From Kitasatospora sp. Root107 (GTDB lineage Bacteria > Actinomycetota > Actinomycetes > Streptomycetales > Streptomycetaceae): 39,000 nucleotides of DNA. The translations under genes were made by a program, and so were the position numbers. The notes beneath the pieces are model-generated. The model saw only the letters and a program-made list of their open reading frames with translations, searched no databases and was not told the DNA's origin. The stretch spans positions 95,470-134,469 of the forward strand of contig NZ_LMCT01000004.1 in NCBI RefSeq assembly GCF_001424875.1, read 5' to 3'. Each line of letters starts with the position of its first letter. The stretch's first letter is position 1. Positions 1 to 39,000 of this stretch are shown piece after piece.

Positions 1-38
1 CCCTCCGCCCTCCGCAGCACCCCGGCTCTGCAGGACGG

Positions 39-563
39 TCAGACCGCACGGCGCCGCCGGTGGTACGAGACCGTGACGGCCGCGAGCAGCGGGGCCCAGG
101 CGACCTGCGGCAGGTAGACGAAGCCGAGCAGGGTGTGGCCGAGCGGGGTCATGTCGGCGTGCGGGAAGGTCCACCACAGCAGGAACGGGGTCCACAGGCA
201 GGCCAGCACCACCGCCCCGACCGTGGCGGGGACCACCGCGGCCCGCACCGGCACCGGCCGGCCGCCCAACACCGGTATCCAGCGCGGCAGCACCTCGCCC
301 CAGGGCCGGACCAGGCCGAGCGTGAGCAGGGCGGCCAGCTCGCTGACCGCACTCAGCGCGATCAGGTACACCGCCCCCCAGCCCGGGCCCATCGACCCCT
401 GCGCAGCCAGGTAGCCCTCGTCGGTGTACCCGGCGTGCTGCCCGGCCGCCAGCAGCAGACGCCAGATCCCGCACGGCAGGGAGACCAGCGCGGCGGCGTG
501 GGCGGCCCGGACCGCCCAACGGGGTGCGGGCGAAGCGGTGGCGGTGAACTGAGTGGTCGTCAT
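39..563 (-). CDS. Small four-helix integral membrane protein, function unknown
   Basis: The product is 174 residues and mostly hydrophobic. Four likely membrane helices lie at about residues 16-36, 60-84, 107-130 and 145-168, and the tail is a basic YHRRRRAV that should face the cytoplasm. I see no catalytic motif and do not recognise the family. The ATG at 563 is preferred over upstream in-frame starts because an AAAGG ribosome binding site sits 9 nt before it; starting earlier would add an arginine/proline-rich stretch that does not look coding. It is transcribed away from tex. Being a real membrane protein is fairly certain; its role is not inferable from the sequence. Confidence 0.75.
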   Translation of the reverse strand: MTTTQFTATASPAPRWAVRAAHAAALVSLPCGIWRLLLAAGQHAGYTDEGYLAAQGSMGPGWGAVYLIALSAVSELAALLTLGLVRPWGEVLPRWIPVLGGRPVPVRAAVVPATVGAVVLACLWTPFLLWWTFPHADMTPLGHTLLGFVYLPQVAWAPLLAAVTVSYHRRRRAV

Positions 564-589
564 GGACCCCATCCTTTCCGGCCGGTGGC

Positions 590-814
590 CACTTCCACGT
601 CGACCCGGAGGAGGGCCCGGCGGGCCCGCTCCGGACGGACGCCCGCCCCGGTGCCTCACCCGCACGGGGGAGCACCCTCATCCCCGCTCCGGGCCGAAAT
701 CCGGTCGACCCCGAGCAGTGGGCGACCTTGCTCGACGTGCTGCGCCGGACCGAGTCGGAGCCCTCGCTGCTCGGCGCGACCGGCCATCTGCTGACGGCGG
801 GTCGCAAGGAGTAG
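590..814 (+). pseudogene. Start-less coding-like fragment upstream of tex
   Basis: The frame ending at the TAG at 812-814 has almost pure G/C third positions. Its end reads NPVDPEQWATLLDVLRR, then TESEPSLLGATGHLLTAGRKE, which looks like a helical protein C-terminus. Reading upstream, the frame stays open to a stop near 545 but contains no ATG, GTG or TTG before the plausible coding part. It is therefore a remnant, a gene with a lost or frameshifted start, or chance. I do not recognise a family. The neighbouring frames over the same bases have poor codon use, which is why this frame is singled out. Confidence 0.3.
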
Positions 815-907
815 GGTCCCGCGCCACCCCCGGGATGCAGGTCGCACCCGTCCGGTCGGGGTTACCTGCCAGAATGCGGGGCGGAACTCAGGCTGAATCA
901 GGAGAAG

Positions 908-3274
908 GTGACCGGCTTCGTGACCATGCCAGTCGAACGGAAGATCGCCGAAGAGCTGGGCGTACGGGAGGGGCAGGTGAGGTCCGCCGTCGAACTGCTC
1001 GACGGCGGCGCCACCGTGCCGTTCATCGCGCGCTACCGCAAGGAGGTCACCGGCGAGCTCGACGACACCCAGCTGCGTACGCTCGAGGAGCGGCTGCGCT
1101 ACCTGCGGGAGTTGGAGGAGCGGCGGGCCGCCGTGCTGGAGTCGATCGAGAGCCAGGGCAAGCTGGACGACGTCCTGCGCGCGCAGATCCTGGCCGCCGA
1201 CTCGAAGGCCCGGCTGGAGGACATCTACCTCCCGTACAAGCCGAAGCGGCGCACCAAGGCGCAGATCGCCCGCGAGGCCGGTCTCGAGCCGCTCGCCGAC
1301 ACGCTGCTCGCCGACCCGTCCAAGGACCCGGCGGCACTCGCGGCGGGCTACCTGAACGAGTCGGTGGCCGATGCCCCGGCGGCACTGGACGGGGCCAGGT
1401 CGATCCTGGTCGAGCGGTTCGGTGAGGATGCCGACCTGGTCGGTACGCTGCGCGAGCGGATGTGGACCCGGGGCCGGCTGGTCGCCACCGTCCGGGACGG
1501 CAAGGAGCAGGACGGCGCCAAGTTCGCCGACTACTTCGACTTCGCCGAGCCGTACGGGAAGCTCCCCTCGCACCGCATCCTGGCGATGCTGCGCGGCGAG
1601 AAGGAGGAGGTGCTCGACCTCGAACTCTCGCCGTACGAGGGCGCCGACGGCGATCTGCCCGGCGAGAACGACTACGAGCGGCGGATCGCCGCCAAGTTCG
1701 GCATCGCCGACCGGGGCCGCCCGGCCGACAAGTGGCTCGGTGACACCGTCCGGTGGGCCTGGCGGACCAGGATCCTGGTCCGGCTCGGTATCGACCTGCG
1801 CACCCGGCTGCGGCAGGAGGCGGAGGACGAGGCAGTGCGCGTCTTCGCCGCCAACCTGCGCGACCTGCTGCTGGCCGCCCCGGCCGGCACCCGCGCCACC
1901 ATGGGCCTGGACCCGGGCTTCCGGACCGGTGTGAAGGTCGCGGTGGTGGACGCCACCGGCAAGGTGCTCGGGTACGACACCATCTACCCGCACCAGCCCG
2001 CCAACAAGTGGGACGCCTCGATCAACACGCTGGCCGCGCTGGCGAAGCAGCACGACGTCGAGCTGATCGCGATCGGCAACGGGACGGCCTCCCGGGAGAC
2101 CGACAAGCTGGCCGAGGACCTGATCAAGCGTCACCCCGAGCTGAACCTCACCAAGGCGATGGTCTCGGAGGCGGGCGCCTCGGTGTACTCCGCCTCGGCC
2201 TTCGCCTCGCAGGAGCTGCCGGACCTGAACGTCTCGATCCGGGGCGCGGTCTCGATCGCCCGGCGGCTGCAGGACCCGCTGGCCGAGCTGGTCAAGATCG
2301 ACCCCAAGTCGATCGGCGTCGGCCAGTACCAGCACGACCTGAGCGAGCTGAAGCTCTCGCGGTCGCTGGACGCGGTGGTCGAGGACTGCGTGAATGCGGT
2401 CGGCGTGGACGTCAACACCGCATCCGCACCGCTGCTCACCCGGGTCTCCGGGGTCACCGGCACGCTGGCCGACAACATCGTGGCGCACCGCGACGCGAAC
2501 GGCCCGTTCCGGACCAGGCGGGCGCTCAAGGACGTGGCGCGGCTCGGCCCGAAGGCGTTCGAGCAGTGCGCGGGCTTCCTGCGCGTCCCCGGTGGTGACG
2601 ACCCGTTGGACGCCTCCGGAGTGCACCCCGAGGCGTACCCCGTGGTGCGGCGGATCCTTGCCGCGACCGGCGGCGACCTGCCGTCGCTGATCGGCAACGG
2701 GGCGGCGCTCCGGGCGCTCCGGCCGTCCGACTTCGCCGACGAGACCTTCGGTGTGCCGACCGTCACCGACATCCTCGGCGAGCTCGACAAGCCCGGGCGC
2801 GACCCGCGGCCCGCGTTCCGTACCGCGTCCTTCAAGGAGGGCGTCGACAAGCTCGGCGACCTGGAGGTGGGCATGGTGCTGGAGGGCGTGGTCACCAACG
2901 TCGCGGCCTTCGGTGCCTTCGTGGACGTGGGCGTCCACCAGGACGGTCTGGTGCACGTCTCGGCGCTGTCGAAGAACTTCGTCAAGGACCCGCGCGAGGT
3001 GGTCAAGCCCGGCGACATCGTCAAGGTCCGGGTGGTCACGGTGGACGTGCCGCGCAAGCGGATCGGGCTGACGCTGCGGCTGGACGACGAGGTCGGCCAG
3101 GCGGCGCCGCGCGAGCGGGACCAGGACCGGAACCGCGACCGGGACGGGAATCGCGACCGTGGCCGGGGCTCGAAGCCGCCCCGGCAGGACCGCAGGAGCG
3201 CCCCGGCTCCCGCGCCGGCCGCCAACAGCGCGATGGCCGACGCGCTGCGCCGGGCCGGCCTGACCGGCAAGTAG
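908..3274 (+). CDS. tex: Tex family RNA-binding transcription accessory protein
   Basis: At 788 residues this matches full-length Tex. In order it has the helical Tex N-terminal domain (ELLDGGATVPFIARYRKE near residue 40), a YqgF/RNase H-like domain starting at the conserved TMGLDPGFRTGVKVAVVD near residue 332, a helix-hairpin-helix region around 490-620 (VGQYQHDLS, then DCVNAVGVDVNTAS), and an S1 RNA-binding domain at about 651-726 (GMVLEGVVTNVAAFGAFVDVG). The tail is a low-complexity Arg/Asp/Asn repeat followed by a basic segment, as in many actinobacterial Tex proteins. Tex binds RNA and acts in transcription and RNA metabolism; the exact role in this group is unsettled. The GTG at 908 follows AGGAG by only 3 nt, so a GTG at 920 or ATG at 926 is also possible. 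Confidence 0.95.
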   Translation: MTGFVTMPVERKIAEELGVREGQVRSAVELLDGGATVPFIARYRKEVTGELDDTQLRTLEERLRYLRELEERRAAVLESIESQGKLDDVLRAQILAADSKARLEDIYLPYKPKRRTKAQIAREAGLEPLADTLLADPSKDPAALAAGYLNESVADAPAALDGARSILVERFGEDADLVGTLRERMWTRGRLVATVRDGKEQDGAKFADYFDFAEPYGKLPSHRILAMLRGEKEEVLDLELSPYEGADGDLPGENDYERRIAAKFGIADRGRPADKWLGDTVRWAWRTRILVRLGIDLRTRLRQEAEDEAVRVFAANLRDLLLAAPAGTRATMGLDPGFRTGVKVAVVDATGKVLGYDTIYPHQPANKWDASINTLAALAKQHDVELIAIGNGTASRETDKLAEDLIKRHPELNLTKAMVSEAGASVYSASAFASQELPDLNVSIRGAVSIARRLQDPLAELVKIDPKSIGVGQYQHDLSELKLSRSLDAVVEDCVNAVGVDVNTASAPLLTRVSGVTGTLADNIVAHRDANGPFRTRRALKDVARLGPKAFEQCAGFLRVPGGDDPLDASGVHPEAYPVVRRILAATGGDLPSLIGNGAALRALRPSDFADETFGVPTVTDILGELDKPGRDPRPAFRTASFKEGVDKLGDLEVGMVLEGVVTNVAAFGAFVDVGVHQDGLVHVSALSKNFVKDPREVVKPGDIVKVRVVTVDVPRKRIGLTLRLDDEVGQAAPRERDQDRNRDRDGNRDRGRGSKPPRQDRRSAPAPAPAANSAMADALRRAGLTGK

Positions 3275-3279
3275 CGGGT

Positions 3280-3311
3280 CCGCCCCGGATCCCGACGGGG
3301 GCTCGGGGCGG
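3280..3311 (+). terminator. Stem-loop terminator after tex
   Basis: CCGCCCCG at 3280-3287 pairs with CGGGGCGG at 3304-3311 around a 16-nt loop, starting 5 nt after the tex stop. There is no T-tract, as is usual for Streptomyces hairpin terminators. Confidence 0.55.
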
Positions 3312-3355
3312 AGCCTTGGCGGGCAGTTATGACGTCGCGTCAGACCGTCCGTTCT

Positions 3356-3408
3356 CCGGCGGAGCCGGTCCGTGGACAGCACCGCCGTCCACGGACCGAC
3401 TCCGCCGG
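3356..3408. terminator. Long 22-bp stem-loop between convergent genes
   Basis: The arms at 3356-3377 and 3387-3408 are complementary over 22 bases with one exception, around a 9-nt loop (AGCACCGCC). The single discordant pair is C-A in the plus transcript but a G-U wobble in the minus transcript, so the fold is complete for the NUDIX mRNA, whose stop codon lies 7 nt away. It probably terminates that gene and backs up the tex terminator. Confidence 0.6.
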
Positions 3409-3414
3409 GGTGGG

Positions 3415-3984
3415 TCAGCCGTTCAACGCCCGGGACTCGACGGCCAGGCTGACCAGCTCGTGCCACCAGGTCTCGCGGTGGTGGGTGAGCAGGTGCTGGG
3501 CCTCGGCCGGGTCCATCGCGCGGACCTCGACCACCTGTTCGCCGTCCTCCGGGTTGCTCGGCTCGGAGTCCACGGTGACCTCGGCCCAGCCCCAGAGCCA
3601 GGCCTTCTCCGGGTGCGGCTGCCAGGGGCGGTACGGCACCGGATGGTCCGTCACACAGCGGTGGGCGCCGATCCAGACCGGCTCGCCGAGCAGCCGGGCG
3701 CCGGCCTCCTCGCGGAGCTCGCGGGCCAGGCAGCTCTCGATGCTCTCGGCCGCCTCCCGGGTGCCGCCGGGCAGGAACCAGTGCCCGCGGGCGTCCCGGC
3801 AGAGCACCACCTGATCGCCGGAGAAGCCCACCAGGTGGATGTTGGTGATGAGTTCGTCGGGCGGCAGCACCGCCGAGAACTGTGCGTCGATGCCGCCCCA
3901 GGACCAGCGCTGGGGCGCGTGCAACTGCGGGAACCGGGCCGCCAGGTCCGCGAGTTCCGGTGCTCTCTCCGAGGTGTCCGTCAT
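3415..3984 (-). CDS. NUDIX hydrolase
   Basis: The 189-residue protein carries a complete Nudix box from G74 to G95: G-x5-E-x7-RELREEAG, with the metal-binding glutamates at 89, 92 and 93. The surrounding sheet is visible (ITNIHLVGFSGDQVVLCRD, then HWFLPGG). Such enzymes hydrolyse nucleoside diphosphates linked to another group; the substrate cannot be read from the sequence. The gene is divergent from the ATP-grasp gene across a 121-bp gap. It has no convincing ribosome binding site. A TACCAT -10 box ends 7 bp before the ATG, so the mRNA is probably leaderless. Confidence 0.9.
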   Translation of the reverse strand: MTDTSERAPELADLAARFPQLHAPQRWSWGGIDAQFSAVLPPDELITNIHLVGFSGDQVVLCRDARGHWFLPGGTREAAESIESCLARELREEAGARLLGEPVWIGAHRCVTDHPVPYRPWQPHPEKAWLWGWAEVTVDSEPSNPEDGEQVVEVRAMDPAEAQHLLTHHRETWWHELVSLAVESRALNG

Positions 3985-3996
3985 TCACAGATGGTA
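3984..3996 (-). promoter_or_regulatory. -10 box giving a leaderless NUDIX mRNA
   Basis: On the minus strand TACCAT occupies 3996-3991. A start about 7 bp downstream falls on the A of the ATG at 3984. No clear -35 TTGAC is present. Confidence 0.4.
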
Positions 3997-4105
3997 GTCC
4001 TTCCGGCGCCCGGTCGAGGAGATCTTCCAGTCGGACGACCCGGCACCTCGGCCGTCCGGCCGTCCGACGTAGGGTGAGGCGCACCTGCCGAACGGAGCCC
4101 CGCCG

Positions 4106-4927
4106 ATGTCCCGGATCCTCTATGTCACCGACCTGACCTACCCGGCCCGGGGCCGCCGCTACTGCGACGAGGACATCGCGCTTTCGGCCGCGCTGCGCGG
4201 CTTCGAGTTCGAGCCGGCGCTCTGCCACCCGCTGGACGCGGCCGCCCTGATGGACGGCTTCGACCTGACCGTGGTCCGCAACAGCGGTCCGGTGCTGCAC
4301 TACCAGGAGAGCTACGACGCGTTCCGGGCCAGTGCGCTGGCGAGTGGCACCCGGGTCTTCAACCCGCTGCACGGCCGGGGCGACATGGCGGGCAAGCAGT
4401 ACCTGCTCGACCTGACCGCCGCAGGCCACCCGGTGATCCCGACCGTGGCGGACCGAGCCGATCTCGGCCTGCTGCCCGAGGTCGCCGAGTACGTCACCAA
4501 GCCGAAACTCGGTGCCGACTCGATCGGCCTCGCGGTGCTCCCGGCCGCCGCCGTGGCCGAGCTGGAGCTCGACGGTTCGACCCTGCTCCAGCCCCGGATC
4601 GACTTCCGGTACGAGGTCTCCTTCTACTTCGTCGGCCGAGAGTTCCAGTACGCGCTGTACGCCCCGGACCCGGCCGCCCGCTGGCAGTTGGAGCCGTACC
4701 GGCCGACTGCCGCCGATCTGGCGTTCGCCCAGACCTTCGTGGACTGGAACTCGCTGGACCACGGCGTGCAGCGGGTCGATGCCTGCCGGACGGCCGAAGG
4801 CGGCCTGCTGCTGGTCGAGTTGGAGGATCTCAACCCCTACCTCTCGCTCGACCTGCTGGACGGGCCGACCCGGGCCGCCTTCGTGCGGGCGATGGCCGCC
4901 TCGATGCGCGAACTGCTGCTCAGCTAG
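4106..4927 (+). CDS. ATP-grasp fold protein (RimK/glutathione synthetase-like)
   Basis: The 273-residue product looks like a compact ATP-grasp ligase-type protein. It has an N-terminal pre-ATP-grasp Rossmann-like part (MSRILYVTDLTYPARG), a lysine-bearing strand (YVTKPKLGADSIGLAVL), a second strand pair (LQPRIDFRYEVSFYFVG), and the metal-binding end motif LLLVELEDLNPYLSLDLL with Glu and Asn in the expected places. Family members join a carboxylate to an amine using ATP. No amino-acid or peptide pathway gene lies beside it, so the substrate is unknown. CGGAG sits 8 nt before the ATG, and a TAGGGT -10 box lies at 4070-4075. Its stop codon overlaps the stop of the convergent permease gene. Confidence 0.7.
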   Translation: MSRILYVTDLTYPARGRRYCDEDIALSAALRGFEFEPALCHPLDAAALMDGFDLTVVRNSGPVLHYQESYDAFRASALASGTRVFNPLHGRGDMAGKQYLLDLTAAGHPVIPTVADRADLGLLPEVAEYVTKPKLGADSIGLAVLPAAAVAELELDGSTLLQPRIDFRYEVSFYFVGREFQYALYAPDPAARWQLEPYRPTAADLAFAQTFVDWNSLDHGVQRVDACRTAEGGLLLVELEDLNPYLSLDLLDGPTRAAFVRAMAASMRELLLS

Positions 4928-7497
4928 GCCGCGTTGATCGCCCGCAGGATGTTCAGGCGGGCTGCCCGCCGGGCCGGCCAGACCGCTGCCAGCACCCCGA
5001 TCGCCAGGCTGAGCAGCAGGAACAGGCCGAGCCGCGCCCAGGGCAGCACGATCTCGTACTGCGGGAGCGAGGATTTGCTGAGGCTTCCGCACGCCCAGGC
5101 CAGGAAGATGCCCGTGCCGATGCCCAGGGCTGCGCCGAACAGCGAGATCACCACCGATTCCAGGCGCACCATCTGCCGGACGCCCCTGGTGCCGAGGCCG
5201 ATCGCGCGCAGCAGCCCGATCTCCCGGGTCCGCTCGAAGACCGACATGGCCAGGGTGTTGACGACGCCGAACACCGCGATGACGACGGTCATGCCGAGCA
5301 GGCCGTACATCATGTTGAGCATCGCACCGATCTCGCCGGACTGAGCCTTCGTCAACTGCTCCTGGTTCTGCACCTGGAGGAGTGGGCTGTTGCCCAGGGC
5401 CGCGCGGATGTCCTGGTCGAGGCCGTTCGGGTGCCGGCCGGACGCGGCCTTGACCAGGATGCTTTCGAGCCTCCCGCCGTTCGCGTACGGCAGGACCTCG
5501 TCCATGGTGCCAAGGGCGCTGCCGACGGCGCGGGTCTGCTGGTAGACACCCACGACGGTCAGCGCTTTCTCGCCGTGGCCGTAGCCCACCGTGCCCTGGA
5601 AGGTGTCGCCCTTCGCCAGGCCGGTGGCCTTGGCCAGCTTGTCGGAGAGCGCGACCTTGCCGGGGCCGAGATCTGCGAGCGAGCCGCTGCTGAACTTCAG
5701 GTCGGAGACCCTGCCGAGCCGCTGCGGGTCCGCACCGGTGAGCGTGGCGAACTCGCCCCGCGCCCCCAGGGTCGAGGAGGCGAGGGGCACCGACTCCGCG
5801 ACGCCCGGGACTTCGGCGACCTTCGTGCCGAGTGCGGGGTCGATGCCGCCGGAGCCGGTGTTGGACACCTGGTAGTCCGCGGTCAGGCCGGCTACTGCCG
5901 CCGCCTTGAGCGCGGCGTTCATGGAGCTGCCGGTCACGCTCAGGCCCGTGATCAGGGTGAGCCCGATCATCAGGGCCGAGGCGGTGGCGGCGGTGCGGCG
6001 CGGGTTGCGCAGCGCGTTCTCCTCGGCGAGCTTGCCGCTGACGCCGAAGAACCGGGTGGTGACCGCCCCCGCGAGCCGGATCAGCGGGCGGGACAGCAGC
6101 GGCGCGATCACGATCATGCCGGTCAACGTGAGCACGGAGCCGAGTCCGGCGGCCTTCAGGTTGGAGTCGGCCCCGTTCGTCTGAGTGGAGACGTACAGCA
6201 GGACGAGGACACCAAGGCCGGTGAGCAGCACACCGAGGCTGTTGCGGAGCACCAGGCCGCGCCTGGGCGGCGTCTGGTCGACGGTGGTCAGCGCCTCCAC
6301 CGGTGCGACCTTCGCGGCCCTGCGGGACGGGAGCCAGGCGGCGAGCACGGTGACGCCGACGCCGACCAGGAGGGACCGGACGAGCGCGTCCGGGGAGATC
6401 ACCAGCGGGCCGTCGGGCAGGCCCGCGCCGCTCGCGTTGAGGAGTGGCCTGAGGGCGGTCGCGATACCGATTCCGAGCCCGATGCCGGCTGCTGAGGCGC
6501 CAAGTCCGAGCAGCCCGGCCTCGGCGAGGACCGCGCGGACTACCTGGCGGCGGGAGGCTCCCACGGCACGCAGCAGCGCGGTCTCCCGGCTTCGCTGGGC
6601 GATCAGCATGGTGAAGGTGTTGGCGATGACGAAGGCACCGACGAACAGCGCGATTCCGGCGAAGGCCAGGAGCATCCGGGTGAGCGCCTTGGTGCTCTCG
6701 GCGATCCGCTCCGCCTGCTCGTGCGCGAGCTGGGCTCCGCTGGTGACCGTGATGCCCTCGGTGGGCAGCAGCGCGCGGATCCTGCCGGTGAGCTCCTGGT
6801 TGTCGGTGCCGGGTGCGGAGCCGACGGCCAGCTCGTCGAACCGGCCCGCCTGCAGGAAGAGTTGCTGTGCGGTGCCGGTGTCGAAGAGCGCGAGGCTGCC
6901 GCCCGCGGTCACGCGCGGGTCGTCGGTGTCGACGGTGCCGACCAGCTTCTTGGTGAGTGCGGGGCCTGTGGTGGCGAAGCGGACGGAGTCACCGATGGCG
7001 TAGCCGGCCTTCTCGGCGGTACGCCGGTCCAGGGCCAGCTCTCCGCCGGCGGTGGGGCCGCGTCCGGCGCTGACCGGGAAACGGCTGTCCCGGTCCGAAC
7101 CCGGGGCGTCCGGTGAGTAGTTGGCCGCCAGGTTCTGCCAGCTGTTGTCGGCGTTCAGCGGTCGGCCGTCCTTGGCCGCCAAGGTGGCGGTGCCGTTGAC
7201 GGTGGGGTGCACGGACGTGACGCCGGGCAGGGCACGGACCCGGTCGGCGAGCTCGTCGGTGAGCGCCGTGGACCGGCCGTCGTCCGCCTCGCTGTCGGAG
7301 TTCCGCTGGGACGTGGCCTGTACGGAGACCGCGACGTCCTTGAGGTTCTTGGCGGAGGCGCCGCGAAGGGCATGGGTGACGGTGTCACCGAAGACGAGCG
7401 TGCCAAAGACGAAGGCGACGCCGAGCATGATCGCGAGGGCGGTCATGACCAGGCGGCCTCGGTGCGCGAAGACGTTGCGCAGGGCTGTATGCAGCAT
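4924..7497 (-). CDS. ABC transporter permease, MacB/FtsX type (two FtsX domains)
   Basis: The 857-residue protein has the double FtsX layout. TM1 is at about 16-40 (VMTALAIMLGVAFVFGTLVFGDT), then a large extracellular MacB periplasmic-core-like domain, a three-helix block at about 275-395 with the motif RSRETALLRAVGASRRQ, two further helices near 420-475, a second TM plus extracellular domain from about 505, and a final three-helix block with ERTREIGLLRAIGLGTRG. The ERTREIGLLRA-type cytoplasmic loops are where the ATPase docks. Such transporters export lipids, peptides or drugs, or act as mechanotransmitters; the substrate is not evident. It follows its ATPase after 58 bp. The start has no strong ribosome binding site but its MLHTALRNVFAH N-terminus is typical. 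Confidence 0.9.
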   Translation of the reverse strand: MLHTALRNVFAHRGRLVMTALAIMLGVAFVFGTLVFGDTVTHALRGASAKNLKDVAVSVQATSQRNSDSEADDGRSTALTDELADRVRALPGVTSVHPTVNGTATLAAKDGRPLNADNSWQNLAANYSPDAPGSDRDSRFPVSAGRGPTAGGELALDRRTAEKAGYAIGDSVRFATTGPALTKKLVGTVDTDDPRVTAGGSLALFDTGTAQQLFLQAGRFDELAVGSAPGTDNQELTGRIRALLPTEGITVTSGAQLAHEQAERIAESTKALTRMLLAFAGIALFVGAFVIANTFTMLIAQRSRETALLRAVGASRRQVVRAVLAEAGLLGLGASAAGIGLGIGIATALRPLLNASGAGLPDGPLVISPDALVRSLLVGVGVTVLAAWLPSRRAAKVAPVEALTTVDQTPPRRGLVLRNSLGVLLTGLGVLVLLYVSTQTNGADSNLKAAGLGSVLTLTGMIVIAPLLSRPLIRLAGAVTTRFFGVSGKLAEENALRNPRRTAATASALMIGLTLITGLSVTGSSMNAALKAAAVAGLTADYQVSNTGSGGIDPALGTKVAEVPGVAESVPLASSTLGARGEFATLTGADPQRLGRVSDLKFSSGSLADLGPGKVALSDKLAKATGLAKGDTFQGTVGYGHGEKALTVVGVYQQTRAVGSALGTMDEVLPYANGGRLESILVKAASGRHPNGLDQDIRAALGNSPLLQVQNQEQLTKAQSGEIGAMLNMMYGLLGMTVVIAVFGVVNTLAMSVFERTREIGLLRAIGLGTRGVRQMVRLESVVISLFGAALGIGTGIFLAWACGSLSKSSLPQYEIVLPWARLGLFLLLSLAIGVLAAVWPARRAARLNILRAINAA

Positions 7498-7555
7498 GGC
7501 GGTGGTCCAGTTCTGGGGTGTGTGGCGGAGGTTCGTGCGGGGAGCGGACGGTCGG

Positions 7556-8335
7556 TCAGCTCGTGCGGGCCCCGGTGTCGAACTGCCTCATCCGGTCCAG
7601 CACGCCCTCGGCGGTCGGGGCGAGCAGCTCGTCGGTGAGTCGGCCGTCGGCGAGGAAGACCACCCGGTCGGCGTGGGCGGCGGCTGCGGGGTCGTGGGTG
7701 ACCATCACGACGGTCTGGCCCAACTCCCGTACGGAGTCCCGGAGGAAGCCGAGGATCTCGGAGCCGGAGCGGGAGTCCAGGTTGCCGGTCGGCTCGTCCG
7801 CGAAGACGATCTCCGGCCGGGACGCGAGGGCGCGGGCCACGGCGACCCGCTGCTGCTGGCCCCCGGACAGCTGGGCGGGGCGGTGGCCCAGCCGCGCGGA
7901 GAGGCCGACGGTCGTCACGACCGTGTCCAGCCACTGCCGGTCCGGCCGGCGGCCTGCGATGGCCAGCGGCAGCGTGATGTTCTCCAGCGCCGTCAGGGTG
8001 GGGAGCAGGTTGAACGCCTGGAAGACGAAACCGACACTGTCCCGGCGCAGCCGGGTGAGCTGACGGTCGCTCAGGCCGGACAGTTCGGTGTCACCGATCT
8101 GTGCGGAGCCCGCGGAGGCCGAGTCGAGGCCCGCCATGCAGTGCATCAGCGTCGACTTGCCGGAGCCGGACGGACCCATGATCGCGGTGAACCGGCCGCG
8201 TCCGAACTCCACCGAGACCGAGTCCAGGGCGACCACCCGGGTCTCGCCCTGGCCGTAGACCTTGCACAGCCCGGTGGCCCGGGCGGCGGCAGGACTCGTG
8301 GGGGAGTGCGCGAGGGCGGCTGCCTGCAATGACAT
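7556..8335 (-). CDS. ABC transporter ATP-binding protein (MacB/LolD type)
   Basis: The 259-residue ATPase has Walker A GPSGSGKST, a Q-loop (FVFQAFNLLPTLTALENI), the signature LSGGQQQR, Walker B IVFADEPTGNLD and the H-loop VTHD. The sequence around the Q-loop is typical of ATPases paired with FtsX-like permeases. The ATG follows CCGGAG by 5 nt. It sits directly upstream of the permease and downstream, after 177 bp, of a two-component regulator on the same strand, an arrangement common for envelope-stress or peptide-detoxification transporters. Confidence 0.93.
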   Translation of the reverse strand: MSLQAAALAHSPTSPAAARATGLCKVYGQGETRVVALDSVSVEFGRGRFTAIMGPSGSGKSTLMHCMAGLDSASAGSAQIGDTELSGLSDRQLTRLRRDSVGFVFQAFNLLPTLTALENITLPLAIAGRRPDRQWLDTVVTTVGLSARLGHRPAQLSGGQQQRVAVARALASRPEIVFADEPTGNLDSRSGSEILGFLRDSVRELGQTVVMVTHDPAAAAHADRVVFLADGRLTDELLAPTAEGVLDRMRQFDTGARTS

Positions 8336-8431
8336 GTCAGCTCCGGAGGTACGGGGACGAGGTGGGGTGAGTGCTTCTCATCCTCGACGCGCCGTGCTGA
8401 CGGACCGTCGGCCTCAGGGCGTGACCGGGAC

Positions 8432-8503
8432 GTCTGCCGAAGGTCGGGCTCGGGGGCTCGGGTAGTCCTCGGGGCGGACGGCGGTCTCTGCCCTTCGGCA
8501 GAC
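8432..8503. repeat. 12-bp inverted repeat between response regulator and ABC genes
   Basis: GTCTGCCGAAGG at 8432-8443 is perfectly complementary to CCTTCGGCAGAC at 8492-8503, 48 bp apart. It lies between the response-regulator stop and the transporter start on the same strand. It could be a terminator with a long loop or two opposed binding half-sites for the regulator. The rest of this 177-bp gap shows no gene. Confidence 0.35.
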
Positions 8504-8511
8504 CCGGGCTC

Positions 8512-9222
8512 TCAGGACAGCAGCCCCGTCCGGTGGGCGAGGACCGCCGCCTGGACCCGGCTGTCCGTGCCCGTCTTCACCAGGACGGCGCTGACGTGGG
8601 TCTTCACCGTGCCTACGCCGATGCCCAGTTGACGGCCGATCTCCGCGTTGGCGAGGCCCTGGCCCAGCAGTACGAGGACGTCGCGTTCCCGGCCGGTGAG
8701 CGCTGCCAGCCGCTGTCCGGGGACAGGGACGGGGCCGGAGGCCGGTGCCCCCTGGCGTCCCCGGCCGGCGTCGCCGTCGAGCATGCGCTCGATGACGGTG
8801 CGGGTGACCTTGGGTGAGAGGACCGCGTCGCCCGCGGCGGCGGCCCGGACGGCGCTGACCAGCTCCTGCGGGCCCTCGTCCTTGAGCAGGAAGCCGGTGG
8901 CGCCGGACCGCAGCGCGCGCGTCACGTTCTGCTCGTCGCCGAACGTGGTGAGCATGACCACCTGCGGCCGGGGCCGGAGGTCGAGCAGTCGCTCGATCGT
9001 GGCGAGCCCGTCGAGCACGGGCATCCGGATGTCGATCAGGGCCACGTCGGGACGGGTCTCACCGGCCACCCGCACGGCCTCCTCGCCGTTCGCCGCCTCG
9101 CCGACCACCTCGATGCCTTCGGCATGACGCAGGATCAGCCGGACGCCGTGCCGGACCAGCTCCTCGTCGTCGGCAAGCAGGACCCGGATCGGGCGGCGGT
9201 CGGAAGTGGGCAGGTCGGTCAC
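8512..9222 (-). CDS. Two-component response regulator, NarL/LuxR family
   Basis: With a GTG start at 9222 the protein is 236 residues. The receiver domain has acidic pocket residues at 18-19 (LLADDEE), phosphoacceptor Asp64 (ALIDIRMP) and the conserved Lys in LLKDEGP. A variable linker follows, then a LuxR helix-turn-helix at about 172-228 (LTGRERDVLVLLGQGLANAEI, then GTVKTHV). The start at 9222 is chosen over a GTG at 9234 because GGGAG lies 5 nt upstream and it produces a GTGA overlap with the kinase stop, implying translational coupling. It probably controls the downstream ABC transporter. Confidence 0.93.
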   Translation of the reverse strand: MTDLPTSDRRPIRVLLADDEELVRHGVRLILRHAEGIEVVGEAANGEEAVRVAGETRPDVALIDIRMPVLDGLATIERLLDLRPRPQVVMLTTFGDEQNVTRALRSGATGFLLKDEGPQELVSAVRAAAAGDAVLSPKVTRTVIERMLDGDAGRGRQGAPASGPVPVPGQRLAALTGRERDVLVLLGQGLANAEIGRQLGIGVGTVKTHVSAVLVKTGTDSRVQAAVLAHRTGLLS

Positions 9223-10895
9223 GGTGTCTCCCACGGTGGAGTGCGCGACACCATGGGTACGGCGAAGCGGTCGATCGTGGCCAACGTATCGCCACGGAAG
9301 CAGTATCGGGTGATGGTGAGCTGGTCAGGGCGGTCGGCAGCGGAGTCCTCGGACGGGAACGTCGAGTACAGGCAGCTCGTCACGGACTCCGGGTGGGCCG
9401 GCTCCCTCCCCGTCGCCGCCGCGCGTGCCGCTGTGCTGTCCCCGTACACGGCCTCCTCCACCATCGTGCGGGACATCCCGATCCGGGGCGGCTCGTGGTT
9501 GCGGGGGTCGGGTTCCGGGAACGCCTGGCCGACCAGCAGGAGGCCGCACATCATCAGCACGGCCACGCCGATCAGGCCGAGGAAGCCGCGGAGGGCCTGC
9601 ACGGCACGGCCTCGGACGCCGGCGGGTGCGTGGTCGGAGCGCGGTTCTGACGGTGACTCACGCGGTGGGACGCCCACGGCGGCCAGGCTCGCTCCCGGGT
9701 CCGGCCGCGCCGGGATCCGTGCGGTCACCGCGAAGCCACCGGCCGGCGTCGGGCCCGCCTCCAGGGTGCCGCCGAGCAGTGCGACCCGTTCCCGCAGCCC
9801 GACGAGGCCGCGCCCCGAGCCCAGGCCGGTCTCCGCCTCCGGGGGCACGGGCGGGAGCCCGTTGCGTACGAGCACCTCCACCCGGTCGTCGGTGTGGGCG
9901 ACCGCTACGGTGACCCGGGCTCCGGCGGCGTACCGGTGCACGTTGGTCAGCGACTCGCGCACCACCCGGTGCACCGCGCGCCGTACCTGGGCCGGACGGT
10001 CGTTCAGGTCGGGTCCCTCCCAGCTGAGATCGACGGGTATGCCGCCGCCGCGCGACTCCTCGGCCAGCGCCTCGACGTCGGACCGGGTACCCGTACTGTC
10101 GGTCAGCGCGTCGGTCCCGGTGTCCCGCCCCAACGGGCCCAGCACACCGAGCACTTCGCGAAGTTCCCGCATCGCCTCCGCGACCGACCGGCGGGTCAGG
10201 GCCGCCACGTCGCGCAGTTCGGGCGACTCCTTCTGCAGGGCCATCTCCAGGCCGCCCGTGTGCAGCGAGATCACGCTGAGCCGATGGCCGATCAGGTCGT
10301 GCATCTCGGCCGCGATCCGGGACCGTTCGTGGATCCGGGACTCGCTGTCCGCGAGCCGACGGGCCGCCTCCGCGGCGGCGGCACGTTCCCGGAGCGCCCG
10401 CAGCAGCCGGTCCTCCTGTCCGCCCGAGCTGCCGAGAAGTCCTGGCACCAGCAGCGTGGTGGCGGCGAGTACGGCGCCGAGCGCCAGCCCGAACGGGTGG
10501 CTGCCGAGCCCGAGGACCGGGGCGAAGACGGCGCCGACCAGCGTCGCCGGCACGGTCGAGGCGAGCAGCACAGCACTCCGGCGCCGAGGGACCGTCAGGT
10601 GCTTGGCCGTGGTGTACGCGGTCATGGCGGCCGGCAGCCCGGCGGCGGGCAGCAGGCCCAGGACGGCGGAGATGCCCAGCAGGCTCGTCACGGGAAAACG
10701 GCGGCGGACGGCGAGCAGAGCGAGGGCGACGGCACCGAGGAGGAGCTGGATCTCGCCGGACGGGCCCGGGCCCCCCAGGACCTGCTGGGTGAGGAGCATC
10801 AGCAGCCCGCCGCCGCTCACTTCCGCGAGCGCACGCCACAGCCCCCGGCCCTGGTTGCCGGGGGCTGTGAACGGACTTCGGGAGACGGGGGCCAT
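9219..10895 (-). CDS. Sensor histidine kinase (HisKA_3) with C-terminal membrane anchor and exported tail
   Basis: The 558-residue kinase begins with several membrane helices (about 30-160). It continues with a HisKA_3 dimerisation domain whose phosphorylated histidine is His199 (AAEMHDLIGHRLS). The ATPase domain has the N-box ESLTNVHRYA and the G-box GSGRGLVGLRERVALLGG. Most NarL-type kinases stop there. This one adds about 160 residues: a linker, one hydrophobic helix (FLGLIGVAVLMMCGLLLVG) and a tail of about 110 residues with two cysteines (SCLYSTF and RYCFRGD), probably outside the cell. Part of the tail (IGMSRTMVEEAVYG) recalls BamE/SmpA-like repeats, which is only a resemblance. It overlaps the regulator gene by 4 nt. 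Confidence 0.9.
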   Translation of the reverse strand: MAPVSRSPFTAPGNQGRGLWRALAEVSGGGLLMLLTQQVLGGPGPSGEIQLLLGAVALALLAVRRRFPVTSLLGISAVLGLLPAAGLPAAMTAYTTAKHLTVPRRRSAVLLASTVPATLVGAVFAPVLGLGSHPFGLALGAVLAATTLLVPGLLGSSGGQEDRLLRALRERAAAAEAARRLADSESRIHERSRIAAEMHDLIGHRLSVISLHTGGLEMALQKESPELRDVAALTRRSVAEAMRELREVLGVLGPLGRDTGTDALTDSTGTRSDVEALAEESRGGGIPVDLSWEGPDLNDRPAQVRRAVHRVVRESLTNVHRYAAGARVTVAVAHTDDRVEVLVRNGLPPVPPEAETGLGSGRGLVGLRERVALLGGTLEAGPTPAGGFAVTARIPARPDPGASLAAVGVPPRESPSEPRSDHAPAGVRGRAVQALRGFLGLIGVAVLMMCGLLLVGQAFPEPDPRNHEPPRIGMSRTMVEEAVYGDSTAARAAATGREPAHPESVTSCLYSTFPSEDSAADRPDQLTITRYCFRGDTLATIDRFAVPMVSRTPPWETP

Positions 10896-10975
10896 CGGCC
10901 CATTCTCACGGGCGGTGGTGCGGGTCCGGATGCGACCTGGGGATGAGCCGCTCTGTCGAAAGCCAGAGAGGAGCG

Positions 10976-11398
10976 CTACTCCTCCGGGTGCGCGAGCCGG
11001 CCGAGCAGCGCGACCACCGTGTCGCGTGGCACCGGGCTGAAGAACTCCGTGTCGACCTGCTCGACGGCGGCGATCGCCCGGGGCGCCAGTTCGGCCCCGG
11101 CGGCGGTCACCCGCAGCCGGCGGGCCCGGCTGTCGGCCGGGTCCACCTCGCGCTCGACCAGGCCCTTGGCCTCCAGGGTGCGTACCACCTGCGAGGTCAT
11201 CTTCACGTCGGTGCCCGCCTGCCGGGCCAGCGCCTGCTGGCTGGGGTGCTCACCCTGGCCGTTCAGCCACCAGGTGCAGGCGAGCAGCACGAACTGAACG
11301 TGCGTCAGGTCGAGCGGGGCCAGGGCCGTGGCGATGCCGCGCTGCCAGCGCAGGGTGGCATGCCAGAGCAGGAAGCCGGGACTCTCGGCCGGCTGCAC
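10976..11398 (-). CDS. MarR family transcriptional regulator
   Basis: The 140-residue protein has the winged-helix layout of MarR: helices around DLTHVQFVLLACTWWL, recognition helix region TDVKMTSQVVRTLEAKGLVER, and wing DPADSRARRLRVTAAG. MarR proteins are dimeric repressors released by phenolic or oxidative ligands. The GTG start lies 6 nt after the stop of the SRPBCC gene and has no ribosome binding site of its own, so translation is probably coupled. The operon promoter region carries a tandem dyad likely bound by this protein. Confidence 0.9.
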   Translation of the reverse strand: MQPAESPGFLLWHATLRWQRGIATALAPLDLTHVQFVLLACTWWLNGQGEHPSQQALARQAGTDVKMTSQVVRTLEAKGLVEREVDPADSRARRLRVTAAGAELAPRAIAAVEQVDTEFFSPVPRDTVVALLGRLAHPEE

Positions 11399-11404
11399 CG
11401 GCGG

Positions 11405-11824
11405 TCAGCCCCGGGCCGCGTGCGTGACCAGTGCGGCCATCGTGTCGGGCCAGTCGGCCGTGATGCCGGGGCCGATCTCCGGGCCGACCTGGTCGGCGCC
11501 CTCGCCGGTGATCTCCATCCGGTAGACCACCTCGGTACGCCCGGAGCCGAGCGGGGCGAGCCGGTGGGTGGTGCGCAGCACCAGCCCGCCGAAGCGGGCC
11601 TCGTCGGTGAAGTGCTCACCCTCGCCGAGCTCGACCACGGTCAGCTCGATCGGGTCCTCGCCGGGCGGGGTCATGGCGATCGTGGCGCCCACCGCGAACG
11701 GACCCCGGAAGTCGATCTTCTCGATCTCGCCGTTCCACTCGCCCCAGCCGTCCACATCGGCCCAGAGCTGCCAGATCGCCTCGGGTGCGGCGTCGGTCTC
11801 GATGCTGTGCTGGTAAGCCCACAC
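11405..11824 (-). CDS. SRPBCC (START-like) family protein
   Basis: The product is 139 residues with the SRPBCC/polyketide-cyclase-like fold. The N-terminus WAYQHSIETDAAPEAIWQLWADVDGWGEWN is the usual first strand, helix and tryptophan-rich turn. Alternating strands follow (TIAMTPPGEDPIELTVVELGE), and a long final helix closes the cavity. These proteins bind hydrophobic ligands; many act in co-expression with small regulators. The GTG at 11824 is preferred over one at 11836 because GGAGG lies 5 nt before it. It is the first gene of an operon with the MarR regulator, so its ligand may be the effector or related to it (inference). Confidence 0.85.
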   Translation of the reverse strand: MWAYQHSIETDAAPEAIWQLWADVDGWGEWNGEIEKIDFRGPFAVGATIAMTPPGEDPIELTVVELGEGEHFTDEARFGGLVLRTTHRLAPLGSGRTEVVYRMEITGEGADQVGPEIGPGITADWPDTMAALVTHAARG

Positions 11825-11843
11825 GGTTGCCTCCACGGCCTTG

Positions 11844-11875
11844 ATTGTCTACGCGAAGACTATCTGCGCGAAGAC
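11844..11875 (-). promoter_or_regulatory. Tandem dyad operator upstream of the SRPBCC-marR operon
   Basis: GTCTACGCGAAGAC at 11847-11860 and ATCTGCGCGAAGAC at 11862-11875 are related 14-mers one turn and a half apart, each with near-dyad symmetry around CGCG. The first extends to a 20-bp dyad (11844-11863) with 16 symmetric positions. Position, size and neighbouring gene suggest MarR autoregulation. Confidence 0.6.
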
Positions 11876-11900
11876 CATTAGTCCAGGGGAGCCCGCCGGG

Positions 11901-12869
11901 TCAGTGCGCCAGTAGGCGGGGCAGTGAGCTGTCGTTGCTGAGCAGCCAGGCCAGGTAGGACGGATTGGTGCCGGCCAGGTCCAGGTAGGCCGCCCGCAGG
12001 TCGGCGTACAGGTCGTCGAAGGCGGGCTCGCTGAGCGCGCGGGGCCGCCAGACCAGTAACAGGCGGACGCTGAACGGGTTGCCGTGCACGGGGCGGATCA
12101 CCGTGCCGGGGCCGGGCAGCGAGGTGGGCTGGCAGGGGCGGACGGCCTCGCCGGAGGCGACCAGTTCGGCGGCGGTGGCGTTGTCGCGGACCTGGACCAC
12201 CCGGGGGTTGAGCCCGGCCTCGGAGAGCACCCGGCGCAGTGCCGCGTACTCGTGGTCGGCGGTCGGGTCGACCATCCAGGCGTCGGCGGCCAGGTCCTGC
12301 AGTCGTACCACCGGCGAGCCGGCCGCCGGGTGGCTCAGGGCGAGGGCGACGAACTGTGGCTCGCGGGCGATCAGCACCCGGTGCTCGGCGTCGGCGGGCA
12401 GCCGGAGCGGGAAGCCCTCGCTCTCGTGCACCAGGGCGATGTCCAACTGGTCGGCGGCGACCAGGTGCAGCAGGGCGTTGGCGGAGATGTCGATCCGGAT
12501 GGTGGTGCGGGTGTCCGGCAGCCGGGCGTGCACCCGGCGCAGCCAGCTGGCCACCGCGCGGCTGCCGACGCTGCCGATCCGCAGCGTCAGGTGCTCGGAG
12601 TCGTCGGCCTCCTGGCGTGCGGCGGTGACCAGTTCGGCCATGTCGGTGATGATCGTCCGGGCCCGGGCGAGCACGGTGTGGCCGAGCGGGGTGAGCTGGC
12701 TGCCGGTCCGTTCGCGGGTGAACAGCCGTCCGCCGAGGGCTCGTTCGATCCGGTGCAGCTGGGTGCTGACGGAGGGCTGGCTCGTGCCGAGCTGCCGGGC
12801 GGCCTTCCGGACGCTGCCGGTGTCGGCGATCGCGCACAGCACACGAAGGTGTCTCACCTCGAGCTCCAC
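11901..12869 (-). CDS. LysR family regulator divergent from snapalysin (SnpR/MprR-like)
   Basis: The 322-residue protein has an N-terminal LysR helix-turn-helix (VRHLRVLCAIADTGSVRKAARQLG, then SQPSVSTQLHRIERALG) and a two-lobed effector-binding domain. In Streptomyces a LysR activator is typically divergent from the snapalysin gene snpA, which is the arrangement here. The GTG at 12869 is supported by a TATGCT -10 box at 12881-12876, 7 bp upstream, giving a leaderless mRNA; an alternative GTG at 12854 follows GGAG by 6 nt but would truncate the conserved N-terminus. The C-terminal residues (NDSSLPRLLAH) lie beyond the usual fold. Confidence 0.9.
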   Translation of the reverse strand: MELEVRHLRVLCAIADTGSVRKAARQLGTSQPSVSTQLHRIERALGGRLFTRERTGSQLTPLGHTVLARARTIITDMAELVTAARQEADDSEHLTLRIGSVGSRAVASWLRRVHARLPDTRTTIRIDISANALLHLVAADQLDIALVHESEGFPLRLPADAEHRVLIAREPQFVALALSHPAAGSPVVRLQDLAADAWMVDPTADHEYAALRRVLSEAGLNPRVVQVRDNATAAELVASGEAVRPCQPTSLPGPGTVIRPVHGNPFSVRLLLVWRPRALSEPAFDDLYADLRAAYLDLAGTNPSYLAWLLSNDSSLPRLLAH

Positions 12870-12933
12870 AGCGGGAGCATACGGCCGACCGGGGCATTCA
12901 CGCCAGGGACATGTCAGATTCGCCGGGAGGGGG

Positions 12934-12949
12934 TATAGGACGGCGCTAT
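12934..12949. promoter_or_regulatory. LysR-type dyad (ATAG-N7-CTAT) in the snpA control region
   Basis: ATAG at 12935-12938 and CTAT at 12946-12949 form an interrupted palindrome containing the T-N11-A pattern of LysR sites (T12936 to A12948). It lies in the 204-bp gap between the divergent regulator and protease genes. Confidence 0.45.
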
Positions 12950-13021
12950 CTCCGGCTGGCATCATCCGCAGGCCGGTCGCGGTGGCCGAAGCTCGGTGGC
13001 ACGACAGTCCGTCCCCCACTC

Positions 13022-13050
13022 CCAAAGCACTTGCCCCACAAGGGTTTTGG
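13022..13050 (+). promoter_or_regulatory. Imperfect hairpin or dyad just before the snapalysin start
   Basis: CCAAA (13022-13026) pairs with TTTGG (13046-13050), and CTTG (13030-13033) pairs with CAAG (13039-13042), separated by a symmetric 3 by 3 internal loop. It ends 12 nt before the GGAG ribosome binding site, so it could be a 5' UTR hairpin or an operator. Confidence 0.35.
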
Positions 13051-13073
13051 AAGCCATGAACTGGAGTCCCCAG

Positions 13074-13706
13074 ATGAAGCGCTCGATGCTCTCCGCCGCG
13101 GTGGCCGTCACCCTGGGCCTGTCCGCAGGGCTGCTGGCCGCGCCCGTCGCGAGTGCGGCCCCCCAGCCGCAGGCGGTCGCCCAGTACGCCGGATCGGCCG
13201 CCGAGCAGGCCGACGTCAAGGCCTTCCACGAGGCCGTGATGAAGTCCGCGCTGGCCAAGCAGGCGGCGAACCCGTACCTGCTCGCGGTGGTCGTCACCTA
13301 CGACGCCAGCAGTGCGCCGACCTTCCGCACGCAGATCTCCAACAGCACCCAGATCTGGAACGGTTCGGTGCGCAACGTGCAGCTCCGGTCCGGCACCAAC
13401 GCGGACTTCCGCTACTACGAGGGCAACGACTCGCGCGGCTCCTATGCCAGCACCGACGGCCACGGCCGTGGGTACATCTTCCTCGACTACCGGCAGAACC
13501 AGCAGTACAACTCCACCCGGGTGACCGCCCACGAGACCGGCCACGTGCTCGGCCTGCCGGACCACTACTCGGGCCCGTGCAGCGAGCTGATGTCGGGCGG
13601 CGGCCCCGGCACCTCCTGCACCAACGCCTACCCGAACACGACCGAGCGGAACCGGGTCAACAACCTCTGGGCGAACGGCCTGGCCGCGACCGTGGCCGCG
13701 CGCTGA
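13074..13706 (+). CDS. snpA: Snapalysin, secreted small neutral metalloprotease (M7)
   Basis: The 210-residue precursor has a signal peptide ([15 protein letters not shown], hydrophobic core, AAPVASAAP cleavage region near 29) and a mature zinc protease. The zinc-binding motif [11 protein letters not shown] spans residues 153-163, with His153, His157 and Asp163 as ligands and Glu154 as catalytic base. The following [15 protein letters not shown] is characteristic of snapalysins, including the cysteine that pairs with a second cysteine downstream (GTSCTN). The ATG at 13074 follows GGAG by 7 nt; an upstream ATG at 13056 has none. Snapalysin cleaves at aromatic P1' residues, a known family property. 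The divergent LysR is its likely activator. Confidence 0.95.
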
Positions 13707-13711
13707 CCTGA

Positions 13712-13764
13712 CGCACCGGCAGTGGCCCGGCCCCGTACCGATCGGGCCGGGCCACTGGCGTGCG
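13712..13764. terminator. Strong bidirectional stem-loop between snapalysin and phosphatase genes
   Basis: CAGTGGCCCGGCCC (13720-13733) pairs perfectly with 13744-13757 around a 10-nt loop. An outer CGCAC/GTGCG pairing (13712-13716 with 13760-13764) extends it. It begins 6 nt after one stop and ends 6 nt before the convergent stop, so it serves both genes. Confidence 0.75.
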
Positions 13765-13769
13765 TGGGG

Positions 13770-16127
13770 TCAACCCGCGGTCCGGCGGGCGAGCAGCAGG
13801 GCGACGTCGTCGGCGCGGTGGGAGGAGCGCCGGGCGTCCCGCAGCAGGTGGTCGGCCAGCGTGCCGAGTTCGGCGGCGGGGGAGTGGGCGAGGTCGGTGC
13901 GCAGGTCGTCCAGGCCCTCTTCGAGCGGGATGCCGGGTCGTTCGATCAGGCCGTCGGTGTACAGGGCCAGGATCGCGCCGACCGGCAACTGCAGTGTGCT
14001 GGTCGGGTACTTGGCGCCCAGGTCGATGCCCAGCAGCGGCCCGCCCTCCAGCTCGAGCGGCTCGGTGTGGCCGTCGGGTTGGCGCAGCAGCGGCGGCACG
14101 TGCCCGGCCCGGACGGCGAGTGCCTGGCCGGTGGCCGGGTCGAGCCGGATCAGGCAGCAGCTGGCCAGCAGTCCTGGGTCGAGATCGAGCAGCAGCTGAT
14201 TGGTCCGGGTCAGCACCTCGTCCGGCAGGCTGCCGCTGGTGGCGAACGCCCGGACCGCGCTGCGGAGTTGGCCCATGGTGGCGGCGGCTCCGACATTGTG
14301 TCCCTCGACGTCCCCGATCACCAGGAAGACCCCGGCGGGGGTGCTGATCGCGTCGTACCAGTCGCCGCCGATCTCCATGCCCCGGGTGCCCGGCAGATAG
14401 CGGGCGGCCACCGCGAGGCCGGGCACCTCCGGCAACCGGTGCGGCAGCAGCGCCTGTTGGAGACCCCGGGCGAGCGTGAACTCGGCGTCGTACAGCCGGG
14501 CCCGCTCCAGCGCCTGGGCGATCAGGCCGCCGAGTGCGGTGAGCACGGAGCGGTCCTCGCTGGTGAACCGCCGGGGCCGGTCGAAGCCCAGGATGCAGCT
14601 GCCGACCGGCAGCCCGGAGGCGATCAGCGGCAGGAAGGCCCAGGCCCGCATCTCGTCCTGGACGATGTCGGGGTAGGCGGCGAGCAGCTCGTCCGGCGAC
14701 TCGAAGAAGGCGGGGGCACCGCTGCTGAAGACCTCGGTGCCGGGCAGCCTGGCCCGGACCGAGGTGCCCTCGAACGGGGCGAGGAAGTCCTCGGGGTAGC
14801 CGGTCTGCGCAACCAGGTGCATCCGGCCCGAGCGGGCCAGGTAGAGCGCCATCTCCTGGCCGTCGAAGCCGGGCAGGATCTGGTCGATCACGCAGTCGCA
14901 GACCTCCTTGACGGTCACCGCCTCGGTCAGCGCGCTGGCCAGCTGGAGCAGGTGGTAAGTGGCCCCGAGGGTGGCGGGGACGGCGGGCGGTGCCTCCGGC
15001 AGCGCGGCCCGGTGGGCGCCCGGCGGTCCGGCCGGGACGATCCGTACGGTCAGGCCGTACGCGTCGGGATAGAGCGAGAAGGCCAGCCAGTGGCCGGGTG
15101 GGCGGGCGGCCAGGAAGGCGGTGGGCTGCTGGGCGAGCATCGCGGACCGGTAGCGGTCCTCGTATGCCGGTTCGGCCAACCAGGGGAGCACGGACCAGGG
15201 GTGATGGCCCGTCAGCTCCTCCCGGCCGAGTTCGAGCAGCAGTTCGGCGGCGTGGTTGAGGTAGCTGATTCGCCCGTCCGGGTCGAGCGCCACCACACCG
15301 TCGCGGAGCCGCTCGACCGCGGCCACGGCGGCGGCCGCGGCGTCGGTGTCGAGGGCGACCACACCGACCGTGCCGGGGCGGCCGGGGCGGCCGTGCAGGT
15401 CGAGCCCGCGCCGGCCGTCCCGCAGCCGGACCCGGAGGGTGAACGGCGCGTCCGCGCGCAGTGCGGCCAGCAGCGGCTCGATGTCGGCCGGCTCCAGGCG
15501 TTCGGTCAGCTCCTCGGCCCGGCCGCCGAAGTCCTCGGGGGCCAGGCCCAGCACGGCGAGCAGTGCCGGGTCCGCGGCGATCCGGCCGTCGGCGAGCCGC
15601 CAGTCCAGGCCGCCGGCCCGGGGCGCGGGCCCACCGGCGGTGGGGAGCGGCACCACCACCGGGCTGCGCGGCGCGGTCGGCACCTGGCCGGCCAGCGCGG
15701 CGGCGAGCCGGTTCGCGGTGGCCCGCAGCTGCCGCTTGGCGCCCGGCGGCGGTACGGCCGAGCTGGGCCAGAGCACGGCCAGCACGCCGAGCGGCTCGCC
15801 ATCGGCGCTGATCGGCGTACAGGCGAAGGCGTGCACGTACGGCAGCCCGACGGCGAGCCGGGGGAAGCGCCGCATGGTGTCGTCGGCGTCGGCCACCAGC
15901 ACCGTGCGGCCGGTCCGGTACGCCTCGGCGACCGGGAGCGGGGCGGCCACCGGGATGTGCCGGAAGGCGCTCAGCAGGTGCGGTGGGACGCCCGTGACGG
16001 TGCTCAGCACCAGCGACCGGCCGTCGGCCGAGCGCAGATAGAGCACGCCTCCGTAGGCCGAGGTGGTGCGGACCGCACGCAGCAGCGCCTCGGCGAGCAG
16101 AACCTCGGTGGATTCTCCCTGGCGCAT
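13770..16127 (-). CDS. GAF/PAS-sensing SpoIIE-type PP2C phosphatase
   Basis: The 785-residue protein is modular: an N-terminal GAF domain (about 5-140), a degenerate PAS-like segment (about 170-265), a PAS domain (about 268-360, with RDGVVALDPDGRISYLNHAAE), a second GAF domain (about 385-540), and a C-terminal SpoIIE phosphatase (about 555-783). The phosphatase metal residues are visible in GGDWYDAI, VIGDVEGHN and near the end in HRADDVALLLARR. Such enzymes dephosphorylate anti-sigma-factor antagonists; no anti-sigma or antagonist gene is nearby, so its partner is unknown. There is no transmembrane helix, so it senses cytoplasmic cues. The start has no ribosome binding site; CAGAGT at 16138-16133 suggests a leaderless mRNA. 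Confidence 0.92.
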   Translation of the reverse strand: MRQGESTEVLLAEALLRAVRTTSAYGGVLYLRSADGRSLVLSTVTGVPPHLLSAFRHIPVAAPLPVAEAYRTGRTVLVADADDTMRRFPRLAVGLPYVHAFACTPISADGEPLGVLAVLWPSSAVPPPGAKRQLRATANRLAAALAGQVPTAPRSPVVVPLPTAGGPAPRAGGLDWRLADGRIAADPALLAVLGLAPEDFGGRAEELTERLEPADIEPLLAALRADAPFTLRVRLRDGRRGLDLHGRPGRPGTVGVVALDTDAAAAAVAAVERLRDGVVALDPDGRISYLNHAAELLLELGREELTGHHPWSVLPWLAEPAYEDRYRSAMLAQQPTAFLAARPPGHWLAFSLYPDAYGLTVRIVPAGPPGAHRAALPEAPPAVPATLGATYHLLQLASALTEAVTVKEVCDCVIDQILPGFDGQEMALYLARSGRMHLVAQTGYPEDFLAPFEGTSVRARLPGTEVFSSGAPAFFESPDELLAAYPDIVQDEMRAWAFLPLIASGLPVGSCILGFDRPRRFTSEDRSVLTALGGLIAQALERARLYDAEFTLARGLQQALLPHRLPEVPGLAVAARYLPGTRGMEIGGDWYDAISTPAGVFLVIGDVEGHNVGAAATMGQLRSAVRAFATSGSLPDEVLTRTNQLLLDLDPGLLASCCLIRLDPATGQALAVRAGHVPPLLRQPDGHTEPLELEGGPLLGIDLGAKYPTSTLQLPVGAILALYTDGLIERPGIPLEEGLDDLRTDLAHSPAAELGTLADHLLRDARRSSHRADDVALLLARRTAG

Positions 16128-16146
16128 GTTCTACTCTGTGCGCCGC

Positions 16147-16187
16147 GCCACCGGGGGTGTCAACCGGAGGGCCGCCGGTGGCCGGTT
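16147..16187 (-). terminator. Two overlapping hairpins after the SDR gene
   Basis: GCCACCGG (16147-16154) pairs with CCGGTGGC (16175-16182), and AACCGG (16162-16167) alternatively pairs with CCGGTT (16182-16187). They fill the 76-bp gap between the SDR stop and the phosphatase start and probably terminate the SDR transcript. Confidence 0.4.
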
Positions 16188-16203
16188 ATTCGGGGAGCTC
16201 GGC

Positions 16204-17031
16204 TCAGCCGGGGAGCTCGGCGAAGGCCCTGGCGGCGGCCAGCTCGTCCCGGGCGGCCTGCTCGACCTGGTCGAGGTAGGCGTAGGCGTCCTGTCCTGCC
16301 GGGACCCGCAGCGGGGTGTCCTGCTCGGCGGCCACCAGCCTCAGGACCAGCTCGGCGAAGGACTCGGGCCGGTTCAGCCCGGGAGCGGTCTCCAGCTGCC
16401 GCATCGCCTCCCGCATCGGTTCGAGCTGCTCGGCGTAGGCCGGGACGCGCCGGGCGGTCTCGGCGATGACGGTGCCGTAGCGGGTGGCGAAGCCGCCGGG
16501 CTCGACCACCGAGACCCGGATGCCGAACGGCCGCACCTCGGCGGCCAGCGCCTGGCTCATGCCCTCCAGGGCGTACTTGCCGGTGACGTACGCGCTCAGG
16601 CCCGGGAACGCCATCCGGCCGGCCAGCGAGGAGACGTTGACGATGTGCCCGGACCCCTGGGCCCGGAGCAGCGGCAGCACGGCGCGGACCAGCCGCCAGG
16701 GTCCGACCACCAGGGTCTCCAGCTGGTCGCGCAGCTCCTGGTCGGAGACCTCCTCGACCGCGCCGATCAGGCCGCTGCCGGCGTTGTTGACCAGCACGTC
16801 CAGCCCGCCGAATCGGTCGGCGGCCAGCGCCACCGCCTCGTCCACCTGAGCCTGGTCGCGGATGTCGAGCGCGGCGGTGAGCACCCGGTCGGGGTGACGG
16901 CGGCTCAGCTCCGCCAGGGTGGCGGGCTTGCGGGCGGTGGCCAGGACGGTGTCGCCCGCTGCGGCGACGGCCTCCGCCAGGGCCAGGCCGAGGCCCGAGG
17001 AGCATCCGGTGATCAGCCAGCGACGTGCCAT
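16204..17031 (-). CDS. Short-chain dehydrogenase/reductase
   Basis: This is a classical SDR of 275 residues. It has the cofactor motif TGCSSGLG near residue 8, NNAG around residue 86, catalytic Ser in NVSSLAG and the Tyr-x3-Lys pair in AYVTGKYALEG, then the PGG(F) turn (VVEPGGFATR). Residues ATARK after the second strand favour NADP over NAD (inference). The ATG at 17031 follows a GGGGG tract; an upstream in-frame start would add residues unlike an SDR. It stands alone and the substrate is unknown. Confidence 0.93.
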   Translation of the reverse strand: MARRWLITGCSSGLGLALAEAVAAAGDTVLATARKPATLAELSRRHPDRVLTAALDIRDQAQVDEAVALAADRFGGLDVLVNNAGSGLIGAVEEVSDQELRDQLETLVVGPWRLVRAVLPLLRAQGSGHIVNVSSLAGRMAFPGLSAYVTGKYALEGMSQALAAEVRPFGIRVSVVEPGGFATRYGTVIAETARRVPAYAEQLEPMREAMRQLETAPGLNRPESFAELVLRLVAAEQDTPLRVPAGQDAYAYLDQVEQAARDELAAARAFAELPG

Positions 17032-17147
17032 GTATCCCCCTGCGGTCCGATCCGATCGGCCCACGGTCCCAGAAACAGGGGTCGGCTGCCGCACCGTGCG
17101 CGGGGGCGGTCGGAGGTGTCCGGGGGCGTGGCGGGCGGGCCGGCGAT

Positions 17148-17179
17148 GCGCCCCCGGTACGTACTGTCACCGAGGGCGC
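17148..17179 (-). terminator. Stem-loop terminator after the frameshifted repeat protein gene
   Basis: Arms at 17148-17158 and 17169-17179 pair over 11 positions around a 10-nt loop. The only imperfect position is a U-G wobble in the minus-strand transcript, consistent with terminating the gene that ends at 17221. Confidence 0.5.
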
Positions 17180-17220
17180 GGCGCGGCCGGACTGCTCCGT
17201 CTACTCCGTGCTGCGCCGTG

Positions 17221-20200
17221 CTACTCCGTCGCGGTCTCCACCTCCAGCGCCGCGTCCCGGACGTGGGACCGGGTGCCGGCGCAGGGCCCGCAGTACCGCC
17301 CGCCACTCGGCGGGCCAGCCGAGCTGCGGGCCGAGGCCGACCAGCAGGCCGACCGCCAGCAGGCCGGTCGCCGACTCTCCTTCACCGCAGAGCTGTTCCG
17401 CCGCCGAAAGGACCGGGTCGGTCGCCTCCGGCAGGCGGTCCCGGCCGAGCCGTGTGCTCAGTCGGCGGGCGGCGGAGGCGGCCAGCGCGGGGCGGTCGGC
17501 AGCGGCCTCGCCCAGCTCGCGCAGCTGGACCGTCAGCGTCCCGGCCGCCGGATCGACCAGCCCGAGCAGTAGGTCTACCCGGAGGGCGGGCTGCTCGGCC
17601 AGCAGCTCGGCCAGGCCGGTCAGGTTGGCCCGGATCCACGGCTGGTCGGGCCGTGGCAGCCCGCCGAGCAGGACGGTCAGCCGCTGCCGGGCGGGCAGGT
17701 CGCGGTCGGCCAACGCCTCGGACTCCCCGGCCCGGACGCTCGCCAGCAGCCCGGTGACCGTGCGGTGCAGCACGCTGCCCGGGGCGGTGCCGCCGAGCGG
17801 GTGCGGCAGATCCTGGCCGGCCAGTGTGGCCACGGCGTCGACGGCAGCCCGCCAGGTGTGGCGGTTCGTCAGATCGGTGACCAGCGTGGGTAGGACCTCG
17901 GCCGTCTCGGGTGCGAACCGTGCCCAGGTGGGCAGTTGGCCGAGTGCGGCCACGGCTGCTTCGGGATGGTCGGTGCGGCAGACCTGGCCGACCAGCCGGG
18001 CGAACCGGGCCTGGTGGGCCTCGGCCAGCTGCCACGGCCGGGTCCGCAGCAGCGCCGTACCGGTGTGCGGTGAATCGGTGGCGGCCGCGCCGAACAGGGC
18101 CCAGATCTCCTCGCGTTGGAGCAGTCCTGATCCGGCCGCGATCACGGCTGCTTGGACGTCCGGGTGCTGACCGGGTGCCAGATAGGCGGTCCGGAGCAGC
18201 TCGGCGGCCTGCTGCGGGGGCAGGTACCCGGCCGCCAGCCGGACCGCCTCCTTACGAGTGGTGATCTTGCCGCCGGTCAGCAACCCGTCGAGCTGCTCGG
18301 CGAGTTGACGAGGCGTCGCGAACCGGGCGGCTCGGGAGGCCGCGTACACCGCGACCCTGGCCCGGTCGCCGTCGGCGTGCGCGAGCAGCACCGTCAGCTC
18401 CCGGGCCGGGTCGTCGGCCCAGGCCAGTGCGGCGAGGGCGACCTCGGTCAGTACCACCTCGTCGGACTCCAGGTACTCCAGGGCGAGTTGGCGCCCGAAC
18501 AGCGGGATGCTGCGCGCGGCCCTGATCGCGGCGGCTCGGGAGTGGGTGGCCTGGGTGGTGTCGGCGGCCGCCCGCTCGGCCAGCCGGGCGGCTGCGGCCT
18601 GCTGCCGGGGCTGCCAGCGGTGTGCGTACGTGAGATCCGGCAGCCGTGGCCGGGTGCCGGGCTTGAGGAAGCGTCCGTACGGTGGCGTGTCGGCCAGCAG
18701 CGGGTCGAGCAGGTCGGTCCTGCGGGTGGTCAACACGGCCTGCACGGTATGGAGTACGACCGCTGAGGGCTCGAGCGCGATGATCTGCTCGACCCGCTCC
18801 TCCCTGGTCCGGGGGGCCGCCAGCCAGAGTCCGGCGGCGGTGCCGAACGCGGCGTCCTTGCTGTGGTGCAGGGCGCGGGCCAGCAGGTCCTGGAGTTCGG
18901 GCATGCCGTGCGCCCGGTCGCCGAGCGAGTGGGTGAGGGCGAACAACAGCCGGTGGTCGGCGACTGCCGCGGCCTTCTCCAGCCACGGGCGCAGCGCGGC
19001 AAGTACCTGGTGCTCCTGGCCCCGGCGCAGGGTGTGCTGAAGGGCGCCCAGGCTGATGCTGCCGCGCTGGCCGGTGATCCGTTCCAGCGCCGCCAACGCC
19101 CAGGCCAGCAAAGGGGATTCCGGCACGGTGGCGTGCTCCCGGAGGATGCCCACGGCCAGCTTGGTGACCGCCTGCCTGGTCCGGTACGAGCCGTCCCTGG
19201 CCTCCAGTGCGTCGGTGACCACCCGGTCGAGTGCACCGACGTCCGCCGGGCCGAACAGCCCGGGGTGCAGCTCGGCCAGCGCGGCGAGCGCGGGTGCCCG
19301 GACCGGGTCCTGCTCGTTGCGCAACCGCTCGCACAGGGCGAGCAGTCGGCCGATCTCGGCCGGGTCGCCGGACCGGCCCGCGTTGGTGATCAGCAGCGGC
19401 CAGGCGAGCGCCCGGTCGGCCGCCTCGGGACGCCGGGTGGCGGCCAGCAGCTCGGCTCCCGCCTCGGCCACCGGCAGCTGGGCCAGCACCGGCAGTACGG
19501 TGTGCCAGTCCCGCCCGGGCCGCCGACAGCCGCTCGAGCTGGGCCCTGGCCCGCGCCCAGCGGTGCTCGCGCGGCAGCAGCTCAGGCGCGGCGAAGCTCT
19601 CGGTGTCCAGCCCCTCGGTCGCGGCGTCGAAGAACGCCGCTCGGCGGCTCGGCGGCAGCTCCTTGAGCAACTGCCGGAACTCTCGGGGCTGTTGCTCGAA
19701 CCAGCGGCGGCCCAGTGCGGTCAGCGAGGCGGACCCGGCCTGCGCGAGGCGACGCAGTACGGAGCGGGCGCAGGCGCCGGCGAGCGGCTGGACGGCGCGT
19801 TCGGGGGCAAGCAGCCAGCGGATCACCCGCTCGGGATCCAGTGCGACCAGCGGGCCCAACTGATGCTGCAGATGGAAGGGGAGCCGGGCCGGGCCGTACT
19901 GCTCCAGCAGCTCGAGCACCCGCTCGGGGTGGCGCTCCACGGTGACGGCCAGTGCGTCGGCGTGCTGATCCCACCATTGCGAGCGCAACTCCGCTGTACG
20001 GTACTGGAGTTGGTGCGCGGCGTAGTCCAGCAGCACGGTCGGGTGGCGGCGGGCGAGCGCCGGCAGGTTGCTCGCGGCATGGGCCAGTTCCGGCAGCAGC
20101 CGGGTGGCGAACTCCGCCGAGCAGGCCGGCAGCAATCGGGCCGCCTCTGACTCGCCCCAGCCGGACCGGAGTTCGACCACCAGCCGCTCGGCCAGCGCGG

Positions 20201-20561
20201 TCCGGCGCCCGGCCAGCACCGCCTTGGCGAGCTGCTGCCGCACCACGGCGGAGGCGCCGCCGTATGCGGCTTCGATGGCCTGGTCCGGCACCGGCAGTAC
20301 CTGGACGGCCCGCAGGGCGTACCCCCGGACCACCTGGTCCGGGTCGGTCAGCCTGTTGGCCAGCCACTCGGTGCGCCGTCCGGCCAGCGCGGCGAGCCCG
20401 GCCAACCGACGCTCGTACGGGCCGCGCCGGTCCAGGTCGGCCAGCAGGTCGTCCAGTTGGCGCTCGGTCAGGGAGCGGGCGAGCAGGGCGACGGTCGGGG
20501 CCACCTGCGGAAAGGGGAGCCGGTCGAGGGAGCGGAGCAGCTGCTCAGAGGGGTGGGACAT
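17221..20561 (-). pseudogene. Giant helical-repeat (HEAT-like) protein gene with two apparent frameshifts
   Basis: The frame opens at the ATG at 20561 (MSHPSEQLLRSLDRLPFPQV) and reads good Leu/Ala/Arg-rich helical repeats to about 19520. It then degenerates. Sense resumes in the +1 frame with RDWHTVLPVLAQLPVAEAG and runs to about 17272. There a second shift is needed: the current frame ends at 17201 in low-quality sequence, while the next frame gives HVRDAALEVETATE and a TAG at 17221-17223. Removing one base in the GGGCCC run near 19514-19519 and one at 17266-17272 yields a continuous protein of about 1,112 residues. Repeated helix pairs resemble HEAT/ARM solenoids. I do not recognise a named family. 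It may be a decaying gene or carry sequence errors. A CAGAAT -10 box at 20574-20569 suggests leaderless transcription. Confidence 0.6.
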
Positions 20562-20687
20562 GAGCCGGATTCTGCCCCAGGGCGGTGGGGGCGGGCCAAC
20601 CAAAAAATTGGGGCGAGCCGGAGCGGGCCCGGCTGCCATCATGACCGCTTCGGCAGCGGACCGATGCGGCAGACGGAGGAGACGGGC

Positions 20688-21338
20688 ATGATCAACGTTG
20701 GAGCGGTGGCGGGGATCGCCTTGGTGTCGTTCGGGATGGCCCTCACCCCGGGACCGAACCTGATCTACCTGGTCTCCCGGACGGTGCTCCAGGGCCGCCG
20801 GGCCGGGCTGGTCTCGCTGGCCGGGGTCGGGGTGGGCTTCGCGGTCTACCTGGTCGCCGCGACGGCCGGGATCGCCACCGTCTTCGCGTTGGTGCCCGAG
20901 GTCTATCTGACCCTCAAGCTGGCTGGGGCCGGCTACCTGCTCTGGCTGGGCTGGCAGATGGTCCGGCCGGGTGGCGAATCGGTGTTCGCCCCCAAGGAGT
21001 TGGCGCCCGACCGGCCGCGCAAGCTGTTCCTGATGGGCCTGGTGACCTGCCTGCTCAACCCCAAGATCGCCATCCTGTACATCTCGCTGCTGCCGCAGTT
21101 CGTCTCGCCCGAGCAGGGTCAGGTCGCTCTGCAGAGCCTGCTGCTCGGTCTCACCCAGATCACCGTCTGCCTGCTCAGCGACGGCGCCTTCGTCCTGATG
21201 GCCGGTTCGGTCGCGGCCTTCCTGGCCCGCCGCCCGACCTGGCAGCGCCTGCACCGGTACGCGATGGGCACGTTGCTGGCCGGCTTCGCCCTGCGGCTCG
21301 CCGCGGACCGTTCGAAGGCGGTGCTGGCCGCGCCGTGA
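20688..21338 (+). CDS. LysE/RhtB family amino-acid exporter
   Basis: The 216-residue protein has the LysE layout: a first helix ending in the signature MALTPGPNLIYLVSRT, five or six membrane helices in all, and a cytoplasmic loop before NPKIAILYISLLPQFV, another conserved family stretch. Family members export lysine, threonine, homoserine or other small amines; the substrate here is unknown. The ATG follows GGAGGA by 7 nt. It is divergent from the long repeat protein gene across 126 bp that contain an unusual A6/TTGG tract near 20600 but no gene. Confidence 0.92.
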   Translation: MINVGAVAGIALVSFGMALTPGPNLIYLVSRTVLQGRRAGLVSLAGVGVGFAVYLVAATAGIATVFALVPEVYLTLKLAGAGYLLWLGWQMVRPGGESVFAPKELAPDRPRKLFLMGLVTCLLNPKIAILYISLLPQFVSPEQGQVALQSLLLGLTQITVCLLSDGAFVLMAGSVAAFLARRPTWQRLHRYAMGTLLAGFALRLAADRSKAVLAAP

Positions 21339-21377
21339 ACGGCTGACATGATGGCGGGCCGAAGCTGGAGGGGGATC

Positions 21378-22709
21378 ATGGACGAGTCGACCGCCCGGGG
21401 CATGCGATACCTGCTGGGGCTGGCCGGGGCGAGCGGCGGCCCGTGGATCTGCACGCGGCTGGGAATCGCTCCGGAGGGGCCGGTGGGGCCGGAGGTGAAG
21501 GATGGGAACTCGGTCGCCTGGGCCGTCCGAACGGTGCCGCAGGTCCGGGTCTGGATGCTGCAACAGGACGATTCCGAAGCGAACCGGATGCTCTGCCGGA
21601 TGGGTCTGCTGTCCGCAGGGGTGACCGAGGACGTCCGCAGCGGGCTGCTGTTCGGCCCAGGGCGACAGGAAGCGGTCCCGGCCGGCCCGACGCAGCGGTC
21701 GGAGCTTCCGGTGACGTCAGGACTGATCCGACGGCTCCGGAAGGCCGAAGGCCGGGGTGCACTCGCGGACGCCCGGGCAGCCGCAGAGGAACTGCGGCGC
21801 GCCGACTGGCCGCTGGTGGCGGCCGCTCACCGGGAACACCCCTACCCCGGCTACGCACGCTGGGCACTGGCCGAACAGGTGGACTGCCCGGCGGAGTTGC
21901 GGGCCGAGTTCGGTACGCACCCCAAGTTCGAGCACCGGCTGCGGCAGGCCGGACTGACCGGCGCTCTGGTCGACTGCCTGACGACCAGTACCGCGCGGGA
22001 CGCCCTCCGGGTGCTCGGCCTCGGGCGGGTGGCCTTCCGGGCTCGGCTGGCCGAATCGGAGGACATCCTCCGGCCTTTGGTGGAACGTGAGTTGGGTGGG
22101 AACGAGGCAGCCTGGGCCGTATTGGCCGAACTGCTCCCCAGCTTCGCCGGGACTCTCTCGGAGCTGATCACCACTGCCGCAGCGATCGCGAGCCCGGGAC
22201 CCGAACCCGCGCCGGAGCGCCGGCCGGTGGCCGAGCCGATGGAGGTACCCCTGCCGGTGTCCCCGGCTCCGGTCGAGCACACCGTGCGACGTCGCCCGGT
22301 GCCGCCCGCTCCGGTCGAGCCGAGCTTCTGGAAGGTGCTGACCAGCTTCCTCCGGCGGATCACCGGGAGTCCGACGGCCGCCGCCCCGGCGCCCGAGCGC
22401 CGACAGGCCGTCAGGACACCCGTGGTCCGCCGTCCGGTGATCGAGCTCGGGGAGATCGCTGCCGATCCGGAGGGGTGGGAGGACCGGCTGCGCCGTGCGG
22501 CCGCGCACCCTGGCGAGGGCGGCGACGACATCCGAGCGGTTCACCAGGCTCTCACCGTCGCCCGGTTGGATCAGCTGCGGCGGTGCAGACGGGTGGCACT
22601 GCGGTTGGTGGTGTGGTTGCCGCCGAAGCAGCGCGCGAGCTTCCTGGTCCGGGTCTCCGTCGAGCGGCAGCGGTTCTGGATCGCGCTGTTCGCCAAGCTG
22701 CCGCGCTGA
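21378..22709 (+). CDS. Unknown protein with proline-rich linker
   Basis: The 443-residue product starts at an ATG preceded by GGAGGGGG. I do not recognise it. The first 80 residues (RYLLGLAGASGGPW to RMLCRMGLLSAGVTEDVRSGLLFGPG) look like a folded helical unit. A helical middle follows with a segment (HREHPYPGYARWALAEQ, CPAELRAEFGTHPKF) resembling short repeats of small solenoid proteins. A Pro/Ala/Arg linker occupies about 270-375, and a basic helical domain of about 70 residues ends the protein. No signal peptide or membrane helix is seen. It starts 39 nt after the LysE gene and may share its transcript. Confidence 0.7.
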   Translation: MDESTARGMRYLLGLAGASGGPWICTRLGIAPEGPVGPEVKDGNSVAWAVRTVPQVRVWMLQQDDSEANRMLCRMGLLSAGVTEDVRSGLLFGPGRQEAVPAGPTQRSELPVTSGLIRRLRKAEGRGALADARAAAEELRRADWPLVAAAHREHPYPGYARWALAEQVDCPAELRAEFGTHPKFEHRLRQAGLTGALVDCLTTSTARDALRVLGLGRVAFRARLAESEDILRPLVERELGGNEAAWAVLAELLPSFAGTLSELITTAAAIASPGPEPAPERRPVAEPMEVPLPVSPAPVEHTVRRRPVPPAPVEPSFWKVLTSFLRRITGSPTAAAPAPERRQAVRTPVVRRPVIELGEIAADPEGWEDRLRRAAAHPGEGGDDIRAVHQALTVARLDQLRRCRRVALRLVVWLPPKQRASFLVRVSVERQRFWIALFAKLPR

Positions 22710-22730
22710 CGGCTGGTCATCCGATCGGTG

Positions 22731-23843
22731 TCAGGACGGACCTGCGGTGCGGTGCACGCTGAGCACCGCCGCCACATCGGCCGGCACGGCGGGCGGCGGT
22801 ACGGTGGCGGCGAGTTCGTCCAGGCGGCGTCGCACCGTGGTGGCCACGCCCTTGCCGATCACGTAGCGGGTCGGGGTGGCGGCGTGCCGGGCGGCGTCCA
22901 GCAGGAGATGGGCCTCGCGGCTGCGCAGGCCGGTGTTGGCCAGCACCAGGTGCCGGAGGCGGTGTTGGGTGCCCGAGAGCGCCGCGCCGATCGTCCGGGC
23001 GCTCTCGGCGTCGAGCCGGTTGTCGGGCGCCCCGAGGATGCCGGCGGCCTTCACCCGGCCCAGGTCCAGCAGCTCGACGCCCGCCGCTGCGGCGGCCACG
23101 ACCAGCTCGGCCGAGCCGGAGGGGCCGAGCCCCGAGCTGGCCAGCGAGAGCCGGCGCAGTCGGCCGTACGGCGCCGCGCCCAGCGCCCGGGCCAGCACAG
23201 CGGCACCCGAGTCGCCCAGACCGGCGGCGGAGATGTACAGCTCGGCCGTCGCGCCCGCCTCGACCAGCCGGGCCAACTGCCGCGCTCCGTCCGGGCCGAG
23301 AGGGTTGCCGCCGAGGTAGAGCCGCTGGAACGGCGGGCGGCCCGAGGTGACCACGGCGTCGACCAGTGCGGTCAGGGCAGCAGGGGTGAGGCCGGTCTGC
23401 ACCAGGTCGAGGGTGCGCAGTTGCTCGGCGGAGCGGACCAGGTCGGCGGCCGCGCCGCCCAGCGGGTTGCGCTTGAGCCAGAGTGCCTGGACGGTCTGCG
23501 GGGAGGCCCGCAGGTGGTCGGCGATCCGGCAGGCGCCGGTGGTGGTGATGTTGTTGCAGCCGAGGTAGAGCGTCTTGACCTCGGTGGCCAGCGCCCGGGC
23601 GGTGACGGCGGCCGCACCCTGGTCGCCCAACCGGTCGGTGCCGAGCAGCAGATGGTGCACCGGCCCGCGCGGCGGGAGGGACTCCGCGACCAGGGCTGCA
23701 CCGTCCGGGCCGAGGTCCTGCTTGCAGAGGTCGAGCCGCCCGTCGGGCAGTGCGGTGCCGGTGGGGAAGTCGATCCGTTCGGTGGCGGGGTCGCCTGCAC
23801 GCAGCCAGGCGAGCAGCGGGGCCAGATCCGGACGGGTGCTCAC
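22731..23843 (-). CDS. Leucine-rich-repeat protein, ribonuclease-inhibitor type
   Basis: The 370-residue protein consists of about ten repeats of roughly 28 residues with the pattern LxxLxLxxNxLGxxGAxxLA, clearest in VKTLYLGCNNITTTGACRIA and FQRLYLGGNPLGPDGARQLA. This is the RI-like class that forms a protein-binding horseshoe. No enzyme domain, signal peptide or membrane helix is present, so it is probably a cytoplasmic binding or scaffolding protein. Its GTG start overlaps the stop of the upstream zinc-ribbon/SDR gene by 4 nt (GTGA), and GAGG lies just before, so the two proteins are made together in similar amounts and may interact. Confidence 0.85.
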   Translation of the reverse strand: MSTRPDLAPLLAWLRAGDPATERIDFPTGTALPDGRLDLCKQDLGPDGAALVAESLPPRGPVHHLLLGTDRLGDQGAAAVTARALATEVKTLYLGCNNITTTGACRIADHLRASPQTVQALWLKRNPLGGAAADLVRSAEQLRTLDLVQTGLTPAALTALVDAVVTSGRPPFQRLYLGGNPLGPDGARQLARLVEAGATAELYISAAGLGDSGAAVLARALGAAPYGRLRRLSLASSGLGPSGSAELVVAAAAAGVELLDLGRVKAAGILGAPDNRLDAESARTIGAALSGTQHRLRHLVLANTGLRSREAHLLLDAARHAATPTRYVIGKGVATTVRRRLDELAATVPPPAVPADVAAVLSVHRTAGPS

Positions 23844-25198
23844 CAGGCCGCCTCGCGGTAGTCCTTCAGGAAGACGCCGGAGACCGGTGAACCGGCCTCG
23901 CCCCGGACGATCGGGTCGTAGACCCGGGCCGCGCCGTCCACGATGTCGAGCGGGGTGCGGAAGCCGTGGTCGGCCAGCCGGGACTTCTTCGGGGCCGGGT
24001 TCTCGTCGGTGATCCAGCCGGTGTCCACCGCGCACATGTGCACGCCCTGGTCGGCGAGTTCGGCCGCGCTGGTGCGGGTGAGCATGTTGAGGGCGGCCTT
24101 GGCCATGTTGGTGTGCGGGTGGCCGCCGGTCTTGTTGCGGACCTCGAACCTGCCCTCGACGGCGGTGACGTTGACGACGTAGCGGTTCGGGTGCGGGGAG
24201 GCGAGCAGCAGCGGCAGCAGGCGGTCGCAGAGCAGCGCCGGGGCCAGCGAGTTGACCAGCTGGGTCTCCAGCACCTCGGCCGGGTCCAGCTCGCCCAGCC
24301 GGGCCGACCAGGAATTGGCGGGGGCGGTGTCCGGCAGCAGTCCGGCCTCGTCGGCCAACGGGGCGACCTGGCCCGGTATTTCGGGCCCCGTCAGCTCGGT
24401 GGCGGGCCAGGCGGCGGTGAGCGCGGGCATCGGACGGAAACCGGGCGCGAGGGTGACCCGGCTGCCCGGCGGCAGGGTCTCGTGCTCCCCGGCGGCCAGC
24501 AGCGCGTAGGCTTCCGGCGGGCGGCGCAGGGTCTGGGCGGCGTTGTTCACCAGGATGTCGAGCGGGCGGCCGTCGGTGCGCAACTGCTCGCAGAGGCCCA
24601 GCACTTGGCGCGGGTCACGCAGGTCGATGCCGACCACGTCGAGCCGGTCCAGCCACTGTGCGCTGCCCGGGGCGGCCTGGAAGCGGCGCAGGGTGTCGTG
24701 CGGGAAGCGGCTGGTGACGGTCAGTTCGACGCCGTCCCTGAGCATCATCAGGGCGAGCTGGAAGCCGATCTTCACCCGGCCGCCGGTGAGCAGGGCGCGG
24801 CGGCCGCGCAGGTCCGTGGTGAGGGCACGGCGGGTGGTGTTGTCGGCGGCGCAGTCCGGGCAGAGCCGGTGGTAGAAGCTGTCCACCTGCCAGTAGGCCG
24901 CCTTGCAGACGTAGCAGTGCTGGGCACGCCGGAGTTCGCCGAGCGGGGTGGTCGCCGCAGGGGTCGGCAGCGGGGCGTCCTCACGGCGGGTCAGACCGCC
25001 GGTGGCGGTGCTGCCGATCAGCGCGGCGTCCCTGGTGGCGCTTGCCTGACGGCGGCGCTTGCGGCCGTCCCGGACGAACGAGTCGGTACTCCGCTCGACC
25101 CGCAACCGCACCGGATCGTCGAAGGGCAGCTCGCGCAGCCGGCCGAGCGTCAGCTCGAACGCGGCCAGCTCCTGCTGCGTCAACTCGCCCTGTGGCAC
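23840..25198 (-). CDS. Zinc-ribbon/SDR fusion protein lacking classical catalytic residues
   Basis: The 452-residue protein has a charged N-terminal helical region (1-90), a zinc ribbon with Cys95, Cys98, Cys113 and Cys116 (HCYVCKA, then RLCPDCAADN), and a Rossmann SDR domain. The cofactor motif is TGGRVKIG (138-145) and NNAA is at 218-221. Where SDRs have Ser and Tyr-x3-Lys, this protein has Thr345 (NVTAVEG) and Thr363-x3-Lys367 (HTNMAK), so the standard proton-relay Tyr is missing. An insertion of about 80 residues lies between these regions. Related ribbon-plus-SDR proteins exist, and I recall a similar HTNMAK motif in them, so this may be a family trait. The GTG at 25198 follows GGAG by 5 nt and lies only 18 nt from a tRNA-like unit on the same strand. 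Confidence 0.88.
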   Translation of the reverse strand: MPQGELTQQELAAFELTLGRLRELPFDDPVRLRVERSTDSFVRDGRKRRRQASATRDAALIGSTATGGLTRREDAPLPTPAATTPLGELRRAQHCYVCKAAYWQVDSFYHRLCPDCAADNTTRRALTTDLRGRRALLTGGRVKIGFQLALMMLRDGVELTVTSRFPHDTLRRFQAAPGSAQWLDRLDVVGIDLRDPRQVLGLCEQLRTDGRPLDILVNNAAQTLRRPPEAYALLAAGEHETLPPGSRVTLAPGFRPMPALTAAWPATELTGPEIPGQVAPLADEAGLLPDTAPANSWSARLGELDPAEVLETQLVNSLAPALLCDRLLPLLLASPHPNRYVVNVTAVEGRFEVRNKTGGHPHTNMAKAALNMLTRTSAAELADQGVHMCAVDTGWITDENPAPKKSRLADHGFRTPLDIVDGAARVYDPIVRGEAGSPVSGVFLKDYREAAW

Positions 25199-25216
25199 TA
25201 CCTCTCCCACCTCTCG

Positions 25217-25288
25217 GGGTCCCGGCCGGATTCGAACCGGCGTACCCGCCTTGGCAAGGCGGCGCGCCTGCCTCTGCGCTACGGGACC
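25217..25288 (-). tRNA. tRNA-Gly-like gene, anticodon GCC (unit 1)
   Basis: The 72-nt unit folds as a canonical cloverleaf: acceptor GGTCCCG/CGGGACC with seven perfect pairs, U8-A9, D stem GCGC/GCGC, anticodon stem CCGCC/GGCGG with loop TTGCCAA (U33, anticodon GCC, A37), a 4-nt variable region, and T arm GCCGG-TTCGAAT-CCGGC. The discriminator is C, whereas ordinary bacterial glycine tRNAs have U73, and the D loop AGAGGCAG ends in G rather than A21. No CCA is encoded. It starts 4 nt after unit 2 and ends 18 nt before the start codon of the zinc-ribbon/SDR gene, so it probably shares a transcript with both. It may be an orphan or non-ribosomal tRNA. Confidence 0.75.
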
Positions 25289-25292
25289 TGTT

Positions 25293-25365
25293 GCCAAGGG
25301 GCCGGATTCGAACCGGCGTGGACCACCATGCGGTAGTGGCGCGCCTGCCTCTGCGCTACGCCCGG
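25293..25365 (-). tRNA. Degenerate tRNA-like unit 2, anticodon unclear
   Basis: It has the same D-arm string (TAGCGCAGAGGCAGGCGCG) and T arm as unit 1. The anticodon arm CCACT-ACCGCAT-GGTGG would give anticodon CGC but lacks U33; a shorter stem would give ACC instead. In the normal register the acceptor has one C-C mismatch and two G-U pairs. A better pairing is longer: GTTGCC (25370-25365) with GGCAAC (25295-25290). TAAGAT at 25384-25379 could be a -10 box placing the transcript start at that extended stem. It may be a tRNA relic or a tRNA mimic rather than a translating tRNA. Confidence 0.55.
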
Positions 25366-25408
25366 GCAACTGGCGTGGATCTTACCCGGGGCACGGATGA
25401 GGAGGGCT

Positions 25409-25480
25409 GCCCGGGGGCCGGATTCGAACCGGCGTGAGTTGGTTTTGGAGACCACGCGCCTGCCTCTGCGCTACGCCCGG
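25409..25480 (-). tRNA. Degenerate tRNA-like unit 3, Trp-type anticodon loop CCA
   Basis: It shares the D-arm string and T arm with units 1 and 2. Its anticodon loop is CTCCAAA (anticodon CCA, as in tRNA-Trp) on a weak stem TGGT/ACCA with no good fifth pair. The seven-base acceptor has G-G and C-C mismatches, but a shifted, longer stem pairs perfectly over 10 bp (25476-25485 with 25406-25415). TACGAT at 25498-25493 is a possible -10 box that would start transcription at about 25486, at the edge of that stem. A 43-nt spacer separates it from unit 2. Function as a translating tRNA is doubtful. Confidence 0.55.
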
Positions 25481-25518
25481 GCAGCTGCGCCGATCGTAGC
25501 CGGTTCTATGCTGCGGGG

Positions 25519-26169
25519 ATGATCAAGCCGATAGAACTGGTGATATTCGACTGCGACGGCGTGCTGGTGGACAGCGAGCGGATCGCCCTCCGGCTGCAGG
25601 TCGCGCTGGGCGCCGAATTCGGCTGGCCGCTCAGCGAGGACGAGGTGATCGACCGGTTCATCGGCCGCTCCAGCGTCTCCATCAAGGAGCAGATCGCCGA
25701 GCGGCTCGGTGCGTCGACGGCGACCCTCTGGTGGGAGCAGCTGATCGAGCGTCACGAGGTGGAGGTGGACGCCGGGATCACCGCCGTGGACGGCCTGCCC
25801 GAGGCGCTCGGCGCGATCACCCTGCCGACCTGCGTCGCGTCCAGCGGCTCGCACGAGAAGATGCGGCACACCCTCGGCCGCACCGGCCTCTACGACCACT
25901 TCGCGGGCCGGATCTTCAGCGCCTCGGAGGTCGCCCACGGCAAGCCCGCCCCGGACCTGTTCCTGCTGGCCGCCGAGCGGATGGGCGTCGACCCGGACGC
26001 CTGCGCGGTGGTCGAGGACAGCCGCCCGGGTGTCCAGGCGGCCCGCGCTGCCGGGATGCGGGCGTTCGGCTACGCGGGCGGCCTGACCCGTGCCGAGCGG
26101 CTCGAAGGTCCTGGCACCGTGGTCTTCGATGACATGCGCGCTCTGCCCGGGCTTCTCGCGGAGCGGTAG
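25519..26169 (+). CDS. HAD family hydrolase (phosphatase/phosphomutase-like)
   Basis: The 216-residue enzyme has all HAD motifs. Motif I is FDCDGVLVDS with nucleophile Asp and the DxD pair. Motif II is CVASSGS, motif III is the Lys in HGKPAPDLFLLAAERMGV, and motif IV is VVEDSRPGVQAA. The helical cap between motifs I and II is of the phosphoglycolate phosphatase/beta-phosphoglucomutase type; the substrate cannot be assigned. A TATGCT -10 box at 25507-25512 ends 6 bp before the ATG, implying a leaderless mRNA. It is divergent from the tRNA-like array and shares its short control region. Confidence 0.92.
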   Translation: MIKPIELVIFDCDGVLVDSERIALRLQVALGAEFGWPLSEDEVIDRFIGRSSVSIKEQIAERLGASTATLWWEQLIERHEVEVDAGITAVDGLPEALGAITLPTCVASSGSHEKMRHTLGRTGLYDHFAGRIFSASEVAHGKPAPDLFLLAAERMGVDPDACAVVEDSRPGVQAARAAGMRAFGYAGGLTRAERLEGPGTVVFDDMRALPGLLAER

Positions 26170-26191
26170 GAGAGGACCCGGCGGGTCGAGG

Positions 26192-26222
26192 TTGACTTGG
26201 AGTGCACTCCAAGGGGCAGGGT
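26192..26222 (+). promoter_or_regulatory. MerR-type operator-promoter of the aldo/keto reductase gene
   Basis: A perfect 18-bp palindrome, CTTGGAGTGCACTCCAAG (26196-26213), lies between a -35 TTGACT (26192-26197) and a -10-like CAGGGT (26217-26222). The spacer is 19 bp, the over-long spacing that MerR-family activators correct by untwisting DNA. No MerR gene is in the window. Confidence 0.75.
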
Positions 26223-26264
26223 GGTTTCCGCGCGATCGGTACGGCAACTGAAGGAGTGACAACT

Positions 26265-27221
26265 ATGCGGACCACCAAGCTCGGCATCGACGGCCCCGAG
26301 GTCGGCGTGATCGGTCTCGGCTGCATGGGCATGACCTGGGCGTACGACCCGAACGGGCGCGACGACGTGGCCTCGGTCGAGGTGCTGCGCACGGCGCTCG
26401 ACCTCGGCGTGACGCTGATCGACACCGCGGACGTCTACGGGCCGTACGACAACGAGGAGTTGGTCGGCAAGGGCCTGGCCGGCGGGTACCGCGAGCGCGC
26501 GGTGCTGGCCACCAAGGTCGGCCTGGTGGAGGGCAAGGACGGGGCCAGGGTCGGCAACGACGGGCGGCCGGAGCACGTGCGGCGCTCGATCGACGAGAGC
26601 CTGCGCCGGCTGGGCACCGATTACGTGGACCTCTACCAGCTGCACCGGGTCGACCCCGCGGTGCCGGTGGAGGAGACCTGGGGTGCGATGGCGGCGGCGG
26701 TCGCGGCCGGCAAGGTGCGTCATCTCGGGCTCTCCGAGGTGACGGTGGAGCAGATCGAGCGGGCCCAGGCGGTGCACCCGGTGGCCTCGGTGCAGTCGGA
26801 GCTGTCGCTCTGGACCAGGGACGCGCTCGCGGAGGTGGTGCCGTACACCGAGGCGAACGGGATCGCGTTCCTGCCGTACTCGCCGCTCGGCCGGGGCTTC
26901 CTGGCCGGCCGCTTCAGCTCGTCCGCCGATCTCCCGGCGGACGACTGGCGGTCCACCCTGCCGCGTTTCCAGGCGGACGCGCTGGCCGCCAACCAGGCGC
27001 TGGTGGACACCGTCCGCCGGATCGCTGAGCAGCACGGCGCCACCCCGGCGCAGGTCGCGCTGGCCTGGGTGGTCGCACAGGGGCAGTACGTGGTGCCGAT
27101 CCCGGGCACCAAGACGCCCAAGTACCTGGCGGACAACGCCGGTGCGGCCGACCTGACCCTGACGGCGGCCGACCTGGCGGAGCTGGACGCACTGCCCGCC
27201 CCGGTCGGCGACCGGTACTGA
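26265..27221 (+). CDS. Aldo/keto reductase
   Basis: The 318-residue enzyme has the AKR barrel and catalytic tetrad: Asp and Tyr in DTADVYGPYDNEELVGKGL, Lys in LATKVG and His in LYQLHRVDP. The C-terminal cofactor region VPIPGTKTPKYLADN fits NADP-dependent members of the YakC/general-stress type. It starts at an ATG 8 nt after AAGGAG; a further upstream in-frame ATG at 26202 lies inside the promoter palindrome and is rejected. The MerR-type operator implies induction by a small electrophile, metal or aldehyde (inference). It probably detoxifies carbonyl compounds. Confidence 0.95.
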   Translation: MRTTKLGIDGPEVGVIGLGCMGMTWAYDPNGRDDVASVEVLRTALDLGVTLIDTADVYGPYDNEELVGKGLAGGYRERAVLATKVGLVEGKDGARVGNDGRPEHVRRSIDESLRRLGTDYVDLYQLHRVDPAVPVEETWGAMAAAVAAGKVRHLGLSEVTVEQIERAQAVHPVASVQSELSLWTRDALAEVVPYTEANGIAFLPYSPLGRGFLAGRFSSSADLPADDWRSTLPRFQADALAANQALVDTVRRIAEQHGATPAQVALAWVVAQGQYVVPIPGTKTPKYLADNAGAADLTLTAADLAELDALPAPVGDRY

Positions 27222-27227
27222 GCGCGA

Positions 27228-27259
27228 GCCGAGGGCTCGGGGGGACCCGAGCCCTCGGC
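27228..27259. terminator. Perfect 14-bp stem-loop between convergent reductase genes
   Basis: Arms 27228-27241 and 27246-27259 pair perfectly over 14 bp with a GGGA tetraloop, centred in the 48-bp gap between the two stop codons. It should terminate transcription from both sides. Confidence 0.85.
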
Positions 27260-27269
27260 AGCGGGCGGA

Positions 27270-28244
27270 TCAGGCCCAGGGCAGCGCGGCCCGGGTGCGC
27301 CAGTACGCCTCGGCGGGCTCGGCCAGTGGGGCCAGGGCAGCGAGCTGCTCGGCGGAGAGAGCCGGAGCGGCGAGGTTGGAGGCCAGCTGCGCGGTGGTGA
27401 CCGCGCCCGAGAGCACGATGTCGGCCCAGGGTTGGGCAGCGGCCGCCGCCAGGGCGAGCGCGTCGCAGGACGAACCGGCCGCGTCGGCGAGGGAACGCAG
27501 CGCGGTGCTGGCGTTGCGGTCGGCGAGGCGGCCGTTGGCCATGCCCTCCTTGACCACCACGAACCAGCCCGCCGCGTGCGCTTCGGCCAGCGCGGGCCCG
27601 GCGGACGGCTCCAGCACGTTCCAGGTGGACTGCACGGCGGCGAACAGCGGGCGGCCCGCCACCGTCACGGCCAGCGCGGCCCGGATCGTCTCGGCCTGCG
27701 CGGGCCCGCTGGTGGAGAGGCCGACCCGGACGCCCTCCTCGGCCAGGGCTGCCAGCCGGTCGTGCAGGGCGGGGTCGGTGAGGGCAGGACTGTCCGGCGT
27801 GACCGAGTGCACCAGGTAGACGTTCAGCCGTGCACCCAACAGGGCACGGGACTCCTTGAGTTGACGGTCGAACACCTCCACCGAGTGTTCCTTGACCTCG
27901 TGCACGGGCACCCCGGAGGTCCGCCAGTCGGCGGTGTACGTGTAACCCCACTTGCTGCCCACCACCACGTCGGTGGCTTCGGGGTGCGCGGCCAGCCACT
28001 CGCCGACGAACTCCTCGGCGCGGCCGTACGACCGTGCGGCGTCGAAGTACCGGACCCCGGCCGCGTTCGCGGCGTCCAGCAGCCTGTGCGTCCGCTCCCG
28101 CAGAGCAGCCACGGTACGTTCGGCCGGGAGGTCGAGGTCGCGGCCGAGCGTGATGTAGCCGGGGCGCCCGACCGCAGCCGTACCCAGGCCGAACCGGGCG
28201 GGCGACGGGCTGACGGTGGGTCCGGTGGCAGACGCGGTCGGCAC
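27270..28244 (-). CDS. Aldo/keto reductase, second copy of different subfamily
   Basis: The 324-residue protein has the tetrad residues in YFDAARSYGRAEEFVGEWL (Asp, Tyr), VVGSKWGYTYT (Lys) and LNVYLVHSVTP (His). It differs strongly from the neighbouring AKR and resembles members of the oxidoreductase class with a long SKWGYTYTADW segment. The GTG start at 28244 follows AAAGGA by 8 nt; the longer frame to 28304 adds a basic stretch without a binding site. TAGGGT at 28308-28303 is a possible -10 box. The substrate is unknown. Confidence 0.9.
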   Translation of the reverse strand: MPTASATGPTVSPSPARFGLGTAAVGRPGYITLGRDLDLPAERTVAALRERTHRLLDAANAAGVRYFDAARSYGRAEEFVGEWLAAHPEATDVVVGSKWGYTYTADWRTSGVPVHEVKEHSVEVFDRQLKESRALLGARLNVYLVHSVTPDSPALTDPALHDRLAALAEEGVRVGLSTSGPAQAETIRAALAVTVAGRPLFAAVQSTWNVLEPSAGPALAEAHAAGWFVVVKEGMANGRLADRNASTALRSLADAAGSSCDALALAAAAAQPWADIVLSGAVTTAQLASNLAAPALSAEQLAALAPLAEPAEAYWRTRAALPWA

Positions 28245-28397
28245 GGTGAGAGTCCTTTCGGCGGATCCGGAAGGGGCGGCTGCGGTACGCCGCCCGTATC
28301 GCACCCTATGCCACCGACCGCCTCTGACCTGGGCCGGAATGCCGCTGAGCCTGACCTCCGCCCGGGCACCTTCGGTACGGAGATCAAGCTCAGGCCG

Positions 28398-29000
28398 TCA
28401 GACGGTACGGACCCAGATCAGCTTGCGGCCGGTCTCGGCGGGGGCGGTCGGGGTGCAGTCGTCGATCCGGTCGAGCCGGTAGCCGAGCCGCTGGGGGACG
28501 GCGGCGCTGGGCTGGTTGCTCTCGTCGCAGTGGATCTCCACCCGGGTGATGCCGGGCAGTGCGAGGGCGACCTCGGTGAGCCGGGCGGCCGCGGCGGTGG
28601 CGATGCCCCGGCGGGTGTGGTCGGCGGCGACCCAGTAACCGATCTCCAGCGCGCCCGGCCCGATCCGGCCGTGCAGGCCGAACGCGCCCACCACGCTGCC
28701 GGGTTGGTCGTCCAGGCCGACCAGGTACATGAAGTCGGTGCCCTGGTCCCAGGCGGTCACTCCGGCCTGGGCGAGCTCTCTGGAGAGTTCGGGCGTGGGG
28801 GCCTCGGCAGCCCACGGCATCCACGGCTGCAGGTGCGCCAGGTTGGCGACGACGGCCGCGTTCAGCGGACCGGCGTCGGCCAGCGCCCGGCGGCGCAGGG
28901 ACACCCCGCCGGGCAGGGCGATCAGTTCGGGCGGCCGGCCGGTAGTGATGGGGGCAGCGGCCTCAGGGCCGGGGGCGGGCTCGTGGGTGGTCTCGCTCAT
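28398..29000 (-). CDS. GNAT N-acetyltransferase (RimJ/RimL-like)
   Basis: The 200-residue protein shows the GNAT fold of the RimL type: SLRRRALADAGPLNAAVVANL at the N-terminus, the central strand LEIGYWVAADHTRRGIATAAAARLTEVAL with the acetyl-CoA pyrophosphate loop (RRGIAT), and the late motif VEIHCDESNQPSAAVPQRLGY. These enzymes acetylate protein N-termini, amino acids or antibiotics; the substrate is unknown. A GATAAT -10 box (29012-29007) ends 7 bp before the ATG, so the mRNA is probably leaderless. The 153-bp gap downstream holds no gene. Confidence 0.92.
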   Translation of the reverse strand: MSETTHEPAPGPEAAAPITTGRPPELIALPGGVSLRRRALADAGPLNAAVVANLAHLQPWMPWAAEAPTPELSRELAQAGVTAWDQGTDFMYLVGLDDQPGSVVGAFGLHGRIGPGALEIGYWVAADHTRRGIATAAAARLTEVALALPGITRVEIHCDESNQPSAAVPQRLGYRLDRIDDCTPTAPAETGRKLIWVRTV

Positions 29001-29085
29001 GAGCGGATTATCCCCTCGGTGCCGCGCCCCCGACCAGGTATTTTCTCGCTGAGCGGAGACTGCTTCCGGATAACCGGACGGTCGG

Positions 29086-29760
29086 TCAGAGGCGGATCAG
29101 CACGTCGTCCAGCGGCTTGCGGTGCAGGTCAGGGACCCGCGCCCCGTCCGCCGGGTAGCCGACCGGGATGACGTAGGCGGCCCGCTCCTCGCTCGGCCGC
29201 TCGCAGACCTCGTTCAGGAAGCGCATCGGGCTGGGCGTGTGGGTCAGCGTCACCAGTCCGGCCTGGTGCAGGGTGGCGAGCAGGAAGCCGACCGCGATGC
29301 CGACCGACTCCTTGGTGTAGTACGGCCGGGGTGAGTCCGGCCCCTTGTGCACCTCGAACACCACGATCACGGCCGGGGCGTCCTCCAGGAACGGCTTCTG
29401 CCAGTCCGTCCCGATCGGGGCCAGCGCGGCCAGCCACTCCTCCGAGGCGCGGTGCGCGTAGAACTCCCGCTCCTCGGTCTCGGCCGCCTCGCGGAGCCGT
29501 CGCTTCCGCTCCGGGTCGGTGATCACCACGAACCGCCAGGGCTGAACGTGCGCCCCGCTGGGGGCAGTTGAGGCGGTACGGATCGCCCAGTCGATCACCC
29601 CGTCGGGGACCGGGCGGGTCGAATAGTCGCGGACGGTCCGGCGGAGCGCCATCACGTCGTGGAAGGACCTGCTGCGGGTCTCCGCCTCGTGGGTGGGGAC
29701 CGTCATCGGGCGGAGCGGCACGGTGGGGTAGGTGGCCGCTGGCGCTGTGCTGTCAACCAT
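29086..29760 (-). CDS. Nitroreductase-fold flavoprotein, iodotyrosine deiodinase (IYD)-like
   Basis: The 224-residue protein is a nitroreductase-fold FMN enzyme of the IYD branch. The FMN-binding RRTVRDYSTRPVP (40-52) and TASTAPSGAHVQPWRFVVI (62-80) are as in vertebrate IYD. The lid residues that clamp halotyrosine are Glu97, Tyr101 and Lys122, with spacings of 4 and 21 that match Glu157, Tyr161 and Lys182 of the human enzyme. The sequence GLVTLTHTPSPMRFL corresponds to the region carrying the flavin-contacting Thr, and VPDLHRKPLDDVL ends the protein as in IYD. It probably removes halogen reductively from halotyrosines or similar phenols. ATG at 29760 is chosen; GTG at 29772 is in frame too. 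Neither has a clear ribosome binding site. Confidence 0.85.
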   Translation of the reverse strand: MVDSTAPAATYPTVPLRPMTVPTHEAETRSRSFHDVMALRRTVRDYSTRPVPDGVIDWAIRTASTAPSGAHVQPWRFVVITDPERKRRLREAAETEEREFYAHRASEEWLAALAPIGTDWQKPFLEDAPAVIVVFEVHKGPDSPRPYYTKESVGIAVGFLLATLHQAGLVTLTHTPSPMRFLNEVCERPSEERAAYVIPVGYPADGARVPDLHRKPLDDVLIRL

Positions 29761-29775
29761 GGCCGACAGCACAGC
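29744..29775. repeat. 11-bp inverted repeat straddling the IYD-like start codon
   Basis: GCTGTGCTGTC (29744-29754) is perfectly complementary to GACAGCACAGC (29765-29775), and the ATG at 29760-29758 sits in the 10-bp spacer. It could be an operator or an mRNA hairpin hiding the start. Confidence 0.4.
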
Positions 29776-29830
29776 ACATGACGGCGCCTCAGCGGAAGGT
29801 CTGGACCACAGATCCGTCAGACCGCCCCGG

Positions 29831-31468
29831 CTAGAGCTCCTGCACCCGGCCGCCGGAGACCTCCAGGCGGCGGTTGACCGTCACCGCCTCCAGCATCCGG
29901 CGGTCGTGGGTGACCAGCAGCAGGGTGCCGGTGTAGGAGGAGAGGGCGGCCTCCAACTGCTCGATGGCCGGCAGGTCCAGGTGGTTGGTCGGCTCGTCCA
30001 GCACCAGCAGGTTGACGCCCCGGCCCTGGAGCAGGGCCAGCGCGGCCCTGGTCCGCTCGCCGGGGGAGAGGGTGTGGGCCGGGCGCAGCACGTGGGCCGC
30101 CTTGAGGCCGAACTTGGCCAGCAGGGTGCGGCCCTCCTCCGGGGAGAGGTCGGGCACCGCAGCCTGGAAGGCGTCCAGCAGGGGTTCCTCGCCGAAGAAC
30201 AGGCCACGTGCCTGGTCGACCTCGCCGACCAGCACGCCGGAGCCCAGGGTGGCGCTGCCGTCGGTGAGTTCGAGCCGGCCGAGCAGGGCGGCCAGCAGGG
30301 TGGACTTGCCCGCGCCGTTGGCCCCGGTGATGGCCACCCGGTCCGCCCAGTCGATCTGCAGGTCCACCGGGCCGAACGAGAACTCGCCGCGCTCGGCCTT
30401 TGCCCCGCGCAGGGTGGCGACCACCGATCCTGAGCGCGGGGCGGCGGCGATCTCCATCCGCAGGTCCCACTCCTTGCGCGGCTCCTCGACCACGTCGAGG
30501 CGCTCGATCATGCGCTGGGTCTGCCGGGCCTTGGCGGCCTGCTTCTCGGTCGACTCGGCGCGCATCGCGCGGCCGATCTTGTCGTTGTCGCTGGACTTGC
30601 GGCGGGCGTTGCGGACGCCGGTCTCCATCCAGCCCCGCTGCATCCTGGCCCGCGACTCCAGGCCGGCCTTGGTGTCGGCGAACTCCTCGTACTCCTCGCG
30701 CGCGTGCCGCCGGGCCACCGCGCGCTCCTCCAGGTAGGCGTCGTAGCCGCCGCCGAAGTGGTTCACCTGCTGCTGGGCGAGGTCCAGCTCCAGCACCCGG
30801 GTCACCGTGCGGGTGAGGAACTCGCGGTCGTGGCTGATCAGCACGGTGCCAGCGCGCAGGCCCTTGACGAAGGACTCCAGCCGCTCCAGACCGTCGAGGT
30901 CGAGGTCGTTGGTCGGCTCGTCGAGCAGGAAGACGTCGTACCGGGAGAGCAGCAGCGAGGCCAGCCCGGCCCGGGCCGCCTGGCCGCCGGAGAGCGCGGT
31001 CATCGGCAGGTCCAGGCCGACCTTCAACCCGAGCGAGCCGGCCACCTCCTCGGCGCGCTCGTCCAGATCCGCGCCACCGAGGTCGAGCCAGCGGTCGAGA
31101 CCGGTCGCGTACGCGTCGTCGGCACCCGGGCGCCCCTCGACCAGACCCTCGGTGGCCTCGTCCAGCGCGGCCTGGGCGGCGGCCACACCGGTGCGGCGGG
31201 CCAGGAAGTCGCGGACCGACTCGCCGGGGCGGCGCTCGGGCTCCTGCGGCAGGTGGCCGACGTTGGCGCTCGGCGGGCTCAGCTTGAGCGAACCGCTCTC
31301 GGGGGTGCTCAGACCGGCCATCAACCGGAGCAGGGTCGACTTGCCCGCCCCGTTGGCCCCGACCAGGCCGACCACGTCGCCGGGGGCGACGACCAGGTCC
31401 AGGCCGGAGAAGAGGATGCGGTCGCCGTGGCCGGCGCTGAGGTCCTTGACTACGAGAGTGGCGCTCAT
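29831..31468 (-). CDS. ABC-F family ATPase (ribosome-associated, no membrane domain)
   Basis: The 545-residue protein has two ABC domains in one chain and no membrane helix. Each has Walker A GANGAGKST, and the signatures are LSGGQAARAGL and LSPGERTRAAL (Pro replacing Gly in the second). Walker B and following residues are LLDEPTNDLD and VLDEPTNHLD. The charged linker between domains (residues about 240-320) is helical and rich in Arg/Lys/Glu, as expected for an element entering the ribosomal E site. ABC-F proteins act in translation or antibiotic protection. The ATG at 31468 follows GGGGA. It is divergent from a second, dissimilar ABC-F gene. Confidence 0.93.
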   Translation of the reverse strand: MSATLVVKDLSAGHGDRILFSGLDLVVAPGDVVGLVGANGAGKSTLLRLMAGLSTPESGSLKLSPPSANVGHLPQEPERRPGESVRDFLARRTGVAAAQAALDEATEGLVEGRPGADDAYATGLDRWLDLGGADLDERAEEVAGSLGLKVGLDLPMTALSGGQAARAGLASLLLSRYDVFLLDEPTNDLDLDGLERLESFVKGLRAGTVLISHDREFLTRTVTRVLELDLAQQQVNHFGGGYDAYLEERAVARRHAREEYEEFADTKAGLESRARMQRGWMETGVRNARRKSSDNDKIGRAMRAESTEKQAAKARQTQRMIERLDVVEEPRKEWDLRMEIAAAPRSGSVVATLRGAKAERGEFSFGPVDLQIDWADRVAITGANGAGKSTLLAALLGRLELTDGSATLGSGVLVGEVDQARGLFFGEEPLLDAFQAAVPDLSPEEGRTLLAKFGLKAAHVLRPAHTLSPGERTRAALALLQGRGVNLLVLDEPTNHLDLPAIEQLEAALSSYTGTLLLVTHDRRMLEAVTVNRRLEVSGGRVQEL

Positions 31469-31505
31469 GATGTCCCCGATCCTATCCGGCCTGCCGGAAA
31501 ACCCT

Positions 31506-31745
31506 TTGCGGGGCGGTCCGGCGGCTGCGTAATCTCGATCCCGGCCCACAAGCGATCCGAAGACTGGAGAAGGCCGTTGCTCTACTGAGGTCCTGAGACA
31601 CCGCCCCCCGCTGACATCCTTCGCGGGCGTGCGTGCCGTCGACCTCGGTGGTGAGCCCCCTCTCGTGGTGCCTCCCCCTCCTGCGGCGCAGCGGTGTCTC
31701 CCCGTGCTCGTTCCCATCACGGCGACCACTCCCGGGAGGCCATCC
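31506..31745 (+). promoter_or_regulatory. Promoter and long structured leader of the second ABC-F gene
   Basis: TTGCGG (31506-31511) and TAATCT (31530-31535) are spaced 18 bp, giving a 5' UTR of about 200 nt. In it GAGACACCGC (31595-31604) pairs with GCGGTGTCTC (31691-31700), and GGAGAA precedes a 3-codon TTG-CTC-TAC-TGA frame at 31577-31588. Resistance ABC-F genes are often controlled by leader-peptide attenuation, so this is a candidate attenuator. Confidence 0.45.
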
Positions 31746-33353
31746 ATGGCACAACCCAGCTCTTCCATCCGCTGCACCGACCTCGGCTTCGAGTGGCCGG
31801 ACGGCCGCAGTGTGCTGCACGACTTCCAGCTCGTGGTCGGTCCCGGCCGCACCGGTCTGATCGGCCTGAACGGGGCGGGCAAGTCCACCCTGCTCAGGCT
31901 GCTCGCCGGAGAGCTCTCCCCGACCGCGGGAAGCATCCGGATCGGCGGCGAACTCGGCTATCTGCCCCAGGACTTGACCCTGGACACCGCCCAGCGGGTG
32001 GACCAGGCGCTCGGCATCGCGGCGGCCCGCACGGCTCTGCACGCGATCGAGTCCGGCGACACCGACGAGCGGCACTTCACCGCGATCGGTGAGGACTGGG
32101 ACGTCGAGGAGCGCGCGGTCGCCACCCTGGCGAAGCTCGGCCTCGGCCGGCTCGACCTGGACCGTACGGTCGGCGGGCTCTCCGGCGGCGAGGCGGTGCT
32201 GCTGCACCTGGCCGCGCTGCTGCTGCGCCGACCGGACGTGCTGCTGCTCGACGAGCCGACCAACAACCTGGACCGGCGGGCCCGTTCGCTGCTGTACGAG
32301 GCGGTGGCGGCCTGGCCCGGGGTGATGGTCATCGTCAGTCACGACCGTGAACTGCTCCAGTACGTGGACCGGATCGCCGATCTGCGGGACGGCGCGGTCA
32401 CCTGGTACGGCGGCAACTTCGCCGACTACGAACGGACCCTGGCAGCCCAGCAGGAGACCGCCGAACGGCTGGTCAGGGCGGCCGAGTCCGACGTGCATCG
32501 GCAGCAGCGCGATCTGGCCGACGCCCGTATCCGTCTGGAACGGAGCGCCAGTTACGGCAAGCGGAAGTCGATCCAGCGCAACGACCCGAAGATCCTCGCG
32601 GGTGCGTTCAAGCGCCGGGCCGAGGAGACGGCGGGCCGGCTGAAGGGGATGCACACCGACCGCCTCAACGAGGCCAAGGAGCGGCTGACCGCCGCCGAGG
32701 ACGCGGTCAGGGACGACGCCGAGATCCGGATCGACCTGCCCCGGACGGCCGTCCCGGACGGGCGGACGGTGCTCAGCATGGACCAGGTCCGGCTGGCGTA
32801 CGGCAGCCGGGTCAGCCTGGAGCTGCGCGGGGCGGAGCGGATCGCCCTGGTCGGGCGGAACGGCTCGGGCAAGTCCACCCTGCTGCGCACCATCGCCGGT
32901 GAACTCCGGCCGCTGGCAGGGGAGATGTCCGTACCGGTGCCGGTCCGTCACCTGCCGCAGCGGCTGGACCTGCTGGACGACTCGCTCTCGGTGGCGGGCA
33001 ACGTCAAGGTGTACGCGCCGTCGGCGGGGGACAACGCGATCCGGGCCAGGCTGGCCCGGTTCCAGTTCCGGGGCGGGCGGGCCGACCAGCAGGCCGGCAC
33101 GCTCTCCGGCGGCGAGCGGTTCCGGGCCACCCTGGCCGCGCTGCTGCTGGCCGACCCACCGCCGCAACTGCTGCTGCTGGACGAGCCGACCAACAACCTG
33201 GACCTGGCCAGCGTGCGCCAGCTCACCCAGGCGCTGGCCGGATACCAGGGGGCGCTGGTGGTGGCCAGCCACGACCTGCCGTTCCTGCGCGGGATCGGCA
33301 TCACCCGCTGGCTCGAACTCGACGGCGAGCTGCGAGCGGTCGAGCCGATGTGA
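31746..33353 (+). CDS. ABC-F family ATPase, second copy
   Basis: The 535-residue protein contains two ABC domains: Walker [10 protein letters not shown] and GRNGSGKST, signatures [11 protein letters not shown] and [11 protein letters not shown], and Walker B ending [11 protein letters not shown] twice. The linker ([22 protein letters not shown] and on) is helical and basic ([14 protein letters not shown]). It belongs to the Streptomyces ABC-F group related to antibiotic-resistance members; whether it protects ribosomes from a drug cannot be told from sequence. The ATG follows GGGAGG by 5 nt. Its long leader suggests inducible expression. A hairpin at 33384-33416 may end its transcript. Confidence 0.93.
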
Positions 33354-33383
33354 GCCGGTGACCGGTCGCCGTGACGGGATCCG

Positions 33384-33429
33384 CCGGAGGGGTACTGCTG
33401 TCTGGTACCCCTCCGGTACCGTGTTTTTC
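33384..33429 (+). promoter_or_regulatory. 12-bp inverted repeat overlapping the antitoxin promoter
   Basis: CCGGAGGGGTAC (33384-33395) pairs perfectly with GTACCCCTCCGG (33405-33416). A TACCGT -10 box follows at 33417-33422, placing transcription start at the ATG, with a T5 run between. GGTAC recurs at 33391, 33404 and 33415. It may be an autoregulatory operator, and also act as terminator for the upstream ABC-F gene. Confidence 0.5.
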
Positions 33430-33657
33430 ATGCCAGCGCTCAACATCGAGTACACCGAGCTCGAACTCGCCGCGATCCGCGAGGCGGCCGCCGCCGACGG
33501 CAAGAGCGTGAAGGCGTACGTACACGATCTGAGCGTCCGTGAGCAGCAGCGCCGGACCTTCGTGGAGCACGCGGTGGCGTTCTGGCACGAGCACCTCGAC
33601 GAGTTCGACGCGGCCTTCCCCGAGGACGCCCCGGCCGACAAGGGCTCCGCCGCGTGA
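33430..33657 (+). CDS. Putative antitoxin, ribbon-helix-helix-like
   Basis: The 75-residue protein starts with a strand followed by two helices (ALNIEYTELELAAIREAAAADG, then KSVKAYVHDLSV), as in ribbon-helix-helix DNA-binding proteins. An acidic C-terminal half follows (HLDEFDAAFPEDAPADKG) that would bind a toxin. It overlaps the next gene by 4 nt (GTGA), the usual antitoxin-toxin order. The ATG has no ribosome binding site and is probably leaderless. Confidence 0.8.
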   Translation: MPALNIEYTELELAAIREAAAADGKSVKAYVHDLSVREQQRRTFVEHAVAFWHEHLDEFDAAFPEDAPADKGSAA

Positions 33658-34031
33658 GGACCGTGCTGCATGTCGACATCCGCTGGCTGCTCGACGTCCA
33701 GGAGCAGGCATACCCGGAGGACCTGACGGTCCGTGACTACTCGGCCCTGCAGGCCGCCGTCGCCCGGCACCGGGTGAACACCGCCCAGCTCGGCCACGAT
33801 GCCGACCCGTCCTGGCGCGCGGCCGCCCTGATGCACACCATCGTGCAGCTACGCCCGCTGCCGGTGCGCAACAACCTCTACGCCTGCATGGCCTCCGCCG
33901 CGTACATGCACGCGGCGGAGGAGGGCATCGACCCGCCGTACGGTGCGCTGGTCGAACTGGCCCGGGACGTGGCCGAGTTCAACGCCGATGTGTTCGTGGC
34001 GGCCGACCGCATCCGGTCCTGGCGGATCTGA
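33654..34031 (+). CDS. Fic/Doc-like toxin with degenerate active-site motif
   Basis: The 125-residue protein resembles the Fic-family toxin components often annotated in Streptomyces (HVDIRWLLDVQE, LTVRDYSALQAAVARHR, then SWRAAALMHTIVQLRPLPVRN and AYMHAAEEGIDPPYGALVELA). The catalytic HxFx(D/N)xNKR motif of Doc, which transfers phosphate to EF-Tu, should fall at LRPLPVRNN; the His is Leu and the Lys/Arg are lost. It may be inactive, or use a different chemistry. The antitoxin-first order and GTGA overlap support a toxin-antitoxin pair. Confidence 0.75.
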   Translation: MRTVLHVDIRWLLDVQEQAYPEDLTVRDYSALQAAVARHRVNTAQLGHDADPSWRAAALMHTIVQLRPLPVRNNLYACMASAAYMHAAEEGIDPPYGALVELARDVAEFNADVFVAADRIRSWRI

Positions 34032-34052
34032 CCTCGCTCTGACTCCGCGAGG
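34032..34052. terminator. Small hairpin between toxin and beta-helix genes
   Basis: CCTCGC (34032-34037) pairs with GCGAGG (34047-34052) around a 9-nt loop, immediately after the toxin stop and 20 nt before the convergent stop. Confidence 0.35.
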
Positions 34053-34072
34053 ACCGGACGCGACCGATGGGG

Positions 34073-36049
34073 TCAGGCCGGGACGACCGTCACGTCGTCG
34101 CACCAGCCGTAGCCGGCGCCGCTGCGGGCGTAGCAGTAGACCTTGGCGCTGGTGGCGTTCGGTCCGGTGGTGAAGGTGGTGGTGCCCTCGGCCCATCCGG
34201 TGGCCGTGAAGGCGGCCCGGGTGGAGGAGCCGACGGTGTCGAACTGCTTGACGCCGAGCGAGAGTTCGGTGCCGGTGGCGGAGACGTGGCCCCAGCCGGA
34301 CAGCCGGTAGGTGGTGTTGGGGGCGAGGGTGACCACCTGCTCGGCAGCCGCCTGGGCCGGGCCAACCCGGACGGCGCGGGTGCCTGAGTGCGGATTCACG
34401 GTGTCGACGGTGACGCCGCCGTAGAAGGTCCAGGGGGAGAGGGCGCCGGTCTCGAAGCCGGGATTGCGGACGGCGTTGGCCGGGGCGCAGGCGGTGTCGT
34501 CGAAGCCGGCGGCCTGCTGGAATCCCCGGTCCGGGCGGCAGACGGCGGGTACGGCGGCGCCGAACCAGTCCTGCCCGCCGTTGCCGGCTATCACCGAACC
34601 GGAGGCGCGGGACGGGGAGTTGGTGCCGAGCCGGTAGTCCTCTGGAGCGCTGCCGCCGGGGGCGGTGAAGCCCGGGTCCGTGGTCAGCTTCTCCGGGTCG
34701 GCCGGCTCGTTGGCCGGGTGGTTGCCGAAGAAGGTGTTGGCGGTCCAGCCGAAGTCGGCGGGCTGGTAGACGCTGGAGCCGAAGCCCGTGAAGCCGCCGG
34801 TGCCGAGGTTGTGGAAGACGTTGCCGGACAGCCGGGTGGTGGTGGTGCCGGAGCCGTCCTGGATGATCGCGGTGGTCGAACCGGCGGGCAGGTACACGGT
34901 GTTGTTGTACATCTGGGCGTTCTTCTCGCCGACCGCGAACAGCCAGCGGCTCTTGTCGGCCCGGCTCAGGTTGTACCGGACCACGGTGCCGGTGCTGCTG
35001 GACCCGGCCCCGCAGGCCCCGCAGAACAGCATGAAGCCGCCGTCGTTGTCGTGGCTGTAGTTGTACTGGAAGACCACGCCGGTGTTGCCGTAGTCGGAGT
35101 CGAAGGCCATCCCGTCGTTGTTGTCGGACAGTCTGCGGACGTGGTGCACCTCGTTGTACTGGACGGTGGTGTAGTCCGAATTGATGGTCCAGATACCGGC
35201 GTTGGAACCCATCGGGCGCATCGCCAGGTCGTACGCCAGGTTGTGCTCGACCAGCGCGTGGTCGGCGGCCCGGACCACGATGCCGTCGCCGCCGGTGTCG
35301 CTGACGGTGTTGCCCCGGAAGACCAGCCGGGTGCTGGGCCGCCAGTTCACCGTGGAGCCGCAGCCGTCCCCGCTGCCGTAGCTCGGGCGGCACATCCAGC
35401 TGGAGCGGTTGGTCAGGCCCTCGCGGTCGACCCGGGCGATCCGGGAGTTCTGCACCAGGACGTCGTCGAAGTTGGTGGGGACGGCGGTGCCGGAGACCCG
35501 GAACTGGATGCCGTTGCTCCACTTGGTGGCGTCGCCGTTGACGTCGTGCACGTAGACGTCGTCGACCAGGTAGTGCGAGCCGACCCCGTCGGGCAGGTCG
35601 GCGACCTCGACCAGCAGGCCGTTGCGCTCCCGCTTGGTGGCAGCGGGGTCGGGGAAGGTGATCTCCAGCTCGCGCAGCTCCCACTGCTCGACGTTGTGGA
35701 GGTGTACGGCGGCCTGCTCGGCCGAGGCCGGGTCGCCGGAGACGATCGGGCGGGCGGTGCCGGGGCCGTAGCCGGCCATGGTGACCGGTGCGCCGGGTGC
35801 CCCGGAGCCCTGCGGCCTGAGGGTGCCGAGGCAGGTCGCGCCGCGCTTGAGCAGCAGCTGGTCGCCGGGGCCGAAGACATGGGCGTTGGCGGCGGCCAGA
35901 CTGTTCCAGGGGCTGGCGGCGGTACCGGTACCGTTGGTCGCCGCGGAGCAGTCCAGATAGCTGGTGACGGGGGTGGCGGCCGGCGCCGGGGCCGGGAGGG
36001 CCGCGGCGGTGAGCGCGAGGAGGGTGAGGGCGGTGCGGGGCAGGAGCAT
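34073..36049 (-). CDS. Secreted right-handed beta-helix protein with C-terminal carbohydrate-binding-like domain
   Basis: The 658-residue precursor has a signal peptide (MLLPRTALTLLALTAAALP, cleavage near APAAT). The first 500 residues or so form a pectate-lyase-like beta-helix: YLDCSAATNGTGTAASPWNSL is the typical entrance, followed by many short strand turns with VVRAADHALVEHN, TVQYNEVHHV and VFQYNYSHDN-type repeats. After about 510 (NAVRNPGFETGALSPW) a jelly-roll domain of CBM4/9 type begins and runs to the end. It is probably an extracellular polysaccharide lyase or hydrolase; the substrate is not clear. It is divergent from a DeoR/LacI hybrid regulator. Confidence 0.88.
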   Translation of the reverse strand: MLLPRTALTLLALTAAALPAPAPAATPVTSYLDCSAATNGTGTAASPWNSLAAANAHVFGPGDQLLLKRGATCLGTLRPQGSGAPGAPVTMAGYGPGTARPIVSGDPASAEQAAVHLHNVEQWELRELEITFPDPAATKRERNGLLVEVADLPDGVGSHYLVDDVYVHDVNGDATKWSNGIQFRVSGTAVPTNFDDVLVQNSRIARVDREGLTNRSSWMCRPSYGSGDGCGSTVNWRPSTRLVFRGNTVSDTGGDGIVVRAADHALVEHNLAYDLAMRPMGSNAGIWTINSDYTTVQYNEVHHVRRLSDNNDGMAFDSDYGNTGVVFQYNYSHDNDGGFMLFCGACGAGSSSTGTVVRYNLSRADKSRWLFAVGEKNAQMYNNTVYLPAGSTTAIIQDGSGTTTTRLSGNVFHNLGTGGFTGFGSSVYQPADFGWTANTFFGNHPANEPADPEKLTTDPGFTAPGGSAPEDYRLGTNSPSRASGSVIAGNGGQDWFGAAVPAVCRPDRGFQQAAGFDDTACAPANAVRNPGFETGALSPWTFYGGVTVDTVNPHSGTRAVRVGPAQAAAEQVVTLAPNTTYRLSGWGHVSATGTELSLGVKQFDTVGSSTRAAFTATGWAEGTTTFTTGPNATSAKVYCYARSGAGYGWCDDVTVVPA

Positions 36050-36080
36050 GAGTGGGGTGACTCCCTGAGTGGCGATCTGG

Positions 36081-36130
36081 TTGACGATGAGATCGAGCGA
36101 GACCGTTAGATCAATCGGCGATCGAATGAT
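36081..36130 (+). promoter_or_regulatory. Promoter and 21-bp dyad operator between the beta-helix and regulator genes
   Basis: TTGACG (36081-36086) and TTAGAT (36106-36111) form a promoter with 19-bp spacing toward the regulator gene. A 21-bp dyad, ATCA-N-TCG-N5-CGA-N-TGAT (36110-36130), covers its predicted start site. The 132-bp gap also holds six GATC sites. The regulator probably binds here and controls both genes. Confidence 0.5.
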
Positions 36131-36181
36131 ACAAAGTGATCAGGCGGTCGGAACAGACCCGTGCACGGGGAAAGGGAACTC

Positions 36182-37252
36182 ATGACCATCTCTGCGGAGG
36201 AACGGCGCGCGCGCATCACCGAGGTCGTCCGCGACCTCGGCACGGTCCGGGTGGTGGACCTGGCGGCCCGGCTCGGCATCCCCGCCGTGACGGTCCGCCG
36301 CGACGTCGCGGCGCTCGCGGAGAGCGGCCGGCTGAACCGTTCGCACGGCTCGGTCTCGCTCGCGCCCGCCGACTCCGGCGCCCCGGCCGGCATCGCCGAC
36401 AGCGAGCGGGTGATCGGCATGCTGGTCCCCACGGTCGGCTCGTACTTCGACGAGGTGATCGCCGGGGCCCGGTCCGCCGCCGGTGCGGCCGGTGCCCGGC
36501 TGGTGCTCGGCATCGCCCCGTACGAGGCGGGCAACGACCGGGAACAGGTCGAACGCCTGCTGGAGTCCGGTGTGGACGGCCTGCTGCTCACCCCCAACTG
36601 GCAGCCCGGCAGCCGGGCCGAGCAGTCCGCCTGGCTCGGCGACCTGCCGGTGCCCGCCGTGCTGGTCGAACGGCGCGCCGCCCCCGAGAGCCCCGGCGCC
36701 GAACTCGACTCGGTCGCCTCCGACCACTGGCACGGCGTCCTGCTGGCGCTCCGTCACCTGGTGGGCCTGGGCCACGAATCCGTCCTGCTGGCCGCCCGCG
36801 AGGACACCTGGACCGCCCACCGGGTCCGCACCGGCTACGCCGAGGGCACCCGGCTGCTCGGCCTCACTCCGCAGCCGGTCATCGACCTGCACCGCCCCGG
36901 CGGCGGCCCGGCCGACCCAGGCGCGGTCGCCTCGCTGATCGCCGAGGCCGCCCGGCGCGGCACCCGGGCCGTCCTGGTGCACAACGACCAGGACGCCATC
37001 CAACTCCCGCCACTGCTCCGGGCCCGGGGCGTGGACGTACCCGGCGACGTCGCGCTGATCTCGTACGACGACGTGTTCGCCGCGCTGGCCGCGCCGCCAC
37101 TCACCGCCGTCGCCCCGCCGAAGCGGGCGGTCGGCGCCGCCGCACTGGAGTTGCTGCTGCGCCGGCTGGCCGACGAGACCGGGCTGCCCGGGCACCACAT
37201 CGAGCTGCTGCCGAGCCTCAAGATCCGTACCTCCTGCGGCGGGCAGGGCTGA
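36182..37252 (+). CDS. DeoR-type HTH / LacI-type sugar-binding hybrid transcriptional regulator
   Basis: The 356-residue protein joins a DeoR-like winged helix (EERRARITEVVRDLGTVRVV, ARLGIPAVTVRRDVAALAESG, with wing NRSHGSVSL) to a LacI-like periplasmic-binding domain from about residue 65 (VIGMLVPTVGSYFDEVIAGA to SYDDVFAALAAPPLTAV). Such hybrids are frequent in Streptomyces, where they repress sugar genes until a ligand binds. The ATG follows AAAGGGAA. It is divergent from the beta-helix protein gene, so its ligand is probably a product of that enzyme (inference). Confidence 0.9.
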   Translation: MTISAEERRARITEVVRDLGTVRVVDLAARLGIPAVTVRRDVAALAESGRLNRSHGSVSLAPADSGAPAGIADSERVIGMLVPTVGSYFDEVIAGARSAAGAAGARLVLGIAPYEAGNDREQVERLLESGVDGLLLTPNWQPGSRAEQSAWLGDLPVPAVLVERRAAPESPGAELDSVASDHWHGVLLALRHLVGLGHESVLLAAREDTWTAHRVRTGYAEGTRLLGLTPQPVIDLHRPGGGPADPGAVASLIAEAARRGTRAVLVHNDQDAIQLPPLLRARGVDVPGDVALISYDDVFAALAAPPLTAVAPPKRAVGAAALELLLRRLADETGLPGHHIELLPSLKIRTSCGGQG

Positions 37253-37369
37253 CCTGGTGCCGCCGGTGTACGCCTGGGGCGTGCGGGGGCTGATGTGGCG
37301 TCACCCGTCCGGGTAGGGCCGCTTCGCTCCACGGACTCCGGGGCGGGGCGGGGCCGCACAATCGGCCGG

Positions 37370-37855
37370 ATGGACGACGTTCCGCTCTGCCCTCCGCCTT
37401 CTCCACCGCCGTGCCCGTCGGAGTCGGCCACCCCGACACCGGTGGTGTCCACCCCGGCGCCCTCACCTTCGCCGACGGCTACCGTCGTCGCACCCACTCT
37501 GCCTAGCCCCGAGGTCTCCGCGAGCAGCGTCGTCGTGGTGCCCGCAGCGCCCCGGACGCCGACCGCGAAGGCGGTCCGGCCGAAGCCGAAGGTGGTGGCG
37601 CAGCCGGTGGTGGTGTCCGATCCGACGACACCTCAGGCCGTGCTGCCCACAGCACAGCCCGCGCTGCCACCTGCGCCGCCGCCGGCAACCTACAGCGCGC
37701 TGGCCGCCCCGCCTCCGGTCGTCCCGCCGTCGGGTGACGCCGCCCCGGGGATCGACCCGGTGGTGTGGTCGGTCGTGCTGCTGCTGGTGATCCTCGTCCC
37801 GGCCGCCCTGGCGGCCCTGCTCCACCCCGTCCAGCGTTCCGGGAGCCGCACGTGA
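37370..37855 (+). CDS. Proline-rich single-pass membrane protein
   Basis: The 161-residue protein has a long Pro/Ala/Ser/Thr/Val-rich N-terminal region (about 1-120) and one C-terminal membrane helix (PVVWSVVLLLVILVPAALAALL) followed by a short basic tail, so the Pro-rich part probably lies outside the cell. No family is recognised. It overlaps the next membrane protein gene by 4 nt (GTGA). CACAAT at 37357-37362 could be a -10 box for a leaderless mRNA. Confidence 0.65.
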   Translation: MDDVPLCPPPSPPPCPSESATPTPVVSTPAPSPSPTATVVAPTLPSPEVSASSVVVVPAAPRTPTAKAVRPKPKVVAQPVVVSDPTTPQAVLPTAQPALPPAPPPATYSALAAPPPVVPPSGDAAPGIDPVVWSVVLLLVILVPAALAALLHPVQRSGSRT

Positions 37856-38238
37856 ACCTGCTCGCCCTGCTCGGCGCACTCGCCGCCCTGCTCATCGCCG
37901 TCACCGGCCTCGCCGTCGCCCACCGGCTGCGCCCCGCCCTCGCCGAGGGTGAGCCGGTGCCCGAGCCGCACTCGGTCCTGCTGACCATCGGCTCCGGCCT
38001 GCTGTCCGGCTTCGTCCTGCTCACCGGCTTCCTGGTGGCCACCGGCTGGGCCGCCCGCAGCACCAACATCCTGCCGCCGCTCGGCCTCTACGCGGCGGAC
38101 GTCTGCGCCGCAATCGCCGTCCTGCTCTACCCCGCCCTGGCCGGCCTGCCGTTCACCGGCCGCCACGTCACCGCCGTCGCCTTCTTCGGCGCCCTGGTCG
38201 GCTACACCCTCACAGCCGCGATCCAGCTCCGCCCCTGA
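37852..38238 (+). CDS. Small four-helix membrane protein, coupled to the proline-rich protein
   Basis: The 128-residue protein contains four hydrophobic helices (about 3-22, 42-66, 75-98 and 105-125) and a short polar loop with PALAEGEPVPEPHS. It is not recognised. The GTGA overlap with the previous gene implies coupled translation and probably a shared membrane complex. It ends 12 bp from the convergent YdeI-like gene. Confidence 0.7.
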   Translation: MNLLALLGALAALLIAVTGLAVAHRLRPALAEGEPVPEPHSVLLTIGSGLLSGFVLLTGFLVATGWAARSTNILPPLGLYAADVCAAIAVLLYPALAGLPFTGRHVTAVAFFGALVGYTLTAAIQLRP

Positions 38239-38250
38239 CGGGGTGATTCC

Positions 38251-38823
38251 TCAACTTGCGTGCTGCCTCAACGATTTCACGGCTCTTGCCAGCCGGGTCT
38301 GCCGGGCCCCGGGGGTGAGGGCCTGGAGCAGGGGCAGAATCAGCTGGTAGCGGTCGGTCTGGTTGAGCGCATCGAACGCTTGTGCCGCCACCGGATCGCC
38401 CGCCAGTGCCTCGGCCAGATCGGTCGGTACGGTGGCGTTCTTCTGCGACGCGTACGCGGCTGCCCACCGCCCATCCGCCTGCGCCCGGCGCACCTCCGCG
38501 AGCCCGGGTTCGCGCATCCGCCCGGCGGCCGTCAGCTCGGCGACCTTCTCCACGTTGATCTGGGACCAGAGGCTGCGGGGTCGCCGGGGTACGTACCGCT
38601 GGAGGTAGTACTGCCCGTCAAGGGAGCGGCGCTGTCCGGAGATCCACCCCTAGCACAGCCCGTGATCCACCAATTCGTCGTCCGTGACGCTCGGGATGCC
38701 GGACTTCTTCTTGGCGACCTTGACCCACACCCCCTCCTGCCGCCCGTGGTGCTCGGCCAGCCACCGCTCGAACGCCGGCCCATCGGCGAAGGCCACGATC
38801 TCCACCCCCTCACACTCATCCAT
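38251..38823 (-). pseudogene. YdeI/OmpD-associated family protein gene interrupted by an amber codon
   Basis: From the ATG at 38823 the frame reads MDECEGVEIVAFADGPAFE and then VWVKVAKKKSGIPSV, up to DELVDHGLC. A TAG stop follows at 38652-38650. The same frame then continues with GWISGQRRSLDGQYYLQRY, VPRRPRSLWSQINVEKVAEL and a full C-terminal domain ending KSLRQHAS. Family members have CYGWIDGQ at this point, so the amber codon replaces a Tyr codon (TAC or TAT to TAG). The reconstructed protein would be 190 residues, the usual size. Alternatively the distal part could be translated from 38553. It may be a recent nonsense mutation or a sequencing error. Confidence 0.7.
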
Positions 38824-39000
38824 GCAGCTCAGGTTAGAAGGCATTTCGGCGGACGGCGTGCGGGTCGTGCAGGCGACCACCGATGGCCGGGTGAGCCAGC
38901 AGTGGCAGGCGCGTCCGCAGACCGGCGGCGGGTTCCCCGTGGTCTGTCGGATGATCTCGCCGGAGTGCCGGCCGGTCGCCGAACTGCCCCGCCGGGGATC
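38822..39000 (+). CDS. Possible 5' part of a gene cut by the window end
   Basis: From ATG 38822 an open frame with high G/C third positions runs off the window (MQLRLEGISADGVRVVQATT, then DGRVSQQWQARPQTGGGFPV). Its ATG shares the palindrome CATG (38821-38824) with the start of the YdeI-like gene. No ribosome binding site or family is recognised, so this is weak. Confidence 0.25.
   Translation, partial: MQLRLEGISADGVRVVQATTDGRVSQQWQARPQTGGGFPVVCRMISPECRPVAELPRRG

Follow-up and report, generated by a model that had tools for sequence, protein, structure and literature searches.

A shrunken genomic island combining tRNA mimics, candidate decoys for enzymes that attack the tRNA anticodon arm, with an altered SDR-fold protein

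What can tRNA-like RNAs, an SDR-fold protein and a leucine-rich-repeat (LRR) protein have in common? The question is raised by a 39,000-nucleotide stretch of Kitasatospora sp. Root107 DNA, called the window here, whose minus strand carries three tRNA mimics followed by an SDR-fold gene and then by an LRR gene. The RNA features are the following:

25407..25484, minus strand: tRNA-like unit 1, anticodon CCA (Trp type); found by ARAGORN at 25482-25408; 75.3 bits to model R1
25438..25455, minus strand: anticodon arm of unit 1, loop CTCCAAA identical to the loop of the genome's own tRNA-Trp, weakened stem
25290..25370, minus strand: tRNA-like unit 2, anticodon CGC, mismatched acceptor, partly decayed; found by ARAGORN at 25365-25293; 80.7 bits
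25218..25288, minus strand: tRNA-like unit 3, Gly-type anticodon GCC, cloverleaf intact with a 7-bp acceptor; found by ARAGORN at 25288-25216; 91.0 bits
25246..25262, minus strand: anticodon arm of unit 3, loop TTGCCAA identical to the loop of the genome's own tRNA-Gly(GCC)

An earlier note on this DNA had claimed three tRNA-like units on the minus strand. ARAGORN found all three, and the Rfam tRNA model placed two of them above threshold in a scan of the window and recovered all three in a search of the genome (62.2, 33 and 31.7 bits). As to their quality, unit 3 proved intact, but the anticodon stem of unit 1 is weak, and unit 2, whose acceptor is mismatched, does not fold as a cloverleaf alone. 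Once a single bulged C is tolerated, the acceptor of unit 1 (CTGCCCGGG/CCCGGGCAG) pairs over more than 7 bp. The two protein genes, which share a 4-nt overlap, are also on the minus strand:

23840..25198, minus strand: SDR-fold ORF, GTG start at 25198, basic N-terminal helix and zinc ribbon; Pfam adh_short
24851..24916, minus strand: zinc ribbon C95-x2-C98 ... C113-x2-C116, invariant in 38 of 38 aligned relatives
24764..24787, minus strand: altered nucleotide-binding motif TGGRVKIG, from the alignment
24098..24121, minus strand: HPHTNMAK, with Thr replacing the catalytic Tyr, from the alignment
22731..23843, minus strand: LRR ORF, GTG start at 23843; Pfam LRR_6, with ribonuclease inhibitors as nearest solved structures (1dfj, E 1.5e-13)

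The first protein retains a Rossmann SDR fold. Ordinary SDRs carry a TGxxxGxG nucleotide-binding motif, altered here, and the catalytic YxxxK is absent, TNMAK standing in its place in all 38 aligned sequences. We predict that the protein is not an ordinary working SDR. The Pfam assignment, the invariant cysteines and the Thr at the Tyr site agree with the initial description of a zinc-ribbon SDR without its catalytic tyrosine, as do the ORF coordinates and LRR_6 with that of an LRR protein overlapping it by 4 nt. LRR proteins bind many kinds of partner.

Complete islands, as seen in relatives, encode three more proteins, namely a MoxR-type AAA+ ATPase, a DUF2201 metallopeptidase/vWA protein and F8, which is helical, and they often hold a further tRNA-like unit as well. 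The ATPase is paired with the vWA protein in 28 of 28 complete islands, and this pair is absent from the window. On the other strand, we found what is, as judged by comparison with a locus that carries both genes (L038), a scar of the island's other half:

21348..22709, plus strand: ORF in which the N-terminal part of F8 (residues 1 to about 340) runs in frame into the C-terminal 106 residues of the MoxR ATPase

Beyond this fused tail the MoxR ATPase is missing from the window, as is the vWA protein, whose gene was not found in the window's genome either. The window locus is a shrunken copy that keeps only the half with the putative decoys, the SDR and the LRR protein. No nuclease and no ligase family was found among the scanned island proteins. 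PADLOC models did not match the SDR, the LRR protein, the window ORF, the vWA protein or F8, and MoxR gave six short matches, the best (E 5.9e-7) over 41 residues.

The linkage of units and SDR in other genomes, whose absence had been named beforehand as refuting, was found: units go with 60 of the 95 SDRs of the window-SDR clade, often with an LRR gene, versus 0 of 70 ordinary paralogues. Within the clade, units accompany 28 of 28 MoxR-vWA islands and 26 of 26 LRR-bearing loci; such count statistics overstate certainty because related units are not independent, and in a tree-based test the MoxR-unit and LRR-unit associations were not significant (median p 0.5 and 1). The LRR protein, proposed earlier as a part of the system, is thus linked with units wherever it occurs among these loci but optional, being present at only 26 of the 95. 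The SDR persists without units, since 35 of the 95 show none. The unit-SDR island recurs in Kutzneria, Lentzea, Amycolatopsis, Actinospica, Murinocardiopsis and Kibdelosporangium, and in Micromonospora units adjoin an SDR of 47%.

The sample is the fetched part of the listed SDR relatives. The count of 95 omits identical copies, SDR matches under 900 nt (the fragments L166, L168 and L169, and also L167) and the second SDR of L304 (47%, two units alongside). L167 has one unit; its SDR match came in two pieces, but the gene is probably intact, since a single open frame of 502 residues spans it, insert included. Three of the 60 unit-positive loci (L044, L061 and L199) rest only on units below 40 nhmmer bits; L198, with only 145 nt upstream, was scored as without units, and so were L057 and L090, despite weak covariance-model hits before the SDR. 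Island gene counts are lower bounds because eight loci span less than 11 kb.

One to six units were found per locus, all on the strand of the clade SDR. In many loci little distance separates the end of the last unit from the start of the SDR, and together with the shared strand this would suit cis elements, through which RNase P/Z cuts or folds that sense tRNA would control the amount or the 5' end of the SDR mRNA. We consider this improbable, as units also occur after the SDR, thousands of bases off before F8, or singly in some genomes without a nearby SDR, and as cis elements have no need of anticodon arms matched to those of real tRNAs.

The stems of the units show more than chance pairing. 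Among 77 unit relatives, paired cells amounted to 91.8%, versus 74.9% in shuffles, and 16 of 21 stem pairs had both sides changed in at least one sequence. Covariation in these alignments shows a tRNA fold, with the canonical cloverleaf and D/T-loop elbow; the elbow is near-invariant across units and the arms are variable. This covarying RNA family is linked to a fixed protein set. The lone units might have suggested tRNA-derived repeats that spread without function, a highly improbable explanation, against which stand the strong compensatory change in the stems and the position-specific anticodons.

Unit anticodons are concentrated on Trp, Ala, Gly, Ser and Cys, and rare Asp-type units also occur. 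Anticodon arms were compared with those of same-anticodon tRNAs, using as reference the 26 anticodons seen in the window's genome, for the 94 units whose anticodon stem is 5 bp long, whose loop has 7 bases and for which such a tRNA is available; 15 of the 172 distinct units could not be parsed. Loop flanks agreed at 2.88 of 4 positions (random tRNAs 2.36, top of 2000 draws 2.56) and the stem at 6.38 of 10 (random 4.51, highest 5.15), and 29 of the 94 loops were identical. The units are thereby shown to copy the anticodon arms of real tRNAs for Trp, Ala, Gly, Ser and Cys more closely than chance would allow. Copied and position-specific arms are unneeded for a mere dock, which is what the tRNA shape would provide if the units were gating or scaffold RNAs of a ribonucleoprotein, like the Y RNA for Ro60, whose proteins handle damaged or misfolded RNA. 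The near-invariant elbow with variable arms, the vWA and AAA+ proteins of complete islands and the tRNA-like domain of the Y RNA YrlA, described in PMC7790460, all speak for such an arrangement; Pfam, however, listed no TROVE domain for the SDR, LRR, vWA and F8 proteins or for the best 25 of 26 MoxR families, and we regard it as unlikely.

Charging identity was assessed by G3-U70 for Ala and U73 for Gly, found in 2 of 46 and 1 of 19 units, respectively. By the rules for Cys, Ser and Trp in PMC9976931, U73 was found in 0 of 8 Cys units and a long variable arm in 0 of 12 Ser units; for Trp, identity is partly kept, with G73 in 17 of 40 units. Judged by these marks, charging identity is shown to be generally absent, Trp partly excepted. 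Trp, Ala, Gly, Ser and Cys are amino acids of tRNA-dependent ligases, and this clustering would favour charged tRNAs that serve, off the ribosome, as amino-acid donors for a peptide, lipid or wall precursor. With charging identity mostly missing and no ligase family among the scanned proteins, such donation has a small chance of being right, and the peptide or lipid modification with aminoacyl-tRNA suggested in the earlier note is unlikely. Extra ordinary tRNAs for translation under stress would explain the copied arms and the U33 of 114 of the 153 seven-base loops; this is very improbable, the identity being missing, A37 often replaced and the genome already holding 74 tRNA matches, the three units included.

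Because the units copy anticodon arms and mostly lack the marks for amino-acid loading, we propose that they may well be decoys, which would engage enzymes that target real tRNAs at the anticodon arm and thereby protect those tRNAs. We put this forward tentatively, as the best reading at present. A tRNA decoy was among the roles suggested from the start, for a set that lacked MoxR, DUF2201/vWA and F8; these escaped notice because the window copy has lost two of them. The units would be transcribed and stay uncharged, and as competitors of real tRNAs they would draw anticodon nucleases or similar toxins to themselves while resisting the cut. Nucleases with fitting targets would be, for Ser-type units, VapC10 of the symbiont Sinorhizobium meliloti (PMC10945364) and, for Asp-type units, colicin E5. 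The SDR-fold protein would use its basic helix and its zinc ribbon to bind the near-invariant elbow, the attacking ribonuclease would be the ligand of the LRR protein, and engagement of the decoys would call forth a response by the MoxR-vWA-metallopeptidase set.

Cut resistance is predicted from the frequent replacement of the A next to the anticodon. In counts tallied by hand, with two G36 units left out and the pattern spotted first and then tested on the same data, replacement of A37 was seen in 31 of the 43 units having A36 or U36, versus 6 of 49 with C36, and in 24 of 35 Trp and Cys units of the A36/U36 subset. According to PMC7790460, tRNA-Trp and tRNA-Cys are cleaved mostly after position 36, between two adenines, a site that A37 borders, and a tRNA-like Y RNA domain is suggested there as a possible competitive inhibitor of this anticodon nuclease.

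Acceptor pairing exceeded 7 bp in 117 of 156 units versus 11 of 35 ordinary tRNAs and stopped at 7 in 36 of 156 versus 24 of 35 when one bulge was allowed in both sets; without a bulge it stopped at 7 in 41 of 156 versus 24 of 35, with equal medians of 7 pairs (p 0.48). A longer acceptor is thus seen only with the bulge allowed, and even treatment of both sets weakened the claim. The odds of the decoy reading are unchanged by this comparison, since the reading does not depend on acceptor length. The bulged acceptor and the likeness of the LRR protein to ribonuclease inhibitors count on the side of decoys; on the other side are the G73 of 17 of 40 Trp units, the A37 kept in 10 of 28 Trp units and the 35 of 95 SDRs without units.

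A fuller scheme, which we hold to be doubtful, would be a host decoy-tRNA immunity in which unchargeable, cleavage-resistant mimics serve as bait for enzymes that attack the anticodon. An RNA-binding protein derived from an SDR, together with an LRR protein resembling ribonuclease inhibitors, would read the engaged baits and trigger the MoxR-vWA-metallopeptidase response. If true, bacteria would keep a coded repertoire of fake tRNAs for protection; an SDR family that is conserved but altered in its catalytic residues, the LRR protein and a MoxR-vWA branch would gain a function; and one could test directly which enzymes that attack anticodons are encountered by actinobacteria. The decoy principle has been suggested for one Y RNA (PMC7790460); neither a multi-specificity array nor a tRNA-mimic array with SDR, LRR and MoxR-vWA partners was found described in the literature searched. 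Even with the mechanism wrong, a covarying RNA family tied to fixed proteins is a new annotation object, because standard tools call its members ordinary tRNAs.

Among known systems, classical SDR enzymes share the fold and Rossmann core of the island SDR, in which the catalytic Tyr and the glycine motif are replaced and a zinc ribbon and basic helix added. In type III toxin-antitoxin systems, repeated RNA units restrain an endoribonuclease via pseudoknots. The island has repeated RNA units too, and these might likewise restrain a nuclease, but they are tRNA mimics instead of pseudoknots and the scanned proteins include no nuclease. Mycobacterial plasmid arrays, as presented in PMC12803027, also cluster variant tRNA genes and are considered a putative antidefence system; they hold 26 to 27 tRNAs for 19 to 20 amino acids, whereas one to six units were found per island locus, restricted, mostly unchargeable and with fixed protein partners. 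The MoxR-vWA ternary conflict systems, mainly of multicellular prokaryotes, likewise pair an AAA+ MoxR ATPase with a vWA protein, and their third-component classes include VMAP, iSTAND and FtsH (PMC7159879). The island differs by its DUF2201-type vWA protein with a metallopeptidase domain (the word DUF2201 was not found in the text of PMC7159879), by F8 as third protein and by its RNA array. In the RNA repair operon of Ro60/Rsr and YrlA, too, a tRNA-like noncoding RNA is encoded with its protein partner, and YrlA has been proposed to inhibit an anticodon nuclease by competition (PMC7790460). No TROVE domain was found in the scanned island proteins, and the island, unlike that operon, carries several units with different copied anticodon arms and SDR, LRR and MoxR-vWA partners.

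An earlier note had described a minus-strand series in which three tRNA-like units are followed by an SDR-fold gene and a leucine-rich-repeat (LRR) gene, and ORFs together with tRNA and Pfam matches confirmed this arrangement:

First in the series, minus strand: tRNA-like units 1, 2 and 3 (anticodons CCA, CGC and GCC)
23840-25198, minus strand: SDR-fold protein (SDR) with a zinc ribbon and the motif HPHTNMAK
22731-23843, minus strand: LRR protein

The genome containing the window measures 8.17 Mb, and the closest name-bearing proteins to the SDR come from Kitasatospora. General tRNA models detected the units, which ARAGORN labelled as Trp, Ala and Gly tRNAs. A covariance model built on 77 of their relatives gave them 75.3, 80.7 and 91.0 bits, the next best of 150 genome places scored reaching 64.1. 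The units are a separate RNA family, though general tRNA models match them. Unit 3 is intact, while the anticodon stem of unit 1 is weak and the acceptor of unit 2 is mismatched. Elsewhere in the window, a long minus-strand ORF (18252-21563), whose middle resembles a helical-repeat protein, overlaps a plus-strand ORF (20457-21338) judged LysE-like on visual inspection.

The D arm (TAGCGCAGAGGCAGGCGC) and T arm (GCCGGTTCGAATCCGGC) are near-invariant in the family, and the acceptor and anticodon stems vary between units yet stay paired. Paired cells amounted to 91.8% in the unit stems versus 74.9% after shuffling, and both-side changes to 248 versus 82 cells; none of 500 shuffles reached the observed pairing, and every pairing measure dropped when the partner strand was slid. 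These results point to selection for an RNA fold. Acceptor pairing exceeded 7 bp in 117 of 156 units with one bulge allowed and in 84 of 156 with bulges excluded, versus 11 of 35 ordinary tRNAs of the window genome in either case; in the bulge-excluded comparison both medians were 7 pairs.

SDR relatives were searched in 249 genomes of the family, 346 of the phylum and named genomes (best 80 of 490 loci). After identical SDR copies were taken out, units stood beside 60 of the 95 SDRs at 64% identity or above, 2 of 7 at 53.5-64% and 0 of 70 below 53.5%, always on the SDR strand. This last group is a widespread SDR paralogue, for which the surveyed loci revealed no conserved neighbour; it is spread widely through Actinomycetota and also carries the replaced motifs of the SDR (for instance G000:C11:269603-270997, loci L002 and L008). 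Unit-preceded SDRs also occur in Kutzneria, Lentzea, Amycolatopsis, Actinospica, Murinocardiopsis and Kibdelosporangium. At a Micromonospora locus (L304, 2764-4314), left out of the tally, two units lie immediately 5' of a divergent second SDR (47% identity) in which HTSISK replaces HTNMAK, the ordinary paralogue coming next. Lone family units were seen near 6000 in each of L165 and L170-L182, with no SDR match in 12 kb; many of them show TAGCGCAGAGGTCGACGC as a variant D arm, carry the anticodon CCA or pair over a very long acceptor.

Complete islands have three further proteins encoded convergently to SDR and LRR: an ATPase of the MoxR type that bears two P-loop-like motifs, a DUF2201 metallopeptidase/vWA protein (vWA) and a helical protein (F8). 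MoxR and vWA were all-or-none, both in 28 and neither in 67 of the 95 loci, and units were present at all 28 MoxR loci and all 26 LRR loci; a tree-aware pair test was not significant for MoxR or LRR against units. An extra unit lies past vWA on the F8 side in 18 of 28 complete islands, with a 19th case at 10 kb (L188). Matches to vWA were found in 2 of 12 genomes searched, both at island sites, and nowhere in the window's genome. Against L038, the window's 93% relative, ORF 21348-22709 gave a match to F8 covering residues 1 to about 340 and, at its end, one to the last 106 residues of MoxR. The window holds a shrunken island copy; the simplest account is that a deletion removed vWA and most of MoxR, joining the remaining ends. 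In L038, the window's nearest relative, a second, partial F8 start (6143-6565) lies immediately 3' of MoxR, which signals a rearrangement. Three other genomes (L166, L168, L169) hold an SDR fragment with one or two units adjacent. Short MoxR or vWA fragments adjoining SDRs without the full genes, at L048 (rel. 1467-2081), L054 (1381-1479) and L084 (2679-2795), are probably remains of lost island halves. The best SDR tree required 15 changes for units, 8 of them forced by well-supported branches, and 15 for MoxR. Both are scattered and extend to deep branches, a pattern that fits an ancestral island lost repeatedly.

Nearly all parsed units (153/157) have a seven-base anticodon loop. The anticodons were mainly CCA (40), GGC, CGC or TGC (45 together), GCC (18), GCT (13) and GCA (8), and depend on place in the island: CCA accounted for 14 of 19 parsed units in the vWA-F8 interval, 11 of 18 after the SDR and 7 of 97 upstream. 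With the window genome as reference, unit anticodon arms were closer to the same-anticodon tRNA than to random tRNAs, figures that give a direction rather than exact odds because related units are not independent. Some units, as at L075, copy the tRNA-Trp arm identically, and 25 of 46 Ala-type units retain the A32-U38 pair of tRNA-Ala(GGC). The Ala identity mark, G3-U70, was found in 2 of 46 Ala-type units and the Gly mark, U73, in 1 of 19 Gly-type units. Under the Cys, Ser and Trp rules in an excerpt of PMC9976931, U73 occurred in none of 8 Cys-type units, a long variable arm in none of 12 Ser-type units, all of which have a short variable loop, and G73 in 17 of 40 Trp-type units. A base other than A occupied position 37 in 31 of 43 units whose anticodon ends in A or U versus 6 of the 49 units with C36; Fisher's test gave p = 3.5e-9, for a pattern seen first and tested afterwards.

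A scheme in which uncharged tRNA mimics, as decoys or baits, would occupy enzymes attacking the anticodon arms of real tRNAs explains jointly the copied arms, the missing charging marks, the replaced A37, the ribonuclease inhibitor-like LRR and the conflict-type MoxR-vWA pair. For this scheme we infer transcription of the units, binding, an attacking enzyme and a role for each island protein. The literature searches turned up no comparable system, PADLOC returned nothing comparable except short ATPase matches, and in Rfam the units match the general tRNA family only. According to excerpts of the sources, tRNA-attacking VapC toxins cut in the anticodon stem-loop (PMC7180214), and most 5' fragments of Salmonella tRNA-Trp and tRNA-Cys have position 36 as their 3' end, between two adenines; the authors of the latter work suggest the tRNA-like domain of Y RNA as a possible competitive inhibitor of that nuclease (PMC7790460).
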